64,000 bases of DNA from Mangrovivirga cuniculi (GTDB lineage: Bacteria; Bacteroidota; Bacteroidia; Cytophagales; Cyclobacteriaceae): NCBI RefSeq assembly GCF_005166025.1, contig NZ_CP028923.1, positions 124,001 to 188,000 of the forward strand. The letters run 5' to 3'. The position numbers and the translations under genes were made by a program. This document shows positions 1-64,000 of the stretch, in pieces. The first letter of the stretch is position 1. Each line of letters starts with the position of its first letter. The notes under the pieces were generated by a model. The model was not told the origin of the DNA, did not search any database, and worked only from the letters and a program-made list of their open reading frames with translations.

Positions 1-1000
1 ACAGGTGATCTATACCTGCAAAAAAGTCAAAAACATCAATCCAGGCATCTGACTTTTCTTCAAAAATTACCTTTGAATCACCGGATTTAATATCCGACAT
101 AAATAGCTTCAAATGATTTTGCTTTCTGTTCAAGTGAACAATCGCCAGTTTTGAATCATCAGCTGTCCAGTAAATTCTTGGGATGTAATCATCATTCATC
201 GGGACTTTCATCCACTCTTTAGAACCTGAGTCAATATTAATTACACCGATTCTAACTTTTGGATTAGTATCTCCAACTTTTGGATACCTGATTTTTACAT
301 AATCATTGTGTCCTGTGTTTTGATAATCAGTCATTCTGAATACTGGAACCTCTCTTTCGTCAGACTGCCAGAATGCAATATTCTCACTGTCTGGAGACCA
401 TGACCACGCCTGTGCCAGGCCAAATTCTTCTTCGTATGCCCAGCCAAAACGACCATTGTAGAACTGATCTTCTGCATCATCAGTTAGCTGAGTTTCTTTT
501 TCTGCCTCCAGATCGTATACAAACAGGTTTCCACCTCTTTCATATCCGACTTTTGTACCATCCGGTGATAATTCAGCAGTTTGAGCATCCTTGGCAACTA
601 ACTTAAAACTCTCATCCTCCAGGCTGTAAAGAAAATAATCTGAAATTCCGGATCTTCTCCAAACAGGTCTGAAGTTGGTCTTGAAAAGTATAAATCTCGA
701 GTCTTGAGACCACTGAAATGAATTATAAGTGAATTCAGTGGCAGTGTTTGGAAATGTCTTTCCAGATGGATCGAATATGACACTTTCACTTCCGGTAGAA
801 GGATCATATCGTTTAATAATATTTCCATCCATAAAAGAGAATTGCTCTCCTTCATTGATCCAGTTTACGCTCGCCGGTCCGGACTGACCAGATAATTTTC
901 CGGCATTGAATAATGCATCTCTGAGATCACTATATCTCTCTTGTGCATCTAATGCTATAAAAGAGATAAAAAACAATACAGCTATAAAACGTTGCTTCAT
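1..1000 (-). CDS. Dipeptidyl peptidase IV (S9B family), N-terminal part, cut by window edge
   Basis: Exported serine peptidase that removes dipeptides from peptide N-termini, normally after Pro or Ala. About 333 residues are present: a signal peptide ending ALDA before QERY, then the beta-propeller domain. The motif WAYEEEFG (about residues 187-194) carries the double Glu that binds the substrate amino terminus in DPP IV, and a TDYQNTGHNDYVKIRYPK-like segment matches the family propeller. The catalytic hydrolase domain with the Ser-Asp-His triad should lie beyond base 1. ATG at 998-1000 is chosen because a signal peptide follows directly. It is the last visible gene of the minus-strand group, 29 bases below the rhomboid gene. 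The family assignment is firm; activity cannot be judged without the C-terminal half. Confidence 0.9.
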   Translation of the reverse strand, partial: MKQRFIAVLFFISFIALDAQERYSDLRDALFNAGKLSGQSGPASVNWINEGEQFSFMDGNIIKRYDPSTGSESVIFDPSGKTFPNTATEFTYNSFQWSQDSRFILFKTNFRPVWRRSGISDYFLYSLEDESFKLVAKDAQTAELSPDGTKVGYERGGNLFVYDLEAEKETQLTDDAEDQFYNGRFGWAYEEEFGLAQAWSWSPDSENIAFWQSDEREVPVFRMTDYQNTGHNDYVKIRYPKVGDTNPKVRIGVINIDSGSKEWMKVPMNDDYIPRIYWTADDSKLAIVHLNRKQNHLKLFMSDIKSGDSKVIFEEKSDAWIDVFDFFAGIDHL

Positions 1001-1029
1001 GAATCTATCGTGGTTATTTGTTGTTTCAA

Positions 1030-1623
1030 TTAAAATAATTCACTCAAAAAAGAACCAAAAAGACCTGGTTCAAGTATCAAAGTAAATATTATTCCAAAAA
1101 CCGCACCATAAAAGTGTGCGTCGTGGTTGATCTGATCCCTGGCATTCCTTGTCTGGTACCATGAATAGATCAAGTAAAGCACGCCAAAAACTATTCCAGG
1201 AACAAAATAAATCTCTCGCCATGGGTCAAAAATAATACATGAAAAAATCACTGCGGCTACTGCTCCAGAAGCTCCAAGGCTGTTATAACCTGGGTTTTCC
1301 TTGTGCTTTAAAAACGTCGGTATTTCAGATACAATTATAGCAACAAGGTAAAGTCCCAGAAATACAAATGGGGCAGAATCACCAACAAGGACCCTTAAAT
1401 AATATTGTTCCAGGTTTCTTCCGAAAAAGAATAGAGTAAACATATTAAATCCCAGGTGTACATAATCGGAATGAATAAAACCGGACATCAGAAACCGGTC
1501 ATATTGGTTATTTCTATTTACCTGGTATGGATTCATCATCCATCGATATTGCTTATCCGGATTATTCCAGGCATAGAAACTGATTATTACCGTTACGGCA
1601 ATTATTATTATAGTAAGACTCAT
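1030..1623 (-). CDS. Rhomboid family intramembrane serine protease
   Basis: Membrane-embedded serine protease of 197 residues that cleaves transmembrane segments. HLGFN (residues 56-60) gives the HxxxN signature, GASG has the nucleophile Ser119, and NHDAHFYG supplies the catalytic His at about residue 170. Six hydrophobic segments fit the minimal rhomboid core with no extra domain. It starts two bases after the polyprenyl synthase stop, so it is probably co-transcribed with it and with rnr. The catalytic Ser and His are both present, so the protein is predicted active rather than a pseudoprotease. The substrate is unknown. Confidence 0.9.
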   Translation of the reverse strand: MSLTIIIIAVTVIISFYAWNNPDKQYRWMMNPYQVNRNNQYDRFLMSGFIHSDYVHLGFNMFTLFFFGRNLEQYYLRVLVGDSAPFVFLGLYLVAIIVSEIPTFLKHKENPGYNSLGASGAVAAVIFSCIIFDPWREIYFVPGIVFGVLYLIYSWYQTRNARDQINHDAHFYGAVFGIIFTLILEPGLFGSFLSELF

Positions 1624-1625
1624 AA

Positions 1626-2609
1626 TTAACTTTCTCTTTTAATCAACGCATCTGCCAGTAATCTGATCTTATCTTTTTTGCTCTCTGCCACAGGAAAATG
1701 ATCTAAATTATTAAATGCTTTACTGAAATAATCATTCATTCTTTCTTCGATTGCATCTTTTACGCCTAATCGATTATAAAGATCAGTTACCGCCTTTACC
1801 TTTTCTTCATTATCAAACTTCTCAGCATTCAGCCACTTCTCAAGCTCCTTCTTGTCTTCTCCTTCGGCTCTTTTTAAAGCCTCGATCAGCAGCATGGTTT
1901 TTTTATTGGCAATAATGTCTCCACCAACCTGCTTACCGAATTTTTCCTGGTCAGCATAAACATCCATCAGGTCATCCTGAAGCTGAAATCCGATTCCAAG
2001 ATTTATCCCAAAATCTCTTATCTGACGACAAACTACTTCTGTTGCCCCGGCAATTTCTGCACCAACTTCAAGCGCAAAACCTAAAAGCACTGAGGTTTTC
2101 TTCCTTATCATCTCCAGGTACTCTGATTCAGAAACGTTATCGCTGGTCTCGAAATTCATGTCTTCCTGCTGTCCTTCGCATACCTCTGCGGCACAAACAT
2201 TGAATTTACCGAGGATGGATTTTAATTTTAATGGATCGATATCTAACTCTAGAAATTGATCATAAACTTTCACCAGCATCACGTCACCGGAAAGAATACC
2301 AACATTTTGATTCCATTTGCTATGAACAGTTGGTTTACCTCTTCTTAATGGGGCTTCGTCCATGATATCGTCATGAACGAGAGTGAAATTATGAAAAAGC
2401 TCAACAGCTACCGCAGCAGGCATTGCTTTTTCTATATCGTCTGAAAAAAGTTTATATCCCAGTATGGTAAGCAATGGTCTCATCCGCTTACCTCCTAAAT
2501 TCATTATATATTTTATGGGATCATAAAGTTCTGCCGGCTGGTGCGGTAGCGACATTTCATCGATTTGCTTGTTTAGCTCTTCAATGAGCGGATTGAATTT
2601 TTCAATCAT
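1626..2609 (-). CDS. Polyprenyl (all-trans) diphosphate synthase
   Basis: Condenses isopentenyl diphosphate onto an allylic primer to make a linear prenyl diphosphate for quinone or other isoprenoid synthesis. The protein has 327 residues, typical of the family. Both Asp-rich Mg-binding motifs are intact: DDIMD at 80-84 and DDLMD at 212-216. GGKRMRP near residue 40 binds the diphosphate. Product chain length cannot be read safely from the sequence. The start overlaps the end of rnr by eight bases, which supports the chosen ATG and translational coupling. Confidence 0.93.
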   Translation of the reverse strand: MIEKFNPLIEELNKQIDEMSLPHQPAELYDPIKYIMNLGGKRMRPLLTILGYKLFSDDIEKAMPAAVAVELFHNFTLVHDDIMDEAPLRRGKPTVHSKWNQNVGILSGDVMLVKVYDQFLELDIDPLKLKSILGKFNVCAAEVCEGQQEDMNFETSDNVSESEYLEMIRKKTSVLLGFALEVGAEIAGATEVVCRQIRDFGINLGIGFQLQDDLMDVYADQEKFGKQVGGDIIANKKTMLLIEALKRAEGEDKKELEKWLNAEKFDNEEKVKAVTDLYNRLGVKDAIEERMNDYFSKAFNNLDHFPVAESKKDKIRLLADALIKRES

Positions 2610-4770
2610 TATTTACTAATTCGAGATCTATGTTTCGTTTATCTAAATCTGTTCTTACTACCTTGACTTGCAATTTGTCACCAAGGGTAATAATTCTTTT
2701 ATTTCGCTGACCAATAAGTCTCATGTTTTTTTCATCAAACTCATAGTAATCATCTTCAAGGTCTGATACACGAATCATTCCTTCACACGCTGTATCGACA
2801 ATTTCTATGTAAACACCCCAATCTGTCACCCCAGACACAATGCCTTCAAAATCTTCACCTATATGGTCAGACATATACTCAACCTGCTTGTATTTTATGC
2901 TCGCTCGCTCAGCCTCAGTGGACCTTCGCTCCATTTCTGAACTATGTCTGCATCTGTTTTCATAAAGTCCTTTTTCAGCAGATTCCTGGTCATCGAGGTA
3001 TCGTTGTAACAATCTATGCACCATTACATCCGGATATCTTCTGATAGGGGAGGTAAAGTGAGTATAATGATCAAAAGCTAATCCAAAATGACCTTTTGGT
3101 TCAGTTGTATAAATAGCTTTAGCCATCGTGCGAATTGCAAGTGACTCCAGAATATTCTGCTCGGGTTTTCCTTCGATGTCATCCATCAGACTATTCATTG
3201 CCTTTGCAATATTATCTGAATTGAGATTCAGTTTATGGCCAAATCGACCGGCAAATTTGCTAAATGTCTCCAATCTGTCGGGATCGGGATTATCGTGAGT
3301 ACGGTATACGAAGGTCAGTTTATCATTTCCTTTTTTCTTATGATAAACTTTTTCAGCTACTGATTTATTCGCAAGAAGCATGAATTCCTCGATCATTTTA
3401 TGAGCATCTTTTCTAACCTTTGGTATTACACCAAGTGGTTTCCCTTCCTCATCAAGTTTGAATTTCACCTCAACTGTCTCAAAGTTGATCGCTCCTTTAT
3501 TATATCTTTTTTGTTTTAACTCCTTAGCAATATTATTGAGTGTCCGGACTTCATGAGCAAACTCACCATCTTTGCCTTCGATCAGTTCCTGAGCATCTTC
3601 ATAGGCAAACCTTTTATCTGAATGAATCACTCCTCTTCCAAACCATTTTTCTTTTACATCTCCTTCAGCATTCATCTTAAATGTTGCTGAAAATGTTAAC
3701 CTGTCTTCGTTTGGCCTTAGTGAACAAAGATCATTTGATAGTCTTTCCGGCAACATAGGTATAGTTCTATCTACAAGATAAACCGAAGTTGCCCTGGAAA
3801 AAGCTTCTTTATCTAGAATGCTGTCTGGTGTGACATAATGAGAAACATCAGCTATGTGAACGCCAATTTCAAACATTCCATTTCCAAGATCAACAAAGCT
3901 TAAAGCATCATCAAAATCTTTTGCATCAGCCGGATCGATCGTAAATGTCGTCGTATCTCTAAAGTCTCTTCGCCTGGCAATTTCATCGTTGGTGATTTCG
4001 CCGGGTATCTTATCTGCTGCTTCAATGATTTTTTCTTCAAATTCAAAAGGCAAACCGAATTCAGCCATAATACTGTGCATTTCTGCAGTATTATCACCGG
4101 CTTTACCAAGTATGTTAACTACTTCACCAATTGGACTTTTTTCACCTTCAGGCCAGCTTACTATCCTGACAATAACTTTATCATTATCCCGGGCACCTTT
4201 TAGTTTACCTTTGTGCACAAAAATATCAGTGTGCATTCTTTTATTATCCGGTATTACAAATGCAAACCGGTCACCCATATCCAGTCTTCCGACAAACTCC
4301 ATTCGAGACCGTTTAATGATCTGAACCACGCGGCCTTCCGGATTTCGTCCATCGACTCCTTCTTTAAACACCTGGACTTCAACTTCGTCACCATCAAGTG
4401 CCTGTCCCATATCTCTGGAAGACACCTTGATGTCGTCATCTTCACCTTCCACTACAATAAAACCAAATCGTGGATTTACAAAGTCAACCTTCCCGGTTAA
4501 TAATTCTCCTTCGAATATAGATGTGTAGTATCCTTTACCGGTTTCTCTGATTTTTTCATCGAGCTCTAAGTCCACAAGGGCGTGAACAACCATTGCTCGG
4601 GCTTTTTTATTATCTGCACCGGTTTTTCGGGCTATTTGTTTTTCGGTAAATGCTTTACCTGAATTGCTATTTAATAATTGGAGTATCTTATTTTTATAAA
4701 ATTCAATATTATCCTTGGTGCGTTTCTTCTTCGAACGCTTATTACTTTTTCCTTTTCTTTTTCTACTCAT
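2602..4770 (-). CDS. rnr: Ribonuclease R
   Basis: Processive 3'-5' exoribonuclease of the RNB (RNase II) family that degrades structured RNA. The 722 residues run in order: a very basic N-terminal tail (residues 2-20 almost all Lys, Arg or Ser), a winged-helix-like segment, cold-shock domains (about 88-220), the RNB domain and a C-terminal S1 domain (from about 635, EGIVSGVTDWGVYIEI). The catalytic Asp cluster DPADAKDFDD is at 279-288. Length and domain order match RNase R rather than the shorter RNase II. It lies 20 bases downstream of the ABC ATPase gene. Confidence 0.96.
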   Translation of the reverse strand: MSRKRKGKSNKRSKKKRTKDNIEFYKNKILQLLNSNSGKAFTEKQIARKTGADNKKARAMVVHALVDLELDEKIRETGKGYYTSIFEGELLTGKVDFVNPRFGFIVVEGEDDDIKVSSRDMGQALDGDEVEVQVFKEGVDGRNPEGRVVQIIKRSRMEFVGRLDMGDRFAFVIPDNKRMHTDIFVHKGKLKGARDNDKVIVRIVSWPEGEKSPIGEVVNILGKAGDNTAEMHSIMAEFGLPFEFEEKIIEAADKIPGEITNDEIARRRDFRDTTTFTIDPADAKDFDDALSFVDLGNGMFEIGVHIADVSHYVTPDSILDKEAFSRATSVYLVDRTIPMLPERLSNDLCSLRPNEDRLTFSATFKMNAEGDVKEKWFGRGVIHSDKRFAYEDAQELIEGKDGEFAHEVRTLNNIAKELKQKRYNKGAINFETVEVKFKLDEEGKPLGVIPKVRKDAHKMIEEFMLLANKSVAEKVYHKKKGNDKLTFVYRTHDNPDPDRLETFSKFAGRFGHKLNLNSDNIAKAMNSLMDDIEGKPEQNILESLAIRTMAKAIYTTEPKGHFGLAFDHYTHFTSPIRRYPDVMVHRLLQRYLDDQESAEKGLYENRCRHSSEMERRSTEAERASIKYKQVEYMSDHIGEDFEGIVSGVTDWGVYIEIVDTACEGMIRVSDLEDDYYEFDEKNMRLIGQRNKRIITLGDKLQVKVVRTDLDKRNIDLELVNND

Positions 4771-4790
4771 GTTGTGAATATTTTTTCACA

Positions 4791-6623
4791 TTAATAACCG
4801 TATGTGTCGGTTTTCGCTTTTCGCTGGAGAGTACGCTTTCGTATATCTTCGATGTTACCATGTGGGATAGCATTCATTAATTTGATGGTATAATCAGATT
4901 TTGGCGCATCGTAAATACTTTCTGAAAATCCGGCCTCAACTATCTTTCCTTCATTCATCACCATAATACGGTCTGCCATAAATTTGACAACCGACAGGTC
5001 GTGTGAGATAAAGATATAAGTAAAGTCGTGATTTTCCTTAAGTCTGTTGAGAAGATTCAGTACCTGTGCCTGAACTGACACATCAAGTGCTGAAACTGAC
5101 TCATCGCAAATAATGAATTTAGGATCAACAGCCAAGGCCCGGGCAATTACAACTCTTTGTCGCTGACCTCCACTGAATTCATGGGGATATCTTGTATAAA
5201 AATCAGCAGAAAGACCTACCTCTTCCAGGAGATTCTCTGCTATGCTTTTTCTTTCCTTATCTGAAGAACCGATTCTGTGGAAACGCATCGGCTCTACAAT
5301 TGCGTCACCAATTGTTTGTCTTGGATTTAATGATGAGTAAGGATCCTGAAAGATAATCTGCATATCTTTTCGCAGTTGCATCATTTCTTTCTTGTTATAA
5401 TCCAGGATATTTTTACCAAAGAAAAGGACTTCTCCTTCTGTTGGCTCAATAAGCCTCATCATGCTTCGTCCGAGTGTTGTTTTACCACATCCTGACTCTC
5501 CAACAAGACCAAGTGTTTCTCCTTCGAAAACCTTGAAGCTTACATCGTCAACTGCTTTAATTACTTCCTTACTCTTTTTAAAGATCCCTTCTCTTACCGG
5601 AAAATACGTTTTTAAATTCCTAACCTCGATTATCGGTTGATCCTTTAGCATTTTCAACTGCTTTTCCTGGACCTCATCTTCTGAAACAAGGTTGCTTAGA
5701 ACGGCTAATGCGGCAGATTTATATTTCGAATCTTTCTTTTCAACAATTTCTCCTTCCTGGTTTACTTCCATGAAGTCAGATACGGTAGGCAACTCTCTTA
5801 ATTTTACATCAAGTCTCGGACGACATGCTAATAAACCTTTCGTATATGGATGTTGAGGGTTATTAAATATATTAAATATTGGCCCTTGCTCGACAATCTT
5901 TCCCTGGTACATTACAACAACTTTATCTGCAATATCAGCAATAACACCGAGATCGTGGGTAATGAATATTGTCGCCATATCATTATCCTCATTCAATTCT
6001 TTCATCAGATCTACAATACTCCTCTGAACAGTTACATCAAGAGCAGTGGTAGGCTCATCAGCAATCAGAACTCTTGGATCACATGACATTGCCATGGCAA
6101 TCATTACTCGTTGCTTTTGACCACCTGAAATCTGGTGAGGATAGGTATCGAATATTTTTTCCGGGCGAGGTAGCTTTACTTTCTTAAATAAATCGATTGT
6201 TTTCACCCGGGCCTCTTTTCTACTCACATTCCTGTGAAGCATAATAGCTTCCATTACCTGGTTGCCACAAGTATAAACGGGGTTTAACGAACTCATAGGC
6301 TCCTGAAATATCATTGCGATATCTTCACCCCTTATTTTTCTCATGGTCTTTTCATCGACCTTAGTTACATCTACCGGGCCAAGGCCAGGGCTATTTAATA
6401 TAATATCTCCACCTTCTATGGAAGCCTGAGGTTTAGGCAGAAGTCCCATCATTGTAAGGGCTGTTACCGATTTTCCCGAGCCACTTTCTCCTACTATCCC
6501 AATCGTTTCTCCCTTATGAATCGTAAAACTGATATCATCCACTGCTTTCACTACTCCTCTTTTGTTAGTGAAATAAGTTTTTAGATTTTTTACATCAAGA
6601 ATTACATTTTCCTTCATCGCCAT
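4791..6623 (-). CDS. Fused tandem ATPase of an oligopeptide/dipeptide-type ABC importer (DppD-DppF like)
   Basis: One 610-residue chain carries two complete nucleotide-binding domains that are separate subunits (DppD and DppF) in many bacteria. Half one has Walker A GESGSGKS (45-52), signature ISGGQKQR and Walker B VLIADEPT. Half two has Walker A GESGCGKT, signature FSGGQRQR and a Walker B ending CDES. Each half ends in the proline-rich extension typical of peptide importers (PQHPYTKGLL in half one). A linker of about 60 residues joins them. No permease or binding protein is nearby, so partners must be encoded elsewhere. The family is sure; the substrate is inferred only from the family. Confidence 0.92.
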   Translation of the reverse strand: MAMKENVILDVKNLKTYFTNKRGVVKAVDDISFTIHKGETIGIVGESGSGKSVTALTMMGLLPKPQASIEGGDIILNSPGLGPVDVTKVDEKTMRKIRGEDIAMIFQEPMSSLNPVYTCGNQVMEAIMLHRNVSRKEARVKTIDLFKKVKLPRPEKIFDTYPHQISGGQKQRVMIAMAMSCDPRVLIADEPTTALDVTVQRSIVDLMKELNEDNDMATIFITHDLGVIADIADKVVVMYQGKIVEQGPIFNIFNNPQHPYTKGLLACRPRLDVKLRELPTVSDFMEVNQEGEIVEKKDSKYKSAALAVLSNLVSEDEVQEKQLKMLKDQPIIEVRNLKTYFPVREGIFKKSKEVIKAVDDVSFKVFEGETLGLVGESGCGKTTLGRSMMRLIEPTEGEVLFFGKNILDYNKKEMMQLRKDMQIIFQDPYSSLNPRQTIGDAIVEPMRFHRIGSSDKERKSIAENLLEEVGLSADFYTRYPHEFSGGQRQRVVIARALAVDPKFIICDESVSALDVSVQAQVLNLLNRLKENHDFTYIFISHDLSVVKFMADRIMVMNEGKIVEAGFSESIYDAPKSDYTIKLMNAIPHGNIEDIRKRTLQRKAKTDTYGY

Positions 6624-6716
6624 CGCTCAAATATTAAAAAGTGGTCGAGTTATTTTAGCTCTACCCTGTTATTATAAGAGCCTAAAATACTAAATCCATA
6701 TGAGTTATAAAACGGT

Positions 6717-7436
6717 TCAAACGTATTGTGTTGTACTGATGTCAGTCTTACCGATCAATTTCAGATAAATATGCATCATAACCTCCACATCTTGCATGCA
6801 ATATGTGGATATAGCCTCCAGATTATTCTCTTTGTAGTAAGCAGAATGAATCTTACTTCCATCTAAATTGCTCTTACTGGTTGGAATGTCAAATATAGCA
6901 GCCAGTGCTTCCAGGGAGGTGAAGTTTTTGCGGTCTCCAAATTTCCAATAGTCCATTGTGTCAAGGTGTTGCACTTCCCATGGCTTTTTTCCAGCGAGAT
7001 TTAAGACATAAGGAATCTGGATCTGGTTAACTACCATCCTACGACATAAATAAGGAAAATCAAATTCCTTTCCGTTATGGGCACATAAAAAAAGTTTATC
7101 CTGATTGAACTTTTCTCTTACAAGGGTGGAAAACTGATGTAAAAGTTCATTTTCGTTATCATTATTCAGATGCGTAATTCGCATTTGCCATTCGTCATCG
7201 ACCTGCCTTATCACTCCAAGGCCAATACAAATAACTTTACCGAATTCAGCATAGATAGCAGCTTTTTTACTCCATATTTCTTCGGGTGAATACATTTCGG
7301 ATTCGCGCAAAGTCTCTGCCTTCCTGATCCAGATTTTCTGCATTCTATCTGAAAGCATACTAAAATCAGGCTCTATTGCTGCTGTTTCGATGTCTAAAAA
7401 TAAAATGTGGTTGAGAGGTGGTTGAAATATTTCCAT
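6717..7436 (-). CDS. PolB-like 3'-5' exonuclease, DEDDy type
   Basis: Stand-alone exonuclease domain of 239 residues related to the proofreading domain of family B DNA polymerases. The carboxylates are visible: Asp15 and Glu17 in FLDIETA, Asp126 in GKEFDFPYL, and Asp216 in YCMQDVE with the general Tyr212 four residues before it, which makes it the DEDDy subtype. No polymerase domain is attached. It begins directly after the 131-residue gene and sits downstream of lipB in a tight group. A DNA repair or nucleic-acid processing role is inferred from the fold only. Confidence 0.82.
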   Translation of the reverse strand: MEIFQPPLNHILFLDIETAAIEPDFSMLSDRMQKIWIRKAETLRESEMYSPEEIWSKKAAIYAEFGKVICIGLGVIRQVDDEWQMRITHLNNDNENELLHQFSTLVREKFNQDKLFLCAHNGKEFDFPYLCRRMVVNQIQIPYVLNLAGKKPWEVQHLDTMDYWKFGDRKNFTSLEALAAIFDIPTSKSNLDGSKIHSAYYKENNLEAISTYCMQDVEVMMHIYLKLIGKTDISTTQYV

Positions 7437-7832
7437 TTATAATCTACTGAGGACCACATCTTGCCCTATCTCTGCTACAAATTCTGTATTATCTTTTTTA
7501 ATAGAACCGGATTCAAATGTGATCACACCATCATAAAGTTGATTGTCTTTAAAATAAGTAATTTTAAATTCGTTATCCAACTTAAATACCTCCTCAACCA
7601 TTGACTCAAAAGCCACAGCTTTATTTGGACCAACACTATCAATAATGTGTCGCAATACTGAAGTTTTCACTTCTTTCCCTTCAATCTCTCCCGTCCCACA
7701 AGAATTTATCAACACATTTTTTAAGCTGGTATCATGAAAGTTTATAAAGTATACAGTCCAATCACCAGTTTTTTGTTTTGATAATGCCACTCCTATCTTT
7801 TCGGCCTTTCGTTCTAAAATATCTTTTTTCAT
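7437..7832 (-). CDS. Conserved-looking small protein of unknown function
   Basis: I do not recognise this 131-residue family. It has no signal peptide, no membrane segment and no obvious catalytic motif. The N-terminal third is basic (MKKDILERKAEKIG) and the rest alternates short charged and beta-like stretches (GDWTVYFINFHDTSLKNV, FKITYFKDNQLYDGVITFESG), suggesting a small alpha/beta cytoplasmic protein. It lies three bases after lipB, and the exonuclease ATG follows its stop immediately, so the three are almost certainly one transcript. The tight packing argues that it is a real gene. Confidence 0.75.
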   Translation of the reverse strand: MKKDILERKAEKIGVALSKQKTGDWTVYFINFHDTSLKNVLINSCGTGEIEGKEVKTSVLRHIIDSVGPNKAVAFESMVEEVFKLDNEFKITYFKDNQLYDGVITFESGSIKKDNTEFVAEIGQDVVLSRL

Positions 7833-7835
7833 ATT

Positions 7836-8569
7836 TTATGCCTCCTCGATAGGGTTATATATCTTCATTTCAAATATTTCAATCAAGTGTCTTTTTACTT
7901 TCTCTTTAACTTCATTCATGTCAACTTCACGTCCTAACTCCTTGTCTAATGAAGTTACTGCTTTATCATCAATCCCGCACGGAATAATATGACCAAAATA
8001 GGAAAGATTAGCATTAACATTGAAAGCAAATCCGTGCATTGTGACCCACCTGCTTGATTTTACCCCCATGGCACAAATTTTTCGTGGATTTTTTTGCTCT
8101 TCATGGTCTAGCCAAACCCCGGTAAGACCATCTATCCTTCCTGATTTAATCCCGTAATCATCTAATGTTTTAATTATACCCTCTTCCAGAAAACGCATGT
8201 ATTTATGAATATCTGTAAAAAAGTTTTCCAGATCTAAAATGGGGTATCCAACAAGTTGCCCGGGACCATGGTATGTAATATCTCCTCCACGGTTAATTTT
8301 ATAGTAAGTAGCCTCGTGTTGTTTTAACCCTGTTTCATCTAACAACAAATTTTCCGGCTTTCCACTTTTCCCCAGCGTATAAACATGGGGGTGTTCACAA
8401 AATATTAGGTAATTATTAGTTTTCGTTTGTTCCTCAACCGGCACCTTTCTGTTAGCTATTTTTGATCAACTGAACGCTTGAACATAACTTCCTGCTGATC
8501 CCATGCCTGTTGATAATCAATCAGGCCCCAGTCAATTATTTGTACTTCTTTATTTATTATTTCATTCAT
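7836..8569 (-). CDS. lipB: Octanoyltransferase LipB, reading frame interrupted by an apparent one-base deletion
   Basis: Transfers octanoyl from acyl carrier protein to lipoyl domains, the first step of lipoate synthesis. ATG at 8567-8569 begins MNEIINKEVQIIDWGLIDYQ, a normal LipB N-terminus, but the frame stops at TAG after VDQK (codon 37). Reading continues one base back from the A5 run (plus-strand T5, 8459-8463) as IANRKVPVEEQT and stays open to the end, giving about 244 residues, the usual size. The core is intact: HPHVYTLGKSG, ITYHGPGQLVGYP, the catalytic Lys in GVKSSRW and the catalytic Cys in IPCGI. The GTG at 8442-8444 would give a protein lacking the first 40 residues. The gene starts five bases after manA. 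Function is certain; whether the break is real is not. Confidence 0.88.
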
Positions 8570-8574
8570 TTCTT

Positions 8575-9558
8575 CTACAAAATGCAGGACTTTAATGCCT
8601 TTGCACTACCTTTTTTTGCTTCAAGGATAATTTCTTCACATGATGCAGGAAGAAGTATCGATTCACCTTTTACAAGATCATATTTTTTATCCTGATAAGT
8701 GATTGCAAATTCTCCTTCAATACCCATCATTACAACAAACGAATCAAGTGACTGTGGGTTTATCTTATAAGACGATTTTACCTCCAGCAGTGTGGTAGAA
8801 AAATATTCATTTGATACAAGAGTTACTTCCGAATCCGGGTGTGGCTCAGGGTGTGTTTTGTATTGTTCTTTTAATTCGTAATCCAGGGCATCATATGACT
8901 GTTCAAGATGCAACTCCCTTTTTTTTCCTTCTTTGTCAACACGATCAAAATCATAGATTCTGTAGGTAATATCAGAGCTTTGCTGTATTTCGGCAAGCAA
9001 GATGCCTTTGCCAATAGTATGAATTCTTCCGGCCGGGATATTGAAAACATCGCCTGCTTTAGCTTTATGTTTTAATAAAACTTCCTCTAAAGTACCTGCT
9101 TCCACATTTTGCTTTAACTTTTCCTTATTCATTTCTTCTTTGAAGCCGGAAATAAGGGTTGATCCTTTTTCAGCATCAAGAATATACCACATTTCATTTT
9201 TACCAAAAGGCAATCCGTGCTTTTCTTGAGCAAGCTTATCATCCGGATGGACCTGAACAGAAAGATCTTGTCTGGCATCCAGAAACTTAAATAGTAAGGG
9301 AAATTCTTTGCCATATTTTTGAAAAACCTTCTTTCCCATCAAACCAGCAGGATCCTTTTCGACCAAATCAGTAATTTTCATACCATCAAAAGGACCGCTT
9401 TTGACCACACTTTCTTCACCTGGACATCCGGAAATCTCCCAGCTTTCTCCAACAGAATCAGTGTTATCAACTGGTTTGTTGAGTTTGGTTTTCAGTTTAT
9501 TACCGCCCCATATTTTTTCTTTTAATATGGGATGAAATTTTAATGGCTCAAATTTCAT
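8575..9558 (-). CDS. manA: Class I mannose-6-phosphate isomerase
   Basis: Interconverts mannose 6-phosphate and fructose 6-phosphate, feeding GDP-mannose and glycan synthesis. The 327-residue length fits the short class I enzymes. Zinc ligands are visible: the QVHPDD motif, the Glu in KNEMWYIL and the His in GRIHTIGKG, followed by the family segment EIQQSSDITYRIYDFDR. A cupin-like C-terminal half has GESILLPASCEE. It lies 12 bases below pgi, so two neighbouring hexose-phosphate isomerases share a transcript. The stop codon is five bases from the lipB start. Confidence 0.93.
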   Translation of the reverse strand: MKFEPLKFHPILKEKIWGGNKLKTKLNKPVDNTDSVGESWEISGCPGEESVVKSGPFDGMKITDLVEKDPAGLMGKKVFQKYGKEFPLLFKFLDARQDLSVQVHPDDKLAQEKHGLPFGKNEMWYILDAEKGSTLISGFKEEMNKEKLKQNVEAGTLEEVLLKHKAKAGDVFNIPAGRIHTIGKGILLAEIQQSSDITYRIYDFDRVDKEGKKRELHLEQSYDALDYELKEQYKTHPEPHPDSEVTLVSNEYFSTTLLEVKSSYKINPQSLDSFVVMMGIEGEFAITYQDKKYDLVKGESILLPASCEEIILEAKKGSAKALKSCIL

Positions 9559-9570
9559 GTTCTAAAAAAA

Positions 9571-11223
9571 TTATTTCCTGAATTCTTTATAAGCGTTAAT
9601 CAATCCATTTGTTGAAGGATCATGTGTTGTAATTTCATTTTCATTTTCTAATTCAGGCAGGATGTTCTTAGCTAGTTGCTTACCTAATTCTACTCCCCAC
9701 TGATCGAAACTAAAAATGTTCCAGATAACGCCCTGGACAAACACTTTATGCTCATACATGGCTATTAACGAGCCGAGTGTTTTAGGGTCTAGCTCTTTAA
9801 ATAATATTGAATTCGTCGGACGATTACCCTCAAATATTTTGAATGGCAATAAAAACTCAATTTCTTTTTCAGACTTACCGGCTGATTTAAGTTCTTGTCT
9901 AACCTCTTCTTCCGTTTTCCCTTTCATTAATGCCTCTGTTTGGGCAAAATAATTTGAAAGAAGCTTTTGATGATGATCCCCTATTAGATTATGGGTTTTA
10001 GCCGGAGCAAGAAAATCACATGGTATCAATTTGGTTCCCTGATGGATAAGCTGATAAAAAGCATGTTGTCCGTTAGTACCTGGTTCACCCCAGATTACAG
10101 GACCTGTTTGATAATTAACATTTCCACCTGATCGATCTACATATTTACCATTGCTTTCCATATCTCCCTGTTGGAAATAAGCTGCAAAACGATGCATGTA
10201 TTGATCATAAGGCAGGATAGCAAGCGATTCAGCCCCGAAGAAGTTATTATACCAGATGCCTAACAAAGCCAATATTACCGGTAAATTCTCATCTGCTTTC
10301 GATGTTCTGAAATGTTCATCCATGTCGTGAGCACCCTCTAATAAAGCTTCAAAATGATCAAACCCGATTGTACAGGCTATTGACAAACCAATAGCTGACC
10401 ATAGAGAATATCGGCCTCCTACCCAGTCCCAAAATTCGAACATATTATCCGGGTCAATTCCAAATTCCTGAACCGATTCTGTATTGGTACTAAGTGCGAC
10501 GAAATGTTTTTTTACAGCTTCTTTATTATCAGCTGCTCTTAGAAACCATGCTTTTGCTGTTTCAGCATTAGTCATCGTTTCCTGTGTCGTGAAAGTTTTA
10601 GAAGCTATAATAAATAAGGTATTTTCAGGATTAACTGCCTTTAACACTTCTGCAATATGAGATCCATCAACATTTGACACGTAATGGGTTTTGATATGAG
10701 GAACCGCGTACGGCTTTAATGCTTCTGTAACCATATATGGCCCCAGATCACTACCACCAATCCCAATATTAACAATATGCTCTATCCTTTTGCCTGTAAA
10801 TCCTTTCCATTCACCACTGATCACCTTGCCACTAAAGGATTTCATTTTCTCTAAAACCCTGTTTACTTCCGGCATTACATCCTCTCCATCAACTTTTACA
10901 GATTTACCAGAACGGTTTCTCAAAGCTGTATGCAATACTGCACGGTCTTCGGTTTCGTTTATGTGTTGCCCGGAAAACATCGACTTTATAGCATCACTGA
11001 TCTTGCAATCTTCTGCAAGTTCATTAAGCAAAGACATTGTTTCACTGTTAATTCTGTTTTTAGAATAATCAAGCAAGATATTATTAAATCGAACAGAAAA
11101 TTTCTCAAAACGCTCCGGATCTTCACTGAACATATCTTTCATATGAACATTATTGATCTGTTTAAAATGAGCTTCAAGTTTCTTCCAGCTTTTTGTTTCT
11201 ATTGGATTAATTTTTGGTAGCAT
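9571..11223 (-). CDS. pgi: Glucose-6-phosphate isomerase
   Basis: Interconverts glucose 6-phosphate and fructose 6-phosphate in glycolysis and gluconeogenesis. The 550-residue protein has the phosphate-binding GIGGSDLGP segment, the second family signature with [10 protein letters not shown] preceding [19 protein letters not shown] (catalytic Glu and His regions), and the C-terminal [12 protein letters not shown] carrying the catalytic Lys. It is first in the minus-strand group followed by manA and lipB. The start ATG is back to back with the upstream end of the divergent YraN gene, leaving little promoter room. I saw no clear TAnnTTTG box here. Confidence 0.97.
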
Positions 11224-11296
11224 GTTCCTTGCTTTTTATTCTAATAATAAATGTCTATTGTGCTATATTAGTCGATTATCAACTATAAATGTAAAA

Positions 11297-11656
11297 TTGG
11301 AAAGAATTTTTAATAGAAACAGGCAAATTGGCAATAAAGGTGAAGAGAAAGCATCATTATTTTTAATTAGCCTTGGATATGATATCCTGGAAACTAATTA
11401 CCGATACCGTAGATCTGAGATTGATATCATTGCTATCAAAGAAAAAACCATTCATTTTATTGAAGTGAAAACCCGTTCTGACGACAGATTTGGCAATCCT
11501 GAAGAAGCTGTCAATAACAAAAAAATCGAATCAATTATGACAGTAGCAGATCACTATGTACATGAAAACAACTGGGAAGGAAATATTCAATTTGATGTGA
11601 TTTCAATTCTTATTGGCAAGGAACTCAGAATCGATCATTTCGAAGACATCAGTTGA
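11297..11656 (+). CDS. YraN family (UPF0102) nuclease-like protein
   Basis: Small restriction-endonuclease-fold protein of unclear cellular role. Conserved motifs are GNKGEEKASLFL, the SEIDIIA segment (catalytic-type Asp) and IHFIEVKTR (the E-x-K pair). I prefer TTG at 11297, giving 119 residues (MERIFNRNRQIGNKG), the normal family length. An in-frame ATG at 11222 would add 25 unconserved residues and overlap the divergent pgi start codon, leaving no promoter. The 3' end overlaps the convergent MORN-like gene by about 22 bases. Confidence 0.82.
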   Translation: MERIFNRNRQIGNKGEEKASLFLISLGYDILETNYRYRRSEIDIIAIKEKTIHFIEVKTRSDDRFGNPEEAVNNKKIESIMTVADHYVHENNWEGNIQFDVISILIGKELRIDHFEDIS

Positions 11657-12513
11657 ACATACTTTTCCGGAACTTCGGCATTATATACCGGATTATATTC
11701 AAATATCAACTTTCCTCTGATATCCCATTCTCTTACTATATAAGGTATAAAGTCGTTGTCATATGGGTTTTTCCTGTATTGTATCTGTCTTTTCCTTCTT
11801 CTCCTTTCATAATATTCTGTCCAGACACCTACTTTCTGCCCATTTTCATATTCACCAACCACGGCAGGAAGTCCATTTTCATGAAAATAGTAGTAATACC
11901 CTTCTTTTTCTCCAAACTCAATCGGAATCACTTCTTTAAGCTTTGTGCGGTCGGCATCGTAATAGCTGGCAAAAGAATTCTTTGGCCATCCGCGATAGTA
12001 TTTTTCTTTATCCTTCAGGACATAGTAGTCATACATTTTACCAAATGATTCCCACCGTCCATGCTTCGTGCCTTTATAAAATATTCCCTCCATCAGGGTA
12101 TGTTCACTATTAAACTGTCGAAATGGCCCATGAAGAAGCGGGCCCAGCTCAGAAGTATATTTATCAGGGGTTGTCACCTTTATACTGCGATCCTCATAAC
12201 TGTAATAATGTATATCCCTGACGTATTTATTTGGCTTTTCATTCTCTTTTAACACATAAAATTTCTCATAAACCACTTTGCTCCCAACCCCTCGTTTGGT
12301 AAACATTTTCCTGGTTTTAATGCCGTAAAAAACCTTCTTTTTCCTCTTTTTTTTCAGTTTTACTTCTTCCTCCTCCTCTTCCTCTTTACCAATATCAAGA
12401 TTTACAGACTCAGGAACATCCGAACTGATGACCGAATATTCAGTATCCTGACCCATAATTGCGCCGGAAAACAAGAGGATTATAATACCTGATATATAAA
12501 GTGTTCGATTCAT
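11635..12513 (-). CDS. Exported protein with MORN-like/YwqK-type repeats
   Basis: A 292-residue protein with a signal peptide ending SGAIMG before QDTEYS, then a low-complexity run of Glu followed by Lys/Arg (about residues 44-60). The remainder carries degenerate repeats of the form GPFRQFNSEHTLMEGIFYKGTKHGRWESF and GYYYYFHENGLPAVVGEYENGQKVGVWTEYY, typical of MORN_2/YwqK-like proteins. These repeats are common in exported Bacteroidota proteins; no enzyme activity is implied. It is a single gene between the convergent YraN gene and the htpG terminator. The role is unknown. Confidence 0.78.
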   Translation of the reverse strand: MNRTLYISGIIILLFSGAIMGQDTEYSVISSDVPESVNLDIGKEEEEEEEVKLKKKRKKKVFYGIKTRKMFTKRGVGSKVVYEKFYVLKENEKPNKYVRDIHYYSYEDRSIKVTTPDKYTSELGPLLHGPFRQFNSEHTLMEGIFYKGTKHGRWESFGKMYDYYVLKDKEKYYRGWPKNSFASYYDADRTKLKEVIPIEFGEKEGYYYYFHENGLPAVVGEYENGQKVGVWTEYYERRRRKRQIQYRKNPYDNDFIPYIVREWDIRGKLIFEYNPVYNAEVPEKYVQLMSSK

Positions 12514-12570
12514 CTAATATTTATAAACGTATCAGATTGAAAAAGATTTCATCTGTCAGAACTGAAAGTA

Positions 12571-12612
12571 AAAAAAAGAGGTCTCGCCTGAATTAGCAAG
12601 ACCTTCTTTATT
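12571..12612 (-). terminator. Rho-independent terminator of htpG
   Basis: Read on the minus strand, AAGGTCTTGC and GCGAGACCTC form a stem around a short AT-rich loop, followed by seven T. It lies 15 bases after the htpG stop. Confidence 0.85.
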
Positions 12613-12626
12613 TAATTTACTAATAA

Positions 12627-14528
12627 TTACCTGGCAAGGTAGTCAACGCTACGCTGAATAAATTTAGTCAATGACTCCCCTTCAAGCATATTTTGTGAAA
12701 GTAAGGCAAGATCAAAAACCTGTTTAGCTAATCCTACCTGCTTATTTTCATCACCGGCATTTAGAATCTTTTCTGCCATAGAATGGTTTGCATTTACAGA
12801 AACTTCGAATTGATCTGGCATTGCTCCATACATGTTCATTCCCCCTCCGGTTTTAGCCATATCTTTCATTCTTCGCATAAACTCCGGCAAGGTTACAACT
12901 AATGGCATTTCAGATTCATCCATCGGTTCTACTTTAACATTGTAGTTTTCATTACCAATAGCTTTCTCTACTACAGACTTCAATGAATCTTTTTGCTCAT
13001 CAGTCAATTTAGATTCTTTTTCTGTTCCTTTGTCAATAAGCTTGTCGATCGTTTCTGAATCCACTCTCTTCAAGGTGATATTTTCAAGCTTTTGCTCCAG
13101 CATATTGATAAAATGACTGTCAATCACTCCATCGAGCTTCAACACATCATACCCCTTGCTTTTAGCAGTTTCGATATACGTATTCTGCTTGGCAACATCG
13201 GTAGAGTAAAGGATAACGATCTTTTTATCTTTATCAGTTTGCTCAGGCTCAACTGCGGTCTTATATTCTTCAAAAGTGAATTTTTTGTCATCAACATTTG
13301 TTAGTAATGCAAAGTCTTTCGCCCTGTCATAGAACTTATCTTCACTAAGCATACCATACTTTACAAATACGCTAATGTCTTCCCACTTTTTCTCAAATTC
13401 TGATCGCTCATTCTTAAAGATCTCTGAAAGTTTTTCAGCCACCTTTTTTGTGATGTAGTTGTTGATCTTTTTAACGTTGCTGTCAGATTGTAAATAACTT
13501 CTGGAAACGTTTAGTGGGATATCCGGTGAATCAATAACACCATGTAACAGCATTAAGAATTCAGGCACAATATCTTTTACCTCATCAGTAATGAATACCT
13601 GGCGGCTATAAAGCTGGATCTTATTTCTGTTAACATCGATATCGTTTTTAATCTTAGGAAAATATAAAACTCCGGTAAGATTAAACGGGTAATCCACGTT
13701 TAGATGGATCCAGAATAATGGCTCTTCTGAAAATGGATAAAGCTTTCTATAGAAGTTTTTATAATCTTCATCTTTCAATTCAGATGGAGCTACAGTCCAA
13801 ATCGGGTTGGTATCATTAATTATGTTATCAACCTTTACTTCCTTGTATTTAGGATTTCCCTCATCATCTTTACCATCCTCAATTCTTTCATCCTTCTGGC
13901 CAAATCTTATTGGAACAGGCAGAAAACGGCAATATTTTTCAAGAATATTATTTATTCTGGCTTCTTCAAGGAATTCTTCACTTTCACTATTGATGTGAAG
14001 AATGATTTTTGTACCTCTTTCTTTTTTATCAATTGAAGCAATCTCAAATTCGGTACTCCCATCATTTATCCATTTGGCAGGTGAAGCACCTTCCTGGTAA
14101 GAGAGAGTTTCAATTTCTACTTTCTCTGCTACCATAAAAGATGAGTAGAAACCTAATCCGAACTTACCAATGATCTCATTCGCATCTTTTGCATCCTTGA
14201 ATTTTTCAACAAATTCTGTTGCTCCGGAAAATGCGATCTGGTTAATATATTTCTTAATTTCTTCCGCAGTCATACCAATACCGCGGTCTTCAATTGTTAG
14301 CGTTTTTGCTTCTTTATTTATACTGATATCAATGGTAAGATCTCCAAGCTCTTCAGTCATTTCTCCCAGAGAACTCAACCTTTTGAGCTTCATAGTAGCA
14401 TCTACTGCATTCGAAACCAATTCTCGGAGAAAAATCTCATGATCAGAATACAAGAATTTTTTTATGATCGGAAAAATATTTTCCGTGTGGATTGATATCG
14501 TTCCTTTTTCTTCTTTCACCTTACTCAT
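12627..14528 (-). CDS. htpG: Hsp90-family chaperone HtpG
   Basis: ATP-dependent cytosolic chaperone of 633 residues. The GHKL ATP-binding N-terminal domain shows FLRELVSNAVDA (Asn for Mg), IEDRGIGMT and GKFGLGFYSSF. The middle domain contains GVLYFPK and LNVSRSYLQSD, with the client and Arg region. The C-terminal dimerisation domain ends FIQRSVDYLAR. There is no eukaryotic MEEVD tail, as expected. It is monocistronic: its own terminator lies downstream and the upstream gene's terminator lies before it. The leader region carries TGACAACA repeats, listed separately. Confidence 0.97.
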   Translation of the reverse strand: MSKVKEEKGTISIHTENIFPIIKKFLYSDHEIFLRELVSNAVDATMKLKRLSSLGEMTEELGDLTIDISINKEAKTLTIEDRGIGMTAEEIKKYINQIAFSGATEFVEKFKDAKDANEIIGKFGLGFYSSFMVAEKVEIETLSYQEGASPAKWINDGSTEFEIASIDKKERGTKIILHINSESEEFLEEARINNILEKYCRFLPVPIRFGQKDERIEDGKDDEGNPKYKEVKVDNIINDTNPIWTVAPSELKDEDYKNFYRKLYPFSEEPLFWIHLNVDYPFNLTGVLYFPKIKNDIDVNRNKIQLYSRQVFITDEVKDIVPEFLMLLHGVIDSPDIPLNVSRSYLQSDSNVKKINNYITKKVAEKLSEIFKNERSEFEKKWEDISVFVKYGMLSEDKFYDRAKDFALLTNVDDKKFTFEEYKTAVEPEQTDKDKKIVILYSTDVAKQNTYIETAKSKGYDVLKLDGVIDSHFINMLEQKLENITLKRVDSETIDKLIDKGTEKESKLTDEQKDSLKSVVEKAIGNENYNVKVEPMDESEMPLVVTLPEFMRRMKDMAKTGGGMNMYGAMPDQFEVSVNANHSMAEKILNAGDENKQVGLAKQVFDLALLSQNMLEGESLTKFIQRSVDYLAR

Positions 14529-14590
14529 ATCAAATTTTATTTTAATATTTTATTCAGGGTTTATCAAAAGACATACCGAATACCAAAAAG

Positions 14591-14614
14591 TGACAACAAA
14601 CTGACAACATGACA
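14591..14614. repeat. Direct TGACA repeats upstream of htpG
   Basis: TGACAACA occurs at 14591-14598 and again at 14602-14609, followed at once by TGACAC at 14610-14615, so three TGACA cores lie within 25 bases. They sit 63-86 bases above the htpG start, in promoter range. A regulator-binding role is possible but not shown; no known operator is recognised. Confidence 0.4.
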
Positions 14615-14656
14615 CTTTTCATTCACTTCAACTACAATTTCATTGACAAATGGACA

Positions 14657-14693
14657 TAAAAAAAGAGCCATCAGACATCGAATGGCTCTTTTC
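14657..14693 (-). terminator. Rho-independent terminator of the DUF4293 gene
   Basis: AAAGAGCCAT (14662-14671) pairs perfectly with ATGGCTCTTT (14682-14691) across a 10-base loop. On the minus strand a run of seven T follows. It separates the DUF4293 gene from htpG. Confidence 0.88.
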
Positions 14694-14708
14694 TTATGAT
14701 ATTATTTT

Positions 14709-15212
14709 TTATCTCAATCGATCTACTGACCGTACGAGCTTTTCATCTTTCCTGATAAAAATATTTGACAGGATATTGCAGATCACTGCTCCTGCAGGCA
14801 ACAATAAACTGATGATATAGTAGGTTCCAGGTACTTCAGGATTAAATAAATTCTTTGCATCTGTAACTAAAAGCAAGGGAACTATTAATGAGGCAAGCAT
14901 CAATAATGAATTAAAGGCATTTAACTTTAATTGTGTTAAGCGCTTTTTAAAGCTAAATAATGAAAACAAAGCAACTACCGCAGACAGAACTGCTATCCCG
15001 GCTACGTACATAATGTTAGTTCGCTCCTTAACTTCTGTAAAGACTATCCCTTGTGAATCAGGCTCAATATTTCCATACTTTATTTCAAAAGTACTCATTA
15101 CCACAGCCTGGTTATTTTCTTTATCAACCTTTTCCCAGATAGGCATTACTGCGTAGGTTCCCATAAACACTGCCACAAGCAGAAGAAAAATTGTCTGAAT
15201 TCGTTGAATCAT
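14709..15212 (-). CDS. DUF4293 family membrane protein
   Basis: A Bacteroidota-specific membrane protein of about 167 residues and unknown function. Four hydrophobic segments are visible: IFLLLVAVFMGTYAVM at the start, then MYVAGIAVLSAVVALFSLF, LLMLASLIVPLLL and YYIISLLLPAGAVICNIL. The N-terminus MIQRIQTIFLLL is characteristic, so I take ATG at 15210-15212 rather than the GTG-like or ATG starts ten codons upstream. It is divergent from truA and ends at its own terminator. Confidence 0.8.
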   Translation of the reverse strand: MIQRIQTIFLLLVAVFMGTYAVMPIWEKVDKENNQAVVMSTFEIKYGNIEPDSQGIVFTEVKERTNIMYVAGIAVLSAVVALFSLFSFKKRLTQLKLNAFNSLLMLASLIVPLLLVTDAKNLFNPEVPGTYYIISLLLPAGAVICNILSNIFIRKDEKLVRSVDRLR

Positions 15213-15313
15213 AACTCGATAAATTATTGTTAGACCCTGCAAAAGTAGTTAATTATTTATTTTGGGCTAATATTTTAAACAATTTAGAGCGCTACAACTT
15301 AATTTTGCGGCTC

Positions 15314-16084
15314 ATGGAAATTAACAGGTATCTATTTTGCACTGCTTTTAAAGGCACAGAGTATACTGGCTGGCAAACTCAGCCAGACAAGCGATCTGTG
15401 CAGGATGCAATTGAGAAAGTGTTTCATCAGCTTTACGGAGATTCAAAATTATCTTTGATGGGTAGTGGCCGGACTGACACTGGGGTTCATGCAACAAATC
15501 AATATTTTCACATAGATCTGCCAGAAAAATTTGATATTGAGACGTTAATTTTCAAAATGAACCTGATGCTTCCGGGCGATATCCTGATCAAAAATTGCCA
15601 GATTGTAGATGAAAGTTTTCATGCAAGGTTCTCTGCAAAATCCCGAAGCTACATTTACTATATCAGTAAACAAAAAAACCCTTTCAGGCAAAATGAAGTT
15701 TATGTTTTTAGCAAGGAGCTGGATTTAACTAAAATCAATAAAGCCTGTAAATATTTGATCGGAGAACAGGATTTTAAAAGTTTTTGCAAGAGCCGGACTA
15801 ATAATCACCACTTTAGGTGTAACGTTACAGAAGCTTTTTGGGTAGAAGGGAACCAAGGATATGAATTTCACGTTAGTGCCAACAGGTTTCTTAAAGGGAT
15901 GGTAAGAGCGTTGACAGGAACGTTAATCAATGTTGGACTTGGGGATTTACAGCCTGAAGACATTATTGAAATAATAAATAAAAGAGACCGGAAAGCAGCT
16001 GGCAGAGCAGCACCCGCAGATGGACTTTATCTTACAGCGGTGGAATACCCGGGGTTTAATATTAAAAACGACAATCTTGAATAA
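15314..16084 (+). CDS. truA: tRNA pseudouridine synthase TruA
   Basis: Converts uridines 38-40 of the tRNA anticodon arm to pseudouridine. The catalytic Asp55 lies in GSGRTDTGVHA. Other family segments are FKGTEYTGWQTQP at the start, SFHARFSAKSRSYIYYI in the middle, and HVSANRFLKGMVRALTGTL near the end. ATG at 15314 gives 256 residues with the expected start. An upstream in-frame start at 15227 would add 29 unrelated residues and overlap the divergent DUF4293 control region. A TAATTTTG box (15300-15307) stands six bases before the ATG. The 3' end overlaps the likely ABC exporter start. Confidence 0.95.
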   Translation: MEINRYLFCTAFKGTEYTGWQTQPDKRSVQDAIEKVFHQLYGDSKLSLMGSGRTDTGVHATNQYFHIDLPEKFDIETLIFKMNLMLPGDILIKNCQIVDESFHARFSAKSRSYIYYISKQKNPFRQNEVYVFSKELDLTKINKACKYLIGEQDFKSFCKSRTNNHHFRCNVTEAFWVEGNQGYEFHVSANRFLKGMVRALTGTLINVGLGDLQPEDIIEIINKRDRKAAGRAAPADGLYLTAVEYPGFNIKNDNLE

Positions 16085-17837
16085 GGAACAAGGAAATAGA
16101 AAAATATACGACTACGCAGTTTTAAAAAGACTTCTGTCTTTTGCAAAACCTTATAAAGGAAAGTTTTTTTTATTGATCTTCCTTACTTTAATGGTTTCTA
16201 TCCTCGGACCGATCAGACCTGCTATAATTGGCTGGACAATAGATAACCCAGTGGCTGAAGGCAACTACGAGTTATTGGTACAGATGATCCTTATCCTTCT
16301 TGGCCTTTTGATATTCCAGTTTATAGCGCAATATTTTCACACCTATTTATCAGGATGGTTAGGTCAGCATGTGATAAGAGATATCAGAATTCAACTTTAT
16401 CGCCATCTGTTAAAACTTAAATTAAAGTTTTTCGACCGTACTCCTATTGGCAGGCTCGTAACGAGAAATGTTTCAGATATAGAAACCCTGGCCGATGTAT
16501 TTAGCCAGGGATTTGCTGCAATCATCAGTGATCTGCTACAAATAATAATCATTCTTGCAATTATGTTCTGGACTGACTGGAGACTTACTTTAGTCACGCT
16601 ATCTACTTTTCCATTGCTTATTATTGCAACATATGTATTTAAAGAAAAAGTCAAGTCTTCTTTCAACGCAGTAAGAAATGCTGTTTCAAACCTTAACAGC
16701 TTTGTTCAGGAACATATAACAGGAATGAACATCGTTCAAATCTTCAGTGCTGAAAAAAAGGAGTTTGGTAAATTTAACGATATAAATAACGAGCATCTAC
16801 AAGCTAATTTACGCTCTGTTCTTTACTACAGTGTTTATTTTCCTGTAGCAGAGTTTATCCAGGCTACGGGGATCGCCCTGATTATTTGGTATGGTGGACG
16901 AGGAGTGATATTCGAACAATTTCAACCAGGTGTTTTAATTTCTTTCATTCTATATGTTGGAATGTTCTTCCGACCGGTGCGTCTTATAGCTGACAGATTT
17001 AATACACTCCAAATGGGAGTTGTTTCAACAGAGCGGATCATGAAGCTTCTGGATAATAATGATTTCATTACAGATGAAGGTGACCATGTTCCTGAAAAGA
17101 TCGATGGCAATGTTGAATTTAAAAATGTCTGGTTTGCCTACAATGAAGGCGAAGATGTATTGAAAGATATCAATTTTAAAGTTGCACATGGAGAGAGTTG
17201 CGCATTGGTTGGAGCGACCGGAGCCGGTAAATCCTCTATTATTAATCTACTCAATAGATTCTATGACATAAATGAAGGAGAAATTCTGGTCGATGGGACA
17301 AGCGTTAAAGATTATGATCTGGCCTCACTAAGAGAAAATATTGGTGTTGTAATGCAGGATGTATTCCTGTTTTCTGGTTCCATCAGAGAAAATATCAGAC
17401 TGGGAAACACTGATATTACTGATAAACAAATTGAAGATGCTGCGAAGCTTGTGGGTGCTGATAAATTTATAGAAAAATTACCAGGTGGTTTTGATTACGA
17501 TGTAATGGAAAGAGGAGCCACGCTTTCTGTGGGTCAGCGACAATTAATCTCTTTTGTCAGAGTTATGGTTTATAATCCGAAAATCATTGTTCTGGACGAA
17601 GCAACCAGTAGTGTGGACACTGAAACTGAAGAACTCATTCAGAGTGCGATTGAAAAAATGATGAAAGGACGTACAAGTATCGTAATTGCTCACCGATTAT
17701 CTACCATTAAGCATGCTGATAAAATCATTGTGCTTGATAAAGGCGAAATAAAAGAAGTGGGTAATCACGACGAGCTTCTGAGTAAAGACGGGTTTTATAC
17801 CCAGCTTCATAAAATGCAATACAAAGAAGTTGTTTAA
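16077..17837 (+). CDS. ABC transporter, fused membrane and ATPase domains (MsbA/MdlB-like exporter)
   Basis: Half-transporter of about 586 residues expected to homodimerise. Six transmembrane helices fill the first 330 residues (FFLLIFLTLMVSILGP, LVQMILILLGLLIFQFI and so on), followed by the ATPase with Walker A GATGAGKSS, signature LSVGQRQL, Walker B IIVLDEATS and switch IAHRLST. TTG at 16077 is preferred: it overlaps the truA stop and begins MNKEQGNRKIYDYAVLKRL, a plausible family start. The alternative ATG at 16020 lies 65 bases inside truA. The substrate (lipid or drug) cannot be told from sequence. Confidence 0.9.
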   Translation: MNKEQGNRKIYDYAVLKRLLSFAKPYKGKFFLLIFLTLMVSILGPIRPAIIGWTIDNPVAEGNYELLVQMILILLGLLIFQFIAQYFHTYLSGWLGQHVIRDIRIQLYRHLLKLKLKFFDRTPIGRLVTRNVSDIETLADVFSQGFAAIISDLLQIIIILAIMFWTDWRLTLVTLSTFPLLIIATYVFKEKVKSSFNAVRNAVSNLNSFVQEHITGMNIVQIFSAEKKEFGKFNDINNEHLQANLRSVLYYSVYFPVAEFIQATGIALIIWYGGRGVIFEQFQPGVLISFILYVGMFFRPVRLIADRFNTLQMGVVSTERIMKLLDNNDFITDEGDHVPEKIDGNVEFKNVWFAYNEGEDVLKDINFKVAHGESCALVGATGAGKSSIINLLNRFYDINEGEILVDGTSVKDYDLASLRENIGVVMQDVFLFSGSIRENIRLGNTDITDKQIEDAAKLVGADKFIEKLPGGFDYDVMERGATLSVGQRQLISFVRVMVYNPKIIVLDEATSSVDTETEELIQSAIEKMMKGRTSIVIAHRLSTIKHADKIIVLDKGEIKEVGNHDELLSKDGFYTQLHKMQYKEVV

Positions 17838-17839
17838 AT

Positions 17840-18298
17840 CTACTTCTTGAGGACCAGGTTTGCTTTCTTAATTTTTAATGTTGGGTTTTCAGAAGCTATG
17901 AGCACTCCTTCAAAAGTATAATTACCATTTTCCTCGATCTCTATTGAAGTGTTTTTACCGAAAAAACTCCAGTCTGTATCTCCATTGATCGTTTTCTTCA
18001 CCTCTCCGAGAGTAATATTCTTATCAAATGGATCTACCTCAAATTGTCGGTAATCTTCCCCGTTTTTATAAATTTTTATTCCAAACCTAAGTTGTACCGT
18101 GCCTTCAAACGCCAGATCCATATCTGACCAGATTCCTATTTCATCACCTTTATTTAATGCGACGCTGGCCTTTTTAATCCTGAGGTCATTTTCATTGCTT
18201 ACTTTATCAATTTCTAATCTGGCGATTTCTTTACCTGTAAGGGCCTCACAGGAACTGAATAAAAATGGGATCATCAACAGTAAAAAATACCTTTTCAT
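17840..18298 (-). CDS. Small lipoprotein of unknown function
   Basis: A 152-residue protein with a type II signal peptide: MKRYFLLLMIPFLF followed by a lipobox with the modified Cys in FSSCEAL. The mature part is beta-rich and charged, with no recognised motif. It is convergent with the ABC exporter, with two bases between stops and no hairpin visible there. It is monocistronic. The lipoprotein call is firm; the function is unknown. Confidence 0.75.
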   Translation of the reverse strand: MKRYFLLLMIPFLFSSCEALTGKEIARLEIDKVSNENDLRIKKASVALNKGDEIGIWSDMDLAFEGTVQLRFGIKIYKNGEDYRQFEVDPFDKNITLGEVKKTINGDTDWSFFGKNTSIEIEENGNYTFEGVLIASENPTLKIKKANLVLKK

Positions 18299-18481
18299 TA
18301 ATTCGGATTTTTAAGTTTAAAATTAAGTGAAAGCGAAAATATGAATTGTTAATCACAATTTAAATTTTCAGAACTTCCCAAAGTTGAGTCCGGTTTAAAT
18401 ATTATTCCTCCTCAATCCTTACATATCCCTTTTCCCGAGCTTTTAAACGACTATATTTACTTTCTCAAACCAGCTATTTTT

Positions 18482-19150
18482 ATGAACAGAAAGATATTTT
18501 TTATTCTGTGCTTTACTTTTTCTATCCTATCTTTTCAGGATTTAAAAGCTCAGAAAATGAGGCACAATAAAAGACAGCAAGATGTTTTATTATGCCCGAT
18601 TAAATATAAAAGGAAACTATTTACTCATTCGCTTGGAGCCAGGATCGGAGAGCCGTGGGGCCTGAGTTACAAATTATCTTATAAGCAGAAAATCGCTGCA
18701 GAAGTAGTAGCAGGAGTTGGTTTTTCAGGATTATTTGACCCCTATCTTGAAAATCAATTTTATCAGCAAAGCTTTGTCGAAGATCTGCAATCACCAAAAT
18801 ACCTTGATCATTCCGGCAACATTTATGCTCTATTGACTCGAATAATGTATCAAGGTAGAATAAGCAAAGACTATACTGCTGACTGGTATGCAGGCATTGG
18901 CTTTTCATTCAGGAGATTTGAGACCAAATACCTGTATGATTATCAAACCCAGGAGGGAGTAACTTCCGAACCTACCTCGAGAAATACAGAAGTGACTTTC
19001 AGAAGTCCGGATATATTTGCCGGCTTTGAATACAGCCATCCTAAAACTCCGGTGTCAGCATTTGCAGAAGTGGGCTTGTTTGTTAATTTTGGAGGTGCTG
19101 ACGCTGCACCTGATTTTCAGGGAGGCATGGGAATCAGATATACACTTTAA
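18482..19150 (+). CDS. Exported outer-membrane beta-barrel-like protein
   Basis: A 222-residue protein with signal peptide MNRKIFFILCFTFSILSF ending DLKA before QKMRH. The mature part alternates aromatic and glycine-rich strands (LGARIGEPWGLSYKLSY, DWYAGIGFSFRRF, PDIFAGFEYSH, GGMGIRYTL) and ends in an aromatic-hydrophobic strand, as small outer-membrane barrels do. No specific family is recognised. It is followed after four bases by the DUF2520 gene. Confidence 0.72.
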   Translation: MNRKIFFILCFTFSILSFQDLKAQKMRHNKRQQDVLLCPIKYKRKLFTHSLGARIGEPWGLSYKLSYKQKIAAEVVAGVGFSGLFDPYLENQFYQQSFVEDLQSPKYLDHSGNIYALLTRIMYQGRISKDYTADWYAGIGFSFRRFETKYLYDYQTQEGVTSEPTSRNTEVTFRSPDIFAGFEYSHPKTPVSAFAEVGLFVNFGGADAAPDFQGGMGIRYTL

Positions 19151-19154
19151 GTAA

Positions 19155-19943
19155 ATGTTCGGAACAAAACATTTTAATATTTGCCTGGTTGGAACCGGGA
19201 ATGTTTCACAAGCCCTTTCTTCAATTTTAGAAGAAAAAGGCCATACTGTCTCGGCTGTTTACAGCAGGCAATATGAACGTGCGGCCAATATAACCCGCTC
19301 ACTTTATGAGGCAGAACCTGTTACCGATCCGGACTTCAGAGCTTTCGATCCGGATATTGTTATCATAGCCGTAAAGGATGATGTTATAGAAGAAGTTTCA
19401 CAATCCATTGTTGTTCCTGATGATACAATTGTAATTCATACTAGTGGAGTAAAATCATTTGAAGAATTAAGGCCTCATTCAAATATTGGAGTTTTTTATC
19501 CATTACAGACTTTTCTGAGAAAAAATCCTCCGGATTGGCAAAACACTCCTTTCCTTGTAGAATCTGATGACCCACAAATTGTAAAAGCATTACTTTCACT
19601 GGGAAAAAACATTGGGAGATCAGCTGAGGAAATGAGTTCAGAAAAAAGAGCTAAACTTCATGTTGCGGCAGTGTTTGCATCTAACTTCACCAACCATATG
19701 GTAAGAGTGAGCAAAGAACTGGCTCAAAAAGGCAAGCTAAACTTTGACCTATTGGAACCTCTAATAAGACAAACGATAGAAAACAGCCTTTCGTTTGGAC
19801 CTGAAAAAGCACAAACCGGACCAGCAAAAAGAGGGGATCTGCAAACTCTTGACAAGCACCTTGAATCACTTGATTTTGATGAAGGAATAGCAGAAATATA
19901 CAAAGTCATTAGTCAACACATTCTTGATACATATAATTCCTGA
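19155..19943 (+). CDS. DUF2520 / Rossmann-fold oxidoreductase-like protein
   Basis: A 262-residue protein with an N-terminal NAD(P)-binding fold (CLVGTGNVSQAL, GxGNV motif) and a ProC-like helical C-terminal part containing HVAAVFASNFTNHM and a TGPAKRGD segment. DUF2520 proteins resemble pyrroline-carboxylate reductase and ketopantoate-type dehydrogenases, but their substrate is not known to me. The stop is one base before the ATG of the UbiA gene, so the two are co-transcribed. Confidence 0.85.
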   Translation: MFGTKHFNICLVGTGNVSQALSSILEEKGHTVSAVYSRQYERAANITRSLYEAEPVTDPDFRAFDPDIVIIAVKDDVIEEVSQSIVVPDDTIVIHTSGVKSFEELRPHSNIGVFYPLQTFLRKNPPDWQNTPFLVESDDPQIVKALLSLGKNIGRSAEEMSSEKRAKLHVAAVFASNFTNHMVRVSKELAQKGKLNFDLLEPLIRQTIENSLSFGPEKAQTGPAKRGDLQTLDKHLESLDFDEGIAEIYKVISQHILDTYNS

Positions 19944-19944
19944 A

Positions 19945-20798
19945 ATGTCGTTAACTACTAAATTTCTAGCCTTTATTAAAGTTACCCGCTGGCCGAATCT
20001 TTTGATTATCGTCCTTGGTCAATACCTAACCGCCATATTCCTGATCGAATACAGTGACTGGCAAAGCATCCTTTTTAGTCCAAGGATGGCTGCTCTTTCA
20101 TTCTCAACAGTCATTCTTGCTGCATCAGGTTACCTGATCAACGATTATTATGATATCAAAATTGACTACGTTAATAAACCTCAGGAAGTAATAATAGGAA
20201 AGTATATAAAGAGAAGGCATGCGATGCTCGCTCATACCACTTTAAACTTTCTGGGTATATCCATCGGACTTCTGATCGATTATAAGGTAGGACTGGTAAA
20301 CGTACTCGCAGCCTATTTACTCTGGCTCTATAGTAATCGATTAAAAAGACTCCCTTTTTGGGGTAATTTCTCTGTGGCAATTCTGACGGCTCTAAGCATC
20401 TTTAGTGTTTTCCTTGTATTTCCTCAAAACATAGAGAAGGTACTGTTATATAGTTATTTCGCTTTTACACTTACCTTAATCCGTGAAATAATTAAGGATA
20501 TGGAAGATATAAAAGGTGATGAAGAATTTGGATGCAGGACGATTCCAATCGTTTTAGGATTGAGAAAAACAAAAAAATCCTTTATGGTATCATTATTTTT
20601 TTCACATTCAGCTGTGTTTTTGTGTGTTTGATATATAATTTAAAATCACTTGGTATATTTTTCACTATATTGAGTTTGCCGTGGATATTTTTCATCTATC
20701 AAATATACCGGGCGGACACTAAACGATCGTACAGATATTTAAGTACAACTGCTAAGCTGATCATGCTTCTCGGATTAGTCAGTATGACAATGCTTTAA
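19945..20798 (+). CDS. UbiA family prenyltransferase, frame interrupted at an A7 run
   Basis: Integral membrane prenyltransferase. The first Asp-rich motif NDYYDIKID (following SGYLI) and the second, KDMEDIKGDEEFGCRTIPI, are intact, with multiple membrane helices around them. In the first frame the protein stops at 20631 after SLFFSHSAVFLCV. Shifting back one base at the A7 run (20571-20577) instead gives ILYGIIIFFTFSCVFVCLI and two more membrane helices to a stop at 20798, about 284 residues in all, the normal family size. The run is an in-frame A_AAA_AAA heptamer. Substrate is uncertain (quinone-type or archaeal-type lipid synthesis are both in the family). Confidence 0.85.
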
Positions 20799-20806
20799 TA
20801 TATTTG
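20775..20806 (+). promoter_or_regulatory. Putative promoter of purN
   Basis: TATATTTG at 20799-20806 matches the Bacteroidota -7 box TAnnTTTG, with TTAG 20 bases upstream as a weak -33 element. It lies inside the 3' end of the UbiA gene and supports a purN start downstream at 20834. Confidence 0.45.
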
Positions 20807-20833
20807 CAAAAGAATTTTCAAATAAATTCAGTA

Positions 20834-21418
20834 TTGAAAACCAGGAGAAAAAAAATAGCAATATTTGCATCGGGATCCGGAACAAATGCCAAAGCAATAA
20901 TTGATCATTTTAAAGATTCCAAAGAAATCGAAGTTTCACTTGTTCTCACCAATAAGCCTGATGCAGGAGTAATAGATTACGCAGTAGAAAACAATATCTC
21001 TCACCTGGTATTTAACCGCGAATCATTATACGACAGCAACGAACTGATTATTCTAATGCAAAGTGAAGGCATAGACCTGATCGTCCTTGCAGGCTTTCTC
21101 TGGTTGATCCCGGAATCCATGGTTAAAGCCTTCCCCGGTAAGATCATTAACATACACCCGGCCTTATTACCAAAATACGGGGGCAAAGGAATGTATGGTA
21201 AAAAAGTCCATAAAGCAGTAATCGAAGCTGGCGAAAAAGAAAGTGGCCTTACCATTCATTATGTTAATAACAATTACGATGAAGGAGATGTAATTTTCCA
21301 GGCTAAGGTAAAGGTTGAACCGAAAGATACACCCGAAACTCTTGCCCAGAAAGTTCTTCAACAAGAGCACAAGCATTACAAAAAAGTTATAGAAAAAATA
21401 TTAACTGATAAAGCATAA
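20834..21418 (+). CDS. purN: Phosphoribosylglycinamide formyltransferase
   Basis: Adds a formyl group from 10-formyltetrahydrofolate to GAR in purine synthesis. Visible motifs: IAIFASGSGTNAKAI (phosphate loop), NIHPALLPKYGG (catalytic Asn and His) and YDEGDVIFQ (catalytic Asp). No ATG precedes the first strand; TTG at 20834 gives MKTRRKKIAIFASG and about 194 residues, the usual size. An earlier TTG at 20804 overlaps the putative -7 box and is less likely. purH follows after 31 bases, so two consecutive-stage purine enzymes are adjacent. Confidence 0.92.
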   Translation: MKTRRKKIAIFASGSGTNAKAIIDHFKDSKEIEVSLVLTNKPDAGVIDYAVENNISHLVFNRESLYDSNELIILMQSEGIDLIVLAGFLWLIPESMVKAFPGKIINIHPALLPKYGGKGMYGKKVHKAVIEAGEKESGLTIHYVNNNYDEGDVIFQAKVKVEPKDTPETLAQKVLQQEHKHYKKVIEKILTDKA

Positions 21419-21449
21419 CACCTAAAACGCTAAAAACAATTATCACATC

Positions 21450-22979
21450 ATGTCTAACATAAAAATCTCTTCAGCATTAATTTCAGTTTTTTACAAAGAC
21501 GGGTTAGCCCCGATAGTGAAAAAACTTCATGAAGAAGGAGTAACTATTTACTCCACTGGTGGAACTCAAAAATTCATCGAAGATCTTGACATTCCTGTAG
21601 TTCCGGTTGAAGACCTTACTTCTTACCCATCAATTTTTGGAGGAAGAGTTAAAACACTTCACCCGAAAGTATTTGGAGGAATTCTTCAGCGACGTGATGA
21701 TGATAATGATAAAAAACAAGCAGAGGAATATAAAATCCCTTCTATAGACCTTGTAATCGTAGATCTTTATCCTTTCGAAGAAACTGTTGCCAGCGGTGCA
21801 GTTGAACAGGATATAATTGAGAAGATCGATATCGGAGGTATTTCCTTAATAAGAGCTGCCGCCAAAAACTTTAAAGATGTCTGGATAGTATCTTCCCGTA
21901 ACCAATACGATGATGTCCTAACCGTTCTGGAAAATGGCAAGGGCAACACTGATATTAGTACGAGGAAAAGATATGCTGCTGAAGCATTTCATATAAGCTC
22001 ACATTATGACAGTGCGATCTTTAATTATTTTAATGAAGAAAACACTGTCGAAGCATTTAAAGCCAGCTATAGTGAAGGGAAAACATTGAGATATGGAGAA
22101 AACCCTCACCAAAAAGCTGCTTTTTACGGACCTTTATCTGATCTGTTAAACCAATTGCACGGTAAGGAATTGAGCTACAATAACCTTGTGGATATTGACG
22201 CAGCTATTAATTTGATCGAAGAATTTGATGAAAGTGACACTGCATTTGCAATCCTTAAACATACAAATGCCTGTGGATGTGCTACCGGGGCAACTGTGAA
22301 AGATGCATATTTAAGAGCCTTTGAAGCTGACACTATTTCTGCATTTGGCGGAATACTAATTACTAACAAGCCGGTAGACAAAGATGCTGCTGAAGAAATC
22401 ACAAAATTATTTTGTGAAGTTTTGATCGCTCCATCTTTTGATGAAGATGCTTTAGAGATACTTAAGACTAAGAAAAATAGAATTTTACTCGAAAAGAAAG
22501 CGAATCTTACAGATAAAAAACAGTTTAAATCACTTCTTAACGGCGTAATCGTTCAAGACAGGGATCTTAAAACTGATCAAAAAGATGATTTCGAAACAGT
22601 GACGAAAAAAACAGCTACCGAAGCAGAAATTTCTGACCTTGTTTTTGCTTCTAAAGTTTGTAAGCATACTAAGTCAAATACAATTATTCTTGCTCGCGGA
22701 AATCAGCTTTTAGCTAGTGGAGTTGGCCAAACATCACGCGTAGACGCCCTTAAACAGGCAATTGAAAAAGCTAAGCAGTTTGGTTTTGAGCTTGAAGGTT
22801 CGGTAATGGCATCAGATGCATTCTTTCCTTTCCCGGATTGCGTGGAAATAGCTGATAAGGCAGGAATTACAGCAGTGGTACAGCCAGGGGGATCTATAAA
22901 AGATAAAGATTCTATTGACTACTGCGATAGTCATAACATGGCAATGGTCTTTACCGGTACCAGACACTTTAAACATTAA
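21450..22979 (+). CDS. purH: Bifunctional AICAR formyltransferase / IMP cyclohydrolase
   Basis: Catalyses the last two steps of IMP synthesis. The 509-residue chain has the N-terminal MGS-like cyclohydrolase domain (STGGTQKFIED, GGRVKTLHPKVFGGIL, IDLVIVDLYPFE) and the C-terminal transformylase (GENPHQKAAFY, the catalytic Lys-His in AILKHTNACG, and FPFPDCVEIADKAGITAVVQPGGS). All expected motifs and the full length are present. It lies downstream of purN and upstream of the mreB cluster; no hairpin separates it from mreB. Confidence 0.97.
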   Translation: MSNIKISSALISVFYKDGLAPIVKKLHEEGVTIYSTGGTQKFIEDLDIPVVPVEDLTSYPSIFGGRVKTLHPKVFGGILQRRDDDNDKKQAEEYKIPSIDLVIVDLYPFEETVASGAVEQDIIEKIDIGGISLIRAAAKNFKDVWIVSSRNQYDDVLTVLENGKGNTDISTRKRYAAEAFHISSHYDSAIFNYFNEENTVEAFKASYSEGKTLRYGENPHQKAAFYGPLSDLLNQLHGKELSYNNLVDIDAAINLIEEFDESDTAFAILKHTNACGCATGATVKDAYLRAFEADTISAFGGILITNKPVDKDAAEEITKLFCEVLIAPSFDEDALEILKTKKNRILLEKKANLTDKKQFKSLLNGVIVQDRDLKTDQKDDFETVTKKTATEAEISDLVFASKVCKHTKSNTIILARGNQLLASGVGQTSRVDALKQAIEKAKQFGFELEGSVMASDAFFPFPDCVEIADKAGITAVVQPGGSIKDKDSIDYCDSHNMAMVFTGTRHFKH

Positions 22980-23074
22980 TCTTACAATCTTTCCTTTGAA
23001 AAATAAGATATTTGTATATTGCAACTTTTAATGGAAAGAAAGACTTATTAAAATAGCCTAATTAAATTCACAGC

Positions 23075-24103
23075 ATGGGATTGTTTGACATTTTTTCAAG
23101 CGACATTGCAATTGACCTCGGAACGGCCAACACCCTTATTATTCAAAGGGATAAAATAGCTGTTGATGAGCCAAGCATTATCGCTATTGATAAAGCAACT
23201 AATAAAGTACTTGCAATTGGCCGACAAGCCATGCAAATGCACGAAAAAACTCACGAGAGTATAAAAACCATTCGTCCACTTAAAGATGGTGTTATTGCAG
23301 ACTTCCATGCTGCAGAACACATGATCAGAGGAATGATCAAGATGATTGATGGTAGCAAGCGTAGTTTTCTTCCTCAGTCACACAGAATGGTTATTTGTAT
23401 CCCCTCAGGAATTACTGAAGTAGAAAAACGTGCTGTCCGTGACTCTGCTGAACACGCAGGTGCAAAAGAGGTATACATGGTTCACGAACCTATTGCCGCT
23501 GCTATTGGTATTGGAATCGACATCGAACAACCAGTTGGATCAATGATAGTTGATATCGGTGGTGGTACTACTGAAATTGCTGTTATTGCTCTTTCAGGTA
23601 TTGTTTGTGATCAATCAATACGTGTTGCAGGTGACTCATTTAATAAGGATATTCTCGACTATATGAGGAGACAGCACAACCTACTGATTGGTGAGCGTTC
23701 TGCAGAAAAAGTTAAGATAGAGGTTGGCGCAGCGATGACTGAACTTGATGATCCTCCTGAAGAATACGAGATCAGAGGTCGTGATTTAATGACAGGTATT
23801 CCTAAAGTTATAAAAGTATCTTATAGCGAGATCGCATTTGCTCTCGATAAGTCTGTTTCAAAAATAGAAGAAGCAGTTCTAAAAGCGCTGGAGATTTCTC
23901 CACCAGAACTTTCTGCGGATATCTATGACAGAGGTATTCACCTGACCGGCGGTGGGGCACTACTTAGAGGACTGGACAAGAGACTGGCACTTAAGACCAA
24001 ACTACCTGTACACATTGCAGATGATCCGTTAAGAGCAGTTGTTAGAGGAACAGGACTTGCTCTTAAGAACCTCAATACATTCAAAAACGTATTATTGACC
24101 TGA
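23075..24103 (+). CDS. mreB: Rod shape-determining actin homologue MreB
   Basis: Actin-like ATPase that directs lateral wall synthesis. The 342-residue protein has the phosphate 1 loop IDLGTANT, phosphate 2 VDIGGGTTEIA, and the adenosine motif LTGGGALLRGL. The N-terminus MGLFDIFSSD provides the usual amphipathic membrane-binding segment. It is first of the five-gene shape cluster. The 95-base gap before it is AT-rich; I saw only a poor match to the -7 box there. Confidence 0.97.
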   Translation: MGLFDIFSSDIAIDLGTANTLIIQRDKIAVDEPSIIAIDKATNKVLAIGRQAMQMHEKTHESIKTIRPLKDGVIADFHAAEHMIRGMIKMIDGSKRSFLPQSHRMVICIPSGITEVEKRAVRDSAEHAGAKEVYMVHEPIAAAIGIGIDIEQPVGSMIVDIGGGTTEIAVIALSGIVCDQSIRVAGDSFNKDILDYMRRQHNLLIGERSAEKVKIEVGAAMTELDDPPEEYEIRGRDLMTGIPKVIKVSYSEIAFALDKSVSKIEEAVLKALEISPPELSADIYDRGIHLTGGGALLRGLDKRLALKTKLPVHIADDPLRAVVRGTGLALKNLNTFKNVLLT

Positions 24104-24131
24104 TTTTTTAATTTAAGACTGACCGGAAGGT

Positions 24132-24965
24132 ATGCAGCAGTTGTTTTTATTTCTAATCCGGTTTAGAGCTTTCTTTGTTTTTGCAGCATTGGAAATTCTA
24201 TGCTTCTTTCTGATAGTAAATAACAATAGCTATCAGTCTGCAGTATTCTTTAATTCCTCATCTGCAGTGGCTGGAAGGGTAGCTGAATACACTCAGAATG
24301 TGAATGACTATTTTACTCTGAAAAAAGTCAATGAAGAGCTCGCCAGGGAAAACGCTTTATTAAAAAGACAACTGATTAAATACTCGGATAAAATCCATAG
24401 TGACAGTGTTGAAAATCTATTGGTTTTTGATAGAAAGTTTGAAACTATGGCTGCTGAAGTAGTTGATAATTCAGTAAACAGATTTACCAATTATATCACT
24501 CTGGATAAAGGGTCAGATCACGGCATAACTCCTGAGATGGCAGTTATTGGCACAGATGGTGTTGTGGGAAAAGTGATGCATGTTTCTGATCAGTATAGTG
24601 TCGTTAAATCGGTATTGCATACTGGCACCAATATCTCTTCTACAATAAGCAGATTTGGTAATTTTTGTACTCTGACCTGGGATGGCAAATCTCCGACGCA
24701 TGGGAAAATATTATATGTGCCCAGACACTATGATATTCAGGAGGGAGATTCAGTTTTTACAAGTGGATATAATTCAATTTTTCCTAATGACATCCTGATT
24801 GGAACCGTATCCGAATACTCCATTGATGAAGGAGATATTTTTTATGACATAACAGTGGAGCTTAGCACTGACTTCCAGGCACTTTCTTATGTTTTCGTTG
24901 TAAAAAGCTTTAAAAAGCAGGAGTTAGACAGTCTTCAACAAGTAACTATACCAAATGAGGAGTAA
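24132..24965 (+). CDS. mreC: Rod shape-determining protein MreC
   Basis: Bitopic inner-membrane protein that scaffolds the elongasome. One N-terminal transmembrane segment (AFFVFAALEILCFFLIV) is followed by a coiled coil (about residues 55-85, KKVNEELARENALLKRQL) and the two-barrel periplasmic domain (ITLDKGSDHGITPEMAVIG). The length of 277 residues is typical. The end overlaps the mreD start by 11 bases, implying translational coupling. Confidence 0.93.
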   Translation: MQQLFLFLIRFRAFFVFAALEILCFFLIVNNNSYQSAVFFNSSSAVAGRVAEYTQNVNDYFTLKKVNEELARENALLKRQLIKYSDKIHSDSVENLLVFDRKFETMAAEVVDNSVNRFTNYITLDKGSDHGITPEMAVIGTDGVVGKVMHVSDQYSVVKSVLHTGTNISSTISRFGNFCTLTWDGKSPTHGKILYVPRHYDIQEGDSVFTSGYNSIFPNDILIGTVSEYSIDEGDIFYDITVELSTDFQALSYVFVVKSFKKQELDSLQQVTIPNEE

Positions 24966-25479
24966 TAGTAACCTAAAATATATTTTGGGATCATTACTAA
25001 TTATTTTGATCCAGATAACCATATTGAAGAATATTGTGCTTTTTGATGTTGCTTTTTGCTTCTTATATGTAGCCATATTATTGAGTATACCTTTTACGGT
25101 CGGAAGAGTCTGGCAACTTATAATTGGTTTTTTAGTAGGACTATTAATCGATGTTTTTTACAATAGTATTGGTATCCACGCTTCTGCCTGCCTGCTATTG
25201 ACTTTTATAAGACCAATATTTTTACAGTATAACTTTCCAAGAACTCCGGACCCGATTAATGTTCCCAATGTGAAAAACACAGGGTTTAGTTGGTACATCG
25301 GTTATTCTTTCTTTCTTGTTTTCTTACACCAGTGCGTAATCTTCTTCGTAGAGGCTTCTAACAAATCACTTTTCTTCTTAACTTTATATAAAGTTTTTGC
25401 CAGTACTATTTTTACGGTACTTGTTATTCTAATTGTACAATATTTAACCGTTAGTGGAAGAAAAGAGAGGCTACTGTAA
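24955..25479 (+). CDS. mreD: Rod shape-determining protein MreD
   Basis: Integral membrane partner of MreC, 174 residues with about five hydrophobic segments (ILGSLLIILIQITIL, VAFCFLYVAILLSIPF, LIIGFLVGLLIDVFYN and others). The GLLIDVFYNSIGIHASACLLL region is the most conserved part of the family. Identity rests on this and on its position between mreC and the PBP2 gene. Its last base is shared with the mrdA start (TAATG). Confidence 0.88.
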   Translation: MRSNSNLKYILGSLLIILIQITILKNIVLFDVAFCFLYVAILLSIPFTVGRVWQLIIGFLVGLLIDVFYNSIGIHASACLLLTFIRPIFLQYNFPRTPDPINVPNVKNTGFSWYIGYSFFLVFLHQCVIFFVEASNKSLFFLTLYKVFASTIFTVLVILIVQYLTVSGRKERLL

Positions 25480-27296
25480 TGTTTAAAGAGAGAAAGGTAA
25501 TCATTCAGTCAGTGGTGATTTTTGTAGGAATTATTCTTCTGACGCGACTCTTTCATTTACAAATCATAGACGAAACATCCAGACTTGCTGCTGATAATAA
25601 TAGCCGTAGAAAGTTTGTTGAATACCCCTATCGTGGTCTGGTCTACGATCGAAATGGGGAAATAATAGTTTACAACAAACCTGTTTATGATATAATGGTG
25701 GTGCCCAGTGAAGTCGACATGGAAGACACCACTAAATTTTGCTCACTTCTTGATATAGACAAGCAAAACTTTATTGAAAGAATGTCTGAGGCTAAGGGAT
25801 ACAGCTATGTAAAACCTTCAGTATTCTATTCGCAAATGTCAAATGAAGAATTTGCCAGAATCCAGGATAGATTTTCCGAATACAGTGGCTTTTATGTCAC
25901 TCCAAAAACCAATAGGTATTATCCATATAGTGGAATGGCGAATGCCCTTGGCTATATCGGAGAAGTAACTCCGGGAATTCTAAAAAGAGACACGACCAAT
26001 TATTATAAGAGTGGTGATTTAATCGGTATCAGCGGACTTGAATCCAGATATGAAGACGCTCTTAGAGGAAAAAGAGGGGTTTCATATAAAATGATCAATG
26101 TTCATGGTGTGGTCAAGGGTAAATATAAAGAAGGAAAGGCTGACACTATTCCTGAACCGGGATTGAATATTACTACAACAATTGATAGCGAACTGCAAAA
26201 ATATGGTGAAAAATTAATGGATGGAAAGATCGGTAGTGTGGTGGCAATAGAACCGGCAACCGGAGAAATCCTGTCAATCGTATCTGCTCCTTCTTATAAT
26301 CCCAATTTACTTACTGGTAGGGAATTTAGTAAGAACTATTCTTTAATTAATTCTGACACCACAAAACCATTATATAACCGTCCTATCCAGGCGGATCAAT
26401 ATCCTCCCGGTTCAATTTTTAAAATGATCCAGGCATTGATAGCATTGGAAGAGGGTGTTATAACTCCGCAAACCAGGGTTGTTTGTAATCGAAGTATTAT
26501 AAACTGTCACGGACCTCATAGCTATGAAGACCTTAGAGGCGCAATTAAGCACTCATGCAATCCTTATTTTTATGAGACTTTTAAGAGAATTATTCAACAA
26601 GGGGAAGTCAACTCTTTTAATGCTGACGCTGCTGTAGGTCTCGAAGGCTGGATCAAGCACCTCAAAACTTTCGGATTAGGACAAAGGCTGGGTATCGACC
26701 TACCAAACGAACGAACAGGTGTTGTACCAACAGTAAGTCTTTATAACAGAATTTATGGAGAAGGATCATGGAACTTTTTTACAGTTTACTCCCTATCTAT
26801 TGGTCAGGGTGAGCTAGGGGTTTCACCTTTACAAATGGCAAACCTGTCAGCAATCATCGCTAACAGAGGCTTTTATATAACACCTCACCTGGTTAAAGAA
26901 ATAGGCGGCTCTAAAGAATTAGTACCTGAAAAATATAAAAAGAAAAATTATACATCTGTATCTCCGGACAAATATGGAGTTGTGGTAGATGCGATGGATG
27001 CTGTGGTTAACAGTGGGTGGTCAGGTACTGGCGCAAGAGCACACATTGATGACATTGTTGTATGTGGAAAAACCGGTACAGCTCAAAACCCTCATGGAGA
27101 AGATCACTCTGTATTTATGGCTTTTGCACCAAAGGATAACCCAAAGATTGCAGTTTCAGTTTATGTAGAAAATGCAGGCCAGGGAGCAAGGGCTGCAGCA
27201 TCGATAGCCGGACTAATGATAGAAAAATATCTGAAAGGTGAAATAGAAAGAAAGAACATTGAAGATTACGCACTTGAAGGCGACTTTATATATTAA
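25479..27296 (+). CDS. mrdA: Penicillin-binding protein 2 (elongation-specific transpeptidase)
   Basis: Class B PBP that crosslinks peptidoglycan during elongation. The 605-residue protein has a single N-terminal membrane anchor (VIFVGIILLTRLFHLQII), a pedestal domain with RGLVYDRNGEI, and a transpeptidase domain with active-site SxxK in PPGSIFKMIQ, SCN in IKHSCNPYFYE and KTG in CGKTGTAQN. All catalytic motifs are intact. It works with RodA, encoded three bases downstream. Confidence 0.95.
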   Translation: MFKERKVIIQSVVIFVGIILLTRLFHLQIIDETSRLAADNNSRRKFVEYPYRGLVYDRNGEIIVYNKPVYDIMVVPSEVDMEDTTKFCSLLDIDKQNFIERMSEAKGYSYVKPSVFYSQMSNEEFARIQDRFSEYSGFYVTPKTNRYYPYSGMANALGYIGEVTPGILKRDTTNYYKSGDLIGISGLESRYEDALRGKRGVSYKMINVHGVVKGKYKEGKADTIPEPGLNITTTIDSELQKYGEKLMDGKIGSVVAIEPATGEILSIVSAPSYNPNLLTGREFSKNYSLINSDTTKPLYNRPIQADQYPPGSIFKMIQALIALEEGVITPQTRVVCNRSIINCHGPHSYEDLRGAIKHSCNPYFYETFKRIIQQGEVNSFNADAAVGLEGWIKHLKTFGLGQRLGIDLPNERTGVVPTVSLYNRIYGEGSWNFFTVYSLSIGQGELGVSPLQMANLSAIIANRGFYITPHLVKEIGGSKELVPEKYKKKNYTSVSPDKYGVVVDAMDAVVNSGWSGTGARAHIDDIVVCGKTGTAQNPHGEDHSVFMAFAPKDNPKIAVSVYVENAGQGARAAASIAGLMIEKYLKGEIERKNIEDYALEGDFIY

Positions 27297-27298
27297 AA

Positions 27299-28585
27299 AT
27301 GAGAGAAAGAACAGATATATTTGCTAATGTAGACTGGATCACAATATTCCTTTACTTTGCCCTTGTCCTGTTCGGGTGGTTTAATATTTATGCTGCGGTT
27401 TATGATGCATCAGCAAATCAGAGTATTTTCGATCTTAATCTGAATTCCGGAAAGCAGTTAGTATGGATTGGTGCTTCTGTCGTTACCATAATTATCATCT
27501 TTTTTGCTGATTTCAGGTTGATAGACTCATTGGCCTATGTTGCCTTTGGAGTTGTTTTACTGTTACTAATAGCTGTATTATTCTTCGGAAGGGAAGTGGC
27601 AGGTTCTACCTCATGGTTTGAAATTGGCAGCTTCAGATTCCAACCCTCAGAATTCGCTAAATTTGTTACTGCATTAGCTCTGGCTAAATATTTGGGAGAC
27701 CCCCAGGCAAAGCTCGACCGAATCCCTGATCTTATGGCAGTCGGCGCTATTTTGTTTTTACCTGTTGCTTTGATCCTTCTTCAAGGGGATGCGGGTACTG
27801 CAATGGTATTTAGCATTTTTATTCTGGTATTATTTAGAGAAGGATTATCCCCAATACCACTAATACTCGGGGTACTGGGGGCTATTGTATTTTTACTTGC
27901 AATTTACCTCACGCAGATTCTAGAGTTAAATCAAATTTATATTTACTCAGGCATAATTGTTATAGGTGCTTTAGCAACATTTTTAAACAGGGCTAAGCGA
28001 TCTAAATTAATAACATCAATTCTGATAACCGTTGCAATCTGTGGTGTTGTTAGAAGTGTGGATTTTGTCTTTGAGGATGTACTTAAGCCCCACCAGCAAA
28101 CAAGGATCCTGGTACTATTTAATCCTGATCTTGATCCACAAGGTGCCGGGTATAATGTTAACCAGTCAAAAATTGCAATCGGCTCCGGAGGTTTTGATGG
28201 AAAGGGGTTTTTAGAAGGTACTCAAACAAAATACGACTATGTTCCTGAGCAAAGTACTGACTTTATATTCTGTACTATAGGAGAAGAACATGGTTATATC
28301 GGTTCATTTATAGTAATCGTTTTATTTAGTGCTCTTATCCTTAGAGTAATTCAATTAGCCGAGAGACAGAAGATGAGGTTTAGCCGGGTTTATGGATATT
28401 GCGTAGCAATGATCTTGTTTTTCCACTTTTCCATCAACTTAAGCATGACTATCGGGCTTTTCCCGGTAATTGGCATACCTCTTCCATTCTTCAGTTATGG
28501 GGGTTCATCTCTTATAGCTTTTACAGTATTGCTATTCACAATGGTAAAACTGGACTCACATAGAATGCAAGTCCTGTCTCACTAA
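27299..28585 (+). CDS. rodA: Peptidoglycan glycosyltransferase RodA (SEDS family)
   Basis: Polymerises lipid II during cell elongation together with PBP2. The 428-residue polytopic protein shows the SEDS motifs FRFQPSEFAKF, the catalytic-loop region EQSTDFIFCTIGEEHGYIG and the C-terminal IGIPLPFFSYGGSSLI. It is last in the shape cluster and converges on the 373-residue unknown gene; the 45 bases between show no strong terminator. Confidence 0.94.
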   Translation: MRERTDIFANVDWITIFLYFALVLFGWFNIYAAVYDASANQSIFDLNLNSGKQLVWIGASVVTIIIIFFADFRLIDSLAYVAFGVVLLLLIAVLFFGREVAGSTSWFEIGSFRFQPSEFAKFVTALALAKYLGDPQAKLDRIPDLMAVGAILFLPVALILLQGDAGTAMVFSIFILVLFREGLSPIPLILGVLGAIVFLLAIYLTQILELNQIYIYSGIIVIGALATFLNRAKRSKLITSILITVAICGVVRSVDFVFEDVLKPHQQTRILVLFNPDLDPQGAGYNVNQSKIAIGSGGFDGKGFLEGTQTKYDYVPEQSTDFIFCTIGEEHGYIGSFIVIVLFSALILRVIQLAERQKMRFSRVYGYCVAMILFFHFSINLSMTIGLFPVIGIPLPFFSYGGSSLIAFTVLLFTMVKLDSHRMQVLSH

Positions 28586-28630
28586 TATTAACTAAAACTG
28601 TTATATTAAATTCAAATTAAGATTTGGCTA

Positions 28631-29719
28631 TTAGTCAGGAAATCTTCGATTAACCATGTGCATAAATTCACTTACCTCATAAGAGTCCATATTCCAATGG
28701 TTGTTTGGAGCAAACTCTTTTTCTATAAGGCTGATAACTTCGTTGTATTCCGAGCAATCATCTAATTTTTCTATCGCTTGATCAAACATTTGTGGATCAC
28801 CACCAAAAAGTTCTCTGGTGAACATATATCTCTGGTTAAGTGAAAGCCCTTTTTTAATTGAATTTAGATTTTGATCGGCAAGTGTCTTCACTTTCCCTCT
28901 TTCAGAAGCCACCTTATCATTTAAAGTTTCATAATCAGACTGATATTTATCCACTATAGGTTTTGGGTTGTTTGAATCCTCCTCCTCTATATTTTCGTTG
29001 ATCATTTCATCTGTTTCTTTCAGACTAACTTCACTTTCAACTACTTTTTCTTCGTGAACAGGATCAGCATCATAATCTCCACGACTCTCTGAATAGAGCT
29101 TACCCTCTTCTATTGGCTGATATTCACCCAAATCTTCAATTATATGGTCTATCGAATCGGGTTCATGACCACTTTCTTCGCACACCTTATTAAACTCAGA
29201 TTCCAGATAGCCCGCTGTAAATTCTTCTTCTGAGGAATTTTTCAAACTTGCAATTAATGAATCCCATAGTTTCTTATTTATAGTCAGATACTTTCCTTTT
29301 TCCTCAAGTGTTTTAACCTTTAAAGGAGCTGACTGCTTAAATTCAGCAATGAAATAATCATAAGGAGAATACATCAACATCAAAGTATCCTTCACAGACT
29401 CTTTAACTAATGGCTCAAGGTCATTCTCAGCAATCAAAATATGATTTGAGACCTTATTTTTAAATGTGATTAGCGCTTCTTTAACTTCGGGATGATCATA
29501 ATTAAAATAAGGACTGGCAGTGATTTGCTTCATCTCCTTTTTCCAATTCTGGAACAGATATTTGATAACGAAATAATTGACCTGCCTGACTGAAGTAAGC
29601 TTTTTAATATCAGAACCCGAGACTTTCTCTGTTTCTGAAAAAGTAGCTGCACAAATCTGCCGTGCTACATTGCTTGCATAATCGTTAAGGTAATATTCAT
29701 TTAAAGCAGGTGAAGACAT
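28631..29719 (-). CDS. Conserved-looking cytoplasmic protein of unknown function
   Basis: About 362 residues with no signal peptide or membrane helix. The N-terminal half is helical (MSSPALNEYYLNDYASNVAR start). A highly acidic, probably disordered centre spans about residues 195-265. A compact C-terminal helical domain contains SLNQRYMFTRELFGGDPQMF and FDQAIEKLDD. That tail resembles one I associate with uncharacterised Bacteroidota proteins, from memory only. ATG at 29717-29719 is preferred over an upstream start at 29752, which adds a hydrophobic stub. No function is assigned. Confidence 0.7.
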   Translation of the reverse strand: MSSPALNEYYLNDYASNVARQICAATFSETEKVSGSDIKKLTSVRQVNYFVIKYLFQNWKKEMKQITASPYFNYDHPEVKEALITFKNKVSNHILIAENDLEPLVKESVKDTLMLMYSPYDYFIAEFKQSAPLKVKTLEEKGKYLTINKKLWDSLIASLKNSSEEEFTAGYLESEFNKVCEESGHEPDSIDHIIEDLGEYQPIEEGKLYSESRGDYDADPVHEEKVVESEVSLKETDEMINENIEEEDSNNPKPIVDKYQSDYETLNDKVASERGKVKTLADQNLNSIKKGLSLNQRYMFTRELFGGDPQMFDQAIEKLDDCSEYNEVISLIEKEFAPNNHWNMDSYEVSEFMHMVNRRFPD

Positions 29720-29845
29720 AATTCTTAGTTTTATTCCAAAAATCAATACCAAAAAAAGTATCCTTAAGCAATGTTAGAATTTATTTCTATTTTAACGAAC
29801 AATTTGTAAGGTTATTGATTAATCTGATAGATCAATTTATGGATA

Positions 29846-30178
29846 ATGGAAAATGTAATTGTAATTACAAGTCTAAAAGATAGGTCTATCATTTTTTCAG
29901 ATAACGAAGAGTCATTCCTGGACATTTTTAAAAAGGAAAAAATTCAATGGATGAACATCTGCGGGGGAAAAGGTAAATGCACAACCTGTAGAATGTTAGT
30001 GGTGAATGGTAGTGAGAACATTTCAAAGCCTGCCGAGGTAGAAGAGAGGTTCCTGTTTTTAAATAGATTAAAACCGGGAGAAAGGCTTGCATGTCAGGCC
30101 AAACCGATAAAAGGACGTATAGAAATAAAAACACCTCGAGATTATAAACTTCCACATATTAATTATTCCGATGATTAG
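29846..30178 (+). CDS. 2Fe-2S ferredoxin
   Basis: Small electron carrier of 110 residues. Three cluster ligands are in CGGKGKCTTC (C-x5-C-x2-C, about residues 39-48) and the fourth in LACQAKP some 30 residues on, the plant/adrenodoxin-type pattern. No reductase domain is attached and no obvious partner is adjacent. It ends 15 bases before tdk. Confidence 0.85.
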   Translation: MENVIVITSLKDRSIIFSDNEESFLDIFKKEKIQWMNICGGKGKCTTCRMLVVNGSENISKPAEVEERFLFLNRLKPGERLACQAKPIKGRIEIKTPRDYKLPHINYSDD

Positions 30179-30181
30179 CTT

Positions 30182-30189
30182 TATCTTTG
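30182..30189 (+). promoter_or_regulatory. -7 box immediately before tdk
   Basis: TATCTTTG matches TAnnTTTG and is followed by only four bases (GAGC) and the tdk ATG. No good -33 element is seen. If used, it would give a leaderless or nearly leaderless transcript. Confidence 0.4.
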
Positions 30190-30193
30190 GAGC

Positions 30194-30790
30194 ATGTTTA
30201 TTGAACCATCTTTAGAGCAATATGGAGACGGAGAGAAATACTCCGGTTGGATAGAGGTGATTTGCGGATCGATGTTTTCCGGAAAAACTGAAGAGTTAAT
30301 CAGAAGACTTAATCGTGCAGTCCTGGCAAATCAGAAAGTAGAAATTTTTAAACCTGTCATTGATAATCGGTATTCTGAATCAGAAATAGTTTCCCACAAC
30401 AAAAATGCTATTCGTTCAACTACGGTTAATTTTGCAGATGATATTTTATTAAAAGCCGGAGATTGCTCGGTAGTTGGTATCGATGAGGCTCAATTTTTTG
30501 ATAAAAGAATTGTTGATGTCTGTAATGAACTTGCAAACGAGGGAAAAAGAGTAGTTGTTGCGGGTTTAGACATGGACTATATGGGCAGGCCTTTTGGTCC
30601 TATGCCTTATTTAATGGCTGTAGCAGAGTTTGTCACTAAAGTTCATGCGATCTGCATGAAAAACGGATCCCTTGCTAATTATTCTTTCAGAAAAGTAATC
30701 AATGATGATAAAGTCCTGGTTGGAGAAACCGAAAGTTATGAAGCGAGATGTCGAAAATGCTTTTTTACCGGCCTTAAAAATTCTAACTAG
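30194..30790 (+). CDS. tdk: Thymidine kinase (type II)
   Basis: Phosphorylates thymidine in the salvage pathway. The 198-residue protein has the P-loop [11 protein letters not shown] (about 28-38), the DEAQF motif ([10 protein letters not shown]) carrying the catalytic Glu, and the lasso segment ending [14 protein letters not shown] with zinc-type Cys. Of the four usual zinc Cys, the first pair appears incomplete ([11 protein letters not shown] has a single Cys), a variation to note. The porZ start lies inside its last 50 bases. Confidence 0.93.
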
Positions 30791-32927
30791 ATTCTTAAGG
30801 TTTATTTTACCTTCCCTATTCTTTCTGAATATTTCAGCACAAAATAATATTCCGACAGGTACATGGGAAGCACATTATTCCTATAATACTACAGAATTTG
30901 TAGTCGGGTTTAACGATGAAATTATCGGAATCAGTAACCCGGGTATTTTCTCCTACGTCCCGATTGAAGGATGGATCTCTAAAGTTAATACTGATGAATT
31001 ACCGGCTGAAAACATATCTTCTGCTTTTAGCTCCTCTGATTATCTTATTTATGGCTTCGCAGATGGTTCTTTATATAAAGTTCAGAAAAATGAAATAATC
31101 ATAAATAATGAGCTTGTTTCTCCATCAACCAATTTTTACATCAATTCAATCAAAGAGTTTAACGGTCTTCTCTATCTGGCTACAGATGAAGGATTAGTAT
31201 TAGCTAATTTAGAAGATCTTTCTATAAGAGATGCTTTTTTGCAAATTGGAGATAGTGCCAAATCTGTTAAAGTATTTGATATCACTTTTCTATCTGACAG
31301 TATTTATATTTCGACCGATGAAGGAATCAAAGCAGCTTCAAGGAATTCTAATCTAGCTGACTTTAATCAATGGAAAGTCAGGTCAGAAATTGCAATAAAA
31401 GAGTTTTTTGAATTAGGAGGTGAAGTTTTAGCAATAACTAAAGCTGGAGGTCTCCTGAAAAAATCGATTGATGGAACCTGGTCAACTGTAGAAAACCAAC
31501 CGGTAGATGGATGGATAGCTGGATCTACTTACAATTCACAATTATTTCTTGTCAACGAAAATAATGTTTACACCTGGAATAATGGTGTTTTTACAAACAT
31601 AGCAGACCTCTCGTCCACTATAGACCCGCTTGATATCGTTGTTAATAATGACATAGTGTTTCTGGGCACCAGAAATTCAGGATTGATCAGGATTGATAAT
31701 AATAATACTACATCCCTGAAACCTGATGGACCGGAGAATAACTTTCCTTCAGCAATTCGATTTACCGGCAGCAATCTATTCGCCCTTAATTCTAATGAAG
31801 CTGAATTAATTTCATATTTAGAAAACTCCGAATGGAAAGAAACTTCTTTATTCGATGCCATAATTACCGATGTTGCATACCATAACCAGAAATATTATTT
31901 CGCATCCATCTCCCGTGGTCTAATATCAGACTTAGAAAACCCCGTACTGTTAACAGGAGAAACGTTAGAAATAGATGTAATAGCCGGTGAAGGCCCTAAC
32001 GATTATGAATTTACTGCAATCACTTCTTTTGCGGATAAATTATTATTTGCTCAGACAAATAGTACAGCCTATTTATACACCGAAGATCTGGAAACCACTA
32101 CTCCCTTTCCAAAAGCAGATAGCAGATTAAACTATATAAGAAACCTCAAAATAGTTGACGGAAATATCATAGCCTTAACAAGCCAAAATCCAGATGGTAA
32201 AATAGTAATTATTAATCCTGAAGATCAGGAATTTCGGATATTAACCTCCAGTGAGAACAATGGTGGCTTACCTGGTACGATCTATAATTTAGGTTCGGAT
32301 AGCGATGGGAGAATATGGATTGCTTCCAATAATGGCGTTTGGTTTTTAGATGTTCCATTTGGGGTATTTGATTTTGTTGCAATGAATGCTTCAAGACCAA
32401 TTATAGATGGCCGCTACTTATTAGAAGGCAGAAAAGTGAATGATTTATTTATTGATACCGGCGACAGGCTCTGGACTGCAACCGCATTGGGAATACGATT
32501 ATTTGACTCTAATCTGGAAGAGGAACTTGCTTTTTTTAATACCGAAAATTCCCTTCTGCCATCTAATAATGTATTACAATTAGAATATGACCCTTCTTCT
32601 GGTAAGGTTTATGCATTAACAGATAGAGGAATAGTCGCATATCAAAGTGATGCCACATTACCTGCTACAGATTATAATTCCGTAAACATTTATCCAAACC
32701 CTTTCTCTGTTGAAAGAAATGAAATCATAACCATTAGTGATATCAAAGGGAACAGCAATATTAAAATCACGACTGCATCAGGAGTTTTCGTTGACGAAAT
32801 TGAAAGTAAAGGAGGCTCTGCTTCATGGAATCCACCTTCGAATATACCTCCGGGAGTTTATCTTTTTTTCATGGCAGACCAATTCTATGAAGATGGCTAT
32901 ATTGGTAAGGCTGTAATTATTCCGTAA
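30738..32927 (+). CDS. porZ: PorZ-like T9SS beta-propeller protein with C-terminal sorting domain
   Basis: Exported surface protein of about 729 residues. The N-terminal signal region ends FFLNISA before QNNIPTG. Two beta-propellers follow, with repeated blades such as [20 protein letters not shown] and [15 protein letters not shown]. The last 80 residues form a type A T9SS sorting domain starting VNIYPNPF. PorZ assists anchoring of T9SS cargo to lipopolysaccharide at the cell surface. The start ATG at 30738 lies within tdk; it gives an unusually long n-region. recO begins one base after its stop. Length, two propellers and CTD support PorZ over a generic sensor propeller. Confidence 0.82.
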
Positions 32928-32928
32928 A

Positions 32929-33612
32929 ATGCTTACTAATACACAAGGAATAGTTTTCAATTACATCAAATACGGTGAATCATCAATAATATGCAGGATT
33001 TTCACCAGGGATAAAGGATTGAAATCCTTTATTATTAACAGTGCCAGAACATCTAAAGGAAAAGGTAAAATCGCTCTTTATCAGCCTTTGAATCTTCTTG
33101 AAATGGTTATTTATGACAGAAACGATGATAAAATAACCAGGATAAACGAAGCCCGAATTGATTTTCATTATAAAACAATTCCATTTGACCCGGTAAAAAG
33201 GGGGATTGGCTTATTTTTATCTGAGATTCTTTTCAAAATAGTAAAACAAGATCAGGACCCACAACCTGTACATGACTTCATTAGAAACTCAATTTGCATT
33301 TTCGATCAGATCGACCAGGACATTAATAACTTTCATTTAAAATTTCTGATAAAACTAAGCCCTTACCTGGGCCTAAATATGGAAAGCGGATATGTCCTGG
33401 CTGATGAAATGGAATCATTTTATAACCTGAAAATCAACCAGCCAATTTTGGATGGATTTGAAGAGTTGAGTTCCTCTGATTATGGAGAAAAATCTGAAAT
33501 AAGTAATACGGTAAGAAGAGAGTTACTTCATGTATTGATCGATTTTTACAGGTATCACCTGGACATCGGTGAACTAAAATCTCTTCCCGTTTTAATTGAA
33601 TTATATTTATAA
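32929..33612 (+). CDS. recO: DNA repair protein RecO
   Basis: Helps load RecA at single-strand gaps together with RecR. The 227-residue protein starts with the OB-fold region MLTNTQGIVFNYIKYGESSIICRIFT and SARTSKGKGKIALYQPLNLLEMVIY, followed by the helical domain. The zinc finger found in some RecO proteins is not visible, as in other Bacteroidota. It is co-transcribed with porZ (one base apart) and ends at a strong hairpin. Confidence 0.88.
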   Translation: MLTNTQGIVFNYIKYGESSIICRIFTRDKGLKSFIINSARTSKGKGKIALYQPLNLLEMVIYDRNDDKITRINEARIDFHYKTIPFDPVKRGIGLFLSEILFKIVKQDQDPQPVHDFIRNSICIFDQIDQDINNFHLKFLIKLSPYLGLNMESGYVLADEMESFYNLKINQPILDGFEELSSSDYGEKSEISNTVRRELLHVLIDFYRYHLDIGELKSLPVLIELYL

Positions 33613-33640
33613 AAAAACCCGGCATTGCACCGGGTTCGTT
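33611..33640. terminator. Bidirectional terminator between recO and a lipoprotein gene
   Basis: AACCCGG and CCGGGTT form a 7-bp stem around CATTGCA. Seven T follow on the minus strand; the plus-strand tail is T-rich but broken. Confidence 0.85.
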
Positions 33641-33662
33641 TATATTATTAGTGGATTTCTTT

Positions 33663-34478
33663 CTATTCTGTCAATGTAATGGTTCTTTCAACAGTATTGA
33701 ATGGACCAGGAACTACATTTCCCTCGCTGTCGATAAGTTCTAACATAATAGTGTTTTCTCCCATCGGCATTCCTTCAATAAAATAAGGTTGCCATTTATC
33801 AATAAGGAAAGTTTCTTCGTTTATGGTAGCTCTTACCTTGTTACCATCTGCTGAAAGGTCAGTATTTAACAGGTAAAAATCTAAAAGCACCTTTTCTGTA
33901 TTTGCTCCACTGTACTCACCTTTAGGTCGGCTATAAAACATATGAGGCTGTGTTAAATCAGCAGGCTCAGCGTCAACATCTCCAACTGTGAACTGACGAA
34001 TTACATATGCATCAGGATTTTTAAGACTCTCATGGTAAGATCTAGAAAGAAAAGCCAGAGCCACGTAGTGACCTTCTTCCATTTCTTTGTCAAACTGAGC
34101 GTCGTAGTGAGCAGAATAAGGCTCATTATTTAAAATAAGGTGAATATGTTGTCCTTTATCTGAATTTGCACAATTCTTTATATCGGCATCAGGAGTCTGA
34201 CTAGCCAGAGTATAATTCTTCACATTAAAATTAAAATTCACAGTACCAGGTTTTAGTTCTGCTGATTCTGATGGTGAATTCATTTCCAACATCGAATCAT
34301 TAAATTCTGGAGAATTTGTTACCGGTGAGATGCTGATTGGAGCATCCTCAGTCATTGTTTCTTCTGCCATTGCAGTTGAATCTTCTGCAGATTCCTCATC
34401 CGATCCTTCCTTAGTGTTACAAGAAGTAACTGCTAAAATAGCTAACAAACAGATAGTTGTTATTCTAATTTTCATCAT
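33663..34478 (-). CDS. Lipoprotein of unknown function
   Basis: A 271-residue lipoprotein: hydrophobic signal with lipobox ILAVTSC (Cys at about 20), then an acidic Glu/Ser/Thr-rich linker to about residue 75. The globular part includes GQHIHLILNNEPYSAHY, rich in His, and an immunoglobulin-like end (GENTIMLELIDSEGNVVPGP). The His segment recalls DUF4399-type proteins, but I cannot assign the family. It is divergent from the 2-oxoglutarate oxygenase gene, with 91 bases between them. Confidence 0.72.
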   Translation of the reverse strand: MMKIRITTICLLAILAVTSCNTKEGSDEESAEDSTAMAEETMTEDAPISISPVTNSPEFNDSMLEMNSPSESAELKPGTVNFNFNVKNYTLASQTPDADIKNCANSDKGQHIHLILNNEPYSAHYDAQFDKEMEEGHYVALAFLSRSYHESLKNPDAYVIRQFTVGDVDAEPADLTQPHMFYSRPKGEYSGANTEKVLLDFYLLNTDLSADGNKVRATINEETFLIDKWQPYFIEGMPMGENTIMLELIDSEGNVVPGPFNTVERTITLTE

Positions 34479-34569
34479 ATCTTGTTGATTTTGTCGATAT
34501 TGTGTGTATTTCGGTTTATTAATATTAAGAAAAAATAAGTAGTTTGCAATGCAATAAATACATTATAAA

Positions 34570-35541
34570 ATGTCTGACATACTATATAACGATATTCCAT
34601 CACTGGATTTGAATGACTTCAGGAGCAATGACCCTGAAAGGAAAGCTGAATTTGTGAAGGCTTTAGGAGATGCTTATCAGAACATTGGTTTTGTAGCAGT
34701 CAAAAACCATGGACTGAGTGACGAACTCCAGGAGAAATTATATAATAATGTGAAAGAGTTTTTCCGCCTGGACGACGAAGTGAAAAAGAAATATGAGAGA
34801 CCGGATATCGCTGGCCAAAGAGGATATAACGGTAAGATGAAGGAGCATGCAAAAGGAAGAAATGTTGGTGACTTGAAAGAATTCTACCATGTAGGACAAC
34901 CAAATGACTCTTCTCATCCACTTACGGATGAATATCCTGATAATGTATGGCCGGAAGAAGTTCCTGAATTTAAAGATGCCTGCCTTCATGCTTTCAAAAC
35001 GCTTGAGCAAGCAGGATTAGATATGCTAAGTGCTATTGCTATTCACCTTGGCCTTCCTGAAAATTACTTCCAGAATAAGGCTTCATATGGTAATAGCATC
35101 CTCAGAGCAATCCATTATTACCCAATCACTAACCCTGACGAAGTACCAGATGATGCTGTAAGGGCCGCCGAACATGGGGATATTAATTTGATCACACTCT
35201 TAATGGGTGCAAGTGCTGATGGACTCCAGGTATTGAGAAAAGACGGTAAATGGATTCCAATTACTGCTCTGCCAGATCAAATCATTGTTAATGTTGGAGA
35301 TATGCTGGCAAGACTTACTAATGATAAGTTAAAGTCTACCATCCATAGGGTGGTGAATCCTCCAAAAGAAAAAATGAACACTTCCAGATATTCAATTCCA
35401 TTTTTCATGCACCCAAGATCAGAAATGGATTTAACATGCCTGGAAAGCTGTATTGATGAAGAAAACCCGAAACAATATGAGGATATGACAGCTGGTGAAT
35501 TTCTGGATCAGCGATTAGCTGAAATCGGATTAAAAAAATAA
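34570..35541 (+). CDS. 2-oxoglutarate/Fe(II)-dependent oxygenase, isopenicillin-N-synthase-like
   Basis: A 323-residue non-heme iron oxygenase. The N-terminal DIOX_N domain has GFVAVKNHGL. The iron-binding triad is visible as H-x-D in EHGDINLITLL and the distal His in KSTIHRVVNP, with the co-substrate Arg in RYSIPFFMHP. The family covers hydroxylases, desaturases and cyclases, so the substrate is unknown. It is followed after 15 bases by chrA. Confidence 0.88.
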   Translation: MSDILYNDIPSLDLNDFRSNDPERKAEFVKALGDAYQNIGFVAVKNHGLSDELQEKLYNNVKEFFRLDDEVKKKYERPDIAGQRGYNGKMKEHAKGRNVGDLKEFYHVGQPNDSSHPLTDEYPDNVWPEEVPEFKDACLHAFKTLEQAGLDMLSAIAIHLGLPENYFQNKASYGNSILRAIHYYPITNPDEVPDDAVRAAEHGDINLITLLMGASADGLQVLRKDGKWIPITALPDQIIVNVGDMLARLTNDKLKSTIHRVVNPPKEKMNTSRYSIPFFMHPRSEMDLTCLESCIDEENPKQYEDMTAGEFLDQRLAEIGLKK

Positions 35542-35556
35542 GCCCGATTTTCCTTT

Positions 35557-36717
35557 ATGCGGAAAATTCGATCTTTAATTTACCTCAAAGAAGTGTTAAA
35601 GTTAGGTGTGTCTGCCTTTGGAGGCCCCCAGGCACACCTGGCTTTATTTTTTGATATTTTTGTTGATAAAAGAGCATACCTGACTAATAAGGAATTAATT
35701 GAACTTCATGCTCTTTGTCAGATCCTGCCAGGCCCTACTTCCACTCAAACAATTACAGCAATAGGTTATAGAATCGGTGGGCCAAAACTAGCCTACTTAA
35801 CTTTATTGGTTTGGTGTTTACCTGCTGTAACAGTGATGACTGGCGTTGGGTTAGCATTATCGTATTTGAACGACCCCCTGTCTGTTACAGAATTTATTCA
35901 ACCAATGGTGGTAGGAATTGTAGCCGTTGCAGCAATTAGGGTCAGTAATAAAGTGGTAGTATCAAACCATGGAATGATTGTCTTGGTTCTAACTGCAGTA
36001 GCTGCCTATTTTTACAGAAGTCCTTTTGCCTACCCGGCGTTAATTATTTTTGGAGGGCTTTCAACAGCTATAAATTTCAGGTTACACCCGAAGGTTGAAG
36101 ACAAAGCCTTAAAAATTAACTGGAGCAATTTCTTACTCTGGGGTGGTGTCCTGATTTTCGCAGCTTTGTTAGGAGCAATAACTCATAAAAGAGAAATTCT
36201 TTTATTCGAAAACTTTTATAGAAACGGATCTCTGATTTTTGGAGGCGGGCAAGTTCTAATACCTTTACTCTATACAGAGTTCGTCGAGTTTAAGCAATAT
36301 CTCACTTCAAACGAATTTTTATCCGGGTATGGATTTAATCAGGCTGTTCCGGGCCCGACTTTTAGTTTTGCTGCATTTGTTGGTACATTATCAATGCGCG
36401 AATTCGGTCCATTAGCCCAGGTAATAGGAGCTCTTTTAAGTGCTGCAGGTATATTTCTTCCAGGCACTTTTTTAATCTTCTTTATTATAAGGTTTTGGGA
36501 TGACCTTAAAAAATATAGAATAATTAAGGCGTCACTAGAGGGAGTAAATGCCGCCGGGTCAGGCCTGGTTGTTGCTGCTGCATTTTTGTTATATGAGCCT
36601 ATCGATAAAAACCCGATGAGTTTTGGGATAATTCTTATTACTGTAGGGCTGATGCTAATCAGGGTAAGAACGCCTTATATTATTATCGCCGGAATAATCG
36701 CTGGATTTATTTTTTAA
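35557..36717 (+). CDS. chrA: ChrA-type chromate transporter, two-domain form
   Basis: A membrane protein of 386 residues made of two homologous CHR halves. The first has SAFGGPQAHLALF and GPTSTQTITAIGYRIGG. The second has FGGGQVLIPLLYTEF and NQAVPGPTFSFAAFVG. About ten hydrophobic segments are present. The family includes chromate exporters but also members with no tested role; no chromate regulator (chrB) is nearby. The 3' end overlaps the convergent LD-carboxypeptidase gene by 11 bases. Confidence 0.87.
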   Translation: MRKIRSLIYLKEVLKLGVSAFGGPQAHLALFFDIFVDKRAYLTNKELIELHALCQILPGPTSTQTITAIGYRIGGPKLAYLTLLVWCLPAVTVMTGVGLALSYLNDPLSVTEFIQPMVVGIVAVAAIRVSNKVVVSNHGMIVLVLTAVAAYFYRSPFAYPALIIFGGLSTAINFRLHPKVEDKALKINWSNFLLWGGVLIFAALLGAITHKREILLFENFYRNGSLIFGGGQVLIPLLYTEFVEFKQYLTSNEFLSGYGFNQAVPGPTFSFAAFVGTLSMREFGPLAQVIGALLSAAGIFLPGTFLIFFIIRFWDDLKKYRIIKASLEGVNAAGSGLVVAAAFLLYEPIDKNPMSFGIILITVGLMLIRVRTPYIIIAGIIAGFIF

Positions 36718-37615
36718 CGATCAAGTGCACCTTTTCTTTATCAGCCCTTATCTTAGATTGAAGTCCGCAAGGAATCAAATGATTTTCATCTATGTGGCCA
36801 AAGGGAACATCAAAATATACGGGGAAATCATAATCACTAACATGACTTAAAATAATTTCATTTGCTTCCAACCCAAACGGTTCTTCATCATATGGTACAT
36901 CCGTTACACCTCCGACTAATAATCCACTAATTTCACTTAAAATACCTGCCCTTTTTAATTGAACCATTGACCTGTCTATCCGATATAAATCTTCACCCAC
37001 TTCTTCCAGAAAAAGAATCTTATTTTTAAAAGTCAGAGGAAAAGACTTTGTCCCAATATTATTAGCAATCATTGAAAGGTTTCCTCCTATAAGGCTACCA
37101 TCACAATTATGAACTCGATCAATTGAAGTTTGATCCCATTCTAACTTATAATCTTCAGGCTCCATTAAAAAAAGCCTGATAGAATTGAGTGCTTCCTTAC
37201 TTGTCTTATTTTTAAAAAGTGCTGGCATTGAAGAATGAGCAGAAGCAACTCCTAATCGCTCCAATTGCAATAATAATGTTGTTATGTCAGAAAAGCCTAG
37301 TATCCATTTAGGATACTTATAAAGAGGTTTAAAATCGATATTATCAACAATTCTGGTAGTTCCATAACCCCCACGGACACAAAAAACAGCTTTTATGTCA
37401 GGAGATGAAATAGCATATTGAAGATCTTCCGACCTGGCGGAATCTTTACCGGCAAACCTAAAATCTTTGTTAAGAAGGTTTTTACCTTTAAGAACCTTCA
37501 AGCCCCACTGTTCTAAAATTTCTACTGCATGATCAACAGCAGTAGAATCAACAGCTCGGGCAGTCGCTACAATAATTACTTTATCGCCTGGAGAAAGAAA
37601 TTCCGGTATGATCAT
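36707..37615 (-). CDS. LD-carboxypeptidase (S66 family)
   Basis: Releases the terminal D-Ala from tetrapeptide murein fragments during peptidoglycan recycling. The catalytic Ser lies in GFSDITTLL, the Glu in FLEEVGEDLYRI and the His in PFGHIDENHLIPCG; RGGYGTTRIV precedes them as in the family. The length of 302 residues is typical. No signal peptide is seen, so it is cytoplasmic. It lies downstream of the ompH terminator and is probably transcribed separately. Confidence 0.92.
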   Translation of the reverse strand: MIIPEFLSPGDKVIIVATARAVDSTAVDHAVEILEQWGLKVLKGKNLLNKDFRFAGKDSARSEDLQYAISSPDIKAVFCVRGGYGTTRIVDNIDFKPLYKYPKWILGFSDITTLLLQLERLGVASAHSSMPALFKNKTSKEALNSIRLFLMEPEDYKLEWDQTSIDRVHNCDGSLIGGNLSMIANNIGTKSFPLTFKNKILFLEEVGEDLYRIDRSMVQLKRAGILSEISGLLVGGVTDVPYDEEPFGLEANEIILSHVSDYDFPVYFDVPFGHIDENHLIPCGLQSKIRADKEKVHLIVKK

Positions 37616-37640
37616 ATTTGAAAAATATTGATTAAAAACA

Positions 37641-37669
37641 AAAAAAGCCTCAAAAAGAGGCTTTTTTTA
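37641..37669. terminator. Terminator at the end of the bamA-ompH operon
   Basis: AAAAGCCTC (37643-37651) pairs with GAGGCTTTT (37657-37665) around AAAAA. Runs of T follow on both strands; on the minus strand it ends the long uppS-bamA-ompH transcript. Confidence 0.88.
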
Positions 37670-37686
37670 TTCTTAGGAATATTTTT

Positions 37687-38229
37687 TTACTCAGTTGGAG
37701 GAGTTACTCCAAGTTTAACGAAGATTTTATCTGTTACATCAGATTCATCATTTGCAAAAAGAAGAATATCAGTACCAGGAGTTCCACTGTTAAAAATGTG
37801 AGTATAACCTTCTTCCTCAGCTACCTGCTTAATTGCAGTCTCTATTTTTTTGTATAGAGGCTGTAATAGCTCAGTGTACTTAGCCTGCATACTCTTTTGA
37901 GCATCCTGAGCAAATTTTTGAAGATTTTGATCCATTTGCTGAAGCTCTCTTTCTTTGTCAGCTCTTACTACATCTGACCACTGATTAGCCTGAACATTTT
38001 GTTCATATTCAGTCACTTTACTTCTAAGAGTTTGTTGTTTAGCCTGAATCTGATTCTGCAGTTGCTTTTGATATGTCTCAAACTCGCTTTGTACATTCTT
38101 CATTTCAGGCAAGTTAGAAAGTACATAGTCAACATTTGTATAACCTATTTTCAGCGACTGGCCTTGAGCCGACATGCTGAATCCGGCGATAATAATTCCA
38201 AAAACAATAAGAAAAAATTTACTTTTCAT
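37687..38229 (-). CDS. OmpH/Skp family periplasmic chaperone (second copy)
   Basis: Periplasmic chaperone for unfolded outer-membrane proteins. Starting at ATG 38227-38229 (MKSKFFLIVFG) it has 180 residues, with a signal peptide ending MSA before QGQSLKIGYTNVDYVL. A long Gln-rich helical arm spans about residues 50-125 (QKQLQNQIQAKQQTLRSK), and the family C-terminus FNSGTPGTDILLFA follows. An extended start at 38289 is rejected because it hides the signal peptide. It is the distal member of a tandem ompH pair. Confidence 0.9.
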   Translation of the reverse strand: MKSKFFLIVFGIIIAGFSMSAQGQSLKIGYTNVDYVLSNLPEMKNVQSEFETYQKQLQNQIQAKQQTLRSKVTEYEQNVQANQWSDVVRADKERELQQMDQNLQKFAQDAQKSMQAKYTELLQPLYKKIETAIKQVAEEEGYTHIFNSGTPGTDILLFANDESDVTDKIFVKLGVTPPTE

Positions 38230-38254
38230 CATTCTCCAATTTAAATTATAAGTT

Positions 38255-38788
38255 TTACTCAATAGTGTCATTTTTGTCTCCCAACCCAAGTTCTTCTAAT
38301 ACATAATCTGTATAATCATGAACAGGATTGGTATAAATCATTACCAGATCACCTGACTTATCAAATACGATCTGGAGTCTCTTATCTTTTGCGACCTTAC
38401 TGACCGCTTCAAAAACCTGATCCATCACAGGTTTTATTATTTCTTCTTTCTTCAAATAGAAAAGGCCTTTAAAACCAAATACCTTTTGCTGGTAATCCTG
38501 AATTTCTTTTTCCTTTTCCTTTATTTCTTCTTTCCGTTCTTTGATCATTTCTTCAGTAAGAAGAACTTTTTCTGCTTCAAGAGCCTCATACATCGATTCC
38601 TTCTCAGCAATCATCTCTTTTATTTCCTCCTGCCAACTTCGTGCCAATTCTTGAATTTTTGATTGAGCCTCCTTGTATTCAGGCATTTGATTCAATACAT
38701 AATCTGTATCAACATAGCCGAATTTCTGGCTAAAGCCAGTAAATGAAAGGCCTATAAAAAGAAGATGTAGAAGAAATATTTTTCGCAT
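38255..38788 (-). CDS. OmpH/Skp family periplasmic chaperone (first copy)
   Basis: Second Skp-like protein, 177 residues: signal peptide MRKIFLLHLLFIGLSF ending GFS before QKFGYVDTDYVLNQMPEY. A strongly charged coiled-coil arm (about 45-105, rich in Glu and Lys) and a conserved C-terminal strand KRLQIVFDKSGDLVMIY follow. It shares one base with the bamA stop (TAATG), so its translation is coupled to bamA. The two ompH copies share the YVDTDYVL/YTNVDYVL start but differ in arm composition (Glu/Lys versus Gln). Confidence 0.92.
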   Translation of the reverse strand: MRKIFLLHLLFIGLSFTGFSQKFGYVDTDYVLNQMPEYKEAQSKIQELARSWQEEIKEMIAEKESMYEALEAEKVLLTEEMIKERKEEIKEKEKEIQDYQQKVFGFKGLFYLKKEEIIKPVMDQVFEAVSKVAKDKRLQIVFDKSGDLVMIYTNPVHDYTDYVLEELGLGDKNDTIE

Positions 38789-41471
38789 TATCTTAACTGA
38801 TTTCCAATTGTAAAGTGGAATTGTGGTCCACTTATATCAATCTGGCCAGGCAACTGATCGAACCCATATGCCCAGTCAATTCCAATCAAACCAAATGCCG
38901 GCATAAATATTCTGGCACCTACACCAGCTGAACGATATAAATTAAACGGATTAAAGTCCTGATAATTATTCCAGTTATTTCCTGCCTCAGTAAATCCGAG
39001 TACATAAATAGTTGCACCCGGGTTAGTTGAGATCGGATATCTTAATTCCATAGTGTATTTTGAGAACACAACACCACCATAAATTTCATCACCAGCAGGT
39101 GAGGCACTTCCGCTGTATGCAGGAGGTGTAACAGCATTATCATCGTATCCTCTTAATGCAATAATTTCCTGGCCGATCTGGAAATTTGTTCCTGCCAGTC
39201 CACTACCTCCCATAACATATCTTTCAAAAGGAGAAATTCCTTTATCTATATCATAGGTCCCAAGGAATCCAAAATTAGCTTTTGCATGAAACACAAGGTC
39301 TCCGGCTATAGCAGAAAAATAACTTATATCCAGATCCCATTTATGATACTCAATCCATTCATTAACCTCTTCTGAATCTTCCACTTCTGCGCCTTCGGAA
39401 AAGTCGAAAGATGAAAATGGAGGTGTTAATGCAACAGATAAACTAATCGATGAGCCTGATCTGGTGTAAATCGGGTTATCAATGTTACTTCTGGATATAG
39501 TTGTGTTTAAAGTTAAGCTATTGAATCTACCGTCGTCCACGGAAAGACCCAAATAAGGATAATTATCCAGATCGTAAATAGAATAGGCTATTGAATTTGA
39601 TACCTGGAAGAAATCATCAGGCCACCTTACTCTTCTACCTAAACCAACAGAAAGAGACGTAAGCTTTAAGCTACCTGTGAAACTAGTCGGATCAAAAAAG
39701 CTCGCACCTGACCTTACCACAGTGTGACTTAAGTTAACTGAAAATGCATTTGGCTTTCTTCCTCCGAGCCATGGTTCCTGGAAAGAAAATGAATAAGACT
39801 GGAACTGTCGTCCACTAGCCTGGACTCTTATACTAAGTCTTTGACCATCACCTCTTGGAACTGGTCTCCATTTACTTAAATCAAATAAATTTTTTGTTGA
39901 GAAATTATTCAGAGATAATCCCAGAGTACCAACAAATCCATAAATACCTCCCCAACCTCCAGACAATTCAATCTGGTCATTTGATTGTTCAGCCAGAACC
40001 CAGTGAATATCTACAGTACTTTCTTCAGCATCCGGAAAATATTGCGGCTCTATTTGCTCAGGATCGAAAAACCCTAATTGAGCAAGTCTCTGGTTAGTTT
40101 TAATCAAATTGCTTCGACTAAACTTTTCTCCTGGCCTGGTCGATAATTCTCTTAATATAACATGGTCATGTGTCTGATTATTCCCTTTTACCAGCACCTG
40201 GTCTATGGTAGCAATACTACCCTCCATTATTCTCATCTCAATATCTATAGAGTCTCCCTCTACTAACACTTCGACTGGTTGAATATTGAAGAATAAGTAA
40301 CCATTATCCGTGTAAAGTGAGTTGATATCACGATTACCGGTAGGGTCGAAATTCAACCTCTTACTTAACTTTTCTTTATCGTATACATCTCCCTTTTCAA
40401 TTCCAAGAACAGTTGATAAAGTTTCATCAGTATACAGGTAATTTCCTGTCCAGATTATGTCTCTGAAATAATATCTATCTCCTTCGTCTACCGTAATATT
40501 CACATTAATATTTCGGTTGTCATTGTAGTAAACCGTATCACTAACAATTTCTGCATCGCGATATCCTTTGCTATTGTAGAAATCAACAATCAGGTTTCGG
40601 TCATTGCGATATTCCTTAGGAATAAATTTTGATGCATTAAAAAAGTTTAATTTGACATGTTCATTCACATATTCTGTCACTTTATCTTTTGTGATTGAAC
40701 CTTCAGGAGTTAAAACCTGGGTGACATTTTTAGGTTTGAAATTAAACAGTCTGGAAAACATGTCTTTGAATATGCTAACTCTGGCATATTCATTTGTTTT
40801 CTTCATCTTATTTCTCAAACGGACATCCGTAAAATGGTCATTGCCATCAAAGCTTACTTCATTTATTCTTACTTTAACTCCCTTGTCAATATTAATACGC
40901 AATTTGGCATAATTGCTTAACGCCGTATCTGCTACCTGAATAATTTCAACATCAGCTTTTGGGAAGCCTTTCTCAACAAAATATTTTTTTATTGTGAGCT
41001 GAGTGTTTTTCTTTAGTACATCAGTAACAACACTACCCCTTATCAGTCCCATCTCATCTTGCAGATTTTCCTGGGTAGTTTTGTTTACTCCATTAACTTC
41101 ATAAGTGGAAAGCCTTGGTTGTTCCTTTAATGCAAGTTCAAGATAAACCTTTTCTCCCTGAACTTTGGTTATATTGACTTCTACATCACCAAGGATTCTT
41201 TGTTTCCAAAGATTCTTTACTGCATTTGAAATTGCCTCCCCAGGAATCTTAATCTTATCACCAACTTTTAATCCTGAAAGGGATATTAAAGCATTATTAT
41301 CAAGATACTCAACGCCCGAAACTGTTATTTCAGCTATTTCGTATTCCTTTGGGTCTGAATAATTCAGTTCAAATTTCTTATTTTCTTTTTCTGAAATCTG
41401 TCCAACCCTATTTGTCCAAAAGCGGTTGATACAAAACCTGCTAAAAAAACAAAAACTATTAATTTTCTCAT
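38788..41471 (-). CDS. bamA: Outer membrane assembly factor BamA, frame break after the signal peptide
   Basis: Central barrel of the complex that inserts outer-membrane proteins. ATG at 41469-41471 overlaps the uppS stop as ATGA and starts a good signal peptide, MRKLIVFVFLAGFVSTAFGQ, but that frame stops at TGA after RNLN. A shift of one base back near 41411-41413 gives NRVGQISEKENKKFELNY and then POTRA domains (VSGVEYLDNNALISLSGLKVGDKI) and the barrel, open to 38788. GGWGGIYGFVGTLGLSLNNF and the last strand FHFTIGNQLR are present. With the break repaired the length is about 894 residues. As written, only the part from residue ATG at 41052 would be read, without the signal peptide. BamA is essential, so the break is probably not real. 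Confidence 0.9.
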
Positions 41472-42208
41472 GCGTCGCTTTTCAATTGTTCACTGATTTT
41501 TCCAAAACGTCTCTCTCTTCTTTGGTAAGAAAGAATAGCTTTTGCTAATTCTTCCTTATTAAAATCAGGCCATAATGTCTCAGTAAAGTATAATTCAGTA
41601 TATGCTGACTGCCATAACAGATAATTACTTATCCTCATCTCACCACTGGTCCTTATCATTAGTTCCGGATCAGGAAAATCGGCAGTCATCAAGTTATTTT
41701 TAATTGTATTTTCATCAATATCTTCAGTCTTTAAATTTCCTTTTTCAACCTCTGAAGATATTTTTTTCATAGCCTGGGTTATTTCCCATCTACCGCTATA
41801 ACTTATTGCCAAAATTAAATTTAAACCGGAGTTCTCGCGGGTCCTTTCTATCGCTTCCAATAACTCCCTTTTACATTTTTTAGGTAAAGAATCAGTATCC
41901 CCAATTGTATGGAGTTTAACATTATTCTTTGTTAGTGTCTTTAACTCCTTACGAATTGTACTAACTAACAGTTCCATTAAACCAGTCACCTCGTCTTTCG
42001 GGCGACTCCAGTTTTCTGTGGAGAATGCATATAACGTCAGATACTCAACTCCAATTTCTGCACACCCTTCAGTCACATCTCTAACTGCATTTACTGCATT
42101 TCGATGACCGAATAAACGGACTGCGCCCTTTTTCTTGGCCCATCTTCCATTTCCATCCATAATCACAGCTATGTGAGAAGGAATATTTGACTTATCGATA
42201 TGCTCCAT
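41468..42208 (-). CDS. uppS: Isoprenyl transferase (undecaprenyl diphosphate synthase)
   Basis: Makes the C55 lipid carrier for peptidoglycan and glycan export. The family start HIAVIMDGNGRWAKKKG has the catalytic Asp and the diphosphate-binding Arg, followed by GHRNAVNAVRD, TLYAFSTENW and the C-terminal PDPELMIRTSGEMRISNYLLWQ. ATG at 42206-42208 (MEHIDKSNIPSH) gives 246 residues. A start seven codons upstream is possible. Its TGA overlaps the bamA ATG. Confidence 0.96.
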   Translation of the reverse strand: MEHIDKSNIPSHIAVIMDGNGRWAKKKGAVRLFGHRNAVNAVRDVTEGCAEIGVEYLTLYAFSTENWSRPKDEVTGLMELLVSTIRKELKTLTKNNVKLHTIGDTDSLPKKCKRELLEAIERTRENSGLNLILAISYSGRWEITQAMKKISSEVEKGNLKTEDIDENTIKNNLMTADFPDPELMIRTSGEMRISNYLLWQSAYTELYFTETLWPDFNKEELAKAILSYQRRERRFGKISEQLKSDA

Positions 42209-42312
42209 TAAATGTTCCACAACCCGCAAAAATATAGCGCAATCTACAAAAAAGCTATGGTTAAGCTAAATAAGATGAAGTTAATCTTTGTTAAGTTGAA
42301 ATTTAAGGATTT

Positions 42313-43067
42313 TTAGTTCGGATCGACGGGGCAAGGAATCTTTATTATGACATAGTTGAGGGTAAAATGAAGGTTATAATACCAGTCATTATCATACTTA
42401 TTGCCATATTGATAACTATACCCATTGGCACCTTTATTTAAACCGGCATTTGTATCTGGCAACTCAGATACTCCGTCTATATAATCAAAGAATGTTTTTC
42501 TGAAACCCAACTCAACGCCCAGATGCCAATGGCGATTCAGCTTCCATTTCATTCCGGCTCCAAATGGTATGACTGGTTGAATATTGCTATAGGAATAAGG
42601 CCCGGGATCGTCTCCAAATAACCAGAAGCCTCCAAGCCCAGCAAAAATATAAGGACTGGTTTTATAAGGTGATTTGATCTGTCGATAGTCAAGAAAATGA
42701 AATTCCCCAACAGCCATCAATTCTAATATCGAAACATTAAAGGATGAATTTCTTCTGTCACTGAAGTTATCAGCAGGTCTTGAATCGTCTCCTGATAAAT
42801 TATTGTAAGTTAGCTGTGCCCTCCACCCCATAAATTCATTCATGTTTTGTCGATAAAACATTCCTATTGAAGGCCTTAAATAAAGTGGATTAACAGATTT
42901 AACAACTTCTCCGATATAGGCTGCACCTCCTGCTGCCACACCGACTTCTTTATATGTCGGCAATTCTTGTGACTTCAGGTTAGCTCCAGTAAAAAAAATC
43001 ACCAAAAAAATGGGAGTATGTTTCCAAGTTTACTCCCTAATATTTTAATTAAATTATTATGATTCAC
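42313..43067 (-). CDS. DUF6089-like outer-membrane barrel protein, frame break at a T7 run
   Basis: A predicted outer-membrane barrel of about 250 residues. The mature part ELPTYKEVGVAAGGAAYIGEVVKS and the strands MKWKLNRHWHLGVELGFRKTF are typical of the family. GTG at 43065-43067, one base after the upstream stop, begins NHNNLIKILGSKLGNILPFF and then hits a stop. Adding one T to the run at 43004-43010 (plus-strand A7) joins it to LVIFFTGANLKSQELPT and makes a normal signal peptide with Gln at +1. As written, the only other start is a TTG that leaves too short a signal. It lies between a paralogue and uppS. Confidence 0.75.
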
Positions 43068-43068
43068 T

Positions 43069-44130
43069 TTATCTGAATTTTGATCTTCTAATTCTACCAG
43101 ATCCCAAAATATACGACAACTTAACCCTGGTTACAATAAATATATCATTATCATCCTGATTTCCTCTCATATTAGCCAAATCACCTTCACCTCCCCGGCT
43201 TCCAAAGCCTCGGTAAACGTTATATCCACCAACATTCTCCATATTAGCACTAGTCATCAGTGAGTTTCCAGGCCTGGCTTCACCCTCAGAAGAAAAATCC
43301 TCATCTGACCTGTAGGACATCGCTCTGGCTAAATCAGAGTTTAATTCATTCAGATCGACATAATAGCCACTTACATCATCGATATAATCGGTAAAAAGTA
43401 AATTATACTCAAACTCAACAGCCAAATTTAATGAATTAGTAAGCTTGAATGTAGTACCTATACCGAATGGAACTGCAATAATAGTTTTACTGTAGGGTTC
43501 AACGTTATAGGCATCGCTATATTGTCCTTCTGTACCTAAAGGTTCCAGATCAACCCATTCACCTGCCTCTGCAAGTGTATTACCCCAGGAATCTACTTCT
43601 CCAACTTTTCCCTGTGGATTATGAAAAACAGCTGATACACCCGCAAAGATGTATGGGTTCCAATCATTTCGAGTTACATAGGTGCCGTTGTTACTGTAAA
43701 GAAATAATTCAGCTCTGGCTCCTACCTGAAAGATTCTATTTCTAAAACTTAAATTTCTTACATACCGATATTGCCCATCATCATCATTTGGATCTGCAGA
43801 TTCAAAATCATCACCTCTTAGGGTACCATAAGTGAAAAATCCTGATGCTTGAAATCTTTGCCCCAGTCTTCTTGTTACTGATAATGTAAATGCAGGTCGG
43901 GTAAATTTTAGATCGGTACTAAATGAGCTGGAGGTAGGAGTAATGTCTCCAAAATAATTCATTGCTCCTATGCCAATATCTATCGTAGTATATTGAAATC
44001 TACGATCAAACTTTTTCTTAAACCCTCTGAAGTTCGATACAGTTTGGCGACCGCGACGGCCCTGAGCATATGTGTCAGCTACAGATATAGATAAAAAGAG
44101 AATTACAAGTGAAAATATTAAGGATCGCAT
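43069..44130 (-). CDS. DUF6089-like outer-membrane barrel protein
   Basis: A 353-residue exported protein: signal peptide MRSLIFSLVILFLSISV ending DTYA before QGRRGRQTV, then a basic segment and barrel strands (YTTIDIGIGAMNYFGDITP, NPYIFAGVSAVFHNP, VPFGIGTTFKLTNSLNLAVEFEY). The C-terminus is basic (RIRRSKFR). The protein is related in plan to the next gene, so the pair may be tandem paralogues. It sits between nadK and uppS, in an operon for outer-membrane assembly; its exact role is unknown. Confidence 0.8.
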   Translation of the reverse strand: MRSLIFSLVILFLSISVADTYAQGRRGRQTVSNFRGFKKKFDRRFQYTTIDIGIGAMNYFGDITPTSSSFSTDLKFTRPAFTLSVTRRLGQRFQASGFFTYGTLRGDDFESADPNDDDGQYRYVRNLSFRNRIFQVGARAELFLYSNNGTYVTRNDWNPYIFAGVSAVFHNPQGKVGEVDSWGNTLAEAGEWVDLEPLGTEGQYSDAYNVEPYSKTIIAVPFGIGTTFKLTNSLNLAVEFEYNLLFTDYIDDVSGYYVDLNELNSDLARAMSYRSDEDFSSEGEARPGNSLMTSANMENVGGYNVYRGFGSRGGEGDLANMRGNQDDNDIFIVTRVKLSYILGSGRIRRSKFR

Positions 44131-44170
44131 ATATTTTTAGATATCTTATCAGAAAGTTAATTGATTTATA

Positions 44171-45049
44171 TTAATTTCTTAAATCGAGACCCCAATTTAA
44201 TTTTTGCCTCAATGTATTTAAAAAATTAATTCCCTCCAATTTTATTAGGTTACAATGAAAACTTTCTCGACGAACTGCCATTTCAATACTATCATCCACT
44301 GTGAATGACCTTGAATCCAGAGATACCAGAAAGTTTTTTGCTCTTCCTTCTATTTCAAAAGAAATCACACTGTTATCACTAACAACTAATGGCCTGACAT
44401 TTAAATTATGCGGACTGATCGGTGTGATGATGAAATTTTTGGACTCAGGCATTACAACCGGACCCCCACAGCTTAATGAATACCCGGTGGAACCGGTAGG
44501 TGTTGCAACAATCAGACCATCAGACCAATATGAATTTAAATATTCCCCATCTATATAAGTATGCACCACAATCATTGAAGAAGTATCCTTTTTTGTGATA
44601 GCAATTTCATTTAATGCAAATCGCTGGTTACCAAAAATTTCGCTTTCAGACTCCAAATGCAGTAAGCTCCGGTTTTCAATGCTGTATTGGCTGTTTAGCA
44701 ACATGTCGATAGCATTTTCAATATTCTCCTTTGGAGTTGAAGCAAGAAAACCCAGTCTGCCAGTGTTGATCCCAAGAATTGGAGTCATCAGACTACCAAT
44801 ATGAGTCACCGTTTCAAGTAGGGTTCCATCTCCACCCATACTTATCATAAATTTTGCATTCCGAAGATCATCTCTTCCATCATAGACTTTGATTCCCTCT
44901 AAAGCATTTTCAGAGATGTCTTTTAGGTAATTTCCAAAGTCCTTGGAAACCAGGATGTGTATGCCGTGCTTTTTAAGGAGAGAGGTAACTTGTTTGAAAT
45001 ATTTCAGGATTCCGGAATCACCCGTACGTCCATTTATAGCTATTTGCAT
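44171..45049 (-). CDS. nadK: NAD kinase
   Basis: Phosphorylates NAD to NADP. The 292-residue protein has the GGDGTLLET motif (catalytic Asp), the GRLGFLAS segment, the LNEIAI adenosine-binding segment and the glycine-rich PTGSTGYSLSCGGPV motif. The length is normal. The start lies three bases after the CBS gene stop. Confidence 0.96.
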   Translation of the reverse strand: MQIAINGRTGDSGILKYFKQVTSLLKKHGIHILVSKDFGNYLKDISENALEGIKVYDGRDDLRNAKFMISMGGDGTLLETVTHIGSLMTPILGINTGRLGFLASTPKENIENAIDMLLNSQYSIENRSLLHLESESEIFGNQRFALNEIAITKKDTSSMIVVHTYIDGEYLNSYWSDGLIVATPTGSTGYSLSCGGPVVMPESKNFIITPISPHNLNVRPLVVSDNSVISFEIEGRAKNFLVSLDSRSFTVDDSIEMAVRRESFHCNLIKLEGINFLNTLRQKLNWGLDLRN

Positions 45050-45052
45050 AAA

Positions 45053-45718
45053 TCAAATATCAAGAAACTTGAAGAGAATATCCAACCTTTCCTGGTTTAC
45101 ATCATTCCCGAGACTCTCCTCAAATGTTGCGATTATTTTATAATTAAATCGTTCCAGTGTTGCGACTGTTCTGGATACGTCAATCGTATTAAGTTTTAAT
45201 GTTAACTTAATTTTTTCCGGGTCTAAAAGATCACTTTGTATACTACTTGATAAGATTTTAACATCATCTGCCTCAATCAATCTGGCCAATTCGGCCATTG
45301 AATAATCGATTTTTTTCATTGACAAAACCAGTATTCCCCCCTGACTTTGAACTGCAGCAGATTGAGCGAAGGCAATCAATGCATCCTGAATAGTAATCAC
45401 ACCAATATATTTATCTTCCTTATCAAGTACAGCTACAACTTGTGAATCATTATCGGTAGAAACTTTCATTACATCATATAGATGTTTGTCTTCGTAAACA
45501 AAACAGCTTTGACCTGAAAGTAAAAAATCACCGACTTTAGAAGAAAGCTCGTTAGAAGTAAAAATTATATCTTCAGATATTAATCCCTTGAAACTTTCCT
45601 CATCAATAACCGGAAGCTCCTTGACCCGCAGTTCCTCCATCCAGGTGATTGCTTTCGCAGAATCATCTGTCAGTTTTAAAGGAGGAATCATGTGATTGAT
45701 CAATTCGTGAGCGATCAT
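45053..45718 (-). CDS. CBS-domain protein with a C-terminal ACT-like region
   Basis: A cytoplasmic protein of 221 residues. Residues 1-125 form a CBS pair (LTDDSAKAITWMEELRVKELPVIDE and VVAVLDKEDKYIGVITIQDAL), a module that often binds adenosine nucleotides. Residues 135-215 look like an ACT-type fold (GGILVLSMKKIDYSMAELARLI). No enzymatic domain is attached. Its ATG overlaps the hydrolase stop as ATGA. Adjacency to nadK suggests, as inference only, a link to adenine-nucleotide status. Confidence 0.82.
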   Translation of the reverse strand: MIAHELINHMIPPLKLTDDSAKAITWMEELRVKELPVIDEESFKGLISEDIIFTSNELSSKVGDFLLSGQSCFVYEDKHLYDVMKVSTDNDSQVVAVLDKEDKYIGVITIQDALIAFAQSAAVQSQGGILVLSMKKIDYSMAELARLIEADDVKILSSSIQSDLLDPEKIKLTLKLNTIDVSRTVATLERFNYKIIATFEESLGNDVNQERLDILFKFLDI

Positions 45719-46482
45719 ACAGTTACGTTTTCCAGAAAGTCTTCAAGTATTTCATTAAATGTTTCAGGGTGTTCCATCATTGGAGCATGACAACATTTAT
45801 CGATAAATCTAAGTGTGCTATTTGGTATAAGTCTGTTAAATTCATGTGCCACCATCGGTGGAGTAATAGTGTCATTTAACCCCCATATTAACAATGTCGG
45901 AGCTTTAATGTTTACTATTTCTTTAGCCATGTTGTTTCTTTGGGCACTCTTGGCAATAGCTACAATTCTCATACACTTAGGAATGGAATTCGTAGTTTCA
46001 AATACCTCATCAATATATTCGTCAGTAATTACTTCAGGATCATAAAAGGTGTATTCAACACGTTCTTTTATGTATTCATAATTTCCTCTTTTTGGAAATG
46101 ATCCCCCCATGCTATTTTCAAAAAGTCCTGAAGAACCTGTAAGTATAAGGCTTTTGACCTTATCAGGATGCTTTAAAGTATATATTAAAGCTATATGACC
46201 TCCAAGAGAATTCCCCATCACAGTCATATCATTTATTCCCATTTCATCAACAAAGCCTTCAACATATGCATTCAATCCTTCCAATCCAGCCTGTCTTAAA
46301 GGCATTTCATAAATTGGTAACAGAGGAATCAAAATCCTGTAGCGATCAGAAAAGTGATTAACAACACTATCCCAGTTGCTTAGCGCACCAAATAGTCCAT
46401 GCAAAAGAACTAAAGTTTCTCCTTGCCCTTCATCGATATAGCTGTAATCCTTTATTGTTTTTATATCTACAGTTTTACTCAT
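45715..46482 (-). CDS. Alpha/beta hydrolase
   Basis: A 255-residue serine hydrolase. The nucleophile elbow is GNSLGG at about residue 92, with oxyanion segment LLHGLFGALSNW, acid residue in LLIWGLNDTITPP and His in DKCCHAPMMEHP. All triad residues are present. The substrate is unknown; the family covers esterases, thioesterases and C-C hydrolases. It is translationally coupled to the CBS gene. Confidence 0.87.
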   Translation of the reverse strand: MSKTVDIKTIKDYSYIDEGQGETLVLLHGLFGALSNWDSVVNHFSDRYRILIPLLPIYEMPLRQAGLEGLNAYVEGFVDEMGINDMTVMGNSLGGHIALIYTLKHPDKVKSLILTGSSGLFENSMGGSFPKRGNYEYIKERVEYTFYDPEVITDEYIDEVFETTNSIPKCMRIVAIAKSAQRNNMAKEIVNIKAPTLLIWGLNDTITPPMVAHEFNRLIPNSTLRFIDKCCHAPMMEHPETFNEILEDFLENVTV

Positions 46483-46535
46483 CTGTGTTTCTTTCTAAAT
46501 AAATATAATTAAAAAACCTTTAAAATGTAGTTATG

Positions 46536-47069
46536 TTATGCCTCTTCTTCTCCGAACATATCCTTTATATCATAGAACATTTCATTGATAGATGGAATTA
46601 TTTTACTGAGTAAAACACCTATCTGAGGCGCTATCGGCTCAACCATTGGGATCATTAGCGAGCCTTCCACAAAACTCAATGGCAATTCTACATCCAGTAT
46701 TGCTATGATCCATAAGATTATACTTGCTCCCAGCGCCCACTTAAAGGCTCCAAAAACAGCACCGGCTAATTGATCAACGTTGCCTAAAATTGTCTTGTCA
46801 AGTATTGACTTAAATAACTTTACAAGGGTATTGACCAAAAATATTACCCCAACAAAAATGATTATAAAAGCAATTAAGGGAATTAATGGCCCCAGGCTTT
46901 CAAAATATGTCGAAAGTAATCCAATACTAAAATGTAATAGCTTAAATCCTAAAACTATTGCCAGAATAAATGCCACCAGACCGGCAAACTCAAGTAAAAA
47001 CCCTTTTTTATATCCACTATAGGCACCAATGCCCAGTAGTATAATAATAACAATATCTATTATTGCCAC
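46536..47069 (-). CDS. cvpA: CvpA family membrane protein
   Basis: A 177-residue protein with four hydrophobic segments, beginning IIDIVIIILLGIGAYSGYKKGFLLEFAGLVAFILA, the hallmark of CvpA. The third and fourth segments surround a conserved LVKLFKSILDKTILGNVDQLAGAVFG. In other bacteria CvpA affects colicin V secretion and envelope stability; the mechanism is not settled. It starts seven bases after the yqeY stop. Confidence 0.87.
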   Translation of the reverse strand: MAIIDIVIIILLGIGAYSGYKKGFLLEFAGLVAFILAIVLGFKLLHFSIGLLSTYFESLGPLIPLIAFIIIFVGVIFLVNTLVKLFKSILDKTILGNVDQLAGAVFGAFKWALGASIILWIIAILDVELPLSFVEGSLMIPMVEPIAPQIGVLLSKIIPSINEMFYDIKDMFGEEEA

Positions 47070-47076
47070 TCTATAA

Positions 47077-47529
47077 TTATTTATTTAAAAGTTGCTTCAC
47101 TTTATCGGCAATCACTTTACCGTCAGCTTTTCCTGCAAGCTTCTTCGTAGCAGCACCCATTACTTTACCCATATCCTGTGGGCCTGAAGCTCCAACTTCT
47201 TTAATAATATTTTCGAGCTCTATTTCTATTTCCTCCTCACTCATTTGCTTCGGCAGGAACCGTTCTATTACAGCTAGTTCCTTTTTCTCCTTATCGGCAA
47301 GATCTTCCCTGTTTTGCTGCTCAAAAAGCTCTATCGATTCTTTTCTTTGTTTAGCTGCTTTTGTTAATAGCTTGATCTCCTCACTCTCTCCAACTGCACC
47401 TTTACCACCTTTTTCAGTCTCTGCCAGTAGAATTAATGACTTTATTGCTCTCAAAGCTCTCAATTCATCCTGGTTTTTGGCTTTCATTGCAGCTTTTATT
47501 CCTTCTTCTACCTGTTGTTTAAGACTCAT
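47077..47529 (-). CDS. GatB/YqeY domain-containing protein
   Basis: A 150-residue protein made only of the YqeY fold, homologous to the tRNA-binding tail of GatB. Motifs include MKAKNQDELRALRAIKSLI, the RFLPKQMSEEEIE segment, and the C-terminal DMGKVMGAATKKLAGKADGKVIADKVKQLL. A role in tRNA-dependent amidation is often inferred but has not been proven. It is the first gene of the long minus-strand operon and is divergent from pdxJ. Confidence 0.92.
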   Translation of the reverse strand: MSLKQQVEEGIKAAMKAKNQDELRALRAIKSLILLAETEKGGKGAVGESEEIKLLTKAAKQRKESIELFEQQNREDLADKEKKELAVIERFLPKQMSEEEIEIELENIIKEVGASGPQDMGKVMGAATKKLAGKADGKVIADKVKQLLNK

Positions 47530-47534
47530 ATCTG

Positions 47535-47542
47535 TATCTTTG
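47535..47542 (+). promoter_or_regulatory. -7 box in the yqeY-pdxJ divergent region
   Basis: TATCTTTG fits TAnnTTTG and lies 44 bases before the pdxJ ATG. A TTG 17 bases upstream is a possible but close-spaced -33 element. Confidence 0.4.
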
Positions 47543-47586
47543 AAATAAAGTTAGTTTGTCGCAAGATATACATTTTGAAATAAATT

Positions 47587-48300
47587 ATGACAAAGCTTAG
47601 TGTAAATGTCAATAAGTTTGCCACTATCAGGAATGCTCGTGGTGGCAATAATCCCAACTTAATTCAAGTAGTAAAAGATTGTGAGCGGTTTGGTGCTCAA
47701 GGCATTACTATACATCCACGGCCAGATGAAAGGCATATTACAACAAAGGATGTTTACGATATAAAACCGTTAGTTACAACTGAGTTTAATATAGAGGGAT
47801 ATCCCGATGAAAGATACCTGAAACTGGTTAGGGAAAATAAACCTGCTCAGGCTACATTAGTTCCTGATGGGCCGGATGTACTGACTAGTAATAAAGGATG
47901 GGATACTATCAAAAATGAATCATTGCTTTCAGAAATTATTGCTGAGATCAAATCATACGGAGTACGGACTTCAATTTTTGTTGATCCGGATCCTGAAATG
48001 GCTGAAGGCGCTGCAAAGGTAGGAACAGACAGGGTAGAGTTATATACCGAAGACTTTGCAGTCAATTACGAAAAAGATAAAAATAAAGCCATCGAACCCT
48101 ATCTAAAAACAGCAGAAATTGCTAAAAACGCAGGATTAGGAATAAATGCAGGGCATGATCTTGACTTAACCAATCTAAAGTTTCTGGTGGAAAAAATTCC
48201 TTTTATCGATGAAGTATCAATCGGCCATGCGCTGGTATGTGATGCGCTCTACTACGGATTGGAGAACACTATTCAGCTTTATCTAAAACAGCTATCATGA
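47587..48300 (+). CDS. pdxJ: Pyridoxine 5'-phosphate synthase
   Basis: Final ring-closing step of the DXP-dependent vitamin B6 pathway. The 237-residue TIM barrel shows SVNVNKFATIRNARGG at the start, GITIHPRPDERHI (substrate-binding His/Arg), the catalytic Glu region in EFNIEGYP, GINAGHDLDLTNL and IGHALVCDALYYGL at the end. All are family hallmarks. The stop codon overlaps the next gene by four bases. Confidence 0.97.
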   Translation: MTKLSVNVNKFATIRNARGGNNPNLIQVVKDCERFGAQGITIHPRPDERHITTKDVYDIKPLVTTEFNIEGYPDERYLKLVRENKPAQATLVPDGPDVLTSNKGWDTIKNESLLSEIIAEIKSYGVRTSIFVDPDPEMAEGAAKVGTDRVELYTEDFAVNYEKDKNKAIEPYLKTAEIAKNAGLGINAGHDLDLTNLKFLVEKIPFIDEVSIGHALVCDALYYGLENTIQLYLKQLS

Positions 48301-49070
48301 ATTTATTTTACAGAGAATATGGGAGTGGAGATAATACACTTGTAATTCTCCATGGATTATTTGGTTCATCTGACAACTGGATGTCAATAGCAAAAACGCT
48401 AGAAGATGAATTTCATATTTATGCTATTGACCAACGTAACCATGGCCAGTCACCTCATAGTGATGAATGGAATTACGAAGTTATGGCACAGGACATTTCA
48501 GAATTCATTGATGAACACATCGGCCATTCTACTGCAGTACTTGGGCATTCAATGGGCGGGAAAGTTGCCATGACACTTGCCATGCAACACCCTGAAAAGG
48601 TAAAAAAACTATTGGTGGCTGATATTGCTCCACGACATTACCCGGTACATCATCGCCAAATTCTTGACGGGTTACTCAAAGTAGACAAATCTAATCCATC
48701 AAGCAGAAAAGAAGCTGATGATGTCCTATCAGATTATATTTCTGAAAAATCCATCAGAATGTTTTTATTGAAAAACCTGGGGAGGGGCGATGATAAAAAG
48801 CTTAAATGGAAAATTAATCTGCAAGTTATCGATGATAATATCGAAGAGGTGGGCAAATCACAAGAAGAGCTCGAACCAACGAATGTTCCTACTCTTTTTG
48901 TAGGAGGTGAAAAAAGTGACTATATAAGAGATGAAGACAAGGATCTAATCAAAGAATTGTTCCCAGAATCAAACGTAATCCAGCTAAAAAATGCCGGCCA
49001 CTGGCTACATGCTGAACAACCTGAATCCTTTACTACTGTTATAAAAGATTTTATGAATTATGACGGCTAA
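48297..49070 (+). CDS. Alpha/beta hydrolase, YbfF-like
   Basis: A 257-residue serine hydrolase with LHGLFGSSDNW (oxyanion), the DQRNHGQSPHS segment, nucleophile elbow GHSMGG at about residue 82, acid in LFVGGEKSDYI and His in KNAGHWLHAEQPE. It resembles the YbfF esterase/thioesterase group. It overlaps both pdxJ (4 bases) and the methyltransferase gene (11 bases), so the three are translationally coupled. Confidence 0.88.
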   Translation: MNLFYREYGSGDNTLVILHGLFGSSDNWMSIAKTLEDEFHIYAIDQRNHGQSPHSDEWNYEVMAQDISEFIDEHIGHSTAVLGHSMGGKVAMTLAMQHPEKVKKLLVADIAPRHYPVHHRQILDGLLKVDKSNPSSRKEADDVLSDYISEKSIRMFLLKNLGRGDDKKLKWKINLQVIDDNIEEVGKSQEELEPTNVPTLFVGGEKSDYIRDEDKDLIKELFPESNVIQLKNAGHWLHAEQPESFTTVIKDFMNYDG

Positions 49071-49776
49071 AGGAAAGCTATTTCTACTTCCATTACCGAT
49101 TAGTACCGGTGAAATAGACAAAAGTATCACTCCATTTGAAAGGAGCCTGATCAAAAAACTTAAATATTTCGCTGCTGAAAACATTCGCACAGCACGGCGG
49201 TTTATCAGTAGTTTAAATGAAGAGATCGTTATTGAAGATTTGATTTTTTTTCAGGTCGACAAAAAAACAGATCAGCAGAAAGTTAATGAAATAATTAATT
49301 TGATAGAAAAAGGAAATAATGTTGGAATGATGTCTGAAGCAGGTTGCCCGGGTATTGCAGACCCAGGCTCAATGCTAGTAGACCTGGCGCATAAAAATAA
49401 TATTGGAGTAATACCGGTATCCGGACCTTCCTCGATGTTTCTGGCTTTAATGAGTTCAGGATTTAACGGGCAGCAATTTGAGTTTTGTGGGTATATTCCC
49501 GTAAAAAATCCGTCAAGAAAAGTTGCAATTAGCAAAATGGAAAAAAAAGCTTCGAGCGAAAATATAACACAAATTTTCATGGATACACCATATAGAAATA
49601 ACGCTCTTTTTAACGACATCCTTGCAAATTGTAATCCCAATACCTTTTTATCGATCTCATGTGATTTAACTGGAGAAAATGAATTTATTAAAACGATGAG
49701 AATCAAAAACTGGAAAAAGCAAACAATTGATTTACATAAAAAGCCTGCATTATTTTTATTCGGGCAATGTCTTTAA
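49060..49776 (+). CDS. RsmI-like SAM-dependent methyltransferase (tetrapyrrole methylase fold)
   Basis: A 238-residue protein of the fold that includes RsmI, the 2'-O-methyltransferase for 16S rRNA C1402. Visible segments are FAAENIRTARRFI, MMSEAGCPGIADPGSMLV and PVSGPSSMFLALMSSGFNG. They match, but the protein is shorter than classical RsmI, and some Bacteroidota carry both forms. The rRNA target is therefore inferred. Confidence 0.83.
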   Translation: MTAKGKLFLLPLPISTGEIDKSITPFERSLIKKLKYFAAENIRTARRFISSLNEEIVIEDLIFFQVDKKTDQQKVNEIINLIEKGNNVGMMSEAGCPGIADPGSMLVDLAHKNNIGVIPVSGPSSMFLALMSSGFNGQQFEFCGYIPVKNPSRKVAISKMEKKASSENITQIFMDTPYRNNALFNDILANCNPNTFLSISCDLTGENEFIKTMRIKNWKKQTIDLHKKPALFLFGQCL

Positions 49777-49808
49777 TTGATATCATTAATATTTTACCTT
49801 AAAAAAAT

Positions 49809-49816
49809 TATCTTTG
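49809..49816 (+). promoter_or_regulatory. -7 box of metK
   Basis: TATCTTTG matches TAnnTTTG and lies 27 bases before the metK ATG, after the end of the methyltransferase gene. No clear -33 element is at the right distance. Confidence 0.45.
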
Positions 49817-49843
49817 CATCTTTAATTAGAAATCAAACTTCAT

Positions 49844-51097
49844 ATGTCATATTTCTTTACATCCGAATCAGTATCTGAGGGACACCCTGATAAAATAGCC
49901 GATCAGATATCTGACGCTTTGTTAGACAATTTTTTGGCTTTTGATAAAAACTCAAAAGTAGCACTTGAAACTTTAGTTACAACCGGACTGACGGTATTGA
50001 GTGGCGAAGTAAAATCTGACGCTTATGTAGACGTTCAGCAAATCGCCCGAAATGTAATCAATAACATCGGTTATACTAAAGGGGAATACATGTTTGATGG
50101 TAATTCTTGTGGCGTTATCAGTGCGATACATGAGCAATCACCTGATATAAGCATGGGAGTTGACAGAGGAGCCCCGGAGCTCCAGGGTGCTGGTGATCAA
50201 GGTATGATGTTTGGATATGCAACAGATGAAACTGAAGCATTAATTCCATTACCCCTTTACCTTTCTCACATGATATTGCAGGAACTTGCAGATGTGAGAA
50301 GAGAAAATGCTGAAATTAAGTATTTAAGACCAGATGCTAAATCTCAGGTAACAATTGAATATTCAAACTCTCACAAACCTCAAAGCATTTCCTCAATAGT
50401 TGTTTCAACTCAACATGATGAGTTTGACAAAGAAGAAGAAATGCTGGAAAAGATCTATAAAGACATTAAAGATATCGTCATCCCAAGAGTGAAAAATAAG
50501 CTTTCACCTGAATTGCAATCTTTATTTAACGATAAGATCAAATACCACATAAACCCAACTGGTAAATTCGTAATTGGTGGACCTCATGGAGATACCGGGT
50601 TAACTGGCCGAAAAATAATTGTAGACACGTATGGAGGACGTGGTGCCCATGGAGGTGGAGCATTTAGTGGTAAAGATCCTTCAAAAGTAGACCGCTCAGC
50701 TGCCTATGCCACAAGACATATTGCAAAAAATATGGTTGCAGCAGGAGTCGCTAAAGAAATTCTTGTTCAGGTTAGTTATGCAATTGGTGTAGTAGAGCCT
50801 ACAAGTATTTATGTAAACACCTACGGAACTTCAAAAGTCGATCTTACAGACAGCGAAATAGCACACAGAGTAAGTGAAATTTTTGACATGCGCCCATTTG
50901 CAATTGAAAACAGATTAAAATTAAGAAATCCGATCTATTCGGAAACAGCGGCATATGGTCATATGGGAAGAACTCCTGAAACTAAAAATGTCACTTTTAC
51001 TGATAGTTCAGGAAATAAACGAGACTTTGAGGTGGAGACTTTCACTTGGGAAAAGCTCGATTATGTGGATGATATAAAAAAGGCTTTTGAGCTATAA
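49844..51097 (+). CDS. metK: S-adenosylmethionine synthetase
   Basis: Makes SAM from methionine and ATP. The 417-residue protein shows [22 protein letters not shown] (catalytic His and metal sites), [12 protein letters not shown], the P-loop-like [21 protein letters not shown], and [19 protein letters not shown]. No SAM riboswitch is evident in the short leader. A strong hairpin follows 10 bases after the stop. Confidence 0.98.
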
Positions 51098-51100
51098 ATA

Positions 51101-51135
51101 AAAAAGGGGCGATGAAAATCGCCCCTTTGTTTTTT
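51101..51135. terminator. Bidirectional terminator between metK and hpf
   Basis: AAGGGGCGAT (51104-51113) pairs perfectly with ATCGCCCCTT (51118-51127) around a GAAA loop. A T-rich tail follows on the plus strand (GTTTTTT) and five T on the minus strand. Confidence 0.92.
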
Positions 51136-51148
51136 AGGTTACACAATT

Positions 51149-51448
51149 TTATCTTCCTAGTTGTTTTTCTTTATATTTTTTAATCTGTCTTCTTAATGCT
51201 TCAACAGCTTTATCAGCAGCTGCTTCAAAAGATTTTGATTGCTCACTTGCAAACAATTGATTTCCGGGAATATTAAGCATTATCTCAACGATTTTATTCT
51301 CCTTCTGGTCATTTTTCTCAATTCGGAAAAAAACCTCTCCATCAGTAATTCGATCATAAAATGTTTCCAGTTTTTCAGTTCTTTTTTGTACAAAGTCCAA
51401 CAGCTTTTGATCAGCGTCGAAGTGGATGGAGTGCATTTGTAATTTCAT
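51149..51448 (-). CDS. hpf: Short-form ribosome hibernation promoting factor (HPF/RaiA family)
   Basis: A 99-residue protein that binds the 30S decoding region in resting cells. It has the S30AE-type beta-alpha fold: MKLQMHSIHFDADQKLLDFVQKRTEKLE, then KIVEIMLNIPGNQLFA, and a basic helix AADKAVEALRRQIKKYKEKQL. It lacks the C-terminal dimerisation domain of long HPF. It is last in rpsU-xerC-hpf, 25 bases below xerC. Confidence 0.92.
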   Translation of the reverse strand: MKLQMHSIHFDADQKLLDFVQKRTEKLETFYDRITDGEVFFRIEKNDQKENKIVEIMLNIPGNQLFASEQSKSFEAAADKAVEALRRQIKKYKEKQLGR

Positions 51449-51473
51449 AATCGTTAAAATTTAATAGTTAAAC

Positions 51474-52370
51474 TTATGCTTTAGGGTGAGCTTGTTCAAA
51501 AACTCTCTTCAGCTCCTTAATGGAACGGTGTGTATAGACCTGCGTAGCTGCAAGTCCAGCATGACCCAATAATTCTTTAACTGAGTTAATATCCGCACCA
51601 TTAGACAGCAGATGTGTTGCATAGCTGTGTCGGAGCACATGCGGACTACGCTTGTTAACCTTTGTTTTCTGTGCATTCAAAAGCTTTTTGATTGTAGTTT
51701 GAACAAGCATCGGATATGATTGATCTCCACTATTATTAACGATTAAATAGCTACTATCGTTGTTATTAAAGTGGAGTTTTTTTAATTCAATATATTTTTT
51801 TACATCTTTTAGAATAAACTTAGGTAAAGGAATAATACGTTGCTTATTTCTCTTACCTGTAACTTTAATTCTTGCATTAAAAAAATTTATATCCTCTTCT
51901 TTCAGGTCAATTAATTCTGCCCTTCTCATACCAGTAGTATAAAGAAGAGAAAAGATAATATATTGCCTCCAGGCATTGAAATCTTTCTCATTCTCCTCGG
52001 AAGGTTTGATATCATCAAGTAATTCAACAATATCCTCCTCCAGAATAAACTGAGGTAACCTGGATGGCTTTTTTAAAGACCGAACCATCAACGCAGGATT
52101 AGATTCGATCACTTCGTGTTTCAATAAATACTTGTAAAATGCTTTAACCGAAGCGAGTTTTCGGTTTATCGTGGTTGGTTTAGCATCGACCTCAATCATT
52201 GAAACTATCCAGCTTCGTATATGATTGTAATCGGCTTCTGCCTCATCTTTTATTTCAAAGGTTTCTTCCAGATAGGTTAGATATTGACTTAAATCTCTTT
52301 GATACGCCTCTACCGTGTTCCCGCTGTACCTCTTCTGATGTGATATATAATTTAAGAAAGATTCAAGCAT
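51474..52370 (-). CDS. xerC: Tyrosine recombinase of the XerC/XerD type
   Basis: Site-specific recombinase of 298 residues for chromosome dimer resolution. An N-terminal SAM-like core-binding domain (FLNYISHQKRYSGNTVEAYQRDL) is followed by the catalytic domain with Arg in TTGMRRAELI, HVLRHSYATHLL (His-x-x-Arg), the second His in ELLGHAGL and nucleophile Tyr in ATQVYTH. Its place between rpsU and hpf with no flanking direct repeats argues for a housekeeping enzyme and not an integrase. No dif site was recognised. XerC versus XerD is not decided by sequence alone. Confidence 0.9.
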   Translation of the reverse strand: MLESFLNYISHQKRYSGNTVEAYQRDLSQYLTYLEETFEIKDEAEADYNHIRSWIVSMIEVDAKPTTINRKLASVKAFYKYLLKHEVIESNPALMVRSLKKPSRLPQFILEEDIVELLDDIKPSEENEKDFNAWRQYIIFSLLYTTGMRRAELIDLKEEDINFFNARIKVTGKRNKQRIIPLPKFILKDVKKYIELKKLHFNNNDSSYLIVNNSGDQSYPMLVQTTIKKLLNAQKTKVNKRSPHVLRHSYATHLLSNGADINSVKELLGHAGLAATQVYTHRSIKELKRVFEQAHPKA

Positions 52371-52376
52371 AAAAAA

Positions 52377-52413
52377 TTAGTACTACATAATCACTAAGAT
52401 TGCGTAGTACTAA
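52377..52413 (-). terminator. Hairpin plus U-tract between rpsU and xerC
   Basis: TTAGTACTAC (52377-52386) and GTAGTACTAA (52404-52413) are perfect 10-base arms around a 17-base loop. On the minus strand the second arm is followed by six T that run directly into the xerC ATG. It probably ends or attenuates rpsU transcription. Confidence 0.75.
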
Positions 52414-52448
52414 TCTATTAAAAAAGAGTCAAAAAGAATAACTAATTC

Positions 52449-52646
52449 TTAGTTATTGTTATCCTGATCTCTCATTTTTTGACGGTAAGCCGCCTTAATC
52501 AATTCGTTTCTTCTACTTACAGAAGGCTTTTCAAAATATGAACGGCTTCTTAGTTCTCTTAAAACTCCAGTGCGCTCAAATTTTTTCTTAAATCTTTTAA
52601 GTGCCTTCTCTATTGACTCGTTTTCTTTTACGTTAACTATAATCAT
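52449..52646 (-). CDS. rpsU: 30S ribosomal protein bS21
   Basis: A 65-residue basic ribosomal protein: [46 protein letters not shown] region, matching bS21 with the usual short Lys/Arg-rich tail. In Bacteroidota bS21 helps hide the anti-Shine-Dalgarno end of 16S rRNA, which explains why Shine-Dalgarno sites are scarce here. I see no strong Shine-Dalgarno before this gene (its leader ends in AAACAAGAAATAAC), unlike the regulated rpsU of some relatives. Confidence 0.96.
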
Positions 52647-52678
52647 GTTATTTCTTGTTTCGCTTCCAAACAGGGGTG

Positions 52679-52708
52679 CAAATTTAGGTAAATTACCAAC
52701 AAATCAAA
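52679..52708 (-). promoter_or_regulatory. Promoter of rpsU
   Basis: On the minus strand TTTG (52705-52708) and TAAATTTG (52679-52686) are 18 bases apart, a good match to the Bacteroidota -33/-7 pattern. The leader would be about 26-30 bases. Confidence 0.6.
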
Positions 52709-52711
52709 ACC

Positions 52712-53851
52712 TTATTTGAGAATTTCTCTTGAAATCACAAGTTTTTGTATTTCAGAGGTTCCTTCTCCGATTGTACACAGTTTTGAATCACGGTAAAACT
52801 TCTCTACAGGGTAATCTTTAGTGTATCCGTATCCTCCAAAAATTTGCACTGCTTCAGTTGAGGCTTTTACCGCTACCTCGGATGCAAAATACTTTGCCAT
52901 TGCAGAAGCTTTGGTTACTTTCTCTCCAGCATTCTTTAATTTTGATGCATTTTCTATCAACAATCTTGAAGCTTCGATTTCAGTAGCCATGTCCGCAAGT
53001 TTAAATGAAATGCCCTGGAATGATGAAATTGGCTTATTGAACTGTTTTCTTTCTTTTGAATATTGCACAGCAGCCTCATATGCTCCTATCGCTATACCAA
53101 GACTCAAAGCTGCAATTGAAATTCTTCCACCATCTAATATTTTAAGAGCCTGCTTAAAACCATCTCCAACCTCACCCAAAATATTTTCTTTAGGTACTCG
53201 ACAATCAGTAAAGATCATTTCAGCAGTTTCACTAACTCTCATTCCCAGCTTATTTTCTTTTCTGCCTCCTTCGAATCCCTTCGTCCCTCGCTCTACTACT
53301 ACAGCAGTTGAATTTTGACTTTCCCCCGGGTTTCCTGTTCTGGTCATTACAACAGCTATATCTCCACTTATACCGTGTGTAATCCAGTTTTTTGCTCCTT
53401 CAATTACTACTTCGTCTCCCTCTACTTTAGCAGTTGTCTGCATATTACCTGCATCAGAACCGGTATTTGGTTCAGTTAGCCCCCAGGCTCCAAGCCATTC
53501 GCCTGAAGCCAGTTTGGGAAGCCACTTTTTCTTTTGTTCTTCAGTACCAAACTGCATAATGTGTCCGGTACAAAGAGAATTATGCGCGGCAACGCTGAGT
53601 CCGATTCCGGGATCAACCTTACTGATCTCTACTATTATATCAACATATTCATGATAGCCAAGACCGGCTCCACCATATTCCTGAGGTACTAAAACTCCCA
53701 TCAGGCCAAGCTCTCCAAGTTGTCTGAAAAGATCCCTTGGAAACTCTTGTGTTTCATCCCACTCCATGACATTAGGACGGATATTCCTCTCGGAAAAATC
53801 CCTTACCATGTCTATGATCATCTTTCTGTTTTCAGCCACTGCCGTTGCCAT
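52712..53851 (-). CDS. Acyl-CoA dehydrogenase
   Basis: FAD enzyme for alpha-beta oxidation of acyl-CoAs, 379 residues. Family signatures include [15 protein letters not shown] (FAD and substrate site), [36 protein letters not shown], the [20 protein letters not shown] motif, and the catalytic Glu in GEGTSEIQ. The last motif places it with short- to medium-chain dehydrogenases. Chain length is not determinable. It has its own promoter with an overlapping palindrome, suggesting repression control, and is monocistronic. Confidence 0.94.
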
Positions 53852-53889
53852 AATCTTTAAAGGTTTAGTTGTTTATTAATAGGGCGCAT

Positions 53890-53920
53890 CAAATATAAGA
53901 AAATTTTAAGAACTAACTAA
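53890..53920 (-). promoter_or_regulatory. Promoter of the acyl-CoA dehydrogenase gene
   Basis: On the minus strand TATATTTG (53890-53897) matches the -7 box, with TTAG (53917-53920) 19 bases upstream as a -33-like element. The leader would be about 32 bases. Confidence 0.55.
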
Positions 53921-53931
53921 CGCTTGTTAGT
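53916..53931. promoter_or_regulatory. Palindromic operator-like site ACTAAC-GCTT-GTTAGT
   Basis: A perfect inverted repeat with 6-base arms and a 4-base centre overlaps the -33 element of the acyl-CoA dehydrogenase promoter. The size and placement suit a TetR-type repressor of fatty-acid genes, though the regulator is not in the window. Confidence 0.55.
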
Positions 53932-54050
53932 ATAAACTTTCTTCTAATAAATATAATTATTTTAGTTTTTTGTTTCATATTGATGTTATCCCTTGTATTT
54001 TAGCCACTTCAAATTTTTATGCTATCTAAAACAACCGAAATTATACTTTT

Positions 54051-55364
54051 ATGAAAATAGCAGTCGTAGGAACAGGTTATGTCGGTCTTGTTACCGGAAC
54101 ATGCTTCTCAGAAACCGGAAACAACGTTACATGTATTGATATTGACGAATCTAAAGTTGAAAAACTTAAAAACGGAATCATTCCAATATATGAGCCCGGT
54201 CTTGATGTTTTATTTGAAAGAAACGTTAAGCAAGACAGACTTCATTTCACTACTAATCTTAAAGAAGGAATAGAAGGAGCAGAAATCATATTCCTTGCGC
54301 TGCCTACACCTCCTGGAGAAGATGGCTCTGCTGACCTTCAATATGTTTTGAAAGTTGCTGATGACCTGGGACCTTTATTGAAACAATATACTATTATAAT
54401 AGATAAGAGTACAGTACCTGTCGGAACAGCCGAAAAAGTTCACAATGCTATAGCTAAAAACGCAAAAGTTGATTTTGATGTTGTTTCAAACCCTGAGTTT
54501 TTAAGAGAAGGTGTTGCCGTAGAAGATTTCATGAAACCGGACCGCGTAGTCGTTGGAACGGAATCTGAAAAGGCTAAAAAAACAATGGAAAGGCTATACG
54601 CCCCTTTAGTAAGGCAGGGGAATCCAATAATTTTCATGGACGAAAGATCAGCTGAATTGACTAAATACGCAGCTAATTCATTCCTTGCTACCAAAATTAC
54701 TTTTATGAATGAAATAGCTAACCTTTGTGAATTACTTGGCGCAGATGTTGACGCTGTAAGAAGAGGTGTTGGTACAGATAGCAGAATTGGAAAAAGATTT
54801 TTATTTGCAGGGATAGGATATGGCGGAAGCTGCTTTCCAAAAGACGTACAAGCATTAGCCAAATCAGCCAAAGACGTTAATTACGATTTCAGAATTCTTA
54901 ATGGCGTCATGGATATTAACCAAAAGCAAAAAACTAAGCTGATACCTTCCATAAAAGATTATTTTAATGGCGACCTGAAAGGTAAGAAAATTGCAATTTG
55001 GGGACTGGCCTTTAAACCTTATACTGATGATATTCGTGAAGCTCCGGCTTTATATAATATTGAAGAATTAATCAAAGAAGGAGCAGAAGTAAGTGTTTTC
55101 GATCCGGAGGCAATGGAAAATGTCAAAGGTATCATGGGAGACAAGATCACCTATGCCGAAGATCAATATTCTGTATTAGAAGATGCAGATGCTTTAATGA
55201 TTGTAACCGAATGGCCGGTGTTCAGAACGCCTGACTTCAACAGAATGGATTCACTTCTAAATAATAAGGTGATATTTGATGGAAGGAATCTTTACGAACT
55301 TTCTTCAATGGAAGAATTAGGTTATGAATATTTCAGCATTGGAAGAAAATCAGTAAAAAAATGA
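54051..55364 (+). CDS. ugd: UDP-glucose 6-dehydrogenase
   Basis: Oxidises UDP-glucose to UDP-glucuronate. The 437-residue protein has the N-terminal NAD site [12 protein letters not shown], a substrate domain with the catalytic Cys in [10 protein letters not shown], and the C-terminal UDP-binding domain ([17 protein letters not shown]). Its end overlaps the next gene by four bases (ATGA). The product is the substrate of the following decarboxylase, so the two form a direct two-step route. The 199-base gap upstream is divergent with the acyl-CoA dehydrogenase gene. Confidence 0.96.
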
Positions 55365-56353
55365 ATAAAGGCAGAGTTTTAATTACCGGAGCAGCAGGTT
55401 TTCTTGGCTCTCATTTATGTGACAGATTCATAAATGAAGGCTTCGAGGTTGTGGGTATGGACAACTTAATCACAGGAAACCTTGAAAACATTGAGCATTT
55501 GTTCGAACTGAAAGAGTTTGAATTTTATAATCACGATGTCAGTAAATTCGTTCATGTTAGTGGCGAACTCGATTATATCGTTCACTTTGCTTCTCCTGCA
55601 AGCCCGATTGATTATTTAAAGATCCCGATACAAACTTTGAAAGTAGGTTCTCTCGGCACTCATAATTGCCTGGGCCTTGCAAAAGCAAAAAATGCACGCA
55701 TAATAGTAGCCTCTACTTCTGAGGTATATGGAGATCCACTCGTACATCCACAGACGGAAGATTATTATGGCAATGTGAATCCGATAGGCCCGCGTGGTGT
55801 ATATGATGAAGCAAAAAGATTTCAGGAGGCCATGACCATGGCATACCACACTTATCATAAACTGGAAACAAGGATAGTCAGAATCTTTAACACATACGGA
55901 CCAAGAATGAGGCTGAACGATGGCCGGGTACTTCCTGCATTTATTGGCCAGGCCTTAAGAGGTGAAGACTTAACCGTATTTGGTGATGGTTCACAAACCC
56001 GTTCTTTTTGTTATGTAGATGATCTTGTTGAAGGCATCTACCGATTATTAATGAGTGATTATCCTTACCCGGTTAACATTGGAAACCCTGATGAAATAAC
56101 CATCAAAGAATTTGCTGAAGAAATCATTAAACTAACAGGGACTGAACAAAAAGTTATTTACAAACCTTTACCAAAAGATGACCCGATGCAAAGGCAACCT
56201 AACATTGACCGCGCAAGGGAAATCCTGGGCTGGGAACCAAAGGTATCCAGGGCTGAAGGGTTAAAAATAACATATGATTATTTCAGATCTCTTCCTGATG
56301 AAAAGCTCTATAAAAAAGAGCATAATGATTTTAAAGACTATATAAAGAAATAG
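55361..56353 (+). CDS. UDP-glucuronate decarboxylase (UDP-xylose synthase)
   Basis: SDR enzyme of 330 residues that decarboxylates UDP-glucuronate to UDP-xylose. It has the NAD-binding start [38 protein letters not shown] typical of [17 protein letters not shown], and the catalytic Tyr-x-x-x-Lys in [24 protein letters not shown] near the end is also a UXS hallmark. It follows ugd with overlapping start and stop, and galE comes after six bases. Confidence 0.93.
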
Positions 56354-56359
56354 CATTAC

Positions 56360-57391
56360 ATGCCCGATAAAATCTTAGTTACCGGTGGAGCAGGTTACAT
56401 TGGCTCTCATACTGTTGTAGAACTAATTAACGCCGGATATGAACCTCTGATTATTGATGATTTTTCAAATTCAGATCCGGCAGTGATCAGCCAGTTAGAA
56501 AGAATCACCGGAAAAGCTGTTACTTTTTATGCATTAGACTGCAATAATCCTGATAACCTCAGTAAAATTTTCAGGGAGCATCCTGAAGTTACCGGCGTCA
56601 TTCATTTTGCTGCTTTTAAAGCTGTAGGAGAGTCAGTGTCCGAACCACTTAAGTATTATAGGAATAATATCAGTTCCCTGGTCACATTATTAGAGTCGAT
56701 GGTGAATCACAATATTTCCAACCTTGTTTTTTCTTCCTCTTGTACAGTATATGGCCAACCAGATGAATTACCAGTAAAAGAAGAAAGTCCAAAAAAACAG
56801 GCTGAATCTCCGTATGGTAACACTAAGGCTGTATGCGAAGAAATACTTGAAGACTCATTTAACGCCAAGATACCGGTAAAGTCAATGGCATTAAGGTATT
56901 TCAACCCAATCGGTGCGCATCCGAGTTCATTGATTGGTGAATTGCCAAAAGGGGTACCAAATAATCTTGTACCTTTTGTTACTCAGACTGCTGCAGGCTG
57001 GAGAAATGAGCTTACTATTTTTGGTGATGATTACGACACAAAAGATGGCACCTGCGTCCGTGATTATATCCATGTTGTCGATCTCGCCAAGGCCCATGTT
57101 AAAGCGTTAAATTATTTAGAAAGCAAACAAAATGAAATAGCACATTTTGAGGCAGTAAATATTGGCACTGGAAATGGAAATAGTGTAAAAGAGGTTGTTG
57201 ATACATTCGAAAAAGTAAATAATATCTCTCTCAATTATAAGTATGGAGAAAGAAGGCCCGGTGATGTGGAAAAAGTTTATGCTGACGCATCAACTGCAAA
57301 AAAGGTACTGGGCTGGAAAGCTGAAAAGTCGCTCGAAGAGGCACTAGAAGATGCCTGGAATTGGCAGAAGACATTAAAAAAGCCCGAATAG
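56360..57391 (+). CDS. galE: UDP-glucose 4-epimerase
   Basis: Interconverts UDP-glucose and UDP-galactose. The 343-residue SDR has ILVTGGAGYIGSHTVVEL, FAAFKAVGESV, the SSSCTVYGQPD segment, YGNTK with the catalytic Tyr and Lys, and RDYIHVVDLA. The stop codon lies within the terminator hairpin. It completes a nucleotide-sugar operon with ugd and the UDP-xylose synthase; no glycosyltransferase is present in the window. Confidence 0.95.
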   Translation: MPDKILVTGGAGYIGSHTVVELINAGYEPLIIDDFSNSDPAVISQLERITGKAVTFYALDCNNPDNLSKIFREHPEVTGVIHFAAFKAVGESVSEPLKYYRNNISSLVTLLESMVNHNISNLVFSSSCTVYGQPDELPVKEESPKKQAESPYGNTKAVCEEILEDSFNAKIPVKSMALRYFNPIGAHPSSLIGELPKGVPNNLVPFVTQTAAGWRNELTIFGDDYDTKDGTCVRDYIHVVDLAKAHVKALNYLESKQNEIAHFEAVNIGTGNGNSVKEVVDTFEKVNNISLNYKYGERRPGDVEKVYADASTAKKVLGWKAEKSLEEALEDAWNWQKTLKKPE

Positions 57392-57406
57392 TTTCGGGCT
57401 TTTTTA
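57376..57406. terminator. Bidirectional terminator containing the galE stop codon
   Basis: AAAAAAGCCCGAA and TTTCGGGCTTTTTT pair around TAG, which is the galE stop. Symmetric T-runs serve galE on the plus strand and the M28 gene on the minus strand. Confidence 0.92.
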
Positions 57407-57427
57407 ATCTTCTTGGTAGTAAATCTT

Positions 57428-58435
57428 TTATTCTCTGTATATAACGGTTAATACTGTCTGTCCAACCGCCTCCAATGTTTGTTTTGAAATCACATCCATA
57501 TTATCATTATGAGTATGATGATATTTCCCAAATGTCATTTCCTGATCAAAATCAATAATATCAATCATTGGTATCTTTCTATTCTCAATGATTGGAACAT
57601 GATCATCTTCTATTGGCGCTCCATCCTGATCAATAAAATATTGGGAATAACCTAATTCCTTCCCAGTATTCCACACGTGCCGAAGTATTCGTGGAGCATA
57701 CTCCTTACTATATAATTCGTAATGAAATTTTGCATTCTTTGCCCCAACCATATCCAGCAGGATACCATAATAGGCAGAATAGTTTGGCTTATGAGGGTTT
57801 TTTGACCAATATCGAGAACCCAGGCACCAGTTTTTAAAAAGCTTACCAGTTTCTAACAACTCAACATTTTGTGAAGCTGCACCATTATCTTCCGCATCAA
57901 AAAATATGATGTCTACTCCAACATTTCCTAAGCTATCTGCATTGATCTGTCTGGCTACTTCAAGTAGAACTCCCACTCCACTACCTCCATCATTAGCACC
58001 ATCGATTGCTTCTGACTGCCTGGCACTATCTTTATCAGCAAATATTCGGGTATCCCAATGTGCTGCCAGTAAAATTCTTTTTTGAGCTCGTGGATTAAAC
58101 TCTCCGATGATATTAATGAAGTCAAACTGTTCTCCCGAATTATTTTCTGCTGTAAAGTCCTGTTGGGTAACTTTAGCGCCAAATTCTTCAAGCTTGTTAC
58201 TCAGATATTCTGCAGTTTTTTCATGAGATTCACTTCCGGGAACTCTCGGCCCAAAAGAAACTTGCTTTTCAATATAATGATATGCAGAATCTTCATTAAA
58301 GTCAGGAACATAAATATTCCTTATCTCTTCTCGAACTTCTTCATTGCTTGTTTCGGTGTCACAACTAACTAAAAAAATTAATAAGCTGAGTACTGACAAG
58401 GAAAATACTGTATTTAAAAAATTTTTATTGTTCAT
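57428..58435 (-). CDS. M28 family lipoprotein, glutaminyl-peptide cyclotransferase-like
   Basis: Envelope zinc enzyme of about 335 residues that probably converts N-terminal Gln to pyroglutamate on exported proteins. A lipobox (LIFLVSC) follows a hydrophobic signal. The core shows AAHWDTRIFADKD, DGANDGGSGVGVLLEVA (metal Asp), FFDAEDNG (metal Glu), WCLGSRYW and YHHTHNDNMD (metal His). AAHWDTR, WCLGSRYW and DGANDGGSG fit the bacterial cyclase group better than aminopeptidases. ATG at 58433-58435 (MNNKNFLN) is preferred over one at 58450. It overlaps cysS by 11 bases. Confidence 0.83.
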   Translation of the reverse strand: MNNKNFLNTVFSLSVLSLLIFLVSCDTETSNEEVREEIRNIYVPDFNEDSAYHYIEKQVSFGPRVPGSESHEKTAEYLSNKLEEFGAKVTQQDFTAENNSGEQFDFINIIGEFNPRAQKRILLAAHWDTRIFADKDSARQSEAIDGANDGGSGVGVLLEVARQINADSLGNVGVDIIFFDAEDNGAASQNVELLETGKLFKNWCLGSRYWSKNPHKPNYSAYYGILLDMVGAKNAKFHYELYSKEYAPRILRHVWNTGKELGYSQYFIDQDGAPIEDDHVPIIENRKIPMIDIIDFDQEMTFGKYHHTHNDNMDVISKQTLEAVGQTVLTVIYRE

Positions 58436-59909
58436 CGTAAGCCCAGTCAATTTTATGTTTCATATCCTTAACAACAACGCCAGCCGATTTTAGCATCGCC
58501 CTGATCTCATCAACCTTATCGTATTCTTTTTCTTCTTTCGCTTTTTTATAAATTTCCAGAAGGCCATCAATAAGTTCCTCCGTATTATTTACCTTTTCTT
58601 CCTTAAAGCCCAACACATCAGTCACCATCTCGCGATAAACCTTCAGCATTTTATTAAAAAGTTCTTCTCCTAAGGCTCCCGAACTCAACTGCCCGGTATA
58701 TATTGAATTGATCTTCTTCAATAAATTAAAAAGTTGTCCGATAGCCAATGCAGTATTGAAATCATCATTCATGGCGCGGTAAATATTTTGGATGATCTTT
58801 TCAACTGTATTCTTTACTTTATCATCCTCTTCTCCTGCCTCAAATGTTAATTCATTGACAACCTTCAACCCATTGATCATTTTCTTGTATCCTTTATGAG
58901 CTGCAAGTAATGCTTCATTACTAAAATCAAGTGTGGAAGCATAGTGAGACTGCAGCATAAAAAACCTGACAGTCATCGGGCTATATCCACGATCCAGTAA
59001 TTTATGATCACCGGTGAATAACTCCCTGGGTAGGAAACTATTGCCTAAGCTTTTACTCATTTTCTGACCATTAACAGTCAGCATATTTGTGTGAAGCCAG
59101 TATTTAGCAGGTGATTCTTCATTTGCTCCAACACATTGAGCGATTTCACATTCGTGATGAGGGAATTTCAAATCCATTCCGCCACCATGAATATCAAATT
59201 TATTTCCAAGATATTTAGTACTCATTACCGAGCATTCCATATGCCATCCCGGAAATCCTAATCCCCAAGGTGACTCCCATCGCATTATATGCTCAGGAGA
59301 TGCTTTTTTCCATAATGCAAAATCGATCTTATTTCTTTTCTCATCCTGTCCATCTAATGATCTGCCACTATCCATAAGATCTTCTATCTTTCTTTTAGAC
59401 AGGATACCATAGTTGTGTTCCTTATTATATTTTTCAACATCAAAATATACAGATCCATTCACTTCATATGCAAGACCTTTTTCTACGAGTTTTCTGGTCA
59501 TATCAATCTGTTCGACAATATGACCGGTGGCTGTTGGTTCAATACTTGGCGGAAGGATATTAAAACTTCTTAATACATCATGGAAGCCATTGGTATACCT
59601 TTGAACGATCTCCATTGGTTCTAAATTTTCCAGCTTTGCCTTTTTAGCTACTTTATCCTCTCCTTCGTCGGCATCATTCTCGAGGTGACCAACATCAGTA
59701 ATATTTCGGACATACCGTACTTTATATCCTAAATGAATTAAATAGCGATACATCACATCAAAGCTTAAAAAAGTTCTGACATTGCCTAAGTGTACATCAT
59801 TATATACTGTAGGTCCACAGACGTACATTCCAACATATGGAGCGTTGTAAGGTTCAAATACCTCTTTATCGTGAGTTAGCGTATTATAAACTTTCAATTT
59901 GTCTTGCAT
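58425..59909 (-). CDS. cysS: Cysteinyl-tRNA synthetase
   Basis: Charges tRNA-Cys. The 494-residue class I enzyme has the zinc Cys and HLGN form of HIGH in CGPTVYNDVHLGNVRTF, zinc ligands in WHMECSVMS and PHHECEIAQ, and KMSKSLGN. The C-terminal helical anticodon-binding part contains MNDDFNTALAIGQLF. The start is only four bases from a strong -7 box. It shares its transcript with the M28 gene, which overlaps its end. Confidence 0.97.
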   Translation of the reverse strand: MQDKLKVYNTLTHDKEVFEPYNAPYVGMYVCGPTVYNDVHLGNVRTFLSFDVMYRYLIHLGYKVRYVRNITDVGHLENDADEGEDKVAKKAKLENLEPMEIVQRYTNGFHDVLRSFNILPPSIEPTATGHIVEQIDMTRKLVEKGLAYEVNGSVYFDVEKYNKEHNYGILSKRKIEDLMDSGRSLDGQDEKRNKIDFALWKKASPEHIMRWESPWGLGFPGWHMECSVMSTKYLGNKFDIHGGGMDLKFPHHECEIAQCVGANEESPAKYWLHTNMLTVNGQKMSKSLGNSFLPRELFTGDHKLLDRGYSPMTVRFFMLQSHYASTLDFSNEALLAAHKGYKKMINGLKVVNELTFEAGEEDDKVKNTVEKIIQNIYRAMNDDFNTALAIGQLFNLLKKINSIYTGQLSSGALGEELFNKMLKVYREMVTDVLGFKEEKVNNTEELIDGLLEIYKKAKEEKEYDKVDEIRAMLKSAGVVVKDMKHKIDWAYDEQ

Positions 59910-59913
59910 GCCG

Positions 59914-59921
59914 CAAAGATA
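59914..59921 (-). promoter_or_regulatory. -7 box immediately before cysS
   Basis: On the minus strand TATCTTTG, then CGGC and the cysS ATG: the same TATCTTTG-N4-ATG layout as tdk. A leaderless or nearly leaderless transcript is implied. No clear -33 element was found. Confidence 0.45.
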
Positions 59922-59998
59922 GTTAAAAAGGTTTTGTAATGTATAAACTTTTAAACCATAACGTAGACATAAAAGATTGGTTTAATGGAATCAAAGTA

Positions 59999-60029
59999 TT
60001 GAGTTTGACAAAAATAATATCTATATTTG
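59999..60029 (+). promoter_or_regulatory. Promoter of rimP-nusA-infB
   Basis: TTG (59999-60001) and TATATTTG (60022-60029) are 20 bases apart, close to the Bacteroidota -33/-7 consensus. It gives a leader of about 65 bases containing a terminator-like hairpin. Confidence 0.65.
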
Positions 60030-60052
60030 CAGAGATTTTAGACCAATGTAAT

Positions 60053-60090
60053 GAGGGGACAATCGAGTCCCCTCTTTTATTATGGTTTTT
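60053..60090 (+). promoter_or_regulatory. Terminator-like hairpin in the rimP-nusA-infB leader
   Basis: GAGGGGAC (60053-60060) pairs perfectly with GTCCCCTC (60067-60074) across a six-base loop, followed by TTTTATTATGG and a second T-run. It lies between the promoter and the rimP ATG. The form is that of an intrinsic terminator, so it may attenuate the operon that encodes NusA. Confidence 0.65.
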
Positions 60091-60098
60091 TTGAAAAT

Positions 60099-60581
60099 AT
60101 GATGAAAGATAAAATAACCACATTTGTTGAAAAGTATTTACCAGATGAAAGTCACTATATTGTTGACATTATCACTAAAGGTAATGAACAACAACAAAAA
60201 GTTATCGTATTGATAGACAGTGACGAAGGGTTAAATATTGACACTTGTGCCTCAGTAAGCCGTCAGTTAGGAGCAGATGAAGATTTCGATAATTTGTTCG
60301 ATGGCCCTTACAGACTTGAAGTTTCATCTCCAGGCGTAGATTTTCCGATTAAACTTGAGAGACAATATAAAAAGAACATCGGAAGATCTGTTAAAGTGAC
60401 CCTGAATGAGGATGAAAAAATTATAGAAGGTTCGTTAAGCAAGGTAGAAGATGATGGAATTATTCTTTCACCTGAACCTAAAATTATTAAAGGAAGAAAA
60501 GTTAAACCTGATCTAAAAGAGGATACTAAGATCAATTTTTCGGATATTAAGGAAACTAAAATATTAATAACATTTAAGTAG
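60099..60581 (+). CDS. rimP: Ribosome maturation factor RimP
   Basis: Assists late 30S assembly. About 160 residues: an N-terminal alpha/beta domain (SHYIVDIITKGNEQQQKVIVLIDSDEGLNIDTCASVSRQLG and YRLEVSSPGVDFPI) and a C-terminal SH3-like barrel (NIGRSVKVTLNEDEKIIEGSL). ATG at 60099 (or the next codon, 60102) is chosen; an upstream ATG at 60051 falls inside the leader hairpin. It begins the conserved rimP-nusA-infB group. Confidence 0.94.
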   Translation: MMKDKITTFVEKYLPDESHYIVDIITKGNEQQQKVIVLIDSDEGLNIDTCASVSRQLGADEDFDNLFDGPYRLEVSSPGVDFPIKLERQYKKNIGRSVKVTLNEDEKIIEGSLSKVEDDGIILSPEPKIIKGRKVKPDLKEDTKINFSDIKETKILITFK

Positions 60582-60589
60582 TAACGATA

Positions 60590-61831
60590 ATGAACTCATC
60601 AGTTTTAATTGAATCGTTTGCCGAATTCGCGAAGCAGAAGAACATAGACAGACCAACTATGATCAGAATTCTGGAAGATGTTTTCAGAACTATGATCAGG
60701 AAGAAGTATGATCTTGACGAAAACTTTGATATTATCATTAACGTGGACAAGGGAGACCTTGAAATTTGGCGTACGCGAATTATCGTTGACGATGATTCTG
60801 AAGATATCTGGGATCCGGATAAAATTCCTTTATCAGAAGCGAGAAAAATAGAAGCTGACTTTGAAATAGGAGAAGAAACAGCTGAAGAAATAAAACTTGA
60901 GGATTTTGGTCGCAGAGCAGTAATGACAGCTCGCCAGACTCTTATACAAAAAGTTAAGGACCTGGAGAAAGATCTTATCTTTAATAAGTATAAAGAACTT
61001 CTAAATGAGATGATCACTGGAGAAGTTTACCAGATTCTTAACAGGGAAGTTCTTTTAATAGATGGAGAGGGGAACGAATTATCGATTCCTAAAAACGAGC
61101 AGATTCCAAAAGACAGATTTCGTAAAGGCGAAACTGTCAGAGCGGTTGTAGATCGTGTAGAAATGATCAATAGTAATCCTAAGATCATTTTGAGCAGAAC
61201 TTCTCCTGTATTTTTGGAAAGATTGTTTGAAAATGAGGTTCCAGAAGTTTATGATGGACTTATAACAATAAAAAATGTAGTTCGTGAACCAGGCGAAAGA
61301 GCGAAAGTAGCTGTTGAGTCTTATGATGATAGAATTGATCCGGTCGGTGCCTGCGTTGGTATGAAAGGATCACGAATCCACAGTATTGTTCGAGAATTAC
61401 AGAATGAAAATATTGATGTGATCAACTTCACTGATAATAAAGAGCTTTATATAGCCAGAGCATTGAGTCCTGCAAAAATTTCCACTATGGAAATCGATGA
61501 AGAAAACTCAAGAGTATCTGTTTATTTAAAGCCTGATCAGGTTTCATTAGCAATTGGTAAAGGAGGTCAAAATATTAAGTTGGCATCCAAACTAGTTGGT
61601 CTTGAGATTGATGTATTCCGTGAAATGGTCGGTGAAGATGAAGAAGATGTGAAGCTTGAAGAATTTTCTGACGAAATAGAAGCTTGGATCATTGACATTT
61701 TAAGAAAAGTTGGTTTAGATACAGCTAAAAGTGTTTTAGCAGTACCTAAAAGTGAACTTTTAAGTAGAACAGACCTCGAAGAAGAAACAGTTGACAATAT
61801 TTACAGTATTCTAAAACAAGAATTCGAATAA
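60590..61831 (+). CDS. nusA: Transcription termination/antitermination protein NusA
   Basis: RNA polymerase-associated factor of 413 residues. It comprises an N-terminal polymerase-binding domain (about 1-125), an S1 domain (about 135-200, with EGNELSIPKNEQIP) and two KH domains (GACVGMKGSRIHSIVRELQNENIDVI and KGGQNIKLASKLVGLEIDV). It ends soon after, with one short helical segment and no full pair of acidic repeats. rimP precedes it by eight bases. Confidence 0.96.
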   Translation: MNSSVLIESFAEFAKQKNIDRPTMIRILEDVFRTMIRKKYDLDENFDIIINVDKGDLEIWRTRIIVDDDSEDIWDPDKIPLSEARKIEADFEIGEETAEEIKLEDFGRRAVMTARQTLIQKVKDLEKDLIFNKYKELLNEMITGEVYQILNREVLLIDGEGNELSIPKNEQIPKDRFRKGETVRAVVDRVEMINSNPKIILSRTSPVFLERLFENEVPEVYDGLITIKNVVREPGERAKVAVESYDDRIDPVGACVGMKGSRIHSIVRELQNENIDVINFTDNKELYIARALSPAKISTMEIDEENSRVSVYLKPDQVSLAIGKGGQNIKLASKLVGLEIDVFREMVGEDEEDVKLEEFSDEIEAWIIDILRKVGLDTAKSVLAVPKSELLSRTDLEEETVDNIYSILKQEFE

Positions 61832-61928
61832 ATAAAAATGGCTTATCGCCGATCTTTCGCTATTTTTGTATTTTAGTTTATTAGGGGTCATAAAAACAAC
61901 GACTTAGAGAAAAGGGAAAAATTAATAT

Positions 61929-64000
61929 ATGGCAGAAGAAAAAACCATGCGTTTAAACCAGGTAGCCAGAAAACTCAATGTAGGTATATCTACAGTTGTG
62001 GAGTTTTTGGGTACTAAAGGACATGAAGTCGAAAGTAAACCTACCAGCAAGATTACTCAGGAACAGTTTAATTTGCTGGCTAAGGAATTTGAGGCTTCTG
62101 CACAAGAAAAAGAAGAAGCGTCCGGTTTGAAAATTGGCGCAAAAAGAAAGGACGAAGCCAAGAACGAAACGATTACTTACAAAGACGAGACCACTACGCC
62201 GGAAACTTCTGACGATGATGAAGAGGAAATTTTCATCAAAAATGTTCCCTTGGAAAAGAAGTCGGCCCCTGAAGCTGCTGAAGGTGAAGATTCTACCGAT
62301 GAAAAGAAGAAAGAAGACACCTCTGATAAAAAAGAAGAGTCTTCTGAAAAGGTTTCATCTGAATCTCATAAACTAAAAGGCATTAAGGTTGTAGATAAGA
62401 TTGATCTCGAATCTGTGAACAAGGCAAAATCTTCTAAGAAAGAAGAGAAAAAAGAGGAGCCTAAGAAAGAGGAACCTAAAGCCGAAGCTAAAAAAGAAGA
62501 AAAGCCAGCTGAAAAAGCTCCGGAAAAAGAGGAGCCTATAGCTAAAAAAGAGGAGCCTAAGAAAGAAGAAAAGAAAGTAGAGGCTAAAAAAGAAGAGCCT
62601 AAGGGTAAAAAAGAAGAGAAAGCTCCTCAGGATAAAAAAGAATCAAAAGACAAAAAGAAAGACAAACCTAAAAAGCCAAAGGCAGAAGGTAAAAAGTCTG
62701 ATGATTCTGAAAGCAAGAAGAAATCCGACAAAAAAGAGGATAAGGAAGATAAGGAAAGTAAGATTCATGGTAAAGCTGACCAGCTTAAGGGTCTTACAGT
62801 AGTTGGTAAAATTGATCTTCCTGAGAAAAAGAAAAAATCTAAAGGTAAACCTGTAGCTTCTTCTGATGATAAAAAAGAAAGAAGGAAGAAGAAACGTAAG
62901 CGTATCTCTAAAGATTCTCCTCAGGGACAAGGAGGAAATCAGGAGAGAAGAGGTAGATACCAAAATAAACGCGGAGATAAAGGCCGCAAAAAACCTGTTA
63001 AAAAGGAGGAGCCTACTGAAGCTGAAATTCAGGAGCAAATCAAACAAACACTGGCTAAACTAAGTGGTGGTAAAGCAGGAGATAAAGGTAAAGGTTCAAA
63101 ATACAGAAGAGAAAAGAGGTCTGCCAAAGCTGAAGCTGCTGAAAGACAGCAACAGCAAGAGCAGGATGAAGCAAAAGTATTGCAGGTTACCGAATTTATT
63201 TCGGCTAACGACCTTGCTTCTCTAATGGATATCAGCGTAAATGATATTATCAGTGCATGTATGTCACTTGGAATGTTCGTTTCGATCAACCAGAGACTGG
63301 ATGCTGAAACAATTACTATTATAGCAGACGAATTCGGATACGAAGTTAAATTCTCTTCTGATGAGGAAGAAACTGATGTCGTTGAAGAAGAAGATAGCAA
63401 AGAGGATCTTGAATCAAGAGCTCCGATCGTTACGATAATGGGTCACGTTGACCACGGTAAAACATCTTTACTTGACTTTATCAGAAGCTCTAAAGTGACT
63501 GAAAGCGAAGCTGGAGGTATTACTCAGCACATCGGTGCTTATGATGTAATGACAGAAAGCGGTAAGCGTGTTGCCTTCCTTGATACACCAGGTCACGAAG
63601 CATTTACAGCGATGCGTGCCAGAGGTGCAAAAATCACAGACGTTGCAATTATCGTAGTTGCTGCTGATGATAACGTGATGCCGCAGACTAAAGAGGCATT
63701 AAATCACGCTCAGGTTGCAGGCGTACCTATTGTAATAGCAATAAATAAAATTGATAAACCAAACGCCAACCCGGATAAAATTCGTGAAGAATTAGCCAAT
63801 AATAATGTATTGGTTGAAGATTGGGGTGGTAAATATCAGTGTCAGGAAATATCTGCCAAAACTGGTCAGGGTATTGAAGACCTGTTAGAAAAAGTTCTTC
63901 TGGAAGCAGAACTTCTGGAACTTGAAGCTAACCCTGAAAAATCAGCTGTTGGTACTGTTGTAGAGGCTTCTCTTGATAAAGGCCGTGGTTATGTTGCCAC
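61929..64000 (+). CDS. infB: Translation initiation factor IF-2, N-terminal and G-domain part, cut by window edge
   Basis: GTPase that delivers initiator tRNA to the 30S subunit. About 690 residues are visible and the frame is open at 64000. The N-terminal IF2-N domain ([21 protein letters not shown]) is followed by a Lys/Glu-rich linker of over 300 residues. The G-domain begins with [21 protein letters not shown] (G3) and NKID (G4) are intact. A motif LKGxxVVxKIDL occurs twice, at 62374-62409 and 62784-62819. The 97-base gap from nusA shows no terminator. Confidence 0.97.
62440..62660 (+). repeat. Lys/Glu/Pro low-complexity tract inside infB
   Basis: Imperfect repeats of KKEEP and KKEEK type codons make up the disordered linker of IF-2. 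Codon usage varies between repeats, so this is protein-level composition and not a tandem DNA repeat. Confidence 0.7.

Follow-up and report, generated by a model that had tools for sequence, protein, structure and literature searches.

Is a prenyltransferase gene of Mangrovivirga cuniculi really cut in two at a run of seven adenines, with the cell reading across the cut by a shift of frame, or does the cut exist only in the assembled sequence? The question is raised by a UbiA-family gene on the forward strand (19945-20798) of the window, that is, the whole stretch of 64,000 nucleotides analysed here. The frame of this gene is lost once, at the A7 run. The original prediction, made from the sequence of the locus, left the choice between a missing base (through sequencing error or mutation) and ribosomal or transcriptional slippage.

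One gene in two frames

From its ATG at 19945, the zero frame crosses the A7 run (20571-20577, forward strand) as ...AGA AAA ACA AAA AAA TCC..., with exactly seven A. As had been predicted, this places a slippery heptamer of the form X_XXY_YYZ, here A_AAA_AAA, in the zero frame. Read without a shift, the upstream portion of the gene (19945-20631, forward strand; NF009513 / PRK12872.1-3) ends in an out-of-frame tail of 17 residues, SFMVSLFFSHSAVFLCV, and a stop at 20631. The rest of the gene (20577-20798, forward strand) lies in the -1 frame and encodes the last ~73 residues, ILYGIIIFFTF...SMTML, followed by a stop codon at 20796-20798. The short tail and the -1 continuation into a normal C-terminus are both as first described.

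The membership of the protein is clear over its whole length. In a profile search, the upstream ORF matches the Pfam UbiA family (PF01040) at 2.9e-29, and the two parts align in succession to NCBIfam model NF009513 (of its 293 positions, 6-220 for the upstream part and 213-292 for the downstream part). Since both match one model, we are dealing with a single ordinary gene of the UbiA prenyltransferases that has been split. Moreover, dN/dS relative to Mangrovivirga halotolerans is ~0.03 upstream of the A7 run and ~0.04 downstream. The C-terminal part is thus maintained without decay, with purifying selection still acting on it as on the rest of the gene. Such a low value in the tail is what would be expected if the gene were intact in the organism, and it would fit a very recent mutation too.

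Uninterrupted genes in the relatives

A match to the UbiA gene was found in 34 of 38 related genomes, and in all 34 the best match lies in a stop-free open frame of 285 aa or more. The frame of M. cuniculi (246 aa, stop to stop) is the only short one among the compared genomes. The original prediction had named uninterrupted relatives without the heptamer as the outcome that would speak against slippage, and this is what the two nearest relatives present: in M. halotolerans (90% identical) and Marinigracilibium pacificum (76-77%), both assigned to the same genus as M. cuniculi, a single frame stays open across the site, and no A7 is present there. Neither the heptamer nor the frame offset is conserved in these two genomes.

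The comparison is closest with the sister species M. halotolerans, whose UbiA protein scores 308.8 bits against NF009513 (above the curated cutoff of 288) and whose gene occupies the same collinear place. The M. cuniculi gene, as assembled, differs from it solely by the frame break at the A7 run, where one base is lacking. In near relatives, tblastn matches extended to residue 227-228; the tail resembles the relatives' alternative frame because the DNA itself is conserved. A conserved short zero-frame tail was ruled out as an explanation of these matches, as the near relatives have a single open frame that extends beyond the site to encode the normal C-terminus.

Slippage at the heptamer

Programmed -1 frameshifting at A_AAA_AAx is known in dnaX. 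At poly(A) tracts of insect endosymbionts, transcriptional rescue has been described (PMC3017870), which gives slippage a precedent. If the A7 run were genuine, ribosomal or transcriptional slippage could restore the full protein, and the locus has two of the features that this would require: a heptamer in the right phase and a conserved C-terminus in the -1 frame. In having an A run in the phase for a -1 shift, M. cuniculi ubiA resembles both dnaX frameshifting and Blochmannia transcriptional slippage. It differs from both in that its site is not conserved, a stimulator was not found, and the same heptamer occurs many times in genes whose frame requires no shift.

The last point can be put in numbers. 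The 539 ORFs of M. cuniculi that were scanned (625 kb of ORF) contain 112 in-frame copies of A_AAA_AAA, against 115 in the sister genome. With ubiA excluded, about 91 of the M. cuniculi copies (~500 kb) lie in ORFs that align to the sister species in a single frame and require no shift. Nor is the motif enriched, as the window holds 58 A7 runs against 89 expected from shuffles. The fold of the downstream sequence (20578-20680) is equally unremarkable, with a z of -0.33 and 66 of 200 shuffles folding equally well or better (pseudoknots are outside the model). This bears out the earlier remark that no obvious stem follows the heptamer. Given these results and the single frame of the two nearest relatives, slippage that restores the protein at this heptamer is hardly credible. 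It is very improbable that the A7 is real and that M. cuniculi alone has acquired slippage, ribosomal or transcriptional, to make full-length UbiA from it, and nothing at ubiA calls for transcriptional rescue.

One-base losses across the assembly

Another possibility is that the sequenced strain has truly and recently lost one base, making ubiA a fresh pseudogene or its A7 run a phase-variable homopolymer. A homopolymer of this length is plausible as a natural site of replication slippage, and a single strain of the species entered the comparison. The evidence against this possibility comes from the rest of the assembly.

Over its full length, the window aligns to M. halotolerans at 86.8%. For a wider view, we used about 720 kb of the M. 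cuniculi genome and one 648-kb M. halotolerans contig, in which ~0.6 Mb is collinear and 490 M. halotolerans ORFs have homologues in M. cuniculi. The M. cuniculi assembly carries 34 one-base frame breaks in about 31 of these 490 genes (about one every 18 kb), whereas in the reverse comparison, over 529 ORFs, there were at most 3, including one in a gene that the first count already covers. The direction is almost uniform: at 33 of the 34 breaks M. cuniculi is, on balance, one base short (modulo 3), and the remaining break is a gain. Most breaks adjoin runs of 4-7 identical bases, which can be A, T, G or C (G/C runs at 12). Many breaks therefore lie at runs of G, C or T, where no slippery heptamer of the A_AAA_AAA type is present, a further argument against slippage. 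A blastn gap count points the same way, with 156 one-base losses inside sister-species ORFs for M. cuniculi versus 80, a measure too noisy to be read per site.

Two of the frame breaks seen in the window lie outside ubiA. In lipB (octanoyltransferase; ~8462, reverse strand) there is a similar one-base break relative to M. halotolerans. In rimP (~60086, forward strand) the break sits at a T7 run with one base more than in M. halotolerans, the sole gain among the 34; it may be harmless, as the sister ORF has additional N-terminal residues that may precede the true start.

The identity of the broken genes bears on the choice between error and mutation. They include lon, uvrA, radA, mnmG and bshC, as well as pheS (contig C1, 247591-248612), which is broken at a G run; no second copy of pheS was found in the M. 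cuniculi genome. Phenylalanyl-tRNA synthetase is indispensable to a free-living bacterium. As the only pheS is broken, one-base errors certainly occur in the R1DC9 assembly. A real loss at ubiA has to be weighed against dozens of conserved genes, the only pheS among them, that are broken in the same way within 0.6 Mb. A free-living bacterium could not lose all of those genes, so errors must be far commoner in this assembly than real losses, and we regard a genuine recent loss at ubiA as improbable. The pattern by which long-read error is recognized (many one-base breaks at homopolymers, affecting conserved and essential genes and lacking in the sister assembly) is the one found here.

The origin of the sequence fits this pattern. 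The genome of strain R1DC9 (one contig of 4,661,901 bases) was sequenced with PacBio RS II (RS2) and assembled with HGAP.3; the describing paper makes no mention of Illumina and reports no other platform, and we found no figure for coverage in it. Homopolymers are a weak point of the Quiver consensus in PacBio data (PMC4853030), and a PacBio assembly with a single-base loss in a homopolymer has been reported (PMC5797582). Attributing the split to the assembly agrees with this published experience. The breaks of R1DC9 are likewise one-base losses at homopolymers scattered through conserved genes, although their density (~one per 18 kb) is high compared with such long-read-only false frameshifts.

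Our preferred explanation, to which we assign a probability of about 95%, is that the split is a consensus base-calling omission of the PacBio RS II / HGAP.3 assembly and that the gene is intact. The consensus would have dropped one base in the A7 homopolymer, producing the apparent split, and the living organism would carry a normal prenyltransferase of the UbiA family, about 284 residues long. For this particular site, we infer the error from the relatives and from the one-base losses across the assembly. The gene would then look split only because error-prone long reads dropped a base here, as in dozens of nearby genes, and a dropped base is no sign of a special ribosomal trick. Of the two options first proposed, the missing base is the one that stands; slippage does not, given the uninterrupted relatives and the losses at runs of all four bases.

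The split of ubiA at A7 is thus very probably not a real biological feature, and the finding matters as a caution only. The deposited complete genome of R1DC9 appears to contain a false frameshift at the density given above which, extrapolated to the whole genome, would amount to some number of the order of 250. At such a density, split genes, pseudogene calls and apparent recoding sites taken from the R1DC9 genome are suspect.
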